Source of the DNA: Holdemanella biformis DSM 3989
Lineage (GTDB): Bacteria > Bacillota_I > Bacilli_A > Erysipelotrichales > Erysipelotrichaceae
Assembly (NCBI RefSeq): GCF_000156655.1
Contig: NZ_DS996842.1
Span: 125,785 to 177,214, forward strand
Direction of reading: 5' to 3'
Length of the DNA stretch: 51,430 bases
Both the position numbers and the translations under genes were made by a program. Of the stretch, positions 1 to 51,430 are shown piece by piece (positions within the stretch are counted from its first letter, which is position 1; every line of letters starts with the position of its first letter). The notes beneath the pieces were generated by a model, which worked only from the letters and a program-made list of their open reading frames with translations, was not told the origin of the DNA and did not search any database.

Positions 1-134
1 TTTTTATTGTTTGTCGATAGTATTAAGAAACAGAGTCCTAATGGTAGATAAGTAAAATTCTTTGTTAAGAAGTATGTGAATATAAAACATATCCCTGCGA
101 AAATAAATAATATTCGATTTAGATTTGACTTCAT
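1..134 (-). CDS. Small membrane protein, C-terminus cut by window edge
   Basis: This minus-strand reading frame starts at an ATG (134-132) and stays open to the left edge, so only the first 44 codons are visible. The protein begins MKSNLNR and continues with a hydrophobic stretch of about 20 residues (LFIFAGICFIFTYFL), a short polar break and a second hydrophobic stretch, as in a small integral membrane protein. A ribosome site (AAAGGAGT on the minus strand, 152-145) lies 10 bases upstream of the ATG and decides the start. A TGTTATAAT extended -10 lies just beyond it. I do not recognise the family and cannot assign a function. Confidence 0.5.
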   Translation of the reverse strand, partial: MKSNLNRILFIFAGICFIFTYFLTKNFTYLPLGLCFLILSTNNK

Positions 135-158
135 AGTTATAGTAACTCCTTTAAATTG

Positions 159-167
159 ATTATAACA
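159..167 (-). promoter_or_regulatory. Extended -10 promoter element of the left-edge gene
   Basis: The minus strand reads TGTTATAAT, a perfect TATAAT preceded by TGn, 25 bases upstream of the start at 134. The best -35 candidate is TTACAA (189-184) with a long 19-base spacer, so the promoter probably relies on the extended -10. Confidence 0.5.
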
Positions 168-197
168 GAAAAAAATTGTTGAATTGTAAAAAGTAAG

Positions 198-236
198 AAA
201 AAAAGAAGAGATTCAATTTTTGTTGAATCTCTTCTT
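198..236 (-). terminator. Rho-independent terminator of the first thiolase gene
   Basis: A perfect 14-bp stem (203-216 with 223-236) has a 6-base loop and is followed on the minus strand by a U-rich run (complement of 198-204). It lies 31 bases beyond the stop codon of the thiolase at 268. Confidence 0.85.
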
Positions 237-267
237 AGAAGTAGTTTAGTTAGTTATTATATATAAA

Positions 268-1452
268 TTAGTCACGTTCTACGATAGTAGCACAACCCAT
301 ACCACCACCGATGCAAAGTGTAGCTAAACCTTTCTTAGCATCACGTTTTTGCATTTCGTGAAGTAAAGTAACAAGGATACGGCATCCACTAGCTCCAACA
401 GGGTGTCCTAATGCAACGGCTCCACCGTTAACGTTAACTTTGCTCATATCGAATCCTAATTCTTTAGCAACAGCTACAGATTGTGCAGCGAATGCTTCGT
501 TAGCTTCGATTAAGTCCATATCATTAACTGTTAATCCAGTTCTTTCCATAACTTTACGAGTAGCAGCCACTGGTCCAATACCCATGATTTCTGGTTCAAC
601 ACCAGCTAATGCACCTTGTACCCAAGTAGCCATTGGTGTAACACCTAATTCTTTTGCTTTTTCTTCACTCATAACAACGATTGCAGCAGCACCATCATTA
701 ATTCCTGAAGCATTACCAGCAGTTACCATTCCGCCTTCTTTACCAGAGCAGCAACGTAATTTAGCTAATGATTCAGCCGTTGTTCCTGGACGAGGTCCTT
801 CATCCACTTTGAATTCAACGATTTCTTTTTTAACTTTAACTGGAACTGGTACGATTTCATCATCGAATTTGTGTTCAGCCATAGCTTTTTCAGCTTTTTG
901 TTGAGAGTTAGCTGAGAATTCATCTAATTCTTCACGAGTTAAGTTCCAACGATCACAGATGTTTTCTGCAGTAATCATCATGTGGTAGTGGTTGAATGCA
1001 TCTGTTAATGCATCATTTACCATTGTATCAACGATAGTAGCGTTGTTCATACGGTAACCAAAACGTGCTTTAGTCATAGCATATGGTGCCATTGACATGT
1101 TTTCCATACCACCAGCAACAACGATGTCAGCTTGACCAGCCATGATCATTGCAGCAGCTTGGTTAACACAGTTTAAACCAGATCCACAAACAACGTTTAA
1201 TGTTACGGCAGGAACTTCAATAGGTAGACCAGCTTTGATACTAGCTTGACGAGCAACGTTTTGTCCTTGAGCAGCTTGGATAACGCATCCCATTAATACT
1301 TCGTCAACTTGTTCAGGTTTAACACCTGCACGGTTCAATGCTTCTTTAATTACGATAGAACCTAAATCAGCAGCTGGAGTGTTACTTAAAGCTCCACCCA
1401 TTTTACCAATAGCAGTACGACATGCACCTGCTAAAACTACTTTTTTTGTCAT
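268..1452 (-). CDS. thl: Acetyl-CoA C-acetyltransferase (thiolase), copy 1
   Basis: This thiolase condenses two acetyl-CoA into acetoacetyl-CoA, the first step of butyrate synthesis (EC 2.3.1.9). The 394-residue length is normal for the family. The three catalytic residues are visible: Cys89 in VVCGSGLN, His350 in GHPVGASG and Cys380 in CIGGGMGC. The frame is open back to 1485, but the ATG at 1452 is chosen because GGAGGA (1466-1461) lies 8 bases upstream and MTKKVV matches the family's N-terminus. The gene points away from the bcd operon and has its own promoter with a palindrome between -35 and -10, so it may be controlled apart from the second thiolase. Biosynthetic rather than degradative use is inferred from the neighbours. 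Confidence 0.93.
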
Positions 1453-1501
1453 ATTAATATTCCTCCATGTAAGACTATTAGTCATTTACCTTTTAAACTT
1501 T

Positions 1502-1531
1502 ATCATAGTGAATGATGAAAATCAATCACAA
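1502..1531 (-). promoter_or_regulatory. Promoter of thiolase 1 with overlapping palindromic operator
   Basis: On the minus strand TTGTGA (1531-1526) and TATGAT (1507-1502) are separated by 18 bases. A 22-base imperfect inverted repeat (1508-1516 GTGAATGAT against 1521-1529 ATCAATCAC, one mismatch, 4-base centre) fills the spacer, which is where a repressor would act. A second perfect palindrome, AAATTCAC-AA-GTGAATTT, lies at 1538-1555 just upstream. The TGAATGA-type half-site recalls fatty-acid-responsive TetR-family operators, but the spacing differs and the regulator is unknown. Confidence 0.5.
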
Positions 1532-1560
1532 ATTAAAAAATTCACAAGTGAATTTAAAGA

Positions 1561-1585
1561 AATAAGGAGAACATGTCTCCTTATT
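1561..1585 (-). terminator. Terminator of thiolase 2
   Basis: A perfect 10-bp stem (1561-1570 with 1576-1585) with a 5-base loop starts 3 bases beyond the stop codon of the second thiolase. The following tract on the minus strand (TCTTTAAATT) is only moderately U-rich, so termination may be partial. Confidence 0.6.
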
Positions 1586-1587
1586 GA

Positions 1588-2793
1588 TTAATCGCACATT
1601 TTTACGATAACAGCGGCACCTTGTCCTCCACCAATACATAGGGAAGCAAGACCGATTTTTGATTTACGTTTTTGCATTTCATATAACAATGAAACTAATA
1701 TACGGTTTCCACTAGCACCTACTGGGTGACCTAAAGCAATAGCTCCACCATTTACGTTTGTCTTAGCTAAGAAGGCTTCGCGATCCATACCTGTAGCTTC
1801 TTCTAATTCGTGGATAACACCTAATGATTGAGCAGCAAATGCTTCGTTCAATTCAACTAAGTCAAGATCTTCAATCTTTAGATCTGCATATTTTAATGCG
1901 TTTAAGATAGCTGGTGTTGGACCAAGTCCCATAACTCGTGGGTCAACTCCACCTTGTCCAAATCCGATAACTTCAGCAATTGGTGTTAAGTTATATTTCT
2001 TAACTGCATCTTCACTAGCAACGATAGTAAATGAAGCACCATCATTGATACCAGAAGCATTACCTGCAGTTACAGTTCCATCTGCGTTGAAGGCTGGACG
2101 TAATTTAGCTAATTTTTCTAAGCTTGTTTTACGAGGGTGTTCGTCTGTATCAAATACTACTTCACCTTTACGAGTCTTATAAGTAATAGGAACGATTTCA
2201 TCTTTGAATTTACCTGCAGCAATAGCCGCTAAAGCTTTTTCTTGAGAAGCAAAAGCGAATTCATCTTGTGCCTCACGAGAAATGTTATATTTTTTAGCGA
2301 TGTTGTCAGCAGTACATCCCATGTGAATTCCATACATTGCATCTGTTAAACCATCGTGTAACATAGCATCCACTAATTTTTGGTCTCCCATCTTAGTTCC
2401 TGTACGGTTTTTGTAGCTCAACATAAATGGAGCACGAGTCATTGATTCAACACCACCAGCAACATATAAGTCACCAAAGTTTGCTTGAATACGAAGTGTA
2501 GCTTCCATAACGGCTTTTAAACCTGAACCACATAACATATTGATTGATTGTGCACATACTTCAACAGGAATTCCTGCATCAAAAGCAACGTGACGAGCAA
2601 TGTTTTGTCCTAAACCGGCAGCAATTACGTTACCGATAATAACTTCGTCTAAGTTAGCTGGATCAATATTTGCTTGTTTAATTGTTTCTTTTAAAACAGT
2701 TGCTCCAACAGTAGCTAAATCTACATCAGTTAAACTTCCTAAAAAAGTACCAATTGCACTACGTTTAGCAGCAACAATATAAGCTTTTCTCAT
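1588..2793 (-). CDS. thl: Acetyl-CoA C-acetyltransferase (thiolase), copy 2
   Basis: This second thiolase has 401 residues and again carries the complete catalytic set: Cys88 in MLCGSGLK, His356 in GHPVGASG and Cys386 in CIGGGQGA. It catalyses the same type of reaction as its neighbour, acetoacetyl-CoA formation or cleavage. The two proteins are clearly diverged, so this is an old duplication or two independently kept paralogues. The ATG at 2793 follows a weak ribosome site (AAAGTAGGT). The gene is divergent from bcd. Its promoter (2844-2872) carries a Rex-like site in the same position relative to -35 as in the bcd promoter, so this copy is the better candidate for the butyrate pathway thiolase. 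Confidence 0.92.
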   Translation of the reverse strand: MRKAYIVAAKRSAIGTFLGSLTDVDLATVGATVLKETIKQANIDPANLDEVIIGNVIAAGLGQNIARHVAFDAGIPVEVCAQSINMLCGSGLKAVMEATLRIQANFGDLYVAGGVESMTRAPFMLSYKNRTGTKMGDQKLVDAMLHDGLTDAMYGIHMGCTADNIAKKYNISREAQDEFAFASQEKALAAIAAGKFKDEIVPITYKTRKGEVVFDTDEHPRKTSLEKLAKLRPAFNADGTVTAGNASGINDGASFTIVASEDAVKKYNLTPIAEVIGFGQGGVDPRVMGLGPTPAILNALKYADLKIEDLDLVELNEAFAAQSLGVIHELEEATGMDREAFLAKTNVNGGAIALGHPVGASGNRILVSLLYEMQKRKSKIGLASLCIGGGQGAAVIVKMCD

Positions 2794-2843
2794 TTGTATA
2801 CCTACTTTCTACTCTAAATCGAGATTCACTTTTTTACATGCTT

Positions 2844-2894
2844 AGTCTAGTCCTTAAAATAGGGGATGTCAATAACTTGTTTAATTTTTCACAT
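2844..2894 (-). promoter_or_regulatory. Promoter of thiolase 2 with Rex-like site
   Basis: On the minus strand TTGACA (2872-2867) and TAGACT (2849-2844) are separated by exactly 17 bases. Four bases upstream of -35 lies TTGTTTA-ATTT-TTCACAT (2877-2894). It matches the Rex consensus (TTGTTAA or TTGTGAA, N4, then the inverse) with one mismatch in each half. The geometry is nearly the same as for the perfect site at the bcd promoter. Confidence 0.55.
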
Positions 2895-2942
2895 GTTAAT
2901 AATACATAACATATATTAATAAGATAGGGCATTTAATACAAT

Positions 2943-3018
2943 TTGTTAAAATATTAACAAAATCATTGACGAGGTTCAAAAAAGTATGTAGAATATGACT
3001 GTGTGAAAAGTTTAACAT
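2943..3018 (+). promoter_or_regulatory. bcd operon promoter flanked by two Rex-type operators
   Basis: The core promoter is TTGACG (2966-2971), a 17-base spacer and TAGAAT (2989-2994). Immediately upstream is TTGTTAA-AATA-TTAACAA (2943-2960), a perfect match to the clostridial Rex consensus TTGTTAA-N4-TTAACAA. A weaker copy, GTGTGAA-AAGT-TTAACAT (3001-3018), sits at the expected transcription start. Rex is a redox repressor released from DNA by a high NADH/NAD+ ratio and is known to control crt-bcd-etf-hbd operons in clostridia. Its use here is inferred, because no rex gene lies in this window. Confidence 0.75.
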
Positions 3019-3083
3019 ACTTTCTCATGCTATCGATGTCCTAATTCGAATAGTTCAAGAAACTGGAAAGGAGAACTTCATTT

Positions 3084-4223
3084 ATGGATTTCAATTTAAC
3101 AGAACAACAATTAATGATGCAAAAGTTGTTCAGAGAAGTTGCGCAAAACGAAGTAAAAGAAAACGCAGCGGATGTTGACGAAAACGAAAGATTCCCTAAG
3201 GAATCTGTAGAAGTGATGCGTCAAGCAAAAATGCTTGGTATTCCTTATTCACGTGAATACGGAGGAGCTGGCGCAGATTATTTATGCTATATTTTAGCAA
3301 TCGAAGAATTGTCTAAAACATGTGCAACAAGTGGTGTAGTTTTATCAGCTCACACTTCATTAGGTACTTGGCCAATTGCTCAATTTGGTACTGAAGAACA
3401 AAAACAAAGATTCTTAACAGATTTATGTACAGGTAAGAAATTGGCTGCATTTGGTTTAACGGAACCAAACGCTGGTACAGATGCGGCTGGACAACAAACT
3501 ACAGCTGTATTAGATGGTGACGAATATGTTATCAATGGTACTAAAATCTTCATTACAAATGCTGGAGAAGCCGATGTATATGTAATTTTTGCCATGACAG
3601 ACAAAACAAAAGGAACTCGTGGAATTTCTGCTTTCATTCTTGAAAAAGGAACTCCAGGATTCACATTCGGTCTTCACGAAAAGAAATTAGGTATTCGTGG
3701 ATCTGCTACATGTGAATTAATTTTCAATAATGTACGTATTCCAAAAGAAAACTTATTAGGAAAAGAAGGTATGGGATTCAAGATTGCCATGCAGACACTT
3801 GATGGTGGACGTATTGGTATCGCTGCTCAAGCATTAGGAATTGCTCAAGGTGCAATCGATGAAGCCGTTGCTTACGTAAAACAACGTAAACAATTTGGTC
3901 GTCCAATTGCTAAATTCCAAAACACTCAATTCCAATTAGCTGATATGCAAACTAAAACAGATGCAGCTCGTTGGTTAGTATATTCTGCAGCTACTGCTAA
4001 ACAAGAAGGTCGTCCTTATACTCAATTAGCAGCTGAAGCAAAATTATTTGCTGCTGAAACAGCTATGGAAATTACAACAAAAGCTATCCAATTATTAGGT
4101 GGATACGGATATACTCGTGATTTACCAGTAGAAAGAATGTTTAGAGATGCTAAGATCACTGAAATCTACGAAGGTACTTCAGAAGTACAACGTATGGTCA
4201 TCTCTGGCGCTATGTTGAAGTAA
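3084..4223 (+). CDS. bcd: Butyryl-CoA dehydrogenase
   Basis: Bcd is an FAD-dependent short-chain acyl-CoA dehydrogenase. In butyrate producers it reduces crotonyl-CoA to butyryl-CoA together with EtfAB, normally coupled by electron bifurcation to ferredoxin reduction. The 379 residues are standard. The acyl-CoA dehydrogenase signature GLTEPNAGTDA lies near residues 129-139, and the catalytic base is Glu363 in IYEGTSEVQ near the C-terminus. The ATG at 3084 follows AAAGGAGAA and is the first gene after the Rex-flanked promoter. etfB begins 21 bases downstream, so the dehydrogenase and its electron-transfer partner are co-transcribed. Confidence 0.95.
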   Translation: MDFNLTEQQLMMQKLFREVAQNEVKENAADVDENERFPKESVEVMRQAKMLGIPYSREYGGAGADYLCYILAIEELSKTCATSGVVLSAHTSLGTWPIAQFGTEEQKQRFLTDLCTGKKLAAFGLTEPNAGTDAAGQQTTAVLDGDEYVINGTKIFITNAGEADVYVIFAMTDKTKGTRGISAFILEKGTPGFTFGLHEKKLGIRGSATCELIFNNVRIPKENLLGKEGMGFKIAMQTLDGGRIGIAAQALGIAQGAIDEAVAYVKQRKQFGRPIAKFQNTQFQLADMQTKTDAARWLVYSAATAKQEGRPYTQLAAEAKLFAAETAMEITTKAIQLLGGYGYTRDLPVERMFRDAKITEIYEGTSEVQRMVISGAMLK

Positions 4224-4244
4224 GAAAGGAATTGGTGTTGAAAA

Positions 4245-5039
4245 ATGAAAATTGTTGTTTTAGAAAAACAAGTTCCGGATTCAACTGAAATTACAGTTGA
4301 TAAAAAAACTGGTGCGTTAATTCGTGACGGCGTTCCTGCAATCACAAACCCAGATGATTTAGCTGGTTTGGAAGCTGCATTGGAATTAAAAGACAAAAAC
4401 CCTGACACTGAAGTTGTTGTAATGACAATGGGATTACCTAAAGCTGCTGAAATGTTAAAAGAAGGTGTAGCTATGGGTGCTGACAAAGGTGTTTTATTAA
4501 CAGACCGTGTATTAGGTGGATCTGATACATGTGCTACAAGTATCGCTTTAGCGGCTGCTTTGAAAAAAGTAGGATTTGACTTAGTTATCGCTGGTCGTCA
4601 AGCTATCGATGGTGATACTGCTCAGGTAGGACCTCAAACTGCAGAACGTTTGGATATTCCTCAAGTTACTTATGTAGATGAAATCTTAGAAGTAAAAGAA
4701 GATTCTATCACTGTTAAACGTTCATTAGAAGATGTTGAACAAATCGTAACAGCTAAGTTACCATGTGTTATCACAACATTATCAGGAATGAACAAACCTC
4801 GTTACATGCAATGTGACAACATCGTTGACTTATGTAAAGAAGACAAGATTGAAGTTTTAACAAATGCTGAATTAGGAATCGATCCTGAAACAGTTGGTTT
4901 CAAAGGTTCTCCTACATCCGTTAAAACTACTTTCACAAAAGATGTTACTGACAAAACAGAAGTATTCACATTGTCTGAGCAGGAAACTGCAGATATGATT
5001 GCTAAGACTTTGAAAGAAAAGCAAATCATTACAAAGTAG
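4245..5039 (+). CDS. etfB: Electron transfer flavoprotein, beta subunit
   Basis: EtfB forms the electron-transferring flavoprotein with EtfA. In Bcd-EtfAB complexes the beta subunit carries the bifurcating FAD that accepts electrons from NADH. The 264-residue length and the start MKIVVLEKQVPDS fit the family. The nucleotide-binding segment GRQAIDGDTAQVGPQTAERL lies around residues 117-136. The position directly between bcd and etfA supports the bifurcating type rather than one serving trimethylamine or beta-oxidation dehydrogenases; that assignment is inferred from context. The ribosome site is AAAGGA, about 15 bases upstream. Confidence 0.94.
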   Translation: MKIVVLEKQVPDSTEITVDKKTGALIRDGVPAITNPDDLAGLEAALELKDKNPDTEVVVMTMGLPKAAEMLKEGVAMGADKGVLLTDRVLGGSDTCATSIALAAALKKVGFDLVIAGRQAIDGDTAQVGPQTAERLDIPQVTYVDEILEVKEDSITVKRSLEDVEQIVTAKLPCVITTLSGMNKPRYMQCDNIVDLCKEDKIEVLTNAELGIDPETVGFKGSPTSVKTTFTKDVTDKTEVFTLSEQETADMIAKTLKEKQIITK

Positions 5040-5054
5040 GGAGGATGAAGTAGA

Positions 5055-6086
5055 ATGGCTCGATTTGAAGAATATAAAGATATCTTCGTTTTCGTTGAAC
5101 AAGAAAACGGAAACATTGCAGAAGTAAGTTATGAACTTATTTCAGAAGCAAGAAAACTAGTTGCTTCTATCCCTGAATTTGGATACAAAGTAGTTGGTGT
5201 ATTGCTTGGAGAAAATGTAAAAGAAAAAGCTCAAGAAGTTATTAGTCATGGAGCTGACAAAGTAATCGTTGTTGATGATGCTTTGTTAAAAGACTATTCA
5301 ACTCAATTCTATGCTGATGCTTTAACACAAGTTGTTTTAGCTCACAAACCAGACTCAATGTTAACTGGTGCAACTCCATTAGGACGTGACTTAGCACCAC
5401 GTGTAGCTGCTCGTTTAAATGTTGGTTTAACTGCAGATGCTACAAAAATTGAAGTTGACTTAGAATATGCTAAAGAAACTGGTGAATCATTATTAGACGT
5501 AACTCGTCCAACATTCGGTGGTAACTTATTTGGTACAATCGTATGTAAAGACACTCGTCCACAAATGGCTACAATCAGACCAAAAGTATTTGAATTGGCT
5601 CCAACAGATACAACTCGTACTGGTGAAGTTGAAGAATTTACTCCATCATGGACAACTACAGATCCTCAAGTATTTGTAGAAAAAGTAATCGAAAAAGTAA
5701 AAGCAGATGTAGATATCACTAAAGCTAATATTTTAGTAGGTGCTGGTCGTGGTGCTGAAAATTGCTTAGATGTACTTCAAAAAGTAGCTGACGAATTAGG
5801 TGGTGTAGTTTGCTGTACACGTGCTGTTGTTGAAGATGGATTCTTAGACAAAGATCGTCAAGTAGGTCAAACAGGTAAGACTGTACGTCCTTCATTATAT
5901 ATCGCTTGTGGTATTTCTGGAGCTGTACAACACTGTGCTGGTATGGATAAATCAGATTTGATCATCTCTATCAACCGTGATCCTCAAGCAGAAATCTTCA
6001 ATATTTCTAATATGGGATTCGTTGGAGATTGTGCAACTGTATTACCTTTATTAGTTGAATCAATTAAAGCTGCAAAAGCTGAATAA
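5055..6086 (+). CDS. etfA: Electron transfer flavoprotein, alpha subunit
   Basis: EtfA is the 343-residue partner of EtfB and holds the FAD that passes electrons to Bcd. The C-terminal FAD-binding domain is clear: VGAGRGAE around residue 228, then GQTGKTVRPSLYIACGISGA and SINRDPQAEIF. No N-terminal ferredoxin extension is present, unlike some clostridial EtfA proteins. GGAGGA at 5040-5045 places the start at 5055, 15 bases after the etfB stop. hbd follows after a short gap. Confidence 0.95.
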   Translation: MARFEEYKDIFVFVEQENGNIAEVSYELISEARKLVASIPEFGYKVVGVLLGENVKEKAQEVISHGADKVIVVDDALLKDYSTQFYADALTQVVLAHKPDSMLTGATPLGRDLAPRVAARLNVGLTADATKIEVDLEYAKETGESLLDVTRPTFGGNLFGTIVCKDTRPQMATIRPKVFELAPTDTTRTGEVEEFTPSWTTTDPQVFVEKVIEKVKADVDITKANILVGAGRGAENCLDVLQKVADELGGVVCCTRAVVEDGFLDKDRQVGQTGKTVRPSLYIACGISGAVQHCAGMDKSDLIISINRDPQAEIFNISNMGFVGDCATVLPLLVESIKAAKAE

Positions 6087-6106
6087 TAAAAAGGAGCATA
6101 TTTAAA

Positions 6107-6943
6107 ATGAAAAATGTAGGTGTTATTGGTGCTGGAACAATGGGGCAAGGTATTGCCAATGCATTTGCTACAGCTGGATACAATGTAACTGTATGTGATA
6201 TTAAAATCGAATGGGCACAAAATGGTATCAACAAAATTGGTGCTAAATTAGATAAACTAGTATCTCGTGAAAAGATTACTGCTGAAAAAGCAGAAGGTAT
6301 CAAAGCTAACTTAACTGCTGGTGAATACAAAGATTTAGCTGATTGCGATTTAATCGTTGAAGCTGTTCTTGAAAAAATGGAAATCAAAAAAGACTTATTC
6401 AAGACTTTAGATGAAATCTGTAAAGAAGACTGCATTTTCGGAACAAACACTTCAAGTTTAAGTGTTACTGAAATTGCTAACGGAATCAAACATAACGTTA
6501 TCGGTATGCACTTCTTCAACCCAGCTGATCGTATGAAATTAGTTGAAGTTATCTCTGGTGAAAATACTCCAGTTGAAACAAAAGAAGCTATCATCGAATG
6601 CTCTAAATCATTAGGAAAAACTCCAGTAGAAGTTGCTGAAGGACCTGGATTCGTAGTTAACCGTATCTTGATTCCAATGATCAATGAAGCTTGCTTCATT
6701 TACCAAGAAGGATTGGCAAGTGTTGAAGATATCGATACAGCTATGAAACTTGGAGCTAACCACCCAATGGGACCATTGGCTTTGGGTGACTTAATTGGAT
6801 TGGATATTGTTTTAGATGTAATGGAAGTATTATATACTGAAACAGGAGATCCTAAATATCGTCCATGTACATTATTAAAGAAAATGGTTCGTGCTGGAAA
6901 ATTAGGTCAAAAAACTAAACAAGGATTCTACAGCTACAACTAG
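6107..6943 (+). CDS. hbd: 3-hydroxybutyryl-CoA dehydrogenase
   Basis: Hbd reduces acetoacetyl-CoA to 3-hydroxybutyryl-CoA with NAD(P)H. The N-terminal Rossmann fold begins at once with GVIGAGTMGQGIA (residues 5-17). The catalytic His135 is in IGMHFFNPA, and the C-terminal dimerisation domain contains GFVVNRILIPMINEA and NHPMGPLALGDLIGLD. The 278-residue length is typical of the stand-alone bacterial enzyme. The ribosome site AAGGAG lies just before the ATG. A strong hairpin terminator separates hbd from crt, so expression of the last two operon genes may be reduced or separately driven. Confidence 0.95.
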   Translation: MKNVGVIGAGTMGQGIANAFATAGYNVTVCDIKIEWAQNGINKIGAKLDKLVSREKITAEKAEGIKANLTAGEYKDLADCDLIVEAVLEKMEIKKDLFKTLDEICKEDCIFGTNTSSLSVTEIANGIKHNVIGMHFFNPADRMKLVEVISGENTPVETKEAIIECSKSLGKTPVEVAEGPGFVVNRILIPMINEACFIYQEGLASVEDIDTAMKLGANHPMGPLALGDLIGLDIVLDVMEVLYTETGDPKYRPCTLLKKMVRAGKLGQKTKQGFYSYN

Positions 6944-6953
6944 TGAAATAACT

Positions 6954-6983
6954 AAAGTGAAACACTCGTTGTTTCACTTTTTA
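6954..6983 (+). terminator. Intra-operon terminator between hbd and crt
   Basis: A perfect 11-bp stem (6954-6964 with 6970-6980), a 5-base loop and a T-rich tail follow hbd by 10 bases. No good promoter is seen between it and crt, so transcription of crt probably depends on partial readthrough. Confidence 0.8.
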
Positions 6984-7007
6984 TTTAAATATTAGAGGAG
7001 AAAAATC

Positions 7008-7787
7008 ATGGAAAACGTATTATTAGAAAAACAAGGTCACGTTTCAATTATCACAATCAATCGTGAAAAAGCATTAAATGCATTATCAACAGCTGTATTA
7101 AATGATTTAGAAGAAGCTGTTAACACCGTTGCAGCTGACAAAGACACATATTGTGTAGTTATCACAGGTGCTGGAAGCAAATCTTTCGTTGCTGGTGCAG
7201 ATATTGCTGAAATGAAAGATAAAACGGTTGAAGAAGCGGCTGAATATGGAGCTTATGGAAACAAGATCTTCCGTCAAATTGAAACTTTACACTGCCCAGT
7301 AATTGCTGCCGTAAATGGTTTTGCATTAGGTGGAGGATGCGAATTAAGTATGGCTTGTGACATTCGTATTGCTAGTGAAAATGCTATTTTTGGACAACCA
7401 GAAGTAGGTTTAGGAATTACTCCAGGCTTTGGTGGAACTCAACGTTTAGCACGTTTAGTACCTGCTGGAATCGCTAAAGAAATGATCTTTACAGCTCGTA
7501 ACATCAAAGCAGACAAAGCATTGGCTATCGGATTAGTAAATGCTGTTGTTCCTCAAGAAGAATTAATGGCTACAGCATTAAAAATGGCTAATGGAATCTG
7601 CAAAAACGCTCCAATCGCTGTTGCACAATCTAAAAAAGCTATCAATGCTGGACTTCAAACAGATATGGATTCAGCTATCGCTATTGAAGTAAAAGATTTC
7701 TCTGATTGCTTTGCTACAGAAGACCAAACATATGGTATGGAATGCTTCGTAAACAAAGTAAAAGAAAAAGAATTTAAAAACAAATAA
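7008..7787 (+). CDS. crt: 3-hydroxybutyryl-CoA dehydratase (crotonase)
   Basis: This is a 259-residue enoyl-CoA hydratase/isomerase family enzyme that removes water from 3-hydroxybutyryl-CoA to give crotonyl-CoA. The two catalytic glutamates are present: Glu112 in GGGCELSMACD and Glu132 in GQPEVGLGITPG. The oxyanion-hole motif FVAGADI lies at residues 60-66. AGAGGAG precedes the ATG. In this operon crt follows hbd, whereas many clostridial operons start with crt. Placement beside hbd and bcd argues for crotonase rather than a degradative hydratase. Confidence 0.93.
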   Translation: MENVLLEKQGHVSIITINREKALNALSTAVLNDLEEAVNTVAADKDTYCVVITGAGSKSFVAGADIAEMKDKTVEEAAEYGAYGNKIFRQIETLHCPVIAAVNGFALGGGCELSMACDIRIASENAIFGQPEVGLGITPGFGGTQRLARLVPAGIAKEMIFTARNIKADKALAIGLVNAVVPQEELMATALKMANGICKNAPIAVAQSKKAINAGLQTDMDSAIAIEVKDFSDCFATEDQTYGMECFVNKVKEKEFKNK

Positions 7788-7809
7788 TTTATTTGAAAGG
7801 ATGATTTAA

Positions 7810-9361
7810 ATGTCAAAAGTAATGTCAGCCCAAGAAGCTATCAGTTTGATCAAAGATGGCGACAAAATTGGTGTAGGTGGATTTATTGGAATGGGTCACC
7901 CTCAAGAACTTAGTGTTGCCATTGAAAATAGTTTCTTAGAAACAGGACATCCTAGAGATTTAACCGTTATGTTCTCTGCTGGTGTAGGAGATGGTACACC
8001 AGATTTAGGATTGAACCATATGGGTCATGAAGGATTGTTAAAAAGAATCATTGGTGGACACTGGGGATTGATTCCTACTTTCCAAAAATTAGTTTTTGAA
8101 AACAAAGTTGAAGGCTATAATTTACCTTTAGGAACAATCAGTTTGATGTTCCGTGAAATTGCAGGACACCGTCCAGGTGTAATCACAAAAATTGGTTTGA
8201 AAACATTTATCGACCCTCGTCTAGAAGGTGCGAAAATGAATGAACGCACTAAAGAAGATTTAGTTGAATTGATCAATATGGATGGAGAAGAATGGTTACG
8301 TTATAAATCATTCCCATTAGATATTGCATTGATTCGTGGTACATATGCGGATGAAGATGGAAACTGCTCAATGTGTAAAGAAGCAGCCACTCTAGATTCA
8401 ATCAGTATTGCGCAAGCTAGTTAAAAACAGTGGTGGTAAAGTTATTCTACAGGTTGAAAAAATTGTAGAACGAGGATCATTAAAACCAATGGATGTTAAG
8501 ATTCCAGGAATTTATGTGGATGCGATCGTTGTTGCACAACCTGAAAACCATTGGCAAACGTATTCAGATCCATACAACCCATCATTCTGTGGTGAAATTC
8601 GTGTACCCGTTGATTCAATTGAACCAATGCCATTAAATGCACGTAAAGTTGTTTGTCGTCGTGCTGCAATGGAATTGGATCCAACGGCTGTTATCAACTT
8701 AGGAATTGGTATGCCAGAAGGTATCGCAAATGTTGCCAATGAAGAAGGACTTCCAGGACTTAAAATGACAGTTGAAGCTGGAGGAATCGGTGGTGTTCCA
8801 ATGAATGGTACTGCCTTTGGTGCTTGTACAAACCCAGATGCAATCATTGATCAAACATATCAGTTTGACTTCTATGATGGTGGTGGATTAGACCAAGCTT
8901 TCTTAGGACTTGCAGAATGTGATCAAAAAGGTGATATCAACGTTTCTCGTTTTGGACCAAAAATTGCAGGATGTGGTGGATTTATTAATATCACACAAAC
9001 TTCACCGGTCGTTGTTTATTGTGGAACATTTACAGCTAAAGGTTTAAAAGAAACAGTTGGAAATGGTAAATTGACAATTGATCAAGAAGGTCAAATCAAG
9101 AAATTTAAAAATCACATTGAACAAGTTACTTTCTCAGCTGATTATGCGAATGAAACAGGTCAAAAAGTCTTATATATTACTGAGCGTGCTGTATTTAAGT
9201 TAATTGATGGAAAATTAACATTGATTGAAATCGCTCCAGGTGTAGATTTACAAAAAGATGTATTAGATCAAATGGAATTCAAACCATATATTGCTGAAGA
9301 CTTAAAACTTATGGATGCACGTCTATTTACAGACGAAGTTATGGGATTAAAAGAAGAATAA
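7810..9361 (+). pseudogene. pct: Propionate/butyrate CoA-transferase (Pct/YdiF type), frameshifted
   Basis: Two overlapping frames (7810-8424 and roughly 8405-9361) together encode one family I CoA-transferase of about 516 residues, the normal Pct/YdiF length. The first part ends with a stop after ISIAQAS; the second resumes with VKNSGGKVILQVE. Both halves align end to end with the Clostridium propionicum enzyme from memory. Dropping the single A at about 8419 (GCT-A-GTT) restores one frame. The catalytic glutamate is in TVEAGGIGGVP (codon 8774-8776), and the C-terminal half is intact. The enzyme would transfer CoA from butyryl-CoA to acetate, completing butyrate synthesis. The shift is either a sequencing error or a real recent mutation, because no other decay is visible. 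Confidence 0.85.
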
Positions 9362-9366
9362 ATCAT

Positions 9367-9391
9367 AAAACAGGTCAAAGGACCTGTTTTT
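9367..9391 (+). terminator. Terminator of the butyrate operon
   Basis: A perfect 10-bp stem (9367-9376 with 9381-9390) with an AAAG loop begins 5 bases after the CoA-transferase stop and runs into a short T tract. Confidence 0.85.
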
Positions 9392-9392
9392 G

Positions 9393-9401
9393 TGTTACAA
9401 T
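9393..9401 (+). promoter_or_regulatory. Extended -10 of the threonine aldolase gene
   Basis: TGTTACAAT, an extended -10 with one mismatch, lies directly behind the operon terminator and 21 bases before the next ATG. No good -35 is visible. Confidence 0.4.
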
Positions 9402-9422
9402 GATTTTGGGAGTTGATAAAAA

Positions 9423-10457
9423 ATGTTATTTTTTAGAAATGATTATGGCCAAGGCTGTATTCCAGAAATTATGGAATATATGAATACGACAAATGGTCAT
9501 TCTTTTACTGGATATGGTATGGATGAAATTTGCCAACGTGCAAAGGAAGCTATAAAAAAACATATTCCGGATTACGATGTGGACGTTCACTTTATTGTAG
9601 GTGGAACCATCACGAATCAAACAATCATCAAAGCATGTTTAAAACCTTTTGAAGCTGTCATCAGTTGTGATACAGGACATATTGCGACGCATGAAACAGG
9701 TGCGATTGAAGCGACTGGACATAAAGTGATTCCTGTCAATAACTATGCTGGAAAAATCAATCCGAGTGATATTCGTAAAGTGTTTGATACACATATGCTT
9801 TCGTATGAACATATGGTTTATCCAAAAATGGTTTATATTTCAAATGCCACAGAATATGGAACCGTATATACATTTGAGGAATTAAAAGAAATTCGTGCTG
9901 TTTGTGATGAATTAGGTCTATACTTAATGATGGATGGGGCAAGACTTGGTGTTGCTTTATCGACAGTGGATTATACATTAAATGATTTAGCCAATCTTTG
10001 TGATGTATTCTATATTGGTGGTACGAAAAATGGTGCTCTACTAGGAGAGGCCGTTGTCATCTCAAATCCTGAATTAAAACCATATTTCCGCTTTGTGATG
10101 AAACAAAATGGAGCTATGCTTGCCAAAGGATGGTTGCTTGGAATTCAATTTTTAGGATTATTTGAACATGATGCTTTCTTTGATTATGCAAAACATTCAG
10201 TCGCATTGGCTCAAAAGATTCAATCTAGACTTCAAGATTTAGGCTATGCTTTATTTATGAAGAGTGATACAAATCAGATTTTTGTCAATGTCACAAAAGA
10301 ACAATACCAATTCTTAAGTGAAAATATTGATTTTGAAATCTGGGAAAAATGTGACGATCATTATGTCATTCGTTTTGTGACTAGTTTTCATACAACGGAA
10401 GATGAAGTTAATGCTTTATTCACTTACTTATCAGAAGCTAGCGTAAAAAAAGAATAG
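9423..10457 (+). CDS. ltaE: Low-specificity L-threonine aldolase family protein
   Basis: This is a 344-residue pyridoxal-phosphate enzyme of the beta-eliminating lyase/threonine aldolase family, which splits L-threonine or L-allo-threonine into glycine and acetaldehyde. Visible features are the N-terminal FRNDYGQGCIPEI, His90 in HIATHETGA that stacks on the cofactor, Asp171 in MMDGAR, and the Schiff-base Lys202 in YIGGTKNGAL. GGGAG lies 10 bases before the ATG. It stands alone between the butyrate operon and a convergent minus-strand operon, only 2 bases from the end of the latter. A related aldolase acting on other beta-hydroxy amino acids cannot be excluded. Confidence 0.88.
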   Translation: MLFFRNDYGQGCIPEIMEYMNTTNGHSFTGYGMDEICQRAKEAIKKHIPDYDVDVHFIVGGTITNQTIIKACLKPFEAVISCDTGHIATHETGAIEATGHKVIPVNNYAGKINPSDIRKVFDTHMLSYEHMVYPKMVYISNATEYGTVYTFEELKEIRAVCDELGLYLMMDGARLGVALSTVDYTLNDLANLCDVFYIGGTKNGALLGEAVVISNPELKPYFRFVMKQNGAMLAKGWLLGIQFLGLFEHDAFFDYAKHSVALAQKIQSRLQDLGYALFMKSDTNQIFVNVTKEQYQFLSENIDFEIWEKCDDHYVIRFVTSFHTTEDEVNALFTYLSEASVKKE

Positions 10458-10466
10458 TATCATTCT
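10445..10466 (-). terminator. Weak terminator of the phosphoesterase operon
   Basis: On the minus strand AGAAT (10466-10462) pairs with ATTCT (10455-10451) across a 6-base loop and is followed by a run of seven U. The stem is short and lies inside the end of the convergent aldolase gene. Confidence 0.35.
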
Positions 10467-11533
10467 AGGTTTGAACGATAGGTCCAGCCTAGTATACCAT
10501 TCTTTTTGATTTGAACTTTATCTTGATAGGCGAATACCTCTTTTACGGTATCGCCTTTTTTTAATGGAATCTCATAATTTGTATAATCATAAGCTTTCAT
10601 ATCATTTGTCACGAATTCATTTTCAACCCAGAAAGTACGATTATTGTAAGGACAATATACTTTCGATTGTATCGAATTTCGTTCAAGAATTTGAATATTA
10701 CCATGATTAAAAGTTATGAAGAAGGGAATTTGTGTATGATAATCTACATTTTGAATGACTTTTCTTTCTTTAAGAAAATCACATCGTTCAACTTTAACAA
10801 TATTCTTTTCAAATATAAGAGCATTTAATTGACCGCCAAATTTAACCATGTTTCCACCATCAATACTATAAATGTTATGTTTTACATCATAAATGGGATC
10901 AAAAGAGGCAATATGACTACAATATTCTGTCACCGGCATATGTCCAACAATGATATTCTTTTTGAATACTTGATTTGATTCTAAAAAGAAGGCATGGGTC
11001 ATGACATGTTTAAAATCCGTTCCATAATTTTCATTGCTTTCAATACCTGCATGTACATAAATATGCGCATCATCTTCTAATACATGGGGTAAATCGTTTA
11101 AGAAACAAAGTTCATCTAAATAATGTTTGCGTAAGATTTGACAAATTTGGGACATATTACTATTTTCGTTGATTTCAATATTTAGACTTTTAGCCATTTC
11201 ATGAATCAAACTTGCAGTTCTAAATCCAAGAACATGCTTTAAAAAATCCAAACGATAGGAGTAAAGAACATTTTTCGCAATAAAATCACAATTACCCATG
11301 ATACAATGTACATCTTCCGTTTGAACTTGATGCATAATGTAATGAAGAGTATCTAGATTTCTTTTTCCTTTTTCAACTAAATCACCTAAAAGAATCAAAC
11401 AATCTATACCCGGTTTATAATCAATCTTGTGTAAGAGCGCTTGATATAGATCTAAATTACCATGAATATCACTAATCACAATCTTTCGCTCGGCTTTTGT
11501 TTTAAGTTTTTGAATTACTACATTCCGGTTCAT
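10460..11533 (-). CDS. Metallophosphoesterase with C-terminal SH3-like domain
   Basis: The N-terminal part is a calcineurin-like, PPP-type phosphoesterase: SDIHGN (Asp22, His24), GDLVEKGKRN (Asp51), GNCD (Asn81), a HAG motif and GHMPV further on. These residues bind the two metals and the phosphate. After about residue 300 comes a small bacterial SH3-like segment ending in KNGILGWTYRSNLE, which usually binds cell-wall or protein ligands. No signal peptide is seen, so the protein is probably cytoplasmic. The gene is last in a four-gene minus-strand operon and overlaps the esterase gene by 4 bases, so it is translationally coupled. The substrate is unknown; protein phosphate or dinucleoside polyphosphate would fit the GDxxxKG pattern. 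Confidence 0.8.
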   Translation of the reverse strand: MNRNVVIQKLKTKAERKIVISDIHGNLDLYQALLHKIDYKPGIDCLILLGDLVEKGKRNLDTLHYIMHQVQTEDVHCIMGNCDFIAKNVLYSYRLDFLKHVLGFRTASLIHEMAKSLNIEINENSNMSQICQILRKHYLDELCFLNDLPHVLEDDAHIYVHAGIESNENYGTDFKHVMTHAFFLESNQVFKKNIIVGHMPVTEYCSHIASFDPIYDVKHNIYSIDGGNMVKFGGQLNALIFEKNIVKVERCDFLKERKVIQNVDYHTQIPFFITFNHGNIQILERNSIQSKVYCPYNNRTFWVENEFVTNDMKAYDYTNYEIPLKKGDTVKEVFAYQDKVQIKKNGILGWTYRSNLE

Positions 11534-12285
11534 TGTACTAAAAACGGAAGGAATGTATCACATTCTTTTTCCCAGTCTTCCTCACAATGTCTTCCTTCTG
11601 GAATCACATTATATAAGACTTTGACTCCTTTTTTTGATAGAGAATTACCAATTTCAGTACAAGCCTTAGTTTGCCAGACAAATTCATGCATTAAGCTTGC
11701 TTCATTTGAACCCCAAGATAAATAGATTGAAGTATTTTTTTGAATGTTTTTATGATGAATATCTTTCAAAATTGCATCTATACTCTCTAAGACATAAGGG
11801 GATATCACAATGGCTTTTGAATAGATGTCGGAATAAGTATAGGCTGCATATAAGGCCATTAGACCTCCGCAACTACTTCCACCGATAAATGTATTTTTTC
11901 TTGTCTTTTTGGTTCTGTAATTTTGATCAATATAAGGTTTTAATTCATTCACAAAAAAGTCCATTGTAGCATCACCTAAACCTTCAAATGATCCGTATTC
12001 AGGATCATAGAAAGGATAGGGTGCATATTCTTTTAAACGATTGTTTCCGATATGGCTACATTCTTGTCCAACGACAATTAAATCTAAATTGAGCTTTTCA
12101 ATATGCTCTTGAATATGAATGGCCTTACCATATGTGGCATAGGCATCTAAAAAGATATTATGACCATCAAACGCATATAAAACAGGATATTGTTTATTGC
12201 TTGTATCATAATCTTCAGGTAAATAAATAAAGATTTTTCGCTTTTCATTTAATTTCGACATGAAAAGTTCTTTTTCAACTATCAT
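11530..12285 (-). CDS. Esterase, alpha/beta-hydrolase fold (enterochelin esterase-like)
   Basis: This is a 251-residue alpha/beta hydrolase of the esterase D/Fes type. The order is a beta-rich N-terminus (KIFIYLPEDYD), the family signature YPVLYAFDGHNIF (33-45), the nucleophile Ser138 in GSSCGG and a candidate catalytic His233 in EGRHCEEDW. No signal peptide is visible. The ATG at 12285 overlaps the stop of the upstream ATP-grasp gene (ATGA) and has AAAGGAT in front. Coupling to an ATP-grasp ligase suggests it hydrolyses an ester or amide made by, or competing with, that enzyme; this is inference. The substrate cannot be read from the sequence. Confidence 0.8.
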   Translation of the reverse strand: MIVEKELFMSKLNEKRKIFIYLPEDYDTSNKQYPVLYAFDGHNIFLDAYATYGKAIHIQEHIEKLNLDLIVVGQECSHIGNNRLKEYAPYPFYDPEYGSFEGLGDATMDFFVNELKPYIDQNYRTKKTRKNTFIGGSSCGGLMALYAAYTYSDIYSKAIVISPYVLESIDAILKDIHHKNIQKNTSIYLSWGSNEASLMHEFVWQTKACTEIGNSLSKKGVKVLYNVIPEGRHCEEDWEKECDTFLPFLVQ

Positions 12286-13478
12286 AATCGATCCTTTCTT
12301 TTTAAGGCAACCTTGAAGAACTCATCTCGTCTTGAAGGACTTGTAAATTTGGCAACAATCGCAACATCACCCATGGCAGCCGCAATGGCTTCTGGAAGAT
12401 ATAAGATATCAATTAATTCTTCTTTAAACATGTCTTGAATTTCTTTCACTGTATAACGATATTTGATAGAATTCCTTCTGCCCACAAAACCTGCAGAATA
12501 TCTTCTAAGTTTTGAATAAGATGCTTGTTGTTTTAAGATCACTTCAGCCCATAAACGGTATACATCGAGTTCACCTGCATAATTCATCAAATCAGGACAG
12601 AATCCTCCTGGAGGTCTGAAGTTTACTTCTAGACCAAAGATACGGCCTTTTTCACCTAATCCTTGTACATCATGATTCAATCGGAAGAATTCGCAATGAA
12701 AGAAACGATTCTTGATTTTAAAAGCATGAATTGTTCTTTGAACAATATCACGACATTCATCGCTGATTTCGAGTGTTGTGAAGCATCCAATACTTTGTTG
12801 ATAAAGCACAGAATCCATGCAGTTACCAACATATTCTAAACTATTTAAATAACGAATATCTTCGTTTTCATCGCAAATCCCATCTAATGTAAAAACATCT
12901 CCATCAATATATTGTTCTAAAATCATAACATGATCTTTTGTCTGCATATAAACAGATTCTAATTGTTCGGCATTCATGATTTTATAAGTCATACTTGCAC
13001 CTACACCATGATCTGGCTTCATAACAAGTGGATATCCAACTTTATTAGCGAAATCTAAGCCATCCTGAAGTGTATGTAATACTTTATAATCAGCTACTGG
13101 GACGTTGGCTTCTTTATAATATTTTTTCATTTGTGACTTCGATTGAAGCTCTTCGATTCTTTCTAATGAAAAACCTGTTTTTACATTAAAATCATCACGA
13201 AGACGTGCATCTAAATCAAGCCAAGCTTCATTATTGGATTCAATCCAGTCGATTTTTCCATATTTAAATGTAAAATAGCCACATGCCTTAATCATTTCAT
13301 CATAGTCATGGAAGCTTTTCACAACATAGATTTCATCACAATACTCTTTTAATTCCTGTTTTAATTGGTTGTATGGAGTATCTACGATAGCCAATACTTT
13401 AGCCCCATTTTCTTTTAACCCCCTACAAAACATCCAGTAACTTTCTGGATAGTTTGGTGAAATCACCACAAAATTCAT
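12282..13478 (-). CDS. ATP-grasp domain ligase of unknown substrate
   Basis: This is a 398-residue ATP-grasp protein. The N-terminal pre-ATP-grasp Rossmann-like domain (VVISPNYPESYWMFCRGLKENGAKVLAI) is followed from about residue 110 by the ATP-binding core: GYPLVMKPDHGVGASMTYKI, ILEQYIDGDVFTLDGIC, and the metal-binding end FGLEVNFRPPGG. Such enzymes activate a carboxylate as acyl phosphate and join it to an amine or thiol. The closest broad group is the carbamoyl-phosphate-synthase/amino-acid-ligase type. The gene lies 4 bases after the Nudix gene and overlaps the esterase by 4 bases. The joint conservation points to a pathway, but I do not recognise the product. Confidence 0.8.
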   Translation of the reverse strand: MNFVVISPNYPESYWMFCRGLKENGAKVLAIVDTPYNQLKQELKEYCDEIYVVKSFHDYDEMIKACGYFTFKYGKIDWIESNNEAWLDLDARLRDDFNVKTGFSLERIEELQSKSQMKKYYKEANVPVADYKVLHTLQDGLDFANKVGYPLVMKPDHGVGASMTYKIMNAEQLESVYMQTKDHVMILEQYIDGDVFTLDGICDENEDIRYLNSLEYVGNCMDSVLYQQSIGCFTTLEISDECRDIVQRTIHAFKIKNRFFHCEFFRLNHDVQGLGEKGRIFGLEVNFRPPGGFCPDLMNYAGELDVYRLWAEVILKQQASYSKLRRYSAGFVGRRNSIKYRYTVKEIQDMFKEELIDILYLPEAIAAAMGDVAIVAKFTSPSRRDEFFKVALKRKDRL

Positions 13479-13482
13479 AATC

Positions 13483-13995
13483 TTATTTCCTTTCTGCCAT
13501 CATTTGACTAATCGCAATGACAGTCTTTCCATCATCAATTTTTCCATTTCTTGTATATTCATAAGCCGTTTCTAAATCCAACCATAGAGTATCGATTTCC
13601 TCATCTTCATCTAAAGAAAGTTTAACATCTGCCATTCTTGGATGGATGGCTTTATAGATCCAAATTCTTTCATCACAAAAGCCTGGTGTTGATACAAAAC
13701 TTAATAAGAGTTCTAATTTATCACAGGCCATGCCTGTTTCTTCGTTTAGTTCACGAAGTCCGCATTCCATGGGATCTTCACCATATTCGAGTTTACCTGC
13801 AGGAATTTCAAGTGTTTCTTTACCAATTGCCGGACGCTCTTGTCGTACAAGTAAGATCTTGCCATCGATGATACAAATGACACCCACACCTCCTGGATGA
13901 CGAATGATGTCTCGTTTATACATTTTATCTTTGATTTTTACATCCTTTTGAACTAAATCAAAGATAATACCTTTATAGATCAATTTTTCTTCCAT
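13483..13995 (-). CDS. Nudix hydrolase (ADP-ribose pyrophosphatase-like)
   Basis: This 170-residue protein has a complete Nudix box, GKLEYGEDPMECGLRE followed by LNEETGM, which fits G-x5-E-x7-REU-x-EE-x-G-U and binds the catalytic magnesium ions. The surrounding pattern (IIRHPGGVGVICIIDG, LVRQERPAIGKETLEIPAG) is typical of the ADP-ribose/sugar-nucleotide pyrophosphatase subgroup. The frame is open to 14037, but the ATG at 13995 is preferred because AAAAGAGGT lies 5 bases upstream and the extra 14 residues would overlap the promoter. It is the first gene of the operon with the ATP-grasp, esterase and phosphoesterase genes. Confidence 0.88.
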   Translation of the reverse strand: MEEKLIYKGIIFDLVQKDVKIKDKMYKRDIIRHPGGVGVICIIDGKILLVRQERPAIGKETLEIPAGKLEYGEDPMECGLRELNEETGMACDKLELLLSFVSTPGFCDERIWIYKAIHPRMADVKLSLDEDEEIDTLWLDLETAYEYTRNGKIDDGKTVIAISQMMAERK

Positions 13996-14017
13996 ACAAT
14001 ACCTCTTTTTCGTTAAG

Positions 14018-14026
14018 ATTATAGCA
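14018..14026 (-). promoter_or_regulatory. Extended -10 promoter of the Nudix operon
   Basis: The minus strand reads TGCTATAAT, a perfect extended -10, between the amidase terminator and the Nudix start. The -35 position falls in the terminator hairpin and shows no match. Confidence 0.55.
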
Positions 14027-14027
14027 C

Positions 14028-14050
14028 AAAAAAACACTCCTAAGAGTGTT
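14028..14050 (-). terminator. Terminator of the amidase gene
   Basis: AACACTC (14033-14039) pairs with GAGTGTT (14044-14050) around CTAA. The stem includes the last bases of the stop codon and is followed by a U-run on the minus strand. Confidence 0.7.
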
Positions 14051-14753
14051 AATTGATTTTAGCTAAAAAGCTTTCCGTAATCGCATCCGCTATTTTTTGT
14101 TGGAAAGTTTCATCCACTAATTTTGTATAGTCATCACTATTACTTAAATATCCAAGTTCTAAAAGGATAGCCGGAATTTGACTATCATATAAAATAGGGA
14201 AGTTTTCATAATGGTCGGAATCAATACCTTCAAATTGCGATAGGTTGATTGCGTTCATTGTATTGGATAGGTTTTTAGCCAATTGAATCATCTTATCGTT
14301 GGGCTGTGTGAAAATAGAATATCCCTTTGATAAAGAATCTGAACTTGAATTCATTTGAATCGAAATTAAATAATTTGCCTTTTGGGAGTTAATAGAAGTG
14401 ATTCTTTCTTCTGTAGAAAGTGTGGAATCATCACTTCTTGTATAAACTACATTGTAGCCAACACTCGAAAGAGATTCCCCAATCTTTTTGGCTATAACCA
14501 AATTTAGATCTTTTTCACTGGTATGCCCATCGCTAGTATATCCACTATCACTTCCTCCATGACTTGCATCAATACAAATGATTGCTTTTGATTTACAACG
14601 CGAATTTGAAACCGTATCATTGGTAATAATGGTCGATTCTGTTTGTTCGGGAACATCGATTTTTGATTTTTCTTTGATTTGTTTATTAAGATTTGGCTGG
14701 ATGACCATCGCCAAAAATAGTGCAAAAACTAAAAAGAGAATGGCTCTACGCAT
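14049..14753 (-). CDS. N-acetylmuramoyl-L-alanine amidase (CwlD-like) with altered zinc site
   Basis: This is a 234-residue amidase_3 family protein that would cleave the bond between MurNAc and L-alanine in peptidoglycan. Residues 1-20 form a signal anchor (RRAILFLVFALFLAMVIQP), so the enzyme acts outside the membrane. The family's zinc ligands are His65 (DASHGG), Glu80 (TSEKDLN) and a histidine in the S-I-H-x-N motif. Here that last position is Gln133 (ISIQMNSS, codon CAA). The catalytic Glu199 in LELGYLSN is present. Loss of a ligand would be expected to weaken or abolish activity unless another residue compensates. AGGAGGT precedes the ATG. The gene diverges from scpA. Confidence 0.85.
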   Translation of the reverse strand: MRRAILFLVFALFLAMVIQPNLNKQIKEKSKIDVPEQTESTIITNDTVSNSRCKSKAIICIDASHGGSDSGYTSDGHTSEKDLNLVIAKKIGESLSSVGYNVVYTRSDDSTLSTEERITSINSQKANYLISIQMNSSSDSLSKGYSIFTQPNDKMIQLAKNLSNTMNAINLSQFEGIDSDHYENFPILYDSQIPAILLELGYLSNSDDYTKLVDETFQQKIADAITESFLAKIN

Positions 14754-14815
14754 GACTAACCTCCTGTTTTCTTATTTTAACATTAGTCGTAAAGGATGAA
14801 AAGCTTTTTAAAATT

Positions 14816-14824
14816 TGTTATAAT
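14816..14824 (+). promoter_or_regulatory. Extended -10 promoter of scpAB
   Basis: TGTTATAAT lies upstream of scpA. Transcription would start near 14831, so the scpA leader is either very short or absent. No convincing -35 is seen. Confidence 0.55.
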
Positions 14825-14843
14825 GAGTACCATGGGTGATAGT

Positions 14844-15575
14844 ATGGATTTTTTAATAACATTAGATCAGTTTGAAGGTCCTTTGGATTTGATGCTGCAT
14901 TTAATCAAAGAAAATAAATTAGATCTTTTTGACTTGGATATGAATGTTTTAGCAACGCAATATATTGAATATATTCATGCCATGCAAAATATGCATTTGG
15001 AAGTGGCCAGTGAGTATTTATCGGAACTAGCTAGTCTTATCGCATATAAGTCGAAAAAACTTTTACCAAGAGAAACCGTTGAGGTTATAGAAGAATATGA
15101 AGAAGATCAACGTGATCAATTGGTAGCTCGTTTATTGGAATATCAAAGATATAAGGAAGTATGTCTTGCATTAAAAGATGGTTATGATCAAAGACAACTC
15201 CATTTTTCTCGTCCAGTTTCCAGCTTAGTCGAAGAATGGAAGATTCCCGTTGAAAGTGATACTTTAGAAAATCAATCTCCTTATGATTTAATGAAGGCTA
15301 TGCGCCATTGTATTGTACGTATGGAGCTTTTACAGCCTTATGAAACTAAGGTGACAATCAAAGAATTGTCTTTAGAAGAAAGAGCCATTCAAATCAAAGA
15401 AAGAATGAAGCATATAAATGGATCGATATCTTTTAAAGATCTTTGTAGCGATTGTACAAATTTACATATGGTGATCGTTACTTTTTTGTCGATACTTGAC
15501 TTAATACATGAAAAATGGATGACATATTCCATTGATGAAACCCAAATGATATGGGTCGCAAGAGAGGATTTGTAG
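14844..15575 (+). CDS. scpA: Segregation and condensation protein A
   Basis: ScpA is the kleisin subunit that bridges the SMC dimer together with ScpB and organises the chromosome. The protein (243 residues from this start) begins with the diagnostic MDFLITLDQFEGPLDLMLHLI and continues with LDMNVLATQYIEYI and LASLIAYKSKKLLPRE, as usual for the family. The C-terminal winged-helix part is present. The frame is open from 14796, but the -10 at 14819-14824 lies inside that extension. ATG 14844 with GGGTGAT in front is therefore chosen; ATG 14832, on the expected transcript start, is the alternative. scpB follows directly. Confidence 0.93.
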   Translation: MDFLITLDQFEGPLDLMLHLIKENKLDLFDLDMNVLATQYIEYIHAMQNMHLEVASEYLSELASLIAYKSKKLLPRETVEVIEEYEEDQRDQLVARLLEYQRYKEVCLALKDGYDQRQLHFSRPVSSLVEEWKIPVESDTLENQSPYDLMKAMRHCIVRMELLQPYETKVTIKELSLEERAIQIKERMKHINGSISFKDLCSDCTNLHMVIVTFLSILDLIHEKWMTYSIDETQMIWVAREDL

Positions 15576-15577
15576 AT

Positions 15578-16123
15578 ATGGATAATGCGAAGGCAATATT
15601 AGAAGGCTTACTCTTTTTAAGTGGTGAAGAAGGTTTAAGCATAGATCAAATGATACTTGGTCTTAAAAACTTAGAAATGGATGATATCCGCGTTTTACTA
15701 GATACACTAAAAGAAGAGTATAGCAGCAACAGTAGAGGGATTGAACTTGTAGAATATGCGAATCGATTTAAATTTGTCACAAAAGAATTTGTATATCCTT
15801 ATGGAAAACAATTATTTGAAGAATATAAACAACCCACACTATCACAAGCGGCTATGGAAACTTTGGCTATCATTGCCTATAAACAACCAATTACTCGTGT
15901 AGAAATCGAAGAGATTCGTGGCGTCAATTGTGAAATGATGTTAAAAAAATTAGTGGCGCGTGGCTTGATTGAAGCTAAAGATCGTTTGGATGCGATTGGC
16001 AAACCTTTATTATATCGTGTAACGGATGAATTTTTAGATGCTTTTCAGTTAGAGGATTTAAAAGAATTACCGGAATTACCACAAACAAAAAACAATAATG
16101 AAGAATTATTTGAAGGAGAATAG
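15578..16123 (+). CDS. scpB: Segregation and condensation protein B
   Basis: ScpB is the 181-residue winged-helix partner of ScpA in the SMC condensin complex. The conserved core AAMETLAIIAYKQPITRVEIEEIRGVN is complete from about residue 87 and is followed by GLIEAKDRLDAIGKPLLYRVTDEFL. The ATG at 15578 comes 2 bases after the scpA stop and has GAGAGGA in front, which rules out the longer frame from 15551. The tail is acidic and ends next to the rluB start. The scpA-scpB-rluB order is common in Firmicutes. Confidence 0.93.
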   Translation: MDNAKAILEGLLFLSGEEGLSIDQMILGLKNLEMDDIRVLLDTLKEEYSSNSRGIELVEYANRFKFVTKEFVYPYGKQLFEEYKQPTLSQAAMETLAIIAYKQPITRVEIEEIRGVNCEMMLKKLVARGLIEAKDRLDAIGKPLLYRVTDEFLDAFQLEDLKELPELPQTKNNNEELFEGE

Positions 16124-16126
16124 AAA

Positions 16127-16855
16127 ATGGAAAGACTACAAAAAGTAATTGCCCAAGCGGGTATTTGTTCAAGAAGAAAAGCAGAAGAATTGATTTTAGA
16201 TGGAAAAGTCAAAGTGAATGGTGAAATTTGTGATGTATTAGGTACAAAAGTATCAAAACAAGATATCATCGAAGTCAACGGTAATATGATTTCTAAAGAA
16301 GAAAAAGTCTATTACATCATGAATAAACCTAAGGGTTGCCTATGTACAAGTAGTGATGATAAGGGAAGAAAAACAGTACTAGACTATATGCCTAAAAACG
16401 AAAGAATCTTCTCTGTAGGGCGTTTAGATTATGACACAAGCGGTGTTTTATTATTGACAAATGATGGTGAATTTTGTAACCATATGATTCATCCTCGTTA
16501 TCATTTAGAAAAAACCTATGTTGTTAATCTTCAAGGTATCTTGAGTGAAGATGATATCAAACAATTAAGAAAAGGTTTAAAGACAAAAACAGAAAAATAT
16601 CAGCCGGCTAAAGTATTTGTGCTTCAAAAAGATTTAACGCGTAATCGTACGCAGTTTGAGCTTACTATTTCTGAAGGTAAAAATCATCAGGTAAAGAATA
16701 TGATGTTGGCATTAGGCCATGAAGTTCGTCGCTTGCACAGAGTGAAATTTGCGTTTTTAGATGTTAAAGATTTAAGAGCGGGTGAATATCGTCGTTTAAA
16801 ACCTTATGAAATCAAACAATTAAATCGTTTGGCTATGGAAGGCGAAAACAAGTAA
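16127..16855 (+). CDS. rluB: Ribosomal large subunit pseudouridine synthase RluB
   Basis: This RsuA/RluB-family enzyme converts one uridine of 23S rRNA (U2605 in E. coli numbering) to pseudouridine. The N-terminal S4 RNA-binding domain (RLQKVIAQAGICSRRKAEELI) occupies residues 3-60. The catalytic domain carries Asp101 in VGRLDYDTSGVLLLTNDG and ends with GKNHQVKNMMLALGHEVRRLHR. The 242-residue length is normal. It starts 3 bases after scpB behind AAGGAG and overlaps rsmE by one base (TAATG). The exact uridine target is inferred from context. Confidence 0.9.
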   Translation: MERLQKVIAQAGICSRRKAEELILDGKVKVNGEICDVLGTKVSKQDIIEVNGNMISKEEKVYYIMNKPKGCLCTSSDDKGRKTVLDYMPKNERIFSVGRLDYDTSGVLLLTNDGEFCNHMIHPRYHLEKTYVVNLQGILSEDDIKQLRKGLKTKTEKYQPAKVFVLQKDLTRNRTQFELTISEGKNHQVKNMMLALGHEVRRLHRVKFAFLDVKDLRAGEYRRLKPYEIKQLNRLAMEGENK

Positions 16856-17574
16856 TGAAACAAGTATATTTAGATGCGGTTTTATCGATTCATGATGTGA
16901 TTGAATTAGATACAAAACAAGCACACCATATTTTCGATGTACTTCGTACAACACCAAAAGAAAAGATTCGTATCATCACAAAAAATTCGGGTGTTTTCTT
17001 AGGACACGTTGAAAATAAACCCATTTTAATCATTGATTCCATTGTAGATGTGTTTGAAGAAAACCAATCGATCACATTATGTTGTGCTTTGATCAAACAG
17101 GATAAATTTGAATGGATGCTTCAAAAGGCATGTGAACTGGGTGTAACTAAAATCGTTCCTTTTGTATCGAAGAATACGGTTGTTAAATTGGATGAGAAAA
17201 AGGCAGAAAAGAAACAATCTCGATGGAATGAAATCTTACTTGCGGCAACAAAACAATGTAACCGCAATACATTGGTGGAATTAGAGCCTGTAATTCCTTT
17301 AAAAAAATTGTCGAATTATAAAAGTGAATGTAATTTGGTGGCTTATGAGAAGGAGAGTGATCCTTCTAAACATATGGCACACTATTTAAAAGAGAATCCC
17401 AAATCCATTACTGTATGTATTGGACCTGAGGGTGGATTTGAGGAAAGTGAAATTCAAGTATTAAATGAATTTGGTTATGAAAATTGTTCTTTAGGTAACA
17501 ATATTTTACGAGCGGAAACAGCAGCTTGTTATGTATTAAGTGCAATTGAATACCAAAATCATGTGGAAGGATAA
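16855..17574 (+). CDS. rsmE: 16S rRNA m3U1498 methyltransferase
   Basis: RsmE is a SPOUT-class methyltransferase that methylates N3 of U1498 in 16S rRNA. The C-terminal trefoil-knot SAM site is clear: CIGPEGGFEESEI followed by LGNNILRAETAACYVLSAI, close to the family consensus LGxRILRxETA. The 239 residues are full length, with an N-terminal PUA-like part. Its start overlaps the rluB stop, so it is translationally coupled. mtaB follows 7 bases downstream, making a cluster of RNA-modification genes. Confidence 0.92.
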   Translation: MKQVYLDAVLSIHDVIELDTKQAHHIFDVLRTTPKEKIRIITKNSGVFLGHVENKPILIIDSIVDVFEENQSITLCCALIKQDKFEWMLQKACELGVTKIVPFVSKNTVVKLDEKKAEKKQSRWNEILLAATKQCNRNTLVELEPVIPLKKLSNYKSECNLVAYEKESDPSKHMAHYLKENPKSITVCIGPEGGFEESEIQVLNEFGYENCSLGNNILRAETAACYVLSAIEYQNHVEG

Positions 17575-17581
17575 AGAATCA

Positions 17582-18859
17582 ATGAAATTTTCAATTATTA
17601 CACTCGGCTGCAAAGTAAATGCGTATGAATCGCAATACTATGCTGGTCAATTAGAAGAACTAGGATATGAACAAGTATCGCCTGAAAAAGCTTGCGATAT
17701 TTGTATCATCAATACATGTACTGTCACAAATACGGCAGCTAGTAAGTCACGTCAAAAGATTCATTACGCAAAACGCATGAACCCTAATGCCTTATGCGTT
17801 GTGGTAGGTTGTTTTGTACAATGTGCAAGTGAAGAAGAAAGAAAGGCATTAGATGCAGATCTTATCGTTGGGGCTAAACAAAAGAATGAATTGGTGAATT
17901 TGATCCAACAAGCATTAAAGGATCATGAAAAAATTGATGTTGTTCATGAAGTTACACAGTTTAAAGATTTTGAGGCGATGCCTGTACATTGTTTTGAATC
18001 GATGCATCGAGCCTTTCTAAAAGTACAAGATGGCTGTAATCAATTCTGCTCATATTGTGCAATTCCTTTTGCACGTGGTCGAGAGCGAAGTTTAAATCAT
18101 GAGCAGGTCATTCAAATTGCCAAAGATCTATGTGATAAAGGGCATACAGAAATTGTTCTAACAGGTATTCATACAGGTCGATATTTTGATGGAGAATACG
18201 ATTTAGCGAAATTAATGAAAGCTTTATTAGAAAATACACCAGACTATGTATATTATCGTATTTCAAGTATCGAAATTACAGAAGTGAGTGATGAGTTGAT
18301 TGGATTGATGCAAGAAAATTCTCGTATGTGCCATCATTTGCATATTCCAGTACAATCTGCATGCAACGAAACATTAAAACGTATGAATCGTCCGTATACA
18401 ATTGAGCAATTTAAAGAAAAAATTGAATATATTCGTTCTTGCATTCCAGATATTTCAATTTCTACCGATGTGATTGCTGGATTTGTTCAAGAAAGTGATG
18501 AGGAATTTGAAACGACGTATAAAAATCTAGCCGAACTAGAATTAAGCTTCTTCCATGTTTTCCCTTATAGTAAGCGTAATGGAACAAAGGCAAGTACTTT
18601 AAAGGGTGAAATCAATGGTAAGATTGCCAAAGCTAGAGTGGCTCGTTTACTCGAACTTTCAAATGAATGTAGAAAACGTGATATGCAACGTTTTAACCCC
18701 GTACAAGTTTTGATTGAAAGACAACAAGATGGCTATTATACGGGTTATACAAATCAATATCATCCTTGTAAGATATTGAGTGATACTTCAATTAGTGGTA
18801 GAATCACATTCGAATGGCAACGTATTGAAGATGGTACGTACTATGGAAAGAAGGATTAA
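17582..18859 (+). CDS. mtaB: tRNA (t6A37-C2) methylthiotransferase MtaB
   Basis: MtaB is a radical-SAM enzyme that adds a methylthio group to N6-threonylcarbamoyladenosine at position 37 of tRNAs reading ANN codons. The N-terminal UPF0004 domain supplies cysteines in TLGCKVNAYES, INTCTVTN and VVGCFVQCA for the auxiliary cluster. The radical-SAM cluster is held by CNQFCSYCAIPFARGRERS, and a TRAM-like tail follows. The protein is 425 residues from ATG 17582, which matches the conserved MKFSIITLGCKVN start; the frame upstream overlaps rsmE. The start lies 7 bases after rsmE with AAGGATAAAG in front. Confidence 0.92.
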   Translation: MKFSIITLGCKVNAYESQYYAGQLEELGYEQVSPEKACDICIINTCTVTNTAASKSRQKIHYAKRMNPNALCVVVGCFVQCASEEERKALDADLIVGAKQKNELVNLIQQALKDHEKIDVVHEVTQFKDFEAMPVHCFESMHRAFLKVQDGCNQFCSYCAIPFARGRERSLNHEQVIQIAKDLCDKGHTEIVLTGIHTGRYFDGEYDLAKLMKALLENTPDYVYYRISSIEITEVSDELIGLMQENSRMCHHLHIPVQSACNETLKRMNRPYTIEQFKEKIEYIRSCIPDISISTDVIAGFVQESDEEFETTYKNLAELELSFFHVFPYSKRNGTKASTLKGEINGKIAKARVARLLELSNECRKRDMQRFNPVQVLIERQQDGYYTGYTNQYHPCKILSDTSISGRITFEWQRIEDGTYYGKKD

Positions 18860-18861
18860 GT

Positions 18862-20304
18862 ATGCGATTAAGCAAACTATTTAAAAATGCACCTACAGTG
18901 AACATTACAGGCTTAAGCTTTGATTCAAGAACGGTAAGACCTGGAAATATCTATTTCTGTTTACCTGGCCTTACAAATGATGGACATGACTTTATTGATT
19001 CTGCTATAAAAAATGGAGCCGTATGTATTGTTCATTCTAAAGAATTATTGAATATGGCATCTGGTGCTGTTTATATTCGTGTGGAAGATGTTAATGATGC
19101 GATGAATAAGGTGGCTCGTATTTTCTATGCCAAGCCTAGTGATAAACTAAAAATGTATGGTGTTACTGGGACAAATGGAAAATCAACAATCACAAATATC
19201 ATTCGTGACATGATCAATGATAAAACGCCATGTGGTTATATTGGTACCATTGCGATTAAATATGGGGATATTGAATTGCAGCCAAATTTAACAACACCTG
19301 ATGCACTTTTTTTACAATCTAAACTAGCCGATATGGTTCGTGTAGGGATGAAGGCATGCGCATTAGAAGTATCAAGTCATGGATTAGCTCAACATCGTGT
19401 AGATGGTATTTCATTTGATTGCGCAATCTTTACCAATTTGACATATGATCATTTAGATTTTCATGGAACAATGGAAAATTATTTTGAGGCGAAGAGCTTG
19501 TTGTTTAAAAATCTTGTCAAAGAAAATGGTGTTTCTATTTTAAATCGTGATGATGAAAAATATGAGGCATTAAAAGATTGCTCCAAAGCACGTGTTGTAT
19601 CTTATGGTATTAATAAAGAAGCGGATTATCGTGCTATTAATATTAAGATGAGTTCACAAGGTACACAATTTGATTTAGTATACTCAGGTCATATGTATCC
19701 AATCAAGACAAATTTGGTGGGAAACTTCAATGTGTATAACTTACTTGCTGCTGTGTCTGCTTTAAATGAAACGGGTTATGATTTAGATAAAATTATTGAA
19801 AAATGCAGTCATATTGCACAAGTAGAAGGTCGTATGGAACGTATTGATTGTGGTCAGCCATACAATGTGATCGTTGATTTTGCGCATACTCCAGATGGTA
19901 TGGAAAAGATGATGCAGTTTGGAAGAAGTATCACAATGCCAGGACATCGTTTAATTGCGGTGTTTGGTTCTGCAGGTAAACGTGACGTACATAAGCGTAA
20001 AGTATTTGGTGAATTAGCCGATAAATACTGTGATTATATTATTGTTACGGAAGATGATCCTCGTGATGAAGATCCAAAAGAAATTGCAGATCAAATTAAG
20101 TCTGGAATTCAAAATACATTACATGTATTTGTGCAAGATCGTTATGAAGCAATTCATCAAGCTATTAGTTCAGCTCAAGAAGGTGATACTGTTTTACTTC
20201 TTGGTAAAGGAGATGAAAGCTTTATTTATCGGGAGAACGGAAGAGCTCCTTGGGTAGGCGATAATGTAGCGGCTAAAGAGTGTATTCAGGCAAATTTAGG
20301 TTAA
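18862..20304 (+). CDS. murE: UDP-MurNAc-tripeptide synthetase
   Basis: MurE adds the third amino acid (L-lysine or meso-diaminopimelate) to UDP-MurNAc-L-Ala-D-Glu in the cytoplasm. The P-loop VTGTNGKST (101-109) and the ligase pattern TPDALFLQ, LEVSSHGL, TYDHLDFHG and VEGRMERI are complete over 480 residues. The residue that selects the third amino acid lies in DDPRDEDP near residue 394. This is DDPR rather than the DNPR of well-studied diaminopimelate enzymes, so the substrate is left open. Together with murT-gatD at 44283 it documents the cell-wall pathway. It starts 2 bases after mtaB. Confidence 0.92.
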   Translation: MRLSKLFKNAPTVNITGLSFDSRTVRPGNIYFCLPGLTNDGHDFIDSAIKNGAVCIVHSKELLNMASGAVYIRVEDVNDAMNKVARIFYAKPSDKLKMYGVTGTNGKSTITNIIRDMINDKTPCGYIGTIAIKYGDIELQPNLTTPDALFLQSKLADMVRVGMKACALEVSSHGLAQHRVDGISFDCAIFTNLTYDHLDFHGTMENYFEAKSLLFKNLVKENGVSILNRDDEKYEALKDCSKARVVSYGINKEADYRAINIKMSSQGTQFDLVYSGHMYPIKTNLVGNFNVYNLLAAVSALNETGYDLDKIIEKCSHIAQVEGRMERIDCGQPYNVIVDFAHTPDGMEKMMQFGRSITMPGHRLIAVFGSAGKRDVHKRKVFGELADKYCDYIIVTEDDPRDEDPKEIADQIKSGIQNTLHVFVQDRYEAIHQAISSAQEGDTVLLLGKGDESFIYRENGRAPWVGDNVAAKECIQANLG

Positions 20305-20320
20305 AATTTTATAAATAGAC

Positions 20321-20348
20321 TTGCATTATACGAAATCTTTGATATAAT
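20321..20348 (+). promoter_or_regulatory. rpsU promoter
   Basis: TTGCAT (20321-20326) and a perfect TATAAT (20343-20348) are separated by 16 bases. They lie between murE and rpsU and give a leader of about 29 bases. Confidence 0.7.
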
Positions 20349-20383
20349 ATTTTTGCTAATCTTGGGAAGGGAGGTTTGTGAAT

Positions 20384-20563
20384 ATGCCAAAAGTAGTTCT
20401 TAAAGAAAACGAAGGACTTGATGACGCTTTAAGAAGATTTAAACGTCAGGTTTCTCGTAATGGCACCCTTGCTGAGGCGCGCAAAAGAGAATTTTACGTA
20501 AAACCAGGTGTACGCAGAAAGTTAAAATCTGAAGCTGCACGTAAAGCACGTAGAGGTAAATAA
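20384..20563 (+). CDS. rpsU: 30S ribosomal protein S21
   Basis: This 59-residue basic protein is S21 of the small ribosomal subunit, which contacts the anti-Shine-Dalgarno end of 16S rRNA. It has the expected form: [20 protein letters not shown], an EARKREFY segment and a lysine/arginine-rich tail (AARKARRGK). A GTG at 20378 is in frame, but ATG 20384 begins the conserved MPKVVL, with GGGAGG upstream. It has its own promoter and terminator and so is a separate unit ahead of phoH. Confidence 0.95.
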
Positions 20564-20590
20564 TCTGCATTTTTAATGCAGATTTTTTTC
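20562..20590 (+). terminator. rpsU terminator
   Basis: ATCTGCATT (20563-20571) pairs with AATGCAGAT (20575-20583) across a 3-base loop, followed by six T. Confidence 0.85.
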
Positions 20591-20605
20591 TTGAGGAGGA
20601 AATTT

Positions 20606-21562
20606 GTGTCTTTTTTAGAATTTGATTGTTCCGATCGAACATTTGAAGAAATTCAGATTTTTGCAGGATTTCAAGATTCCAATTTGGAAATGTTGAATAA
20701 GTGCTTTAAATCTGTATTTATGATTCGTGACCAAAAAATTAAAGTAGAAGTGAATGATACTTTAGATACACATAAGGTCGAAGAAGTGATTGATGCTTGT
20801 TTTTCAATCATTGATACGCAACATCGTTTAAATAGCCAAGATGTGAATTATATTTGTTCGTTGGCTTCTAAGAATCGTTTGAAAGATTTTAAAGCGCATC
20901 AGCTACAAGCTGTATGTAAGACAAAAACAGGAAAAATGATATATCCAAAGACAATTGGACAAGCTATTTTATGTGATGCGATGCGTCATAATGAAATTGT
21001 ATTTGCGACTGGTGTTGCGGGTACGGGTAAAACCTATTTAGCGGTTGCGTATGCGGTAAATATGCTTAAAAGTGAACGTGTTGAAAAAATTATTCTTACA
21101 CGTCCTGCAGTTGAAGCGGGTGAATCATTAGGCTTTTTACCGGGTGACATGAAAGAAAAAGTCGATCCTTATTTAAGACCTTTATATGATGCGCTAAATG
21201 AAATGCTTGGTTTAGAAACGGTTGAAAAATATGTAGAAAAACAAGTGATTGAAATTGCGCCTTTAGCTTTTATGCGTGGACGTACATTGAATGATGCCGT
21301 TGTGATTTTGGATGAAGCTCAAAATGCGACTTGTGCACAAATGAAGATGTTTTTAACACGTATGGGTAAAAATTGTAAGATGGTTGTGACAGGGGATGTT
21401 ACACAGATTGATTTGATCAAGAAAAAAGACTCGGGCTTGATGCAAGCTTGTACGATCTTGGATCATATAGATGGTATTTCGATCATTCACTTAGAAAATA
21501 GTGATGTAGTTCGTAATCCTTTAGTTCAAAAAATTATTGAACGTTATGCCAAGGTTGAATAA
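20606..21562 (+). CDS. phoH: PhoH family ATPase
   Basis: PhoH-like proteins (YbeZ group) are P-loop ATPases linked to RNA and ribosome metabolism, usually near ybeY. The Walker A motif GVAGTGKT lies around residues 136-143 and Walker B in [11 protein letters not shown]. The conserved [10 protein letters not shown] and TGDVTQIDL segments are present. The length is 318 residues from GTG 20606. This GTG is chosen because GAGGAGG sits about 7 bases upstream, whereas the ATG at 20576 lies in the rpsU terminator stem. ybeY does not follow in this window. Confidence 0.88.
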
Positions 21563-21574
21563 TTTGGTTTTGAC

Positions 21575-21583
21575 TGTTATAAT
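21575..21583 (+). promoter_or_regulatory. Extended -10 promoter of yebC
   Basis: TGTTATAAT lies 38 bases before the yebC start, directly after phoH. No strong -35 is seen. Confidence 0.5.
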
Positions 21584-21621
21584 TAAAAACTGTAAAAAAT
21601 ATATTGAAAGGTGATAAATCT

Positions 21622-22356
21622 ATGGGAAGACATTTTGAGGTACGTGCTGCCGCAATGCAGAAAACTGCCAATGCGAAAGCAAAAATTTATTCTAGATATT
21701 CTAAAGAGATTTTAGTTGCTGCAAAGAACGGTGACCCAAATCCAGATATGAACCAAACTTTAAAGAAAGCCATTGATCGTGCTAAGGCCAACAATGTGCC
21801 TGCTGACGTAATCAAACGTGCAATCGAAAAGGCAAAAAGTAGTGCAGATGAAAGTTATTCAAGTGCTCGTTATGAAGGTTTTGGCCAAGGTGCAGGATCT
21901 ACAATCATTATCGATTGTTTAACAGATAATGCGAACCGTACAATTGCCAATTTAAGAGCTTGTTTCAATAAATCACACGCTAAATTAGGTGTAGGTGGAT
22001 CTGTATCATTTGGATATGAACACTTAGGTGTGATCGTTATTCAATATGATAATGAAGAAGCTATGATGGATGCTTTATTAGATGCTGAAATTGAATTAAA
22101 TGACATTGAAATCGAAGAAGGATATATGACAATTACAGTTGATCCAACACAATTGGATGACGCAAAAGTTGTTGTTGAAAAATTGATTCCAGATGTTAAA
22201 TTTGAAGTCTTAGAAGATAAGATGATTCCAAATGAAGAGGTTGAACTTCATGGTGAAGATTTAACTTTATTCAAACGTTTAGTAACTTTACTAGATGAAG
22301 TGGATGATGTACAAAATGTATATCATAACGTTTCAAATCTAGATGAAGCTGAATAA
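21622..22356 (+). CDS. yebC: YebC/PmpR family protein
   Basis: YebC-type proteins were named transcriptional regulators. Work on the family links them to relief of ribosome stalling at proline-rich stretches. The protein here has 244 residues and the diagnostic start MGRHFEVRAAAMQKTANAKAKIYSRY, followed by GDPNPDMNQTLKKAIDRAKANNVP and the central YEGFGQGAGSTIIIDCLTDNANRT. The acidic C-terminal domain ends in DEVDDVQNVYHNV. The ATG at 21622 with AAAGGTGAT upstream is preferred over 21604. The gene ends just before the T-box of hisS-aspS. Confidence 0.9.
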   Translation: MGRHFEVRAAAMQKTANAKAKIYSRYSKEILVAAKNGDPNPDMNQTLKKAIDRAKANNVPADVIKRAIEKAKSSADESYSSARYEGFGQGAGSTIIIDCLTDNANRTIANLRACFNKSHAKLGVGGSVSFGYEHLGVIVIQYDNEEAMMDALLDAEIELNDIEIEEGYMTITVDPTQLDDAKVVVEKLIPDVKFEVLEDKMIPNEEVELHGEDLTLFKRLVTLLDEVDDVQNVYHNVSNLDEAE

Positions 22357-22562
22357 TTAATCCTAAGAAAAAGAAGAAGATAAGGATATACTGTAGAGAG
22401 AAAATGGTTGGTGAAAATTTTCGTAGAATACTTATTGGGACACTTTGGAGGAGTTGGACAAAAACCAACCGTTGGTCGCGTTAAGACTTGAGGTGTATAC
22501 TTTACGTATAAAATAAGGTGGTACCGCGTTTAAAACGTCCTTATATCAGGGCGTTTTTTTGT
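22357..22562 (+). promoter_or_regulatory. T-box leader controlling hisS-aspS
   Basis: This leader has the standard T-box parts. AGAGAG with GGTTGGTG in the distal loop of stem I (about 22395-22412) comes first. A specifier region GGGACACTTTGG (about 22427-22438) follows. The antiterminator T-box motif AGGTGGTACCGCG is at 22516-22528. Last is a terminator with AAACGTCC (22533-22540) paired to GGGCGTTT (22549-22556) and a T run. Uncharged tRNA binding favours the antiterminator and switches on the synthetase genes. The unpaired triplet appears to be GAC (aspartate), overlapping CAC (histidine). No clear promoter is seen; transcription may come through yebC. Confidence 0.9.
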
Positions 22563-22583
22563 TTATTTAAAGGAGGAAAACGC

Positions 22584-23894
22584 ATGGCATATCAAATTCC
22601 TAGAGGTTGTCAGGATGTATTTGGATCTGATTCTTACAAATGGCAAGCTCTTGAACAAACATTAAGAAGCTTTTGTTACATGTACAATTATGATGAAATT
22701 CGTACACCAATTTTTGAACATACAGAAGTCTTCAAAAGAGAAAATGACTCAAGTGATATGGTAAACAAAGAGATGTATACTTTTAAACTTGAAAACTCAA
22801 AAACATCATTAACATTACGTCCAGAAGGTACAGCTGGAGTGGTTCGTAGTTTTGTAGAAAACAAAATGTATGCCAATCCAGATCTACCCGCAAAATTCTA
22901 TTATATGGGTCCTATGTCAAGACATGAACGTCCTCAAAAAGGTAGAATGCGTATCTTTAATCAATTTGGTGTAGAAGCATTGGGTGTAAAAAGTCCTTAT
23001 GTCGATGTCGAAACAATCGTACTTGCATTCTCAATTCTTAAATCATTGGGATTAAATGATATTAAAGTATGTTTAAATACTTTAGGTGATGATGAATCTC
23101 GTGCAAACTATCGTAGTGCATTAAAAGAATATTTTGCACCTTATGTCGATGAATTGTGTAGTGATTGTAAACGTCGTTATGAACAAAATCCATTACGTAT
23201 TTTGGATTGTAAAGTGGATCACGATCATGAATGTATGAAAAATGCACCTAAGATGTCGGATTACTTAAATGAGGCAAGCCAAGAATATTTCAACACAGTA
23301 TGTGAATTATTAGATAAACTCGAAATTCCATATGAAGTTGATGATAAATTGGTTCGTGGATTAGATTACTATACGCATACTGTATTTGAAATTGTATCTA
23401 TGAATTCAGAAATGGGTGCACAATCAACTGTTTTAGCAGGAGGACGTTATGACGGATTGATTTCATACTTTGGTGGACCAGAAGGCATGAGTGGTATTGG
23501 ATGGGCCTTAGGTATGGAACGCTTGTTGATTGCTTTAGAAGCAGAAGGTATTGAACTTGAAACAAAGCCTGCATTAGATGCCTATGTAATGTGTCTAGAT
23601 CCAGAAGCTAGAACATATGCGTTTGAAGTTTTAACTTCGCTTAGAGCTTATGGATATCGTTGTGATATGGATATGATGGAAAGAAGTTTTAAGGCACAAT
23701 TTAAGGCTGTGGATCGTTCAAAGGCCAAACTTGCGATTTTAATTGGTAAATCGGAATTGGAAGAAAAGAAAGTCACAGTAAAAAATATTGCGCATAAAGA
23801 ACAAGAATCAATCGAAGTCGAGAAATTGATTCCTTATGTTGACTCTGTTTTAGAAGAAGAAAGTCATCATCATCACGAGCATGAAGGAGAATAA
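22584..23894 (+). CDS. hisS: Histidyl-tRNA synthetase
   Basis: HisRS is a class II synthetase that charges tRNA-His. The N-terminus MAYQIPRGCQDVFG is typical. Motif 2 is seen in FYYMGPMSRHERPQKGRMR, the histidine-specific motifs in LVRGLDYYTHTVFE and AGGRYDGLI, and motif 3 in GIGWALGMERLL. The length is 436 residues from ATG 22584, behind AAAGGAGGA; the frame back to 22518 lies in the T-box terminator. The C-terminus ends with an unusual acidic and histidine-rich tail (EEESHHHHEHEGE). aspS starts 2 bases downstream in the same T-box unit. Confidence 0.95.
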   Translation: MAYQIPRGCQDVFGSDSYKWQALEQTLRSFCYMYNYDEIRTPIFEHTEVFKRENDSSDMVNKEMYTFKLENSKTSLTLRPEGTAGVVRSFVENKMYANPDLPAKFYYMGPMSRHERPQKGRMRIFNQFGVEALGVKSPYVDVETIVLAFSILKSLGLNDIKVCLNTLGDDESRANYRSALKEYFAPYVDELCSDCKRRYEQNPLRILDCKVDHDHECMKNAPKMSDYLNEASQEYFNTVCELLDKLEIPYEVDDKLVRGLDYYTHTVFEIVSMNSEMGAQSTVLAGGRYDGLISYFGGPEGMSGIGWALGMERLLIALEAEGIELETKPALDAYVMCLDPEARTYAFEVLTSLRAYGYRCDMDMMERSFKAQFKAVDRSKAKLAILIGKSELEEKKVTVKNIAHKEQESIEVEKLIPYVDSVLEEESHHHHEHEGE

Positions 23895-23896
23895 AA

Positions 23897-25633
23897 ATGT
23901 ATAGAACACACAATAATGGTGAATTGCGTCTTCAAGATGTAAATTCAGAAGTCACTTTATGTGGCTGGGTAAGTAAACGTAGAAACTTTGGAGCTTTGGT
24001 TTTCATTGATTTAAGAGATCGTTATGGTATTACACAACTTGTATTCAATGAAGATATTGCAGCACAAATCAGTGATGTACGTAATGAATATGTACTTCAA
24101 GTAAAGGGTACTGTTGTAGAAAGAAAAGATAAGAATCCTAAACTTGAAACAGGTGAAATTGAAGTTGTAGTTAGTGAAGTAAAAATCGTCAATACAGCAA
24201 TCACGACACCTATGATCATTGCGGATGAAACAGATGCATTAGAGGATACGCGTTTAAAATATCGTTATTTGGATTTAAGAAGACCTGTTCTTCAAAAGAA
24301 TTTAATTTTAAGAAATCGTATTACTTTATTAGTTCGTAACTACTTAGCTAAATATGGTTTTACAGAAGTGGAAACACCTATTTTATGTCGTTCTACACCA
24401 GAAGGGGCTCGTGACTATTTAGTGCCTAGTCGTATTAGTAAAGGTGAATTCTATGCACTTCCACAATCGCCTCAATTATATAAACAACTATTGATGGTTG
24501 GTGGAATGGATCGTTATTTCCAGATTGCACGTTGTTTTAGAGATGAAGATTTAAGAGCTGACCGTCAACCTGAATTCTCACAGATCGATATTGAAATGAG
24601 TTTTGTGGATGAAGAAGACATTTGGTCAATGACGGAAGGTTTAATGAAAGAAATCTTCAAAGATATCAAAGGCATTGAATTACCAGAATTTAAACGTATC
24701 CCTTATGATACTTGTATGGAAAAATATGGTTCAGATAAACCAGATTTACGCTTTGACATGCCTTTATATAATGTGAGTGAGGTCTTCGCAAATACTGAAT
24801 TTAAAGTGTTTGAAAATTGTTTGAATGAAGGTGGCATCATTCAGGCTATGAATGTTAAAAATGGGGCCGATAAGTTCTCAAGAAAACAATTAGATAAGTT
24901 ACAAGATTATGTAAAGGTATATGGTGCAAAAGCACTTGCCAACTTAAAATTAACATCTGAAGGTTTTGCGGGTAGTGTCACAAAAGTATTGTCAGATGCT
25001 GAAAAAGAAGCGTTACGTACAATGTTAAATATTGAAGAAAACGATATTGTATTCTTTGTAGCGGATAAAAAGAAAGTGGCGCAAACATCTTTAGGTGCAT
25101 TGCGTGTGAAATTAGGTCACGATTTAGATTTGATTAACAAGGATGCCTATGAATTCTTATGGGTTACTGATTTCCCTATGTTTGAATATGATGAAAATGA
25201 AAACCGTTATGTAGCGGCTCACCATCCATTTACATCTCCTAACTTAGAAGATGTCGATAAATTGATGTCGGATCCAGCACATTGTTATTCTAGAGCTTAT
25301 GACTTAGTATTAAACGGATATGAATTATTATCAGGTTCAATTCGTATTCATGATCAAAAACTTCAAGAAAAAGTCTTTGAAGCCATTGGTATGACTTTAG
25401 AAGAAGCACATGAAAAATTCAGCTGGTTTATGGATGCGTTCCAATATGGAACTCCACCTCATGGAGGTGTAGGTATCGGTCTAGAACGTTTAACAATGAT
25501 TTTAGCGGGTACAGACAACATTCGTGATGTAGTGGCATTCCCTAAAACAGCAAGTGCATCGGATTTAATGGCACAGGCACCAAGTCCAGTAGATCCAACA
25601 CAATTAAAAGAATTAGGTATTGAAACAAAGTAA
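23897..25633 (+). CDS. aspS: Aspartyl-tRNA synthetase
   Basis: AspRS is a class IIb synthetase that charges tRNA-Asp. The order is an N-terminal OB-fold anticodon-binding domain (VTLCGWVSKRRNFGALVFIDLRD), the catalytic core with motif 2 (RYFQIARCFRDEDLRADRQPE), a bacterial GAD insertion in the middle (around residues 300-410), and motif 3 in GVGIGLERLTMIL. The 578 residues are near the usual length for the bacterial type. Transcription is coupled to hisS through the shared T-box leader, and a strong terminator follows. Confidence 0.95.
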   Translation: MYRTHNNGELRLQDVNSEVTLCGWVSKRRNFGALVFIDLRDRYGITQLVFNEDIAAQISDVRNEYVLQVKGTVVERKDKNPKLETGEIEVVVSEVKIVNTAITTPMIIADETDALEDTRLKYRYLDLRRPVLQKNLILRNRITLLVRNYLAKYGFTEVETPILCRSTPEGARDYLVPSRISKGEFYALPQSPQLYKQLLMVGGMDRYFQIARCFRDEDLRADRQPEFSQIDIEMSFVDEEDIWSMTEGLMKEIFKDIKGIELPEFKRIPYDTCMEKYGSDKPDLRFDMPLYNVSEVFANTEFKVFENCLNEGGIIQAMNVKNGADKFSRKQLDKLQDYVKVYGAKALANLKLTSEGFAGSVTKVLSDAEKEALRTMLNIEENDIVFFVADKKKVAQTSLGALRVKLGHDLDLINKDAYEFLWVTDFPMFEYDENENRYVAAHHPFTSPNLEDVDKLMSDPAHCYSRAYDLVLNGYELLSGSIRIHDQKLQEKVFEAIGMTLEEAHEKFSWFMDAFQYGTPPHGGVGIGLERLTMILAGTDNIRDVVAFPKTASASDLMAQAPSPVDPTQLKELGIETK

Positions 25634-25656
25634 GACAGGATTTTTTCCTGTCTTTT
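25632..25656 (+). terminator. hisS-aspS operon terminator
   Basis: AAGACAGGA (25632-25640) pairs with TCCTGTCTT (25646-25654) around a T-only loop, followed by more T. Confidence 0.85.
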
Positions 25657-25664
25657 CGTATTTC

Positions 25665-25673
25665 TGCTATAAT
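25665..25673 (+). promoter_or_regulatory. Extended -10 promoter of the AAA-ATPase gene
   Basis: TGCTATAAT lies 19 bases before the ATG at 25693, directly after the aspS terminator, and would give a leader of about a dozen bases. Confidence 0.5.
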
Positions 25674-25692
25674 TATATAGGTGGTGATATAG

Positions 25693-27336
25693 ATGAAGGC
25701 AATTCCAATTGGCATTTCAAATTTTGAAGAACTCAGAAATAATAACTATTATTTTGTTGATAAAACCAATATGATTCAGGAATTTTTAGAAAGAAAAAGC
25801 AAAGTCACATTGATTACGCGTCCTAGGCGTTTTGGAAAGACTCTAAACATGTCTATGATGGCTTCTTTTTTTGATGTTACAAAAGATTCTAAATATATAT
25901 TTGAAAATACAGTGATCATGAATTCTGACTATATAAACGAAATGAATCGATATCCTACTATTTTTATTTCGTTTGCGAATGCGAAAAGAGATAGAGAATC
26001 TATTATCACAACTATAAAAAAACAAATTCTAAGCGAATGGGCAAAATATGAATATGTTTTTAAAAATTTAAATAAATACGATCAAAAAGAACATGATTAT
26101 ATTGAATCTAATTTAATGGATTTTCACAGTAATAATTTAAATGGAATCAATGATGCATTATCATTCTTGATGGAAAGACTCTATGCTTACTATAATAAAC
26201 AAGTCATGGTTTTCATAGATGAATACGATACACCATTTATTGAAGCTCACGTGAATGACTGCTATGAAGAATTACGAGGTGGATTATCAGGTTTACTTCA
26301 TAATTCTTTAAAAACATCGGATTGTTTAAAATATGCACTACTTACTGGAATTCAAAGAGTTGCGAAAGAAAATATTTTTAGTGATCTGAATAATTTAGAT
26401 GTGAATTCGGTACTCGATACTGCTTATAGTGAGTATTTTGGGTTTAATACAGATGAAGTTAATCAATTGTTAAATACGTATGGTTTAACTTTAAATGATG
26501 ATGTTAAATCTATGTATGACGGATACAAAATCGGAAGTATTGATATATATAATCCTTGGTCTATATTAAATTACGCTCAAAAGAAAGAATTAATTCCATA
26601 TTGGATCAATACAAGTGCAAATACAATGATTAAAGAGAATATCAAGAATGCAGATTTAGATTATAAAGATCAATATGAAGATTTAATCAAAAATGGATAT
26701 TTAGATACACAAGTCAATACGCAAACTAGCTTCTATGAAGTGAAAAGCACTCCAAATTTATGGGGATTATTTGTGAATGCGGGATATTTAACAATAGATA
26801 AAGTCATTGATATTACGGATAGCTTCTATCGCATTCGAATTCCAAATCAGGAAGTGAATAGAGAATTTAGAAATTTAACTGAATATTATCTTTCCTTAAA
26901 TGAAGGACAATTAAATCGACTATTACGTTTCTTGATTCAAGAACAACCGGATGAATTTATCAAAGAATATAAAAACATCTTAATGTTACCTAGTTATCAT
27001 GATTTAAAGAATGAAAATAGCTATCATATGATGATGCTTGGGATGTGTTTATGTTTATCTAGAGATTATGAAATTATAAGCAATATGGAAGCTGGAAAAG
27101 GACGTTTTGACCTTGTATTAAAGGCAAAATATAGTAAATCTACTTCTTTTGTATTGGAATTTAAATATTTAAAAGGTACTTCTAAAAATTTAGAATCCGA
27201 TCTTGATAATCTAACAAATGAAGAAATTGAACAGATTCAATCTAAAAATTACTCGTTTGATTTAAAAGAAGAAGTGATTTATATAGGATTAGCTCATCAT
27301 GGAAAAGATATTAAGATGAAATGGGTTGAAAGATAG
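25693..27336 (+). CDS. AAA-ATPase-like protein with C-terminal PD-(D/E)XK nuclease fold
   Basis: This 547-residue protein belongs to a family expanded in gut anaerobes. An AAA-ATPase-like domain is fused to a PD-(D/E)XK nuclease-superfamily domain. The N-terminus PIGISNFEELR and YYFVDKT is diagnostic, with the P-loop variant RPRRFGKTLNMSM near residues 43-55, Walker B VMVFIDEYDTP near 170-180, and YDGYKIG and NPWSILNY further on. The C-terminal domain has GRFDLVLKAK and FVLEFKYLKG, the Asp and Glu-x-Lys of the nuclease core. The biological role of the family is not established. It stands as a single gene with its own promoter and terminator. Confidence 0.82.
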   Translation: MKAIPIGISNFEELRNNNYYFVDKTNMIQEFLERKSKVTLITRPRRFGKTLNMSMMASFFDVTKDSKYIFENTVIMNSDYINEMNRYPTIFISFANAKRDRESIITTIKKQILSEWAKYEYVFKNLNKYDQKEHDYIESNLMDFHSNNLNGINDALSFLMERLYAYYNKQVMVFIDEYDTPFIEAHVNDCYEELRGGLSGLLHNSLKTSDCLKYALLTGIQRVAKENIFSDLNNLDVNSVLDTAYSEYFGFNTDEVNQLLNTYGLTLNDDVKSMYDGYKIGSIDIYNPWSILNYAQKKELIPYWINTSANTMIKENIKNADLDYKDQYEDLIKNGYLDTQVNTQTSFYEVKSTPNLWGLFVNAGYLTIDKVIDITDSFYRIRIPNQEVNREFRNLTEYYLSLNEGQLNRLLRFLIQEQPDEFIKEYKNILMLPSYHDLKNENSYHMMMLGMCLCLSRDYEIISNMEAGKGRFDLVLKAKYSKSTSFVLEFKYLKGTSKNLESDLDNLTNEEIEQIQSKNYSFDLKEEVIYIGLAHHGKDIKMKWVER

Positions 27337-27342
27337 GCTTAT

Positions 27343-27370
27343 ATGCGGTACTTAGGTACTGCATTTTTTT
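27343..27370 (+). terminator. Terminator of the AAA-ATPase gene
   Basis: ATGCGGTAC (27343-27351) pairs with GTACTGCAT (27356-27364), with one G-T pair, and runs into seven T. Confidence 0.85.
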
Positions 27371-27373
27371 CGT

Positions 27374-27401
27374 AAAAAAAAACAAGTCATCTAGACTTGT
27401 T
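27374..27401 (-). terminator. Terminator of the HD-domain gene
   Basis: AACAAGTC (27381-27388) pairs with GACTTGTT (27394-27401), followed on the minus strand by a long U run. It overlaps the stop codon of the HD-domain gene. Confidence 0.8.
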
Positions 27402-27972
27402 CATCTAAAAAATATGTAGCCTCCATATCGGCAGTACTTAACGCAAAGGCTAAAGGGAACATCTCAAAAGCTTTCCCCACATTATTAACAGGATCACTTC
27501 CAGAAAATCCCATATGATAACGAATCGCAAACGCTTCTTCTCGTGTTATGCGCATAAATGGTTGAATCATGTATACACTTTTTTCACCATGACCAAAAGG
27601 AATGTCATCTTCAAATTCAAATACATCCACTTGCCGCCACTGCCCATCGATTTTTTTGTTTCTTGTACCTTTTTTATAGACATTGATCTTACATACATCA
27701 TGAAGTAAGGCGACAAGCGCAATGGTTTCATCACTATAGCTCATCTTATAAATTTCTTTTACTCTTTGTCTATCTAGATAATCCTTTAAACAATGATAGA
27801 CATGCACACTATGCGCACATAGGCCACCTTCCATGTTGCCATGAAAACGTGTGCTTGCAGGTGCTGTAAAAAAATCAGAGTGAGGACCTTCTAGAAATTC
27901 TAGAAAGGCATCGGCACCTTCACGATGGATATTTTCTTTATAGATTTGAATAAATTCTTCTTTTGCGTTCAT
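27391..27972 (-). CDS. HD-domain phosphohydrolase
   Basis: This 193-residue protein has the HD metal-site pattern: His54 in LCAHSVHVY, His91-Asp92 in LLHDVCKIN, and HGEKS further on. Such proteins are metal-dependent phosphohydrolases acting on nucleotides or nucleic acids. The N-terminal part (KEEFIQIYKENIHREGADAFLEFLE) is helical. The substrate cannot be told; hydrolases of this size occur alone in many Firmicutes genomes. It is transcribed leftward from a point close to the end of the small-RNA gene, and I see no strong ribosome site before the ATG. Confidence 0.75.
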   Translation of the reverse strand: MNAKEEFIQIYKENIHREGADAFLEFLEGPHSDFFTAPASTRFHGNMEGGLCAHSVHVYHCLKDYLDRQRVKEIYKMSYSDETIALVALLHDVCKINVYKKGTRNKKIDGQWRQVDVFEFEDDIPFGHGEKSVYMIQPFMRITREEAFAIRYHMGFSGSDPVNNVGKAFEMFPLAFALSTADMEATYFLDEQV

Positions 27973-27986
27973 ACTTTTTACCTATT

Positions 27987-28141
27987 TAAAAAGCCTAAGA
28001 ACATGAGATCTTTCCCTGTTAAGTACAGGTGGGTAATCTGTGAACAGCATTAGGATCCCCACGCGTAGCGGGTCTTCAACACAACAATTCAACATCCGAT
28101 TTCCCTTATCTCGAGTGTAGGAAAAATTAATGTCCTTAGGC
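27987..28141 (-). ncRNA. ssrS: Small RNA, candidate 6S RNA
   Basis: A minus-strand promoter (TTGTAT 28176-28171, 17-base spacer, TATTAT 28153-28148) would start a transcript at 28141. Its first 12 bases, GCCTAAGGACAT, pair with ATGTTCTTAGGC (28004-27993) near the 3' end, followed by a U run, giving an RNA of about 155 bases closed by a long terminal stem. Inside there is a second pairing (GAGAT with AUCUC), a 3'-side hairpin (CCUGU-ACUUA-ACAGG) and an apical hairpin (CCCGC with GCGUGGG). This resembles 6S RNA, which mimics an open promoter and binds sigma-A RNA polymerase. The length is slightly short and no open reading frame is evident. Confidence 0.55.
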
Positions 28142-28179
28142 ATTTTTATAATAGCGAACTTCATAATAGAATACAAGTC

Positions 28180-28236
28180 TTGACATTTTAGTATGAAATG
28201 TGCATAGTTGCAAGTGCCTTTAAAAACAAGTAGAAT
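28180..28236 (+). promoter_or_regulatory. Tandem promoters of truB
   Basis: P1 is TTGACA (28180-28185), a 17-base spacer and CATAGT (28203-28208). P2 is TTGCAA (28208-28213), a 17-base spacer and TAGAAT (28231-28236). P2 would leave a leader of only about 9 bases. The small RNA gene diverges from here. Confidence 0.55.
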
Positions 28237-28251
28237 ATAAAAGGTGAAATT

Positions 28252-29076
28252 ATGGATGGAATTTTAATTATTGATAAACCGTATGGTATGACAAGCCATG
28301 ATGTTGTAAATTGGCTTCGAAAAAAATATAAACAAAAAAAATTTGGGCACACAGGAACATTAGATCCTAACGCAACAGGCGTTTTGGTGGTTCTTTGTGG
28401 AAAGTCTTGTAAGTTACTTCAGTTTTTAAGTGATACAGATAAAGAATATATTGGTCAGATTGAATTTGGAAAAAGCACTTCTACCGATGATATTTGGGGT
28501 GAAGTAGAAGCTGAAAAAGAGGTGAATTTGGATTTTTCTTTTTCAGAGGAACTACAAAAATTTGTTGGAAAGAACCATCAATTGGTGCCAAAAACTTCAA
28601 ATAAAAAAGTGAATGGTAAAAAATTAATGGATTATCAAAGAGAGGGGCTTGAAGTTCCTAAAGTCTATAGCGATATTGAAATCTATTCAATGGAAGATTT
28701 AGGGGATTATCGTTTTAGAGTGGCTTGTTCAAGTGGAACGTATGTTCGTAGTATTTGTCGAGATTTGGCTTTAAACACAAATAATTTGGGTTGTATGAAA
28801 AGCTTAAGACGAACTAAAGTGGGACGCTTTACAATTGATCAGGCACAGACTCTAGAAGATTTAGAAACACAAGAGCCTATCTTATATCCTTCAATTTATG
28901 TATTGGATCATTTGGATAAAATCAATTATCAGCCGATTGAAGACGTGTATCAGGGAAAACGTATTCGCTTAGATAATTCCAACAATGAAGTTTGTATCTT
29001 AGATGCAGGAAAGCCTATCGCAATTTATGAAAAAGAGCGTGAAGGCTTATTTAAAAGTAAAAGAGGTCTATGGTAA
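28252..29076 (+). CDS. truB: tRNA pseudouridine-55 synthase
   Basis: TruB makes the universal pseudouridine 55 in the T-loop of tRNAs. It starts with the family signature DGILIIDKPYGMTSHDVV, and the catalytic Asp38 is in GHTGTLDPNATGVL. Further conserved parts are VPKTSNKKVNGKK and the CSSGTYVRSICRDL segment. The protein has 274 residues. AAGGTGA lies just ahead of the ATG. The stop overlaps the ribF start (TAATG), and truB-ribF coupling is very common in bacteria. Confidence 0.94.
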   Translation: MDGILIIDKPYGMTSHDVVNWLRKKYKQKKFGHTGTLDPNATGVLVVLCGKSCKLLQFLSDTDKEYIGQIEFGKSTSTDDIWGEVEAEKEVNLDFSFSEELQKFVGKNHQLVPKTSNKKVNGKKLMDYQREGLEVPKVYSDIEIYSMEDLGDYRFRVACSSGTYVRSICRDLALNTNNLGCMKSLRRTKVGRFTIDQAQTLEDLETQEPILYPSIYVLDHLDKINYQPIEDVYQGKRIRLDNSNNEVCILDAGKPIAIYEKEREGLFKSKRGLW

Positions 29077-30062
29077 TGGAAGTGATTCGTATTGATTATT
29101 TGAATGTTCCAAAAGATTTATTAAAAAGCTCTTGTTGTATTGGCTTCTTTGATGGTTTACATACGGGGCATCAAGCGTTGTTAGACAATTGTATTTTGAA
29201 GGCAAAAGAATTGGGCGTTCAAAGTGGATTGATTACATTTGATCCAGATCCTTGGAAAATCTTCTTTCCAGATCGCGTATGTAGACATATCACTACACTT
29301 GAAGATCGAATTCATTTGGCAAGTGCAATGGGAATTGAAGTGATGTATGTTATTACTTTTTCTAAGGATTTTGCCGCTTTAGATGTAGATGCATTTCACC
29401 TCTTGTTACAAAAGATGAATGTATGTCATATCACTTGTGGCTTTGATTTTAAATATGCTTCTAAAAATTCTGGGAATGTTCATACTTTACAAAATCAAGA
29501 TTATTTCAATGTATCTGTGATTGATAGTGTGAATTCAAAAAATGAGAAGATTTCATCAAGTCGTATTGAGCCGTTGATTCAAAGTGGCAAGATCGATTTG
29601 GCCAATGAATTATTGGGATATATGTATTCGATTGAAGGAATCATTGAACATGGTTTCAAAAGGGGAAGCACCTTATTAAAATTTCCTACCGCAAATCTTG
29701 GGGCAAATGCTGATTATTTAGTTCCATCTAGTGGTGTTTATGCAGGCTTTGTTTGTGTGAATGATACATTTTATGGAGCTATGATCAATGTAGGAAACAA
29801 TCCGACTTTTGAAAATAAAAAAGTTTCGATTGAAGCACATATCTTTGATTTTGATCAAGACATTTATGATCAAAGAGTTCGTTTCTTTTTCTTAAAAAAG
29901 ACACGAAATGAAATTCGCTTTAATGGGTTTGAAGAGTTAAAGAAACAATTAGAGAGTGATATTATTACTTGTAAAAAAGTGATTTCACGTGAAAAGATGT
30001 ATGTTCAAAAAACAGCTGTACTTTGGGATGCGAAAGTTTTTGAGTTTAAATCACTTTTTTGA
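29076..30062 (+). CDS. ribF: Bifunctional riboflavin kinase/FMN adenylyltransferase
   Basis: RibF phosphorylates riboflavin to FMN and adenylates it to FAD, supplying the cofactor for Bcd and EtfAB among others. The N-terminal adenylyltransferase domain has GFFDGLHTGHQALL with the HxGH motif, and LITFDPDP. The C-terminal kinase domain contains RGSTLLKFPTANLG, PSSGVYAGF and INVGNNPTF. The length is 328 residues from ATG 29076, which overlaps the truB stop and lies 8 bases after AGAGGT; ATG 29070 is too close to the ribosome site. Confidence 0.93.
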   Translation: MEVIRIDYLNVPKDLLKSSCCIGFFDGLHTGHQALLDNCILKAKELGVQSGLITFDPDPWKIFFPDRVCRHITTLEDRIHLASAMGIEVMYVITFSKDFAALDVDAFHLLLQKMNVCHITCGFDFKYASKNSGNVHTLQNQDYFNVSVIDSVNSKNEKISSSRIEPLIQSGKIDLANELLGYMYSIEGIIEHGFKRGSTLLKFPTANLGANADYLVPSSGVYAGFVCVNDTFYGAMINVGNNPTFENKKVSIEAHIFDFDQDIYDQRVRFFFLKKTRNEIRFNGFEELKKQLESDIITCKKVISREKMYVQKTAVLWDAKVFEFKSLF

Positions 30063-30068
30063 TATACT
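30040..30068 (+). promoter_or_regulatory. Promoter of the Asp23-like gene
   Basis: TTGAGT (30040-30045) and TATACT (30063-30068) are separated by 17 bases. The -35 lies in the end of ribF. Confidence 0.6.
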
Positions 30069-30091
30069 AAAAGAGAAGTGAAGGTGAAATT

Positions 30092-30421
30092 ATGGCGAAA
30101 GAATATATTGAACTAGAACCAGGTAATGAATATGGTGTTATTTCTTTAAATAAGACAGTTTTTTCAACAATTGCACAGAATGTAATTGAAGAAGATGAAA
30201 ACGTTCAAATTGCCCAAGGAACAAAACCATTTAAGACGGGAATTGTCACAAAAGTGGATGATAATAAATTGACATTATCCATTCCTGTTAAAGTCAATCA
30301 CAAGGCAAATGTGAGTGATGTATGTTTAAATCTACAAAACAAGATCTTTGAAAGTATTTCTTATATGACCGACTTTAAACCTGAAGCCATCGAAATTCAG
30401 GTTACTGGATTTATTTTTTAA
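30092..30421 (+). CDS. Asp23/Gls24 family envelope stress protein
   Basis: This 109-residue acidic protein fits the Asp23/Gls24 family: EYGVISLNKTVFSTIAQNVIEEDENV, a central KLTLSIPVKVNHKANVSDVCLNLQNKIFESISYMTDFKPEAIEI cut into the usual beta-alpha pattern, and a terminal VTGFIF. Family members are membrane-associated or cytoplasmic proteins tied to cell-envelope stress, and the short nusB-linked type is found beside nusB in many Firmicutes. It has its own promoter and terminator, with nusB one gene downstream. No membrane segment is present. Confidence 0.78.
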   Translation: MAKEYIELEPGNEYGVISLNKTVFSTIAQNVIEEDENVQIAQGTKPFKTGIVTKVDDNKLTLSIPVKVNHKANVSDVCLNLQNKIFESISYMTDFKPEAIEIQVTGFIF

Positions 30422-30450
30422 GGAAATCTTTCAAAGGTTTCCTTTTTTTA
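30420..30450 (+). terminator. Terminator of the Asp23-like gene
   Basis: AAGGAAA (30420-30426) pairs with TTTCCTT (30438-30444), with an inner CTTT-C-AAAG helix, then seven T. It begins at the stop codon. Confidence 0.8.
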
Positions 30451-30456
30451 AAATTT

Positions 30457-31353
30457 ATGAGTGTATCTTTTGAAAATTATCTTGTGGTAGGTATTAGTTC
30501 AAGGGCTTTGTTTAATTTGGAAAAAGAAAATGAAGTTTTTGAAAAAGAAGGATTGGATGCATATCGTGAATATCAAATAGTTCATGAAAATGATGTATTA
30601 AGTCCTGGAAGTGGTTTTGGGTTAGTAAAAAACTTATTAAACATCAATAAACTAGCTAAACGAAAATTGGTTGAAGTAATCGTTATGTCTAGAAATAGTG
30701 CGGATACGTCATTACGTATAATCCATTCACTTGAGCACTATGATATGGATATTGGTCGTATGGTTTTAAGTGGTGGAGAAGACATCAGTCGATATTTATC
30801 GGCTTTTGGTGTCGATTTATTCTTGTCATGTAATGAAAATGATGTATCGAATGCGATCCATGCTGGTTTTGCGGCCGGTATGATCTATGCCAGAGATACA
30901 AAATATAACTTTCCAGATCATCAGATTCGTATTGCCTTTGATGCAGATGCCGTATTATTTTCGGCAGAATCTGAAAAGATCTATCAGGAACATGGTTTAG
31001 AAGCTTTTACTGAAAATGAAATTCTAAATCAAGATGTGGCCTTAAAAAAAGGTCCTATGGCTTCGTTATTAAAGAGTTTATCTTGGCTTCAAAATGAAAC
31101 GAAAGATTTAAATGTATTAAGAACAGCTATAGTCACAGCCCGAAATAAAGATACGGGAGTTCGTGTGATTAAGACTTTAAGAGCATGGAATATTGTCGTA
31201 GATGAAGTATTCTTTATGCAAGGTGCTAAAAAAGCAGATGTCTTAGCTTGTTTTGGCGCCAATATATTTTTTGATGATCAAGACGTGCACGCACTACCTG
31301 CAAGTGATGTAGTACCAAGTGCTCGTGTACCATATAGAGAAGGAGAAATGTAA
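30457..31353 (+). CDS. 5'-nucleotidase, cytosolic cN-I family
   Basis: This 298-residue protein matches the cN-I type 5'-nucleotidase family, which removes phosphate from nucleoside monophosphates such as AMP. The recognised pattern is LVVGISSRALFNLE, then EYQIVHENDVLSPGSGFGLVK, the repeated EVIVMSRNSADTSLRI and AIVTARNKDTGVRVI halves, and IAFDADAVLFSAESE with the DxDxV core. The ATG at 30457 fits the family start, but no ribosome site precedes it; only 13 bases separate it from the terminator stem. Translation initiation is therefore unclear. nusB starts at the base after its stop. Confidence 0.8.
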   Translation: MSVSFENYLVVGISSRALFNLEKENEVFEKEGLDAYREYQIVHENDVLSPGSGFGLVKNLLNINKLAKRKLVEVIVMSRNSADTSLRIIHSLEHYDMDIGRMVLSGGEDISRYLSAFGVDLFLSCNENDVSNAIHAGFAAGMIYARDTKYNFPDHQIRIAFDADAVLFSAESEKIYQEHGLEAFTENEILNQDVALKKGPMASLLKSLSWLQNETKDLNVLRTAIVTARNKDTGVRVIKTLRAWNIVVDEVFFMQGAKKADVLACFGANIFFDDQDVHALPASDVVPSARVPYREGEM

Positions 31354-31731
31354 ATGAATAGACATGAACAACGTGTAGTTGCGATGCAAAGTGTGTATCA
31401 ACACTTATTATTAGGAAAGGATATTCGTAAATGTGTATTTGACGTAATGAAAGGTTCAAATGACATTGATGGATATTTATACAGTTTAACAATGGGAACA
31501 ATCGAAAACAAAGAAGCATTTGAACAAAAAATCAATGAATTATTACGAGACGATTGGGATTTTGATCGTTTAAGTATGTTAGAACAAGCTATTTTATTAA
31601 TTTCTTTCCAGGAAATTTTGGCTAACGATACGCCAAAGGCTGTTGTCATTAATGAAGCTATAACACTGGCAAAAAAATATTGCGATGACAACTCATACAA
31701 ATTATTAAATGGAGTTCTTGATCAACTATGA
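31354..31731 (+). CDS. nusB: Transcription antitermination factor NusB
   Basis: NusB binds boxA RNA with ribosomal protein S10 to stop early termination in rRNA operons. The 125-residue all-helical protein has the normal layout: RHEQRVVAMQSVYQHLL at the start, WDFDRLSMLEQAILLISFQEI in the middle, and VVINEAITLAKKYCDDNSYKLLNGVLDQL at the end. GAAGGAG lies ahead of the ATG, which directly follows the nucleotidase stop. The stop overlaps the xseA start by 4 bases. Confidence 0.93.
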   Translation: MNRHEQRVVAMQSVYQHLLLGKDIRKCVFDVMKGSNDIDGYLYSLTMGTIENKEAFEQKINELLRDDWDFDRLSMLEQAILLISFQEILANDTPKAVVINEAITLAKKYCDDNSYKLLNGVLDQL

Positions 31732-33059
31732 GAAATGAAATGGTTGTAAGTATTTCAAGTGTTATTGCTCGTATTAAAAATATATTAACACAAACGATGG
31801 ATCTAGACGGTATCTGGATTCAAGGTGAAATCAGCAACCTGACAAAACATAGGTCTGGCCACTATTATTTTTCTTTAAAAGATAAAAGTGGTGAAATGAG
31901 TTGTGTTATGTTTTCAAGCTATGTATCGCGATTAAATTTTAATGTACAAGAAGGCATGCGCGTTTTAGTTTCAGGAAGCATTAATGTATATGAACAAAGA
32001 GGAAGTTTACAGCTTGTCATTCGTCAAATGAAACAAGATGGTTTAGGAGATCTTTATTTAGAGTTTGAAAAGAGAAAACAAGATCTTTTAAAAGCTGGTT
32101 ATTTTGATGCGAATCACAAAAAAGCTAAACCTGAATATATTGAAAATATTGGTGTAATTACAGGCGCAGGTACTGCTGCATTACAAGATGTCTTGTCTAC
32201 AATTCAAAAGCGTTGGCCGATGATGAAAGTCACTTTATACCCTAGTTTAGTGCAAGGTAATTTTGCGCCTAAAAGTTTGATTCAATCTTTGAAAAAGGCA
32301 GATACTTTTGGACATGATGCCTTATTGATTGTTCGTGGTGGAGGAAGTTTTGAGGACTTGTTTTGTTTTAACGATGTAGAGCTTATAAAGACAATTTATA
32401 ACTTGAATACATATATTGTCAGTGGTGTAGGCCATGAAGTAGATACAACTCTATGTGATTTAGTATGTGATCATAGAAGTGTTACGCCTACAGCAGCTGC
32501 TCAATGGGTTACTTTCGATCAATATGATGTGATGAATAAAATTGCAAAAGATAAAGAATTGCTTTATCGAAATATGTCTTTGATTTTAAATGGCTATAAA
32601 TCAAAATTAGAACAGTACAAGAGTCATCCGTATTTAAAAGATCCAAAAGCTTTTATTGTAGATAAACAATTAAAATTGGATGCATATCATACACAAATGG
32701 AACATGCACTTTCTTTAGAACTTCAAAAGATGAATTTAATTAAGAATTATAAGCATCAACTTGCTTTTAATATGAGTCAAATTCTTAAAGATTCCAAACA
32801 AAAACTTTCTATAATTCCTGAAAAACTTGAAGTTAGTATGCAAAATAAAATTCAAGAGAAAAGACATCTACTCATGCGTGATTGTGCTTTATTGGATGCC
32901 TATTCGCCTTTAAAAGTGCTTTCAAGAGGGTATAGTATTTCTAAAGTGGAAGATAAAGTTGTTAAAAGTATCCGTGATGTCAAAAGTGATGATATAATGA
33001 TAACTAGAGTGCATGATGGTGTAATAACATCTCGTATTGCATCGTGCAAGGAGGAATAA
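31728..33059 (+). CDS. xseA: Exodeoxyribonuclease VII large subunit
   Basis: XseA is the catalytic subunit of exonuclease VII, which degrades single-stranded DNA from both ends. The N-terminal OB-fold (GIWIQGEISNLTKHRSGHYYFSLKDK) binds DNA. The catalytic region has GVITGAGTAALQDVLSTIQKRWP, LLIVRGGGSFEDLFCFND and SGVGHEVDTTLCD. A long coiled-coil C-terminal half follows. The 443 residues are full length. It overlaps nusB by 4 bases, and xseB starts one base after its stop. Confidence 0.94.
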   Translation: MRNEMVVSISSVIARIKNILTQTMDLDGIWIQGEISNLTKHRSGHYYFSLKDKSGEMSCVMFSSYVSRLNFNVQEGMRVLVSGSINVYEQRGSLQLVIRQMKQDGLGDLYLEFEKRKQDLLKAGYFDANHKKAKPEYIENIGVITGAGTAALQDVLSTIQKRWPMMKVTLYPSLVQGNFAPKSLIQSLKKADTFGHDALLIVRGGGSFEDLFCFNDVELIKTIYNLNTYIVSGVGHEVDTTLCDLVCDHRSVTPTAAAQWVTFDQYDVMNKIAKDKELLYRNMSLILNGYKSKLEQYKSHPYLKDPKAFIVDKQLKLDAYHTQMEHALSLELQKMNLIKNYKHQLAFNMSQILKDSKQKLSIIPEKLEVSMQNKIQEKRHLLMRDCALLDAYSPLKVLSRGYSISKVEDKVVKSIRDVKSDDIMITRVHDGVITSRIASCKEE

Positions 33060-33060
33060 A

Positions 33061-33270
33061 ATGGCCGCAAAACAATTGAAATTTCAAGAAGCCATGAAAC
33101 GATTAGATGAAATTGTGGCTTTACTTAATAATAATGAATTAGAACTTGAAGAGGCAATGTCATTATTTGAAGAGGGTTTAAAGTTAAGCGCTCAATGTGA
33201 GAAACAATTAAAGAAATTTGAAACGAAAATGGATCAGTTGATGGAGGTGAATCAAGATGTTGATGAATAA
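33061..33270 (+). CDS. xseB: Exodeoxyribonuclease VII small subunit
   Basis: XseB is the small helical subunit that wraps the XseA coiled coil. The 69 residues show the standard FQEAMKRLDEIVALLNNNELELEEAMSLFEEGLKLSAQCEKQL, divided over two helices. AAGGAGG lies before ATG 33061, which rules out the upstream in-frame start at 33037. The end overlaps the ispA start by 14 bases, consistent with translational coupling. Confidence 0.93.
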   Translation: MAAKQLKFQEAMKRLDEIVALLNNNELELEEAMSLFEEGLKLSAQCEKQLKKFETKMDQLMEVNQDVDE

Positions 33271-34105
33271 AGAATTTGAAGATTATCTATTAGTACGTGT
33301 ACAAGAAAATGATGATAGTCGTACAAAAGATGCGATGGCTTATTCATTAATGAATGGTGGAAAAAGAGTACGTCCTATGTTGTTGTTTTCTGTACTAGAA
33401 GGCTATGGAATGGATGCTCATGTTGGATATCCTTGTGCTTGTGCCATTGAAATGATTCATACTTATTCATTAGTACATGATGATCTTCCAGCTATGGATA
33501 ACGATGATTTGCGTCGTGGTAAACCGAGTTGTCATAAAGCCTATGATGAGGCAACGGCTATTCTTGCAGGGGATGGACTACTTACCAAAGCTTTTGAAGT
33601 CGTACTTGATAGTGAATGTAGTGCGAAACAAAAAGTGGCATTAGTTAAAGCACTTTCTTGGTATGCAGGTATTGATGGTATGATCTATGGTCAAACATTA
33701 GATTTGCAGGCTGAAAATGATACAAATCCAACATTTGCCCTTTTGCAAGAAATTGATCACTATAAGACAAGTAAATTATTAACTTTGCCTTTAGTATGTG
33801 GTTGTATTTTAGCGAATAAATTTGACGACATTGACCATTTCCGTAAGATTGGTCTTGTGTTAGGGTTGGAATTTCAGATGCAAGATGATATTTTAGATGT
33901 TGTTGGTAGTGAAGAAGTGGTTGGAAAATCATTGAGTGATGAAGATAATCATAAAGTAACAGCTGTATCTTTATTAGGTCTTGAAGGAGCTAAGGATATG
34001 GTTAAAAGTTATGATGAAACCATTCGTAAATCTTTAGATAAAGTCAGTTGTGATGTAACTTCACTAACAAAAGTATTGGATACTTTATTAAAGCGTACAT
34101 ATTAA
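33257..34105 (+). CDS. ispA: Polyprenyl (farnesyl/geranyl) diphosphate synthase
   Basis: This is a trans-isoprenyl diphosphate synthase that extends dimethylallyl diphosphate with isopentenyl diphosphate to C10-C15 products, feeding undecaprenyl phosphate and quinone-type lipids. Both aspartate-rich motifs are visible: DDLPAMDNDD (75-84) and DDILD near residue 217, with GGKRVRP for substrate binding. The length is 282 residues. GGAGGTG lies 7 bases before ATG 33257, inside the end of xseB. The chain length is inferred from the genetic context (xseB-ispA-dxs), not proven. Confidence 0.9.
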   Translation: MLMNKEFEDYLLVRVQENDDSRTKDAMAYSLMNGGKRVRPMLLFSVLEGYGMDAHVGYPCACAIEMIHTYSLVHDDLPAMDNDDLRRGKPSCHKAYDEATAILAGDGLLTKAFEVVLDSECSAKQKVALVKALSWYAGIDGMIYGQTLDLQAENDTNPTFALLQEIDHYKTSKLLTLPLVCGCILANKFDDIDHFRKIGLVLGLEFQMQDDILDVVGSEEVVGKSLSDEDNHKVTAVSLLGLEGAKDMVKSYDETIRKSLDKVSCDVTSLTKVLDTLLKRTY

Positions 34106-34149
34106 TATATGGAATTTCTTTGAAAAAAGGGGTATATTAATAATAGCTA

Positions 34150-34178
34150 AAACTAGTCTTTAGCGGACTAGTTTTTTT
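34150..34178 (+). terminator. Terminator between ispA and dxs
   Basis: AAACTAGTC (34150-34158) pairs with GACTAGTTT (34166-34174), followed by a T run. dxs starts 16 bases later with no clear promoter between, so it may act as an attenuator or leaky terminator. Confidence 0.8.
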
Positions 34179-34193
34179 AACGAGGGTTATAAA

Positions 34194-36056
34194 ATGAGAA
34201 AGATTAGTCAAGTGTATGATATTGAATCACCACGTCAAATCAAGGATTTGACAATCGATGAACTTACACAATTGTGTAGTGATATTCGAGCTTTTTTAAT
34301 TGATTCAATCTCAAAAACAGGTGGTCATTTATCAAGTAACTTAGGCATTGTTGAAGTCACAGTGGCTATGCACTATGTCTTTGATTCACCTAAAGATAAA
34401 ATGATTTTTGATGTTGGACATCAATGTTACACACATAAAATATTAACAGGAAGATCCACACAATTTGCGACATTACGCAAAAAAGGTGGTCTTTCAGGTT
34501 ACCAAAAGCGTAGTGAAAGTAAATATGATTGTTGGGAAGCTGGGCATTCTTCAACCTCTTTATCGGCAGCACTCGGCTATGCGATTGCACGCGATCTAAA
34601 ACAGGAGGATTATAATGTCATTGCCCTTATTGGAGATGGTTCATTAACAGGTGGAATGGCACTTGAAGCATTAAATGATATTGGTTCTAAACAAAAAAAG
34701 ATGGTCATTATATTTAATGATAATAATATGTCAATTTCTAAGAATTATAGCGGAGTTGAAAAACGTATAACGGATATTCGTGCTTCACATTTATATATTG
34801 ATTTAAAACATGATGTAAAGAATAACTTAAAATCGAATAAATTAGGTAGTAATGTATTAAGCACACTGTCTCATTTTAGAGACAAAATCAAAGACGGAGT
34901 GATTGATGCACCTTTATTTAAAGAGTTTAATTTAAATTATATGGGGCCTGTTGATGGTCATGATATTCAAAGTTTAATTAAGGTATTTGAAGCTGCCAAA
35001 GAACATGATGGTCCTATTGTAGTTCATGTATTAACACAAAAGGGTAAGGGTTATAAATATGCACAGCAAGATAAAGTTGGAAAATGGCATGGTGTAAGTC
35101 CTTTTGATGTGGCTACAGGTAAATCCTTAAGTCTTCTTCCTCCAAATGAAATTTCTTGGTCCCAAGTTATTTCTAATACGGTCATGGATCTTGCCGAAAA
35201 AGATAAAACGATTGTTGCGATTACACCGGCTATGGCGCAGGGAAGTAAGTTGTTAGAATTTCAAAAACATTTTCCAGATCGTTTCTTTGATTGTGGTATT
35301 GCAGAACAACATGCCGTAACAATGGCTTGTGCAATGGCACTAGGTGGTTTAAAACCATTTGTCAGTATTTATTCTTCTTTCCTTCAAAGAGCTTATGATC
35401 AAGTCAATCATGATATGGCTAGAATGAATGTTGGCGTTGTGATTGGAATCGATCGTTGTGGTTTAGTTGGAGATGATGGTGAAACCCATCAAGGTGTATT
35501 TGATATTGCGATGCTTAGAAGTGTTCCGAATTTGATTTTGTCACAACCAAAAGATGCTAAAGAAGCTCAAAATATGATTTATACAGCTTTTGAATCGAAA
35601 AAACCATTCTGTATTCGTTATCCTAGAGGAAATGCGTTGTATGCCAAAAATAAATCGTATTCATTGATTCCGATTGGTTCATGGGAAAAATTTGTAGTTG
35701 GAACTCCAACACAAATTGTGATTACGTATGGTCCAGACGTTGATCATGTGATCAATAAGGCAAGAGAAAATAAAATGGGTTTATTGGTTGTCAATGCACG
35801 TTTCTTCAAGCCTATAGATGAAGTTATGATGAAAGATTTATTAAAGATGGATCTTTCGATTACAGTTTATGAAACAGATGTTAAAATTGGAGGACTTTCA
35901 AGTGCTATTTTAGAATATATAAATACACTTGATGAAAAGATTCATATAATAGGTATTGAGGATCACTATGTATGTCATGGTTCGATTCGTTCTTTGCGTA
36001 TTCAAGAAGGTATTAGCACCGAATGTTTATTTGAGGAATTAGAAAAACATGGATAA
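34194..36056 (+). CDS. dxs: 1-deoxy-D-xylulose-5-phosphate synthase
   Basis: Dxs joins pyruvate and glyceraldehyde 3-phosphate in the first step of the MEP isoprenoid pathway. The thiamine-diphosphate-binding region GDGSLTGGMALEALND is clear, with HLSSNLG near residue 45 and the transketolase-type central domain PFVSIYSSFLQRAYDQV. The 620-residue length is normal. GAGGG precedes the ATG. The gene follows ispA and overlaps tlyA by 8 bases, the usual xseAB-ispA-dxs-tlyA-recN order of Firmicutes. Confidence 0.94.
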   Translation: MRKISQVYDIESPRQIKDLTIDELTQLCSDIRAFLIDSISKTGGHLSSNLGIVEVTVAMHYVFDSPKDKMIFDVGHQCYTHKILTGRSTQFATLRKKGGLSGYQKRSESKYDCWEAGHSSTSLSAALGYAIARDLKQEDYNVIALIGDGSLTGGMALEALNDIGSKQKKMVIIFNDNNMSISKNYSGVEKRITDIRASHLYIDLKHDVKNNLKSNKLGSNVLSTLSHFRDKIKDGVIDAPLFKEFNLNYMGPVDGHDIQSLIKVFEAAKEHDGPIVVHVLTQKGKGYKYAQQDKVGKWHGVSPFDVATGKSLSLLPPNEISWSQVISNTVMDLAEKDKTIVAITPAMAQGSKLLEFQKHFPDRFFDCGIAEQHAVTMACAMALGGLKPFVSIYSSFLQRAYDQVNHDMARMNVGVVIGIDRCGLVGDDGETHQGVFDIAMLRSVPNLILSQPKDAKEAQNMIYTAFESKKPFCIRYPRGNALYAKNKSYSLIPIGSWEKFVVGTPTQIVITYGPDVDHVINKARENKMGLLVVNARFFKPIDEVMMKDLLKMDLSITVYETDVKIGGLSSAILEYINTLDEKIHIIGIEDHYVCHGSIRSLRIQEGISTECLFEELEKHG

Positions 36057-36780
36057 GATACGATTAGATAAAGCTTTACTTAAAACGATATCTAGCCGTG
36101 CAAAAGCACAGGATATGATTAAAGAAGGGAAAATCAGTGTCAATGGGAAAGTAATCACGAAAGCTAGTTATTTAGTGAGTGATGAAGATGATATTGTCGT
36201 AACACATACCCAGGATGAATTTGTGTCGCGTGGTGCTTTTAAATTAAAGGGTTGTCTTGACAAATACAATGTCGATATTTCAAATCAAGTTGTACTGGAT
36301 ATTGGAGCAAGTACAGGTGGTTTTACAGATGTTTGTCTTCGTTATGGCGCTAAAAAAGTATATGCGCTTGATGTTGGTCATTTACAACTCGCAAAAGAAT
36401 TAGACCAAGATTGTCGTGTTGTAAAAATGGAAGGGCATAACGCAAGAGAAATTGTGCCTGACTGGTTTGATGAACCCATAGATTTTATGTGTATGGATGT
36501 AAGTTTTATATCTTGTAAGACCATTTTAAAACATGTATTGCATGTATTATCCATATCTCATATTGCGATTTTGGTAAAGCCTCAATTTGAATGTGGGCCT
36601 GCTGCTTTGAATAAGCATGGTGTTCTAATAAATTCGAAGCTTGCCTTACAGATTGTAGAAGATGTAAAAGCATTTTTATTTCAATATTATAAAAGCGTTG
36701 AAGCCATGCCAAGTATTCTAGAAGGAAGAAGTGGCAATCAAGAATATATGGTATATGCTAAAGATTTAAGAATATCTTAA
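36049..36780 (+). CDS. tlyA: TlyA family rRNA 2'-O-methyltransferase
   Basis: TlyA-type proteins combine an S4 RNA-binding domain with an FtsJ-like methyltransferase. Known members methylate ribosomal RNA (C1409 of 16S and C1920 of 23S) and were first described as haemolysins. The S4 part (RLDKALLKTISSRAKAQDMIKEGKI) is at residues 4-60. The SAM site LDIGASTGGFTDVCL and the catalytic MDVSFISCKTIL segment follow. The protein has 243 residues. The start lies inside the end of dxs. A terminator directly follows. Confidence 0.88.
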   Translation: MDKIRLDKALLKTISSRAKAQDMIKEGKISVNGKVITKASYLVSDEDDIVVTHTQDEFVSRGAFKLKGCLDKYNVDISNQVVLDIGASTGGFTDVCLRYGAKKVYALDVGHLQLAKELDQDCRVVKMEGHNAREIVPDWFDEPIDFMCMDVSFISCKTILKHVLHVLSISHIAILVKPQFECGPAALNKHGVLINSKLALQIVEDVKAFLFQYYKSVEAMPSILEGRSGNQEYMVYAKDLRIS

Positions 36781-36803
36781 TGTGAAGATATTCTTATTTT
36801 TTT
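36768..36803 (+). terminator. Terminator of the xseAB-ispA-dxs-tlyA unit
   Basis: A perfect 11-bp stem (36768-36778 with 36785-36795), a 6-base loop and seven T overlap the tlyA stop. Confidence 0.85.
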
Positions 36804-36843
36804 ATTTACAGCTTCACCCGTGATGATAATCATTTATTTTCCT

Positions 36844-36873
36844 TTGAATTTAAGTTAAAATAATAAGTAGACT
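36844..36873 (+). promoter_or_regulatory. recN promoter
   Basis: TTGAAT (36844-36849) and TAGACT (36868-36873) are separated by 18 bases. No LexA-type operator is evident around it. Confidence 0.45.
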
Positions 36874-36885
36874 TGAGGTGGTTTT

Positions 36886-38519
36886 GTGATTGAACAATTG
36901 TCAGTAAAAGATTATGTATTATTCGAATCTTGTATCATAGATTTTACAAATGGAATGAGTGTGATTACGGGTGAAACAGGTGCCGGTAAATCGTTATTGA
37001 TTGATGCGATTGGATATTTGAGTGGGGATCGCATTAAATCCAATGTGATTCGTAATGGAAAAGATAAGGCCATATTATCTATGGTTTTAACTTCGAATGA
37101 AAAAGTGAATTCGATTTTAGATGAAAATGGATTTGAAGTGGATGATCAAGTGATTATTTCGCGTACAATTTTGAATAATAATAAAAGTACTGTACGGATC
37201 AATCAACAGATCACAACTCTTTCTTTTGTTCGTAAAATCGTCAATTTATTAGTGGATGTTCATTCGCAAATGGATACATATCGTTTAATGGATACAAAAC
37301 TTCAAATGGAATTATTGGATAGTTATGCCAAGGTAGAGGATTTAAAATCATCTGTAAAAGAGGCTTATTTTTCATATTCAAATGTTTTAAATGAATTAGA
37401 AACATTAAAAAATGAAGAATTTTCAGATTCGGAATTGGAGTTTTTAACTGCACAGCTAGATGAAATTGAAAATGCGAATATACAAGAAGATGAATTGGAG
37501 ATGTTGAACGAACAGATTCATGAAGCTTCAAACTGGTTTAAAAATAAGAAGATCTTTCTATGTGTTTATATGAGATGGATAAAGAAAATGGTGCGTTGGA
37601 TTCTTTGTATACGTTATATAAACAAGCTTCAAAATCATCAATACTAAATGCATATGAAGAAACATTTAAAAATTTATATTATTCTTTACAAAGTGTAGAT
37701 GAAGAACTTAAGCATATTCGTGATACACATTCAAATGACGCTTTAGATTTGGATAGTCTTCAAAATCGTCAATATTTAATCAAGAAATTGTATCGTAAGT
37801 ATGGTGGTTCCTACATGTCTTTAATGGAATCTAAAAAGAATATCATGGATAAAATTGATCGAATCATTCATCGTCAGGATGTATTTGATAAGTTGGAAAA
37901 AGAAAAAGAAGAATCCTTTGCGGCTTATATGAAATTGGCAAATGAATTGTCTGTTAAAAGAAAAGCTGTCTTTTCTTTACTTGAATCAAAGGTGATGGAG
38001 CATTGTAAAGATTTGATGTTAGAAAATGCTCGTTTTAAGATTTCTTGTACCGAAAAAAAGCCGTCTTCAAATGGTATTGATGAAATTGAATTTTTAGTGT
38101 CAATGAATCCAGGCCAGGATTTTTCAAGTTTAAGTGTATCTGCAAGTGGTGGTGAACTCTCTCGTTTGATGTTGGCATTAAAGGTTGTATTTCAGGCATC
38201 TAATGGAATTGAAACCATTATTTTTGATGAAATTGATACAGGTGTCAGTGGTAAAGTAGCTTTGGCAATGGGGGCTAAAATGAAGGCTTTATCCAATAAG
38301 TATCAAGTATTATGTATTACGCATTTAGCAAGTGTTGCCGTAATGGCTAACACGCATTATTTAGTAAGTAAAAAATCGACTTTTAATGAAACAATCACGC
38401 GTGTTCAAAAACTAGATCATGACCAAACGATTCAAGAGTTAGCTGTCATGACAAGTGGTGAAGCGAGTGTAAAGGCAAAAGAATCTATGCAAGATCTATG
38501 GGTGAAGATTCATGGCTAG
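36886..38519 (+). pseudogene. recN: DNA repair protein RecN, split by a frameshift
   Basis: RecN is an SMC-like ATPase for double-strand break repair. The first frame (36886-37647, GTG start behind GAGGTGG) holds Walker A GETGAGKS (29-36) and the first coiled coil. Real sequence then breaks off after WFKNK and turns into out-of-frame residues. The second frame (from about 37546, ending 38519) resumes with EDLSMCLYEMDKENG and contains the ABC signature SASGGELSRL and Walker B IIFDEIDTGVSG. One missing base near 37544-37546, for example AA for AAA, explains it and gives about 544 residues, the normal length. The two pieces otherwise look intact, so this is a sequencing error or a very recent mutation. 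It overlaps dinB by 8 bases. Confidence 0.85.
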
Positions 38520-39682
38520 AGTGATTTTACATATTGATTTAAATGCTTTTTTTGCGAGTTGTGAAGAAATAAAGAATCCGGATTTAAAGGAATTTCCAGT
38601 TGCGGTAGGATCGACTTCAAAGCGCGGCGTGATTTCGACTGCCAATTATGAAGCAAGAAAATATGGTGTGCATAGTGCAATGCCAGTTTATGAGGCTTTG
38701 CGTCTTTGTCCAGACTTAGTATTGATCCAAGGTGATTATGGATATTATCGTTCGATGTCCGCACAGTTTTTTGCGTGTTTAAAGACATTTACCCATCAAA
38801 TTGAACCAGCAAGTATTGATGAGTGTTATATGGATGTTACCGATATTATCAAGCGTTATAAAAGGCCTTTAGATCTTGTGTTTGAAATTCAAAATGGAGT
38901 ATATGAAAAATGTCATTTGAATTGTTCGATTGGTGTAGCACCCAATCGTTTTCTTGCGAAAATGGCGAGTGATATGCGCAAGCCCAAAGGAATCACAGTA
39001 CTTAGAAAATCGGAACTTTCAACGAAGTTATGGCCTTTAAAAATCAACGAGATGCATGGTATTGGAAAAAAGAGTGTTCTCGTTTTAAATGAGATGGGAA
39101 TCTATACGATTGGTGATTTTGCGGATGAAAAAAACGAACAAAAAATCTTACGTAAATTAGGTAAATCGAGTTATTCTCTGATTCAGAAAGCTCGTGGTAA
39201 TTCAAGTGCAGCTTTGTGTTATTCAACAACACAAAAGAGTATTTCGATATCTAGAACCTATACCAATGATTTATATTCCATTGATGAGGTGAGTAGTAAT
39301 CTTCAAATCATTATAAATGAATTGACGCATAAAATGCAGCGTGAAAATCAAAAAGGAAGACTTGTCACTTTAACATTAAGAGATACTGCTTTTCATAATG
39401 TGTGTCACAGTATGAATTTGAGTACATATTCAAATACATTATCCAATGATTTATGGGGCTTGTATGCAGCTATTAGAAGCTTATTTTGAGCCGATTGGAT
39501 ATCGTTATATTGGTGTTCATGTTGGTTCTTTAAAGGATGCCAAACAAATTGTAGAGCAGGTGGATTTGTTTGAAGTACCGCAAGAAAATACAGATTTCAT
39601 ATTAAATCGTTTAAATGCGAAAATGGATAGTAAATGTTTTATAAAAGCAAGTGATTTATTGAAGAAGGAGGGGTCAAATTGA
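38512..39682 (+). pseudogene. dinB: DNA polymerase IV (DinB), frameshifted near the C-terminus
   Basis: DinB is a Y-family translesion polymerase. The first frame (38512-39489) has the catalytic residues in ILHIDLNAFFASCEE and SIDECYMDVT, then YEARKYGVHSAMP and the helix-hairpin-helix region MHGIGKKSVLVL. It ends early with NDLWGLYAAIRSLF and a stop. The rest of the little-finger domain (LLEAYFEPIGYRYIGVHVG) continues in another frame to 39682. Reading the GGGG at 39455-39458 as GGG restores NDLWACMQLLEAYFEP and a protein of about 389 residues. The polymerase core is whole, but the processivity and DNA-grip part would be lost. It lies downstream of recN, which is also shifted. Confidence 0.83.
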
Positions 39683-40332
39683 GTTTAACGTTGGATTATT
39701 TTATTCATGAAGATTTAAAGTTATATCAAGATAGTGAACATTTTCGCTTTAATACGGATACGAAATTATTGGCGCAGTTTGTTCGTTTAAAAAAACAAGA
39801 ACGTATTCTCGATATTGGTACAAACAATGGTGCTTTGTTGGTGTACTTTGATCAGTTTCATATAAAAGAGCTAGTGGGTGTTGAAGTATTAGAAGAAACG
39901 AGTAAAGTAGCTCAAAAGAATGCGGATTGTTTTATTAAGCATCCAGTAAAAATTGTAAATCAACCAATTCAAGAATATGTAGATGATTTATTTGATGTCG
40001 TTGTTAGCAATCCTCCTTATTTTAAAATGAATGCCAATCAAAAGCCGGAACATTTAAATTTTCGTCATTTGGGAAGAATGGAAGAAAATTTAACATTAGA
40101 ACAATTGGTATTTCATGCGAATCGTTTATTGAAAAGTTATGGCCGTTTTTATATGGTGCATCGTCCCAATCGTTTAAATGAGATCAATAAAGTTCTATAT
40201 GACAATAACTTTAGTATTCGTAATTTGAGGTTTGCGTATGATCATCGTGATCATAAGGTAAAATCTGTATTGATTGAGGCAATCAAAGAGTCGAATTGCG
40301 ATATGAATGTATTAGAACCTATATATATTTAA
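39679..40332 (+). CDS. tRNA1(Val) adenine-37 N6-methyltransferase-like protein
   Basis: This 217-residue class I SAM-dependent methyltransferase resembles the TrmN6/YfiC group, which methylates N6 of A37 in tRNA1(Val). Key parts are the family start FRFNTDTKLLAQFV, the SAM motif ILDIGTNNGALLVYF and the N6-adenine methylase motif SNPPYF. It begins with TTG at 39679, overlapping the dinB stop by 4 bases (TTGA), with GGAGGGG 7 bases ahead. In many Firmicutes the homologue sits next to a GIY-YIG nuclease and rsmI, which are not seen here. Confidence 0.82.
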   Translation: MSLTLDYFIHEDLKLYQDSEHFRFNTDTKLLAQFVRLKKQERILDIGTNNGALLVYFDQFHIKELVGVEVLEETSKVAQKNADCFIKHPVKIVNQPIQEYVDDLFDVVVSNPPYFKMNANQKPEHLNFRHLGRMEENLTLEQLVFHANRLLKSYGRFYMVHRPNRLNEINKVLYDNNFSIRNLRFAYDHRDHKVKSVLIEAIKESNCDMNVLEPIYI

Positions 40333-40337
40333 TTTTG

Positions 40338-40346
40338 TGTTATAAT
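40338..40346 (+). promoter_or_regulatory. Extended -10 promoter directly before the xer gene
   Basis: TGTTATAAT ends only 6 bases before the ATG at 40353. The expected transcription start therefore falls on the start codon, suggesting a leaderless mRNA. Confidence 0.55.
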
Positions 40347-40352
40347 AGTTTT

Positions 40353-41255
40353 ATGGAATTAAAAGATGCATTCGAGGATTATCATTTATATTTGAGTGTT
40401 GTGCAACGGAAATCAAAGAAAACTGTACAATCGTATCTACATGATATCGATGTTTACTTAGATTTTTTAAAGGATCGAAAGATTTCTAAGTGTGAAAATA
40501 TTTCTGTTTTAGATATTGAGGCGTTTTTGGATTTTTATGCCGAGGATCATGTTGCGTCAAGTCTGAATCGCATGATTGCGAGTATTCATTCTTTTCATTT
40601 GCAGATATCAACTATGCATCCTGAAATCAAAGATGTATCTTTATTAATTCATGGGATGAAATCATCTAAGCATCTGCCTGTTTATTTAAGTGTGGATGAA
40701 GTAAAAAAAGTTTTTTCATCTTTTCAAGACAATGAGATCGACCAATATAATAAAACAATCTTAGTTGTATTATATTCTTGTGGTTTGCGTGTTAGTGAGC
40801 TTTGTGATTTAAAGCTAAATGATGTGCATTTGACAGAGCAAATCTTAAAAGTCAAAGGCAAAGGAGATAAGGAAAGAATCATTCCGATATCTTCTTATTG
40901 TGTTTCACAGATGAAATATTATTTAGATTCCATTCGCTTCGTTTGGGATGTAAAGAATGTTTCGTATTTTTTTGTGAATCGGTTAGGCCATATTTGTACA
41001 AGGCAATATGTTCACTTGATGATTAAACAAAAAGTGAATGAATTAAATTTAAATCCAAAAATATCTGCACATAGTTTCAGGCATTCGTTTGCGACGCATT
41101 TATTAGATGGAGATGCCGATTTAAGAATTGTTCAAGAGCTTTTAGGGCATTCCAATATTTCTACAACGCAAATCTATACGCATATTCAAGATAAGCGTTT
41201 ATCGAGTGTTTATGATCGTTGTTTTCAAAAAATAGAAAAATCAAAGGAGGAATAG
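40353..41255 (+). CDS. xerD: Tyrosine recombinase, XerC/XerD type
   Basis: This 300-residue recombinase resolves chromosome dimers at a dif-like site. All catalytic residues are visible: Arg in SCGLRVSELCDL, Lys in GKGDKERIIPI, His and Arg in SAHSFRHSFATHL, His in LLGHSNISTTQIYTH, and the nucleophile Tyr in the same motif. The N-terminal SAM-like DNA-binding domain (residues 1-95) is present. The frame is open from 40296, but ATG 40353 fits the family start MELKDAFEDYHLYLS and follows a -10 by 6 bases with no ribosome site. It could equally be called XerC; the housekeeping role is inferred from the context. Confidence 0.88.
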   Translation: MELKDAFEDYHLYLSVVQRKSKKTVQSYLHDIDVYLDFLKDRKISKCENISVLDIEAFLDFYAEDHVASSLNRMIASIHSFHLQISTMHPEIKDVSLLIHGMKSSKHLPVYLSVDEVKKVFSSFQDNEIDQYNKTILVVLYSCGLRVSELCDLKLNDVHLTEQILKVKGKGDKERIIPISSYCVSQMKYYLDSIRFVWDVKNVSYFFVNRLGHICTRQYVHLMIKQKVNELNLNPKISAHSFRHSFATHLLDGDADLRIVQELLGHSNISTTQIYTHIQDKRLSSVYDRCFQKIEKSKEE

Positions 41256-41258
41256 TAT

Positions 41259-42092
41259 ATGTCATGTGAAGGTTGTCCTTCTCAAGGAAAATGTGGTAAG
41301 AGCAGTGAAACATGTGGAATTCAATCCAATCCAGATAACCACATTAAAAATATTATCACTGTAATGTCTGGTAAGGGTGGAGTTGGTAAATCTACTGTTA
41401 CGGTTATGTTAGCTAAGGCTATGGCTAAAAAAGGCTTAAAAGTTGGTATTATGGATGCGGATATTACGGGTCCTAGTATTCCTAGACTTTTAGCTTTGTC
41501 AAATCAACATGCGTTCGGAAATGAAAAGCAACAATTGATCCCAGTCGAATCCAAAGAAGGCATTAAAGTCATGTCTTTAAACTTTTTAGTTCAATCTGAA
41601 TCGGATCCTGTGATTTGGCGTGGTCCTGTTATTGGTGGTGTTGTAAAACAATTCTATACAGATGTTGTATGGGGTGATTTAGATGTTTTATTGATTGATA
41701 TGCCTCCAGGAACTGGTGATGTTGCCCTAACAATTATGCAGTCAATTCCAGTGCAGGGTGTTGTGATGGTTTCTACACCTCAGCCAATGGTGAGCATGAT
41801 TGTAGAAAAGGCTTGTCACATGTGTGAAAAGATGGAAGTGAAAGTGCTTGGTATTATTGAAAATATGGCGTACTTAGAATGTCCAAATTGTCATGAAAGA
41901 ATTGAATTCTATAAAAAAGAAGATGTGGAAACATTGTGTAATTCAACTTGTACAAAATTATATGGAACACTTCCAATGTTGGATTTGATTCGTGATATCA
42001 ATGAGTATGATGCATATTCTAAGGATCAACAAGAAAAAGTAGATGCATATCTAAATGATATTGCCAATGAAATCTTAGAAGATATTGCCTAA
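41259..42092 (+). CDS. Mrp/NBP35-type iron-sulfur carrier ATPase
   Basis: This 277-residue P-loop ATPase of the Mrp/ApbC/NBP35 family assembles and delivers iron-sulfur clusters. The N-terminal cysteines (SCEGCPSQGKCGKSSETCG) may hold a cluster. The deviant Walker A is MSGKGGVGKST, followed by MDADITGPSIP, LLIDMPPGTGDVAL, and the CPNC pair that bridges a labile 4Fe-4S cluster in the dimer. GGAGGA precedes ATG 41259. Its client is probably among the Fe-S enzymes of anaerobic metabolism; this is inference. The stop overlaps the next start (TAATG). Confidence 0.9.
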   Translation: MSCEGCPSQGKCGKSSETCGIQSNPDNHIKNIITVMSGKGGVGKSTVTVMLAKAMAKKGLKVGIMDADITGPSIPRLLALSNQHAFGNEKQQLIPVESKEGIKVMSLNFLVQSESDPVIWRGPVIGGVVKQFYTDVVWGDLDVLLIDMPPGTGDVALTIMQSIPVQGVVMVSTPQPMVSMIVEKACHMCEKMEVKVLGIIENMAYLECPNCHERIEFYKKEDVETLCNSTCTKLYGTLPMLDLIRDINEYDAYSKDQQEKVDAYLNDIANEILEDIA

Positions 42093-42712
42093 TGGAGTAT
42101 ATACTTCATAAAAAATCCAATTGTAAAAGAATAAAAATACGTGTAGTCAAAGGAGTGGTTTGTGTAAGCGCTCCTTTAAATGTTTCTAAAAGAGAAATTG
42201 ATGATTTTGTAAAAGAACAATCGGCTTGGATCAAGAATCAATTAAGTAAGTATACTCTTTCTAAAGAGAATGACTTGATTTCTTTATTGGGTAAAAAATA
42301 CAGATTACATTATATCGATCAAAGAGTTTGTTATGTTGAAGGTGATGATTTATATTTGTATCCAGATCAAACATTGATTCAAAAGTTCTTGAAACAAAAC
42401 ACAAAGAAATATATCGATCTTCGTTTTGAATTCTTTTGCGAACAATTACATATACACAATATTTCTTTACAATATGGCTTTTATAAAAGTAAGTGGGGAA
42501 GTTGTACACCTAGTAAACATAAGATTTGTTTCAATGTGAATCTTATATTTATGCCTTTAGAATTTGTGGATGCGATCATTCTTCATGAATTAGCGCATTT
42601 ATTTCATTTCAATCATTCAAAAGCTTTTTATAATTTACTTTGTACTTGGATGCCAAATTATAGACAGGTTTTAAAAGAAAATAAAAGGAATCCAATTCCA
42701 AATTTGTATTAA
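42092..42712 (+). CDS. YgjP-type metallopeptidase (DUF45)
   Basis: This 206-residue protein of the YgjP/DUF45 family has the zinc motif HELAH in ILHELAHLFHFNHSKAFYNLL, with a third ligand region NHS. The N-terminal part (KRIKIRVVKGVVCVSAPLNVSKREIDDFV) and WGSCTP in the middle are family hallmarks. Members are thought to be zinc-dependent proteases, some linked to restriction-modification loci, but their substrates are not known. It overlaps the Mrp gene by one base and ends at a bidirectional terminator. Confidence 0.85.
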   Translation: MEYILHKKSNCKRIKIRVVKGVVCVSAPLNVSKREIDDFVKEQSAWIKNQLSKYTLSKENDLISLLGKKYRLHYIDQRVCYVEGDDLYLYPDQTLIQKFLKQNTKKYIDLRFEFFCEQLHIHNISLQYGFYKSKWGSCTPSKHKICFNVNLIFMPLEFVDAIILHELAHLFHFNHSKAFYNLLCTWMPNYRQVLKENKRNPIPNLY

Positions 42713-42741
42713 AAAAGAGCTCAAATGAGCTCTCATTTTTT
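42711..42741. terminator. Bidirectional terminator between the peptidase gene and purB
   Basis: AGAGCTC (42716-42722) pairs with GAGCTCT (42727-42733) around AAAT. It has a T run on the right and an A run on the left, so it serves both converging genes. Confidence 0.8.
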
Positions 42742-44170
42742 ATACGTTAATAGCTGCTTGCATGCCTAATGCATCTTTTTCTTTAGCTAAAATTGGATCA
42801 ATGAAGTCTTTGAAGAATTCTTCTGTTTGTTGAACAGAACGACCCACAAAGTTTTCTGGTTTCATGATAGAAAGGATTTGTTCTTTAGTCATGCCAAATT
42901 TTGGATCTTGTGCAATACGGTCAATCAAATCATTTGGTTTACCTTCTTCTTTAACAACACGACCAGCTGCCATTGAATGTTGACGAATCAATTCGTGTAA
43001 CTCTTGACGATCCCCACCGGCTTTAACAGCATCCATCATAATGTTTTCTGTAGCCATGAATGGTAATTCTTTTAAAAGGTTTGCCTCTACAACTTTTGGA
43101 TATACAACTAAACCATCACTTACATTTAAGTAAAGATCTAATAGTCCATCTGTAGCTAAGAAGGCTTCGGCTATTGAAATACGTTTGTTTGCAGAATCAT
43201 CCAATGTTCTTTCAAACCATTGTGTACTTGCCGTAATTGCAGGGTTGATGGAATCAGCAATAATGTAGTTCGCAAGTGCTGCCATTCTTTCTGAACGCAT
43301 AGGATTACGTTTGTAGGCCATTGCGCTTGAACCGATTTGTGATTTTTCAAATGGTTCTTCGATTTCTTTCATATGTTGTAATAAACGAATATCATTACTA
43401 AATTTGTGTGCACTTTGTGCGATTTGAACTAAGACTTGTAATACTTGTGTATCATATTTACGAGTATAGGTTTGTCCACTTACCGCAAAATATTGGTCGT
43501 AACCTAATTTTTCACAAATCTTTTTATCCAATGCTTTTACTTTGTCTGTATCTCCTTCAAACAATTCCATAAAGCTTGCTTGTGTTCCTGTTGTACCTTT
43601 ACATCCTAATAGTTTTTTATTGTCTAATAAGTGTTGGATTTCAACGTAGTCCATATATAAGTCTTGTGCCCATAAGCTAGCTCTTTTACCTACAGTTGTT
43701 GGTTGAGCGGGTTGGAAGTGAGTAAACGCAAGACATGGCATGTCTTTGTATTTTAATGCGAATTCTCCTAATTTTTCTAATACATTGACAATTTTCTTTT
43801 GTACAAGCTCTAAAGCTTCGTGCATGATAATCAAATCTGTGTTATCCCCAACGTAGCAGCTTGTTGCGCCTAAGTGAATGATTCCTTTTGCTTTTGGACA
43901 TTGCACTCCATATGCATATACGTGTGACATTACGTCATGTCGTACTTCTTTTTCTCTAGCTTTTGCGACATCGTAGTTAATATCTAAAGCGTGTGCTTTT
44001 AATTCTTCGATTTGTTCTTCTGTGATATCTAATCCTAATTCTTTTTCAGATTCTGCAAGAGCAATCCAAAGTCTTCTCCATGTCGTAAATTTTTTGTCGT
44101 TTGAAAATAATGCCTGCATTTCCTTAGATGCATATCTCTGTGAAAGAGGAGATTGGTAATATTCGTTCAT
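42740..44170 (-). CDS. purB: Adenylosuccinate lyase
   Basis: PurB cleaves adenylosuccinate to AMP, and SAICAR to AICAR, in purine synthesis. It belongs to the fumarase/aspartase superfamily: the signature SSAMAYKRNPMRSE is present, with HLGATSCYVGDN and FTHFQPAQPTTVGKRA for substrate and catalysis. The length is 476 residues from ATG 44170. The in-frame GTG at 44179 lies inside the ribosome site AGGTGG (44181-44176), so the ATG is preferred. The gene stands alone, divergent from murT; no purine riboswitch is seen in its short leader. Confidence 0.93.
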   Translation of the reverse strand: MNEYYQSPLSQRYASKEMQALFSNDKKFTTWRRLWIALAESEKELGLDITEEQIEELKAHALDINYDVAKAREKEVRHDVMSHVYAYGVQCPKAKGIIHLGATSCYVGDNTDLIIMHEALELVQKKIVNVLEKLGEFALKYKDMPCLAFTHFQPAQPTTVGKRASLWAQDLYMDYVEIQHLLDNKKLLGCKGTTGTQASFMELFEGDTDKVKALDKKICEKLGYDQYFAVSGQTYTRKYDTQVLQVLVQIAQSAHKFSNDIRLLQHMKEIEEPFEKSQIGSSAMAYKRNPMRSERMAALANYIIADSINPAITASTQWFERTLDDSANKRISIAEAFLATDGLLDLYLNVSDGLVVYPKVVEANLLKELPFMATENIMMDAVKAGGDRQELHELIRQHSMAAGRVVKEEGKPNDLIDRIAQDPKFGMTKEQILSIMKPENFVGRSVQQTEEFFKDFIDPILAKEKDALGMQAAINV

Positions 44171-44210
44171 TTGTTCCACCTATTCTAGTTAGTTTCTTCC
44201 TAACATTAAT

Positions 44211-44239
44211 ATTATATGTGTTTCAATTTTTAAATTCAA
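44211..44239 (-). promoter_or_regulatory. purB promoter
   Basis: TTGAAT (44239-44234), 17 bases, then a perfect TATAAT (44216-44211) on the minus strand, about 41 bases before the ATG. Confidence 0.7.
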
Positions 44240-44257
44240 CTTCAATTGTTGTATAAT
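44229..44257 (+). promoter_or_regulatory. murT-gatD promoter
   Basis: TTTAAA (44229-44234), 17 bases, then a perfect TATAAT (44252-44257). It overlaps the -35 of the divergent purB promoter. Confidence 0.55.
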
Positions 44258-44282
44258 AGAAGAGTCTGAAAAAGGAGTACTT

Positions 44283-45599
44283 ATGAAAACATTATCTATA
44301 TTATCTACAAAACTAAGTGCCTGGGGACTTCATCTTATTGGAAGAGGTGGATCTATGCCTGGATCTATTGGTTGCAAGGTGGATAAGAATATATTAACGA
44401 AATTAAAATTTAATGGACCTGTCATTTTAGTTACGGGTACCAATGGTAAAACGAGTACCGCAAATATGATTACGGACTTATTTCAAAATGCAGGATACAA
44501 TGTTATTTCGAATCGTAAAGGAGATAACTTAAAGGCGGGTATTGTGACTACATTACTTACAAATTGTAAGTTAAATGGTGAAATCAAAGCCAATGCGGTT
44601 GTATTAGAGTGTGATGAATTAAATGTAAGACACATTCTTCCTTTTATTCCGGTTACAGATTTTGTGGTCAACAACTTCTTTCGTGATCAATTAGATCGTG
44701 CGCGTGAAATGGAACAGTTGATTGATTCGATTGAAAAGGTTTTGCCAGATTATAAGGGGCGTTTGATTCTAAATGCGAATGATCCAAATGTTGTGCGTTT
44801 AAATTTAGTTGCTAAAAATGCGACTTGTTCTTATTTTGGAATGGATGAGAATAAGTATTCTGTTACAACCACAAAAGAGGCAAGTGAAGGGAAATTTTGT
44901 CCAAAGTGTGGGGCAAGGCTTGAATATAGTTATTATCAATATTCGCATATTGGTAAATTCCATTGTTCAAAATGTGATTTTAAAACACCAGAAATGGATG
45001 TTTGTCTAAAGAATATTGATTTGGATCAAGAAACATTTACGAGTGATAAAGTCAGCTTTAAATCTCCTTATGAAGGAATGTATTCGATGTATAATTGTGC
45101 GGTTGTATTAAATATTGCGAAAAATTATGGTATTTCTGTGGATTGTGTAAAATCTGTATTTAGTCATGCGCCTCAGCCTGCAGGAAGAAATGAAACGTTT
45201 AAGTCAAATGATCAAACATGTATTTTAAACTTAGTTAAAAATCCAACGGGTGCAAATGAGGTCATGAAGGTCATTGAAAAAGATGATTCAAATAAAACAA
45301 TCGTAATTGTATTAAATGATCGTGAACAAGATGGTACAGATGTAAGCTGGATTTATGACACTTTCTTTGAAAAAATCATGAAGGATAGCACAAAAGAAAT
45401 TATTTGTACGGGTCTGCGTGCAAATGATATGGCTTTAAGAATCTATTATGGTGGTTATAAAGGACCTTTAAGTGTGGTAGATACTTTAGATATTGCCATT
45501 AAAGCAGCTTTAGCTACAAAGCGTACTACTTATGCGATCGCAACGTATACGGCATTGCTTCCTACTCGTAATGCGATTAAAAAGGAGATGGGTCTATGA
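44283..45599 (+). CDS. murT: Lipid II isoglutaminyl synthase, MurT subunit
   Basis: MurT and GatD amidate the alpha-carboxyl of D-glutamate in lipid II to D-isoglutamine. MurT is a Mur-ligase-like protein; the P-loop TGTNGKTST lies at residues 51-59. The protein has 438 residues, with a zinc ribbon (Cys206, Cys209, Cys228, Cys231 in CPKCG and CSKC) typical of MurT and absent from other Mur ligases. AAGGAG precedes the ATG. gatD starts 4 bases before the murT stop. The pair strongly suggests amidated peptidoglycan stem peptides in this organism. Confidence 0.94.
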   Translation: MKTLSILSTKLSAWGLHLIGRGGSMPGSIGCKVDKNILTKLKFNGPVILVTGTNGKTSTANMITDLFQNAGYNVISNRKGDNLKAGIVTTLLTNCKLNGEIKANAVVLECDELNVRHILPFIPVTDFVVNNFFRDQLDRAREMEQLIDSIEKVLPDYKGRLILNANDPNVVRLNLVAKNATCSYFGMDENKYSVTTTKEASEGKFCPKCGARLEYSYYQYSHIGKFHCSKCDFKTPEMDVCLKNIDLDQETFTSDKVSFKSPYEGMYSMYNCAVVLNIAKNYGISVDCVKSVFSHAPQPAGRNETFKSNDQTCILNLVKNPTGANEVMKVIEKDDSNKTIVIVLNDREQDGTDVSWIYDTFFEKIMKDSTKEIICTGLRANDMALRIYYGGYKGPLSVVDTLDIAIKAALATKRTTYAIATYTALLPTRNAIKKEMGL

Positions 45600-46327
45600 A
45601 AGTAGTTTGGATGTATCATGATATCATGGATCTTTATGGTGATAAGGGAAATATGATGGTTCTAAAGAAGCGTTGTTTAGATCGTGGTATTCCTTTTGAA
45701 TTGGATACTTGTGGTATTGGTGAAGAAAAAGATTTAAGTGAATATGATTTAATATTTTTAGGTGGTGGTGCAGATAAGGAACAAATTAGTTTGATTCCTG
45801 ATTTACTGTCGCGTAAAGAAAATATTAAAAAGGCAATGGATGAGAAGACGTTTGTTCTTTTAATTTGTGGTGGATATCAATTGTTTGGTCAATATTATAT
45901 TGCGGCGAATAATGAAAAAATTTCTGGCTTGCAGTTCTATGATTATTATACGGATACGGGTAAAGCTGGTAGTCGTTGTATTGGAAATGTTGTGATTGAT
46001 GCCGATTTGGATGGTTTAAAAACGCGTATTGTTGGTTTTGAAAATCATGGTGGTCAAACATTAAATGTAACACATCCTTTAGGTAAGGTGATTAAGGGGT
46101 ATGGTAATAGTTTTGGTGCAGGTTATGAAGGTTTCTATGATGGAAAGATTTTAGGAACCTATTTACATGGTCCATTACTTCCTAAAAATCCTGAGGTTGC
46201 GGATTTTGTGATTTCAAAAGCAATACAAAAAAGAAATCCAGATTTTAAATATAGTGATTTAAAACCACTAGAAGATAAATTTGAAACAATGGCTCGTGAG
46301 GCTGTGTTTAAAAAATTAGAAATATAA
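45596..46327 (+). CDS. gatD: Lipid II isoglutaminyl synthase, GatD glutaminase subunit
   Basis: GatD is a CobB/CobQ-like class I glutamine amidotransferase that releases ammonia from glutamine for MurT. The catalytic Cys91 is in LLICGGYQLFGQ and His191 in LGTYLHGPLLPKNP. GGGADKEQ near residue 57 is typical. The 243-residue length is normal. The start overlaps the murT stop (ATGA), ensuring balanced synthesis. The hairpin beyond its stop has its U tract on the other strand, so it lacks a clear terminator of its own. Confidence 0.93.
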   Translation: MKVVWMYHDIMDLYGDKGNMMVLKKRCLDRGIPFELDTCGIGEEKDLSEYDLIFLGGGADKEQISLIPDLLSRKENIKKAMDEKTFVLLICGGYQLFGQYYIAANNEKISGLQFYDYYTDTGKAGSRCIGNVVIDADLDGLKTRIVGFENHGGQTLNVTHPLGKVIKGYGNSFGAGYEGFYDGKILGTYLHGPLLPKNPEVADFVISKAIQKRNPDFKYSDLKPLEDKFETMAREAVFKKLEI

Positions 46328-46348
46328 AAAAGATGTCATTAGACATCT
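46325..46348 (-). terminator. Hairpin terminator facing the minus strand after gatD
   Basis: AGATGTC (46331-46337) pairs with GACATCT (46342-46348) around ATTA. The U-run lies on the minus strand (complement of 46326-46331), while on the plus strand A follows, so it should end a leftward transcript. Confidence 0.6.
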
Positions 46349-46434
46349 AAAAACATAGTACATAAGGGGTTTATTATATTTTTTGACTCGAACGATAATT
46401 GCGTACTATATTTTTTAACACTCACTCCTTTCAT
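46339..46434 (-). other. Possible small minus-strand gene or RNA
   Basis: The leftward hairpin terminator implies a minus-strand transcript in this gap. It contains a 31-codon frame from ATG 46434 (MKGVSVKKYSTQLS, ending in the hairpin) without a ribosome site before it. A 15-codon GTG frame (46421-46374) also lies just behind an AAAGGAG that is too close for normal use. Neither peptide is recognised, and an untranslated RNA is equally possible. Confidence 0.25.
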
Positions 46435-46454
46435 GGTTTTAGTATATGAGTTAT

Positions 46455-46475
46455 ATTGACATTAATTATGTCAAT
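46455..46475. promoter_or_regulatory. Palindrome with outward TTGACA on both strands
   Basis: ATTGACAT (46455-46462) and ATGTCAAT (46468-46475) form a perfect inverted repeat around a 5-base centre. Each arm is a consensus -35, so it could be a divergent promoter or a repressor site for the nuclease gene and the minus-strand transcript. No well-spaced -10 is seen on either side. Confidence 0.3.
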
Positions 46476-46490
46476 TATATGAGGAATAGT

Positions 46491-47336
46491 ATGAAAAATT
46501 TAATTTTATCAATTGTTGTCATTCTTTCAACTTTGATTACGCCAATATCTGCTTACGAATTGGATGATATTCCAGAATATAATGGAACGCCTTATGTTGA
46601 GATTCATGATAATGAGCCTCAATTTAATTCGAGTGATATGAACAAGAAGAGTTTTGAATCGTATTCAAATTTGGATTCTTTAGACCGGCCACAAGTCGCA
46701 TATGCGAATATTTCTAAAGATTTAATGCCAAATACGAAGCGTACAAGTATTGGTACTGTAAAGCCGGCTGGATGGCATACCGTTCGTTATAAGGGAATTG
46801 ATGGGAAGTATTTATATAATCGTTGTCATTTGATTGGGTATCAATTGACAGGTGAGAATGCAAATCGAAAAAATTTAATGATAGGCACACGGTATTTGAA
46901 CGTAGAGGGTATGCTTCCTTTTGAAAACGAGGTGTGTGATTATATAAAAAAGACCGATCATCACGTATTATATCGCGTTACACCTATATACGATGGTGAT
47001 AATCTCGTTGCCAATGGTGTTCAAATAGAGGCTTATTCTGTTGAAGATAAAGGTCAGGGGATATCCTTTAATGTATATTGTTATAATGTGCAGCCAGGTA
47101 TTAAAATTGACTATAAAACAGGCGATTCAAGTCGTTTGAAAGAGAGTATTATAAAGGAATATAAGGCAAGTGAAGACAATATGACGTATATTTTAAATGT
47201 AAATACGCATAAGTTTCATAAACCTACTTGTTCAAGTGTGAAAAAAATGAAGGATTCAAATAAGATTGAAACAAAAGATTCTAGAGATGTTTTGCTTCAA
47301 CAGGGCTATTTGCCTTGTAAAAACTGTAATCCATAG
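46491..47336 (+). CDS. Secreted DNA/RNA non-specific endonuclease
   Basis: This 281-residue protein has a signal peptide (residues 1-21, KNLILSIVVILSTLITPISA) and a nuclease domain of the EndA/NucA type. The catalytic His113 is in YNRCHLIGYQLTGENANRKN, with NLMIGTRYLN typical of streptococcal and staphylococcal-like DNases. After about residue 230 comes a small C-terminal cysteine domain (ILNVNTHKFHKPTCSS ... YLPCKNC), a zinc-type module often attached to such nucleases. GAGGAAT lies before ATG 46491. It probably degrades extracellular nucleic acids for nutrition or defence; the exact role is inferred. Confidence 0.85.
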   Translation: MKNLILSIVVILSTLITPISAYELDDIPEYNGTPYVEIHDNEPQFNSSDMNKKSFESYSNLDSLDRPQVAYANISKDLMPNTKRTSIGTVKPAGWHTVRYKGIDGKYLYNRCHLIGYQLTGENANRKNLMIGTRYLNVEGMLPFENEVCDYIKKTDHHVLYRVTPIYDGDNLVANGVQIEAYSVEDKGQGISFNVYCYNVQPGIKIDYKTGDSSRLKESIIKEYKASEDNMTYILNVNTHKFHKPTCSSVKKMKDSNKIETKDSRDVLLQQGYLPCKNCNP

Positions 47337-47346
47337 GAGAATTAAC

Positions 47347-48258
47347 ATGAAAAAAATAATAAGTCTAATATGTATATGTGTTTTATCTTTATCTTTATTT
47401 GGCTGTTCAAAGCCAGAAAATCATGTGGATCTTACTTCTAATGTATCTTGTAAATTATTGGATGTTTTAACCGTAACAAATGAAACGGATAATTCAACAT
47501 ATTATTATTATTTGGCAAGTATAAAAAACAAGGGTAAGAAACCATTTAATACACAAGAGCTTTATTATACAGTTACGGATAATAACGAAAAAGATATTAG
47601 TGTCATTGATAAATATCAATCGACACCAACATATGCGATCAGCAAAGGACAAAGTACGTATATTTATGGATATATTGGTTTTCCAAATAATGATCAGAAA
47701 AACTTGGGTTTATCTTTCAATAAGAAAAAGCAATTCTTGCCTTTTAAAGCATTTAACATTCGTAAGGCGAGTGATAAAAATGTAAAGGATTCGAAAGCTA
47801 AAAAATATGTGTTCTTTGAGGATGATGCATTGAAAATCAGTGTGGATGGATCAAAAGCAAAATATGTATATGAGAATAATGAAACGGTATTAAAAAATGT
47901 TAAAATTCGCTATGAAAATAAAACAGAAAGCCGTATTACAGTTCCTTATATTACGCCAAGTGCTACTTTAGAGGGTATTGATTTAAGTGGCAAAGGTGAA
48001 TTTTCAAGTATGGAAGATATTCAAAAAAAGGATTTTTCAACGAATGGGATGGCACCTAAAACACAAAGTTTTAAGGCTAAAGTAACGGGTTATATGTTGT
48101 ATTTCTTAGATAGTAAACAGACAATCAACGCAGAAATTGAATTTCATTTTGAAAATGCAGCACCTGATTTTACGGACAAAAGTACAAAGCCTTTTGTGGT
48201 CAATATGAATTCGAAGGCTTTTGGAAAATCGAACACATTTAAGATTGGACTTGAATAA
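47347..48258 (+). CDS. Uncharacterised lipoprotein
   Basis: This is a 303-residue predicted lipoprotein. The N-terminus KKIISLICICVLSLSLFGCSK holds a lipobox (LFGC), so the mature protein begins at that cysteine and is anchored on the outer face of the membrane. The rest is rich in beta-strand-like and charged segments with no motif I recognise; two similar halves (LYYTVTDNNEKDIS and VKIRYENKTESRI) hint at tandem Ig-like domains. TAGGAGA precedes ATG 47347, 11 bases after the nuclease gene, so the two are probably co-transcribed. No function is assigned. Confidence 0.7.
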   Translation: MKKIISLICICVLSLSLFGCSKPENHVDLTSNVSCKLLDVLTVTNETDNSTYYYYLASIKNKGKKPFNTQELYYTVTDNNEKDISVIDKYQSTPTYAISKGQSTYIYGYIGFPNNDQKNLGLSFNKKKQFLPFKAFNIRKASDKNVKDSKAKKYVFFEDDALKISVDGSKAKYVYENNETVLKNVKIRYENKTESRITVPYITPSATLEGIDLSGKGEFSSMEDIQKKDFSTNGMAPKTQSFKAKVTGYMLYFLDSKQTINAEIEFHFENAAPDFTDKSTKPFVVNMNSKAFGKSNTFKIGLE

Positions 48259-48272
48259 GTCCTTTTCTTTTT
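48247..48272 (+). terminator. Terminator of the nuclease-lipoprotein unit
   Basis: GGACTT (48247-48252) pairs with AAGTCC (48257-48262) around the stop codon, followed by a T-rich tract. Confidence 0.7.
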
Positions 48273-48286
48273 AGTTCACATTGTTG

Positions 48287-48292
48287 TATAAT
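48287..48292 (+). promoter_or_regulatory. -10 element of the patatin-like gene
   Basis: A perfect TATAAT preceded by TTG, 17 bases before the ATG at 48309. The leader would be roughly 10 bases, holding only the ribosome site. Confidence 0.5.
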
Positions 48293-48308
48293 TTTCGAGG
48301 TGATGATT

Positions 48309-49154
48309 ATGTCAGAAATGAAAGGATTAGTTCTTGAAGGCGGAGGCTTTCGAGGTATGTATACTTGTGGTGTCATTGATGCATTTATGGAAAATGGCTT
48401 ATGTTTCGATGAAGTAGTTGGAGTTAGTGCTGGTGCAGCCTTTGGTTGTAACATCAAGTCAAAACAGATTGGTAGAGCTCTTCGTTATAATAAACGTTTT
48501 TGTCAAGATTCAAGATATTCTGGTTTAAAAAGTTTTATAAAAACAGGCGATTTATACAATAAGGAGTTTGCGTATGGCATTGTACCTACGATTTTAGATC
48601 CGTTTGATACAAAAACATTTAGAGAAAACCCATTAAAATTTACTGTGGTATGTACGGATATTCATACTGGAAATCCCATTTATCATGAGATTTTGAATGG
48701 GGATGCCACAGATATTGAATGGATTCGTGCTTCTGCATCGATTCCGATTGTTTCGAAACCCGTAAAACTAGATGGTTATGAGTTATTAGATGGTGGTGTG
48801 AGTGATTCAATTCCTGTAAATTGGATGTTAGAAAGATCTACTAAAACAGTTGTAGTATTAACGCGTGATAAATCGTATCGTAAAGAACCAATGAAGTATA
48901 TCAAACTTTTAAAGAGGGCTTTCAAAGAATATCCAAATCTTACAAAAGCTTTAGAGAATCGATATATCGTATATAATAAAACGTTGGATCAAATTGAACA
49001 ATTAGAAAGGGAAGGCAAAGTGTTTGTGATTCGACCTTCTAAACCGATTGCGTGTGCAATGATTGAAAAAGATCCAAATCATCTACAAGAGATTTATGAT
49101 ATTGGAAGACGGGATGCATTACATTATTTAGAGGACTTAAAAAAATATTTGTGA
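48309..49154 (+). CDS. Patatin-like phospholipase
   Basis: This 281-residue protein is a patatin family acyl hydrolase with a Ser-Asp dyad. The glycine-rich oxyanion part LVLEGGGFRGMYTCGV (residues 7-22) is followed by GVSAG with Ser40 as nucleophile, and DGG in LLDGGVSDSIP gives the aspartate near residue 160. It lacks a signal peptide, so it acts in the cytoplasm or at the inner face of the membrane on phospholipids or acylglycerols. GAGGTG lies 6 bases before ATG 48309; the GTG at 48300 is part of that site. It resembles the YjjU-type single-domain group. Confidence 0.87.
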   Translation: MSEMKGLVLEGGGFRGMYTCGVIDAFMENGLCFDEVVGVSAGAAFGCNIKSKQIGRALRYNKRFCQDSRYSGLKSFIKTGDLYNKEFAYGIVPTILDPFDTKTFRENPLKFTVVCTDIHTGNPIYHEILNGDATDIEWIRASASIPIVSKPVKLDGYELLDGGVSDSIPVNWMLERSTKTVVVLTRDKSYRKEPMKYIKLLKRAFKEYPNLTKALENRYIVYNKTLDQIEQLEREGKVFVIRPSKPIACAMIEKDPNHLQEIYDIGRRDALHYLEDLKKYL

Positions 49155-49210
49155 AGTGTTTCGCATATTAAATCGTGATATATTTATAAAAATATTTAGG
49201 AGTGATCACA

Positions 49211-49462
49211 ATGAATATTTTAAAAAAACCAGGACGCATTCTATTAATGATTATGATTGTATTAGCTGTGGTTTGTCCATATCGTGTTCATATGTATAAA
49301 ACAAAAATTGAAGAGATTCAATCTGGCAAGCTTCAAATTGATGATATGCCGTATGCAGCATCGGATCTGCATCCATATTCAGCATATTTAATGGCCGTAC
49401 CATATATCATTATTGAAGTTGTATTAGGTTCCTTATATTATGTAAGAACTAGAGATTCATAG
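49211..49462 (+). CDS. Small membrane protein with two helices
   Basis: This 83-residue protein has a hydrophobic segment after a basic start (PGRILLMIMIVLAVVCP, about residues 8-25) and a second one near the C-terminus (YLMAVPYIIIEVVLGSLYYV). The short loop between them is polar (MYKTKIEEIQSGKLQIDD). AGGAGTGA precedes ATG 49211, 6 bases upstream, which decides the start over 49202. No family is recognised. It is the last gene before the gene-free repeat region and the transposon-like gene. Confidence 0.6.
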   Translation: MNILKKPGRILLMIMIVLAVVCPYRVHMYKTKIEEIQSGKLQIDDMPYAASDLHPYSAYLMAVPYIIIEVVLGSLYYVRTRDS

Positions 49463-49662
49463 GACTCTGTGATTTGTCGTGAAATCAAAAAAGATGAACA
49501 ACTATACGTCTCAATTCAAATTAGAGAATGTGTATTTATAATATAAATCTAGATATTGTACTTAATCATAAACTAAGAATCTTGATTTACACGAATTTGA
49601 ATTAAAGAATACCTAATACGAAGCATCAATCCTTGCATTGAATCCGTCAAATATCAATATTA

Positions 49663-49709
49663 AGCAGATTTATTCGATTTCTATCGAATTTCTGCTCTAT
49701 TTTTAATTT
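49663..49709 (+). terminator. Hairpin terminator in the gene-free region
   Basis: AGCAGA (49663-49668) with TCTGCT (49691-49696), and ATTCGAT (49672-49678) with ATCGAAT (49683-49689), form a bulged stem followed by a T-rich tail. It may end the transcript from the small membrane protein gene. Confidence 0.55.
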
Positions 49710-49790
49710 TATAAATATTACATAAGATAGATTATGCGAAGTTCTTGCTCTTTTTAAGAAGCCTATTCATTTGCTTTTTGAAACAGAGAA

Positions 49791-49873
49791 ACTAAGCATC
49801 ACCTAAGTAAAACTAAGCATCACTTATAAGAAACTTTCGTGTTTTTACTTAACTAAACTAAGCATCACCTAAG
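49791..49873 (+). repeat. Interspersed ACTAAGCATCACCTAAG repeats
   Basis: A 17-base unit occurs identically at 49791-49807 and 49857-49873. A shorter copy (ACTAAGCATCAC plus TTATAAG) begins at 49812. Starts are 21 and 45 bases apart, about two and four turns of the helix, as expected for sites bound in phase by a transposase. Confidence 0.7.
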
Positions 49874-49993
49874 ATAATGTTTTGTCTTTTATAAGTATAT
49901 TAATCTTCTTAATAAGTATATCTTATATAATTAGACTTAGGTTAATTTATTTTACTTGACATAGTTTGTATTATATAAGTTTGTATAGTATTA

Positions 49994-50090
49994 GTTCTTA
50001 TAGAAAATCAATACAGTTCTATGCAATCAAACTAAAAGGTTCTTATAGAAAAGTGTTGTGTATTCCCTATGTCAAAGTAAAAGGTTCTTA
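49994..50090 (+). repeat. GTTCTTAT repeats with exact 45-base period
   Basis: GTTCTTAT occurs at 49994, 50039 and 50084, exactly 45 bases apart. The first two continue with AGAAAA, and the last two are preceded by AAGTAAAAG or AACTAAAAG. The sequences between are unrelated, so this is not simple tandem duplication. Confidence 0.65.
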
Positions 50091-50104
50091 TGCCTTGGTG
50101 AGCA

Positions 50105-50137
50105 TAAAAAAACAAAGAAACACAGAGTCTCTTTGTT
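50105..50137 (-). terminator. Terminator of the TnsC-like gene
   Basis: AACAAAGA (50111-50118) pairs with TCTTTGTT (50130-50137), with a U run following on the minus strand. It overlaps the stop codon. Confidence 0.7.
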
Positions 50138-51430
50138 AGTTATCATCTGTAATGTAATCACAGATGTTCTTCGATGCAGGAGTTCTTCTTGTAGCCTTTC
50201 TCTTTGGCTTTACAGGCTCCTCATTTAGAATGGCGATCACCTGTTTAGCTACTTCATGTGGCTTCAGGCGATGATTGACATCTTCTTCTAAAACCATTCG
50301 AGTTGCTCTGCCGATTGAGTCAGAGTCAAACTCTACATAGATTTCACGGACCAAGTCGATGACCTTTGTCATCATCTTGCTCTCATAAACCATGTTGCTG
50401 ATGTTGGATTCAGGCATTTGATATTTGTTCTTCTCTTCCTCAGCAATCGTAAGAATACGTTCATCTTCAAGTTCTTCAGTTCTTGCCTGATTAACAATGT
50501 CGATAGCACCTTTCAACTGTTTGAAATGCTTGTTGTTAACACGCACAATGAACTTCTTGTCGATGGTCTCAATCTTCCCTTTGGACTTACTGTCAATGTA
50601 TTCCAGCATGATCCATTTGTACAACCAAATCAGCATGTTAATGATACCACCTGAGCACTCATACAAAGTGTCTGAAAGTTCCTTAGACCATTGAATCGGT
50701 GTATCCAGCCATTGCCAAGTCAAAAGCATATTCACCAGCATGTTGAAATAATCCTTGTCAGTCGTATATGCGGAAGCGTCAATGAAGTCACCTGCTCTAC
50801 GTGCATTTCTAAGCATTGTAAACAGCTTCTTGTAGGCTTCATCTGTTCCAACTACACTCAAGGCTACCTTTGTCTTGTTGACGATACCTAACAGACCTTC
50901 ATAGCTGTTTTCTCTATTGGTGTTGAAGTCGATAAGCTGGATTTCGTCCATCACAATAGTTCCAATCGAGAACATTTCGATAAGCTGGCAGACTTTTAAT
51001 TGCTTGTCTGCAAGGCTTTTGCACTTCTTGTTAATCATGACTTCATAGATAGGTTCGGGATTTCCTAAAGCATTATCAATGGCTTCTCCAATCTGTCTAT
51101 ACAAGGTTGAAAAGTTGCTGTTTGGCATACAACTTACGACCAGATATGTAATCTGTGGAATCGAAGTTCCAGGATCTGGATGGTGCATGATTACTTGTGG
51201 GATGTTATCGAACAACTGCTTCAATGAAGATGATTTGCCGCATCCTGAATAGCCTAGCAAGGCAAACCCAGATGGAGCACTATCTTCGATTTTACCCTTC
51301 ATTTTGATGAGTTTCTTGTCAGTTGACTCGCCAATAGCATTTGTGTCCCAGACATAGGATTTGCGAAGCATATAGGAGCTAACGATTACATCATAGTTGA
51401 TGAATTCCAAACTGCTTTTGGAACGATAAA
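50136..51430 (-). CDS. tnsC: TnsC/TniB-like AAA+ ATPase of a transposon, N-terminus cut by window edge
   Basis: This AAA+ ATPase resembles TnsC of Tn7-like and TniB of Tn5053-like elements, the regulator that links target selection to the TnsA/B-type transposase. Walker A is GYSGCGKS and the segment PQVIMHHPDPGTSIPQITYL is typical of TnsC. Walker B is TIVMDEIQ, with VVGTDEAYKKL and RNARRAGDF following. The C-terminal tail is basic (KPKRKATRR). At least 424 residues are visible. A TTG at 51410 could start it, but no ribosome site is seen and the frame stays open to the window edge (…YRSKSSLEF), so the real start probably lies outside. The transposase and any TniQ/TnsD gene would be upstream, off the window. 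Confidence 0.75.
   Translation of the reverse strand, partial: YRSKSSLEFINYDVIVSSYMLRKSYVWDTNAIGESTDKKLIKMKGKIEDSAPSGFALLGYSGCGKSSSLKQLFDNIPQVIMHHPDPGTSIPQITYLVVSCMPNSNFSTLYRQIGEAIDNALGNPEPIYEVMINKKCKSLADKQLKVCQLIEMFSIGTIVMDEIQLIDFNTNRENSYEGLLGIVNKTKVALSVVGTDEAYKKLFTMLRNARRAGDFIDASAYTTDKDYFNMLVNMLLTWQWLDTPIQWSKELSDTLYECSGGIINMLIWLYKWIMLEYIDSKSKGKIETIDKKFIVRVNNKHFKQLKGAIDIVNQARTEELEDERILTIAEEEKNKYQMPESNISNMVYESKMMTKVIDLVREIYVEFDSDSIGRATRMVLEEDVNHRLKPHEVAKQVIAILNEEPVKPKRKATRRTPASKNICDYITDDN

Follow-up and report, generated by a model that had tools for sequence, protein, structure and literature searches.

The T-box leader of the hisS-aspS operon in Holdemanella biformis probably reads GAC and senses tRNA-Asp, the tRNA of the second gene

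The window, by which we mean the whole 51,430-nucleotide stretch of Holdemanella biformis DSM 3989 DNA that was analysed, contains a single RNA family match in an Rfam scan, a complete T-box leader whose identity is far above chance level. The two genes behind it both exceed their NCBIfam cut-offs and the leader exceeds the gathering score of its family, so the arrangement read from the sequence in an earlier note, a T-box leader ahead of hisS and then aspS, holds. In window positions, the locus consists of the following.

22356-22545, forward strand: T-box leader, a full-length match to model RF00230 (model positions 1-219; 114.1 bits, gathering score 93, E 1.4e-24)
22584-23894, forward strand: hisS, histidyl-tRNA synthetase (TIGR00442, 475.5 bits against a cut-off of 286.75, NCBIfam)
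23897-25633, forward strand: aspS, aspartyl-tRNA synthetase (TIGR00459, 791 bits against a cut-off of 373.85, NCBIfam)

Only 2 bases separate hisS from aspS, and the encoded HisS is 96% identical to that of Holdemanella porci. The T-box match begins at the final base of the stop codon of a preceding yebC-like gene. A search of 22200-22620 gave no sigma-70-like promoter, and transcription may enter the leader from upstream genes by readthrough. Immediately after aspS lies a 547-aa frame (25693-27336) with no NCBIfam match over its cut-off, whose motifs look like those of an AAA-ATPase-like protein. The genome as a whole has 21 T-box matches, 17 of them over the cut-off.

The 3' part of the leader has what a transcription-attenuating T-box should have, a predicted antiterminator with a UGGN bulge and a predicted terminator that competes with it. 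The region scanned held two terminator-like sites where 0.2 were expected.

22513-22544, forward strand: antiterminator, helix 22513-22518/22539-22544, bulge, and helix 22526-22530/22534-22538 (fold of 22511-22545)
22519-22525, forward strand: T-box bulge UGGUACC, with U22522 as the variable base N (sequence and fold)
22532-22557, forward strand: intrinsic terminator of 10 bp with a 6-nt loop and a U tract (terminator scan and fold)

Which tRNA such a leader senses depends on the register in which its specifier is read, and here the pentamer GACAC holds an aspartate and a histidine codon in overlapping frames.

22370-22373, forward strand: 5' strand of the lower helix, AAAG, directly under the specifier loop and pairing with 22443-22446 (fold, Rfam alignment and covariation)
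22437-22442, forward strand: unpaired GGGACA, which makes up the 3' side of the specifier loop (minimum-energy fold; pairing probabilities 0.05-0.08)
22439-22441, forward strand: putative specifier codon GAC (Asp), followed by A22442 (coincides with the triplet of model RF00230 in an alignment read by eye; GAC in 160 of 161 set 1 leaders, defined below)
22441-22443, forward strand: +2-frame His codon CAC, sharing C22441 with GAC and in our judgement no specifier (third base in the lower helix; CAC/CAU lost in relatives)
22443-22446, forward strand: 3' strand of the lower helix, CUUU (Rfam alignment and fold)

The earlier note had placed GACAC within 22420-22440 and inside the specifier loop. 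The pentamer is indeed there, but it occupies 22439-22443 (GGGACAC starts at 22437) and so ends three bases further on; GGGACA is unpaired in the minimum-energy fold as proposed, but C22443, the third base of the CAC, is the first base of the lower helix. Similarly, the pairing of GATAAG with CTTATT above the loop, folded by hand in that note, stands, while the pairing below it is not UCCUAAG with CUUUGGA but AAAG with CUUU, followed by a second segment in which UCCU (22361-22364) pairs with AGGA (22449-22452).

Alignment to a T-box covariance model, a check that the earlier note had itself suggested, puts GAC in the specifier slot. In the Rfam alignments, read by eye, the GAC of the window shares its slot with the codons of other T-boxes of the same genome, namely UAC-A (L001), AGC-A (L004), AUC-A (L010), AAC-A in the asnS leader (L018) and CAC-G in the hisZ leader (L005), the last two genes being identified by NCBIfam matches. 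According to the description of TBDB, the default specifier is the triplet 2-4 bases before the loop end and only 1-base shifts are considered (PMC7778990). For CAC to be the specifier, a shift of two from the default triplet would be needed, with the last base helical.

A more elaborate possibility is that stem I alternates between two folds, one presenting GAC to tRNA-Asp and the other CAC to tRNA-His, so that a shortage of either would raise both synthetases. Both hisS and aspS are in the operon, and the energy needed to release CAC in the fold is small, about 1.4 kcal/mol (-9.1 against -10.5 kcal/mol). In a two-codon T-box, however, the second codon should lie within the specifier loop, and here the third base of CAC is helical, if only with a pairing probability of 0.60 in the single-sequence fold; the fold of stem I as a whole is no more stable than that of shuffled sequences (z 0.72). 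A purine after the specifier is described as kept for stacking and as the rule (PMC7583486), but after CAC there would come a U.

The lower helix itself is borne out by comparison among relatives. Since RNAalifold returned no consensus pairs on a MAFFT alignment of 71 leaders, the helix was named beforehand from Rfam and the folds of the window, and its pairs were then counted. Alignment A1 comprises 71 non-redundant leaders. In it, 91.9% of the cells of the four base pairs below GACA are paired, and the covariation score of these pairs is 0.640; shuffled versions give 0.196 and slid versions no more than 0.230. In A2, comprising 80 leaders of a second class fitted to model R1, 94.6% of the lower-helix cells are paired. 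At the pair corresponding to C22443 and its partner, 42 of these 80 leaders have G-C, 18 have A-U, 14 have another combination and 6 have a gap. This paired change from G-C to A-U is visible in A2 only; A1 has no two-sided change at that pair (G-C 61, G-U 2, other 8). The third base of CAC thus belongs to a covarying helix pair, which argues against its being read by tRNA-His.

To follow the two codons through evolution we used two sets of leaders. Set 1 consists of hisS upstream regions, mostly from the class of the window: 249 loci went in, those lacking a strong match to hisS were excluded, and removal of identical upstream stretches left 232 distinct regions, of which 161 have the T-box motif. 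Among these 161 are the leader of the window and four leaders (L048, L055, L056, L063) that come from other classes. Set 2 comes from the class of Rummeliibacillus; the motif is present in 99 of 110 regions, and 80 of the 99 were aligned by R1, the other 19 being inspected separately and kept outside the counts. One locus, L048 and L328, is counted twice among the resulting 241 leaders. A regular expression for ACAC was rejected as a specifier locator in Bacillales leaders and replaced by R1, having picked wrong sites in, for example, L362, L364, L370, L372, L376 and L392, where the true specifier is GAC, then A or G, then A.

GAC is kept in the slot of these orthologous leaders, as would be expected of an Asp-specific T-box. 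The set 1 pentamers are GACAC (143), GACGC (4), GACAT (4), GACCC (3), GACAG (3), GACAA (2), GACGT (1) and AACAC (1), and aspS follows in 160 of the 161. In set 2, 52 leaders have GAC and 28 AAC. The histidine codon is less stable. CAC alone is lost in 17 of 161 set 1 leaders; as CAU also encodes histidine, we widened the measure of loss to CAC/CAU, and 13 of the 160 set 1 leaders with GAC lack both. Over both sets the +2 His codon is gone from 33 of 212 leaders that retain GAC, which on the HisS tree takes no fewer than 18 changes, and from one AAC leader among the 241. A two-codon T-box would be expected to keep both codons in its relatives, and these do not.

The frequent presence of CAC is itself rather ordinary. 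Among other T-boxes with an NNC specifier in the genome of the window and in G416 (alignments read by eye), CAC or CAU stands at +2 in 13 of 16 when three unclear rows are dropped, or in 13 of 19 when those rows are counted as lacking a His codon. The GAC leaders of set 1, with the His codon in 147 of 160, differ from this control with p 0.17 if the rows are dropped and p 0.007 if they are counted, and those of set 2, with 32 of 52, with p 0.23, all of these being weak figures in that they ignore relatedness among leaders. An overlap of CAC with an NNC specifier is near the default, since specifiers usually precede an A and then a pairing C. The asnS leader of the same genome makes the point, as it reads AACAC and thus holds an overlapping CAC of its own; it shares the NNC-A-C layout and UGGU with the hisS-aspS leader and differs in its specifier, AAC, and its gene. 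The overlapping CAC is most likely a by-product of what follows the specifier, namely a conserved A and a C engaged in the helix.

The acceptor end of the tRNA provides a further test. From the tRNA gene sequences, the host tRNA-Asp has G73 and the host tRNA-His C73. The bulge of the window leader is UGGU, and U22522 could form a wobble pair with G73 of tRNA-Asp, as an Asp-specific leader should. In the GAC leaders N is U in 129 and C in 31 of 160 (set 1), and U in 29 and C in 23 of 52 (set 2). Leaders of hisZ look different: in the family of the window, 18 of 20 hisZ upstream regions (L462-L480) contain a T-box, with CAC in the slot after GAA in 18 of 18 (one intervening base in 3); their N is A (15 leaders), U (2) or G (1). 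The difference in N between GAC and hisZ leaders has a Fisher p of 3e-19 with relatedness ignored. UGGA, typical of hisZ leaders, is absent from all 160 GAC leaders of set 1, which again speaks against two-tRNA sensing. As A does not pair with C73, UGGA on hisZ leaders serves here as an empirical mark; TBDB omits His T-boxes from discriminator matching (PMC7778990), the reason being that the discriminator base can be paired internally.

These comparisons also bear on the simpler idea that CAC is the real specifier and the leader is specific for histidine. It would suit hisS as the first gene, and the hisS-aspS T-box of Staphylococcus aureus has been named a histidine T-box (PMC7927825). However, register, covariation and variants all point to GAC, and the same genome possesses a true His T-box for comparison, the hisZ leader L005, which shares the T-box architecture but has CAC in the slot, followed by G, and UGGA. 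The window leader departs from it on both counts, with GAC-A rather than CAC and a purine, and UGGU rather than UGGA. We consider a histidine-specific leader highly improbable. The preference of the earlier note for GAC over CAC is thereby upheld, with the Rfam register, the helix covariation, the relatives, and UGGN together with the tRNA discriminator bases in agreement.

A different kind of variation is seen in the first base of the specifier. Over the 241 leaders the slot holds GAC in 212 and AAC in 29, with at least four GAC/AAC switches on a FastTree phylogeny of the 241 HisS proteins. Both tRNA-Asp and tRNA-Asn are substrates of a non-discriminating AspRS, and in Bacillus subtilis AspRS charges tRNA-Asn as well. 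It is therefore conceivable, though on balance doubtful, that the operon sensor is switchable, its slot moving between GAC (Asp) and AAC (Asn) across the Bacilli. Such switching is compatible with the aspartate reading and makes no different prediction for the window; the genome of the window carries asnS behind a leader with AAC, so that AspRS need not serve tRNA-Asn there.

Within set 2 the AAC leaders have A as N in 15, C in 10 and U in 3 of 28. AACAC together with UGGA precedes hisS in a clade of Bacillales (L327-L332, L337, L338, L342, L344, L346, L350, L351, L355, L357, L481-L509), and in a sample of the Rummeliibacillus family this combination occurs in 28 of 28 distinct leaders, three of which repeat genomes already among the Bacillales leaders. 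In one member, L357, the pentamer is AACAU and the helix (UUCG/CGAA) matches it, which leaves a His codon in place. UGGA arises once on the HisS tree, within AAC leaders. Rummeliibacillus tRNA-Asn has G73; with G73 on both tRNA-Asn and tRNA-Asp, the UGGA of this clade matches neither and resembles that of His T-boxes. Other AAC leaders, with UGGC, have lost the His codon (L404, and outside the counts L359 and L378). In L359, L363, L366-L368, L378, L380, L382 and L385, a helix of 5 bp comes after AAC-A, formed by CAAGA or CAAGG with UCUUG, or by AUAGA with UCUAU in L359 and L378, where AAC is kept and CAC lost; this layout indicates an Asn codon before hisS-aspS in those Bacillales leaders. A Rummeliibacillus genome (L318) also has tandem T-boxes at 1222-1444 and 1501-1725, each of which carries the Thr codon ACC in its slot, along with UGGA. 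We found no publication on an Asn reading of hisS leaders in the literature searched. Outside the window, it is a possible though rather unlikely scenario that hisS-aspS leaders were re-addressed in evolution, with GAC in the class of the window and many Bacillales and AAC elsewhere, that the AACAC/AACAU clade with UGGA may be an Asn/His or a His sensor, and that GACAC/AACAC served as a stepping stone.

The pattern in the window is already known, and the window is another copy of it. GACAC is described as characteristic of hisS-aspS T-boxes, for which Gutierrez-Preciado et al. (2009) are reported to have favoured mainly an interaction with aspartyl-tRNA (PMC5313534); operon, pentamer and preferred Asp reading are the same here, and we found no difference from that account. 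The two-tRNA idea is also in print, since PMC4342826 cites the same 2009 work (its reference 99) for two alternative structures that sense both tRNAs. The earlier note had called a response to two tRNAs, or to the tRNA of the second gene, an interesting regulatory variant; both readings thus had precedents. A two-codon T-box for tRNA-Asn and tRNA-Glu, reportedly binding both tRNAs, is credited to Saad et al. (2013), who worked on Clostridium acetobutylicum (as described in PMC4052509). Like the leader of the window, it has codons for two tRNAs that overlap near the specifier loop, whereas in the window CAC is partly helical and is not kept in relatives. With the +2 His codon repeatedly lost while GAC is kept, its third base helical and UGGA absent, the reading in which this leader responds to both tRNA-Asp and tRNA-His is not sustained, and we regard it as unlikely. 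As far as sequence comparison goes, the leader could still bind tRNA-His weakly.

In all likelihood, then, the hisS-aspS leader is an ordinary transcription-attenuating T-box with GAC as its specifier, sensing the tRNA-Asp of the second gene. Going by established T-box knowledge, the leader, whose sequence, genes, register, covariation and partner tRNA sequences are described above, would bind uncharged tRNA-Asp through pairing of its GUC anticodon with 22439-22441, and the 3' end of the tRNA would pair with UGGU (22519-22522) through a G73-U wobble. The antiterminator would then form and RNA polymerase would proceed into hisS-aspS; with tRNA-Asp charged, the terminator at 22532-22557 would form instead. 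An Asp-sensing leader upstream of hisS would couple hisS expression to the charging of tRNA-Asp. An out-of-register codon beside a T-box specifier is no ground for reading dual specificity, and as far as sequence allows, the question of which tRNA this operon senses is settled in favour of that of its second gene.

Follow-up and report, generated by a model that had tools for sequence, protein, structure and literature searches.

Analysis of a 51,430-nucleotide stretch of the Holdemanella biformis DSM 3989 genome (hereafter the window) indicates that one end of a Tn7-like transposon lies beside dif, the XerC/XerD chromosome dimer resolution site, and that related elements of two further genera end at the same distance from dif. 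To judge from the sequences compared, the Tn7-like elements of this group very probably use dif as an attachment site. Concerning how the site would be found, we lean slightly towards one whole explanation, namely a cut-and-paste Tn7-like transposon inserted at dif whose TniQ protein senses the dif bound by the host Xer proteins; TniQ as the reader, the Xer proteins as the handle and cut-and-paste transposition are the parts of it that we infer.

The dif site and the spacing of the element ends

The dif site is bound by XerC and XerD, and it is here alone that joined copies of the chromosome are separated before cell division. In the window this 28-bp site occupies positions 49715..49742 on the minus strand (ACTTCGCATAATCTATCTTATGTAAT), to the left of the element tip and outside the element, and it is of the Firmicutes type with an 11-6-11 layout, the XerC half lying at 49732-49742 and the XerD half at 49715-49725. 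Of 98 relatives, 74 have the dif pattern, almost all of them in a single copy (two genomes have 2 copies), and the pattern matched once in the own genome of the window (C38:175502-175526). A reversed control pattern matched in two genomes only, and the dif pattern had no match in the shuffled window. Over the whole contig the GC skew is mostly positive before dif and mostly negative after it, with the cumulative skew peaking at dif, which is a switch as at the replication terminus.

A host gene for a XerC/XerD-type tyrosine recombinase is located 8.5 kb from dif (40296..41255, plus strand). Its product scored 268.7 bits with the XerD model TIGR02225 and 253.7 bits with the XerC model TIGR02224, and since both scores are under the equivalog cut-offs the gene was assigned as XerC/XerD-type only; we propose it as the host partner or its paralogue. 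The murT-gatD genes (44283..46327, plus strand) form a dif-side neighbourhood common to Absicoccus and to another genome (G107), in which dif lies in the same neighbourhood with no insertion. The gatD gene was considered as the attachment gene and rejected, since the genes from gatD to the element are not shared and the common feature is dif. In a genome of the same genus (G174, L059:11035-11329) the contig ends shortly past the start of the patatin gene of the window, so that the assembly of the closest relative lacks the dif region.

The spacing was measured from the 28-bp dif for four element ends in three genomes, which belong to three genera. The tip of the window element lies 36 bp from dif on the XerC side, the spacer (49743..49778, no strand assigned) being 35 bp when one extra T is discounted, and the tip of the Absicoccus porci element lies at 35 bp, also on the XerC side. 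In the third genome (G011) an intact element to the right of dif has its tip at 36 bp on the XerD side, and a remnant to the left has its tip at 36 bp on the XerC side. The spacers themselves are not conserved and appear unrelated, as pairs agree at 4-14 of 35-36 positions. The dif site is single in each of these three genomes, the only ones in which such dif-adjacent elements were found, and no dif-like site was found in the loci of the other Tn7-like elements that we found, among them a second element of the window genome and two further elements of G011. The TnsB and TnsC trees are compatible with one or two origins of dif targeting.

The element, its genes and its remnants

The predicted left end of the element extends over 49779..50135 on the plus strand, with the tip TGAAACAGAG followed inward by TnsB-type sites at 49789, 49810, 49855, 50029 and 50074 and a weak copy near 49984. 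The first three sites share the 14-mer AAACTAAGCATCAC, spaced by 21 and 45, for which 0.04 occurrences were expected and no shuffle gave three. A second set, of the AAACTAAAAGGTTCTTAT type, comprises the sites at 50029 and 50074 (45-bp spacing) and, 45 bp upstream of them, the weaker copy GTTCTTATAG. The preliminary description of the window had reported a gene-free region with two sets of phased repeats beside the 3' end of an ATPase gene; there are no genes between 49463 and 50135, the stretch that holds both sets, and the repeats were confirmed as TnsB-type site arrays. The same description had the element end starting at 49463, which did not hold, as the tip is near 49779 and 49463-49778 is host DNA including dif. 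A site model trained only on the neighbouring remnant ends, which lie right of the window element, and scanned across the 373-kb contig gave 8-15 bits for the held-out left-end sites of the window. Tn7-like transposons have TGT...ACA termini and a 5-bp target duplication. The left terminus in the window is TGA, not the TGT of the related ends at the locus, and the candidate right terminus is ACA. A scan of the region against Rfam gave no match.

The gene beside the left end is the 3' portion of tnsC, a target-communication ATPase of the AAA+ class (50136..51430, minus strand), whose reading frame (50136-51428) is open at the window edge. The window ends at an assembly N-gap within tnsC and not at a natural end, and the gene continues past the gap to L002:7743 (L002 positions become extended window coordinates when 44215 is added). 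The sequences flanking the gap overlap, TTCCAA(A)CTGCTTTTGGAACGATAAA, so the gap is probably an assembly artefact. In Pfam the product matched AAA_22 (1.1e-11) and, above the cut-off, TniB (8.7e-6), and among solved structures the Tn7 TnsC 8glu (E=1.7e-12), in agreement with the minus-strand TnsC-type AAA+ ATPase described initially and not with a non-transposon AAA+ family. The gene order is tniQ-tnsA-tnsB-tnsC, reading toward the left end. Transposase genes had been predicted to the right of the window, and tnsB was indeed found within 3 kb of its edge (L002:7755-9914, minus strand, 719 aa; 7pik TnsB, E=5.7e-36), with the acidic residues D296, D379 and E415 invariant in 7 relatives. It is followed on the same strand by tnsA, which is interrupted by a second N-gap and matched PF08722 (1.3e-14) in the part before that gap, and then by tniQ (minus strand, 305 aa; PF06527, 4.9e-9). 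The presence of TnsA makes the element Tn7-type and not Tn5053-type, so that only the first half of its initial designation as Tn7/Tn5053-like stands; the dif target had not been picked up at that stage. Likewise, the suggested targeting module beyond the edge was recovered as tniQ and not as a CRISPR system, as no CRISPR-like array was detected between 49000 and 68500 and no Cas effector matched among the element proteins scanned. CRISPR-guided targeting (CAST) was rejected, as this stretch gave no array and the scanned proteins no cas gene.

Divergent from tniQ is ORF400 (L002:11944-13146), in which a zinc ribbon of the ISL3 type was matched weakly (PF14690, E=1e-4), at a level under the curated cut-off. 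Past it are a small HTH gene, a DUF3784-like gene and genes for a YcxB protein, a lipoprotein, a candidate defence protein and a PARCEL-repeat surface protein. The candidate defence cargo (L002:16275-17036) matches the candidate anti-phage family PDC-S61 (PADLOC, 251 bits), and near its C-terminus it weakly matches an RT-associated PD-DEXK model. The closest relative of the window element is that of Absicoccus porci, with identities of 60% for TnsB, 53% for TnsC, 72% for part of TnsA and 32% for TniQ.

The site-model scan also picked up further arrays at the locus, left-end ones as well as two of the right-end type, with few strong matches elsewhere on the contig. Behind the intact genes there are remnant left-end tips (TGTTTTCAT) at 58192, 64127 and 64904, together with tnsC tails close to 58662, 64396 and 65873; of the right-end arrays, one spans 63893-64109, in inverted orientation, and the other 67593-67700 (all in extended window coordinates). 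The additional tips and tnsC tails indicate several partial copies behind the intact genes, and such stacked remnants would be expected if the site were targeted repeatedly. In G011 a tnsC tail was found on the opposite side of dif, and a truncated tnsC, 98% identical to the first, lies 14 kb beyond it; the distance in the window is likewise about 14 kb. One small stretch, TTACTTTGC.TCTGGATATGTGTCTTCAAATTTATCAGC, is found twice beside tnsC tails in remnant copies (L002:14180-14320 and L003:1390-1530) and is probably a small gene carried by old elements.

A matching inverted end had been anticipated, and inverted TnsB-site arrays do lie further to the right. Pairing the left end of the window with the array at 63893-64109 gives a 14.3-kb element, a pairing that is uncertain because of the internal left end at 58192. 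An empty site and a target duplication had also been suggested for comparison. The empty dif is that of G107, and the candidate 5-bp target duplication is GCTTT, read directly at 49773..49777 on the plus strand, with one extra T before the predicted left tip, and repeated at 64120-64124 (extended window coordinates) directly after the ACA terminus of the right-end array. The right end of the Absicoccus porci element was sought and not found.

The window genome also carries a second, distant Tn7-like element on contig C35 (L031:6761-9790), which encodes a 564-aa TnsD. The C-terminus of this TnsD has repeats of about 40 aa (MNCGLEAEIIRYG..DIDVRFEDG), and a neighbouring 406-aa ORF is made up of little else than these repeats, which may be a modular target-binding array. 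At C40:87859-88296 (L001 / L004) a TniB-family match, which seems to have no relation to either of the Tn7-like elements, falls within an open frame of 859 aa.

TniQ and the choice of target

The TniQ proteins of the dif-adjacent elements are the three shortest that we found (305 aa in the window, 288 and 348 aa in the others), the remaining elements having TniQ proteins of 384-799 aa. A short TniQ has been proposed as a hallmark of elements that use a separate target selector (Faure et al., PMC10293859). What the three dif-adjacent elements have in common is TniQ and dif, and since binding of dif by Xer is established, sensing of Xer-bound dif by TniQ is the simplest reading. Ends at equal distances to either side of the quasi-symmetric dif would fit either an Xer-dif complex or a near-palindromic DNA motif. 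A structure model of TniQ built from three sequences (pLDDT 45) was not good enough to search for similar folds.

According to the mechanism that we propose, the short, core-only TniQ would recognise dif while the host XerC and XerD occupy it and would then recruit TnsC, which would position the TnsA-TnsB transpososome one footprint away. Insertion about 36 bp from dif would leave dif intact, and new copies would enter between dif and the previous copy, so that older copies would be pushed outward and decay. Whether this holds for a whole clade that itself encodes no DNA-reading target protein, with host XerC/XerD at dif acting as the selector through the core-only TniQ, we regard as evenly balanced.

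Some explanations do without a dedicated use of dif. Terminus regions gather mobile DNA and the region downstream of murT-gatD is variable, so an ordinary Tn7-like element in a terminus hotspot might lie near dif through a general insertion bias. This is very improbable, and we strongly disfavour it, given that four ends in three genera lie 35-36 bp from dif, to one side or the other and across unrelated spacers, and that the other Tn7-like elements of the same genomes are not at dif. Entry by XerCD recombination at dif, in the style of IMEX phages, would account for an element that adjoins dif. Its probability is negligible, as there is one copy of dif and no duplication, which together with the 36-bp spacing refutes it, and the element has a full tns operon and is bounded by TnsB arrays that stand 36 bp off dif.

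The other explanations accept dif as the target and differ in what recognises it. TniQ may read the dif DNA directly, as TnsD reads glmS, with no need of host Xer. This draws on the same evidence of dif targeting as the explanation that we favour, it follows the classical Tn7 route of direct binding by TnsD, and each element has one TniQ and the dif sequence is conserved. However, TniQ proteins of 288-348 aa do not have the long C-terminal DNA-binding extension of TnsD, and the spacing is equal on both sides of dif, a point that is not decisive with a nearly palindromic site; on balance we consider direct reading unlikely, though the most serious of the competitors. It is less probable still that the selector is the gene divergent from tniQ, ORF400 in the window and a gene for a 257-aa protein in Absicoccus. 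Both adjoin a short TniQ gene, and the zinc ribbon of ORF400 and weak HTH matches in the 257-aa protein count in favour of this, but the two proteins share no similarity, a search of about 1,000 genomes gave no convincing homologue of ORF400, and the likeness of ORF400 to ISL3 is limited to the zinc ribbon. Moreover, the third element has no comparable gene beside tniQ and yet shows the same dif spacing.

The Absicoccus porci gene in the place of ORF400 lies at L027:18244-19017, and the C-terminal HTH of its product is weakly transposase-like. ORF400 itself was considered as a catalytically dead ISL3 transposase, as its body aligns by eye, and this was rejected because profile tests, compared with shuffles and unrelated proteins, supported the zinc ribbon only. 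Its structure model had a pLDDT of 38. A match of ORF400 in G104 turned out to be due to chance, the gene concerned being repetitive and surface-protein-like. ORF400 had no match in plasmid and phage records, and neither ORF400 nor TnsB had a match in viral contigs.

Relation to known elements and implications

The known attachment sites of Tn7-like elements are genes (glmS, comM, yhiN, parE and tRNA genes) or plasmid resolution sites. Like Tn7 of Escherichia coli, the window element has TnsA, TnsB, TnsC and a TniQ-family protein, several TnsB-type sites per end and an insertion point at a constant distance from a site that is conserved in the chromosome. It differs in its site (dif versus glmS), in having a short TniQ in place of the longer TnsD, in that no TnsE was found and in that its tnsC end faces the attachment site. 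The IS1202 family (the ISAjo2 group, 'dif site hunters') has a TnsB-like/Tn7-like transposase and targets dif and pdif, and its authors suggested a contact with dif-bound XerC (PMC10132070). Members of this family are single-gene insertion sequences of about 1.5 kb, without TnsA, TnsC and TniQ, that insert in a single orientation, 5 bp away from the XerC site, whereas the window element is a multi-gene element with the full Tn7 set, about 36 bp away, and within its group either side of dif is used. The Tn5053/Tn402 family is cited in PMC11406308 as hunting resolvase-bound res sites. The family resembles the window element in having a TnsC/TniB ATPase and TniQ and, under the explanation that we favour, in taking a recombinase-bound resolution site as cue. 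Its sites are res sites of serine resolvases on plasmids, and it has a resolvase, TniR, and is not known to have TnsA; the window element has TnsA and lies at chromosomal dif, a tyrosine-recombinase site. Tn6022 combines a short TniQ with TnsF, which has an inactivated Xer-like tyrosine recombinase domain, and targets comM (PMC10293859). Its selector is encoded by the element, whereas the selector proposed for the window element is host Xer.

No mention of dif was found in three open reviews or surveys of Tn7-like elements. In the open literature covered, the role of dif as an attachment site of Tn7-like transposons appears unreported, and has been reported for the related single-gene insertion sequence. 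The dif site, a chromosomal recombinase site present about once per chromosome in this order, would offer a universal non-coding landing place, and what recruits a short TniQ becomes directly testable. If Xer is the cue, this would explain the site specificity of a TniQ that has no DNA-binding extension, and Tn7, Tn5053 and IS1202 would share a principle, with transposases seeking recombinase-bound DNA. If the explanation is true, these elements would be, to our knowledge, the first Tn7-like group that borrows a housekeeping recombinase of the host for chromosomal targeting, and their transposition would be tied to the terminus and to cell division.
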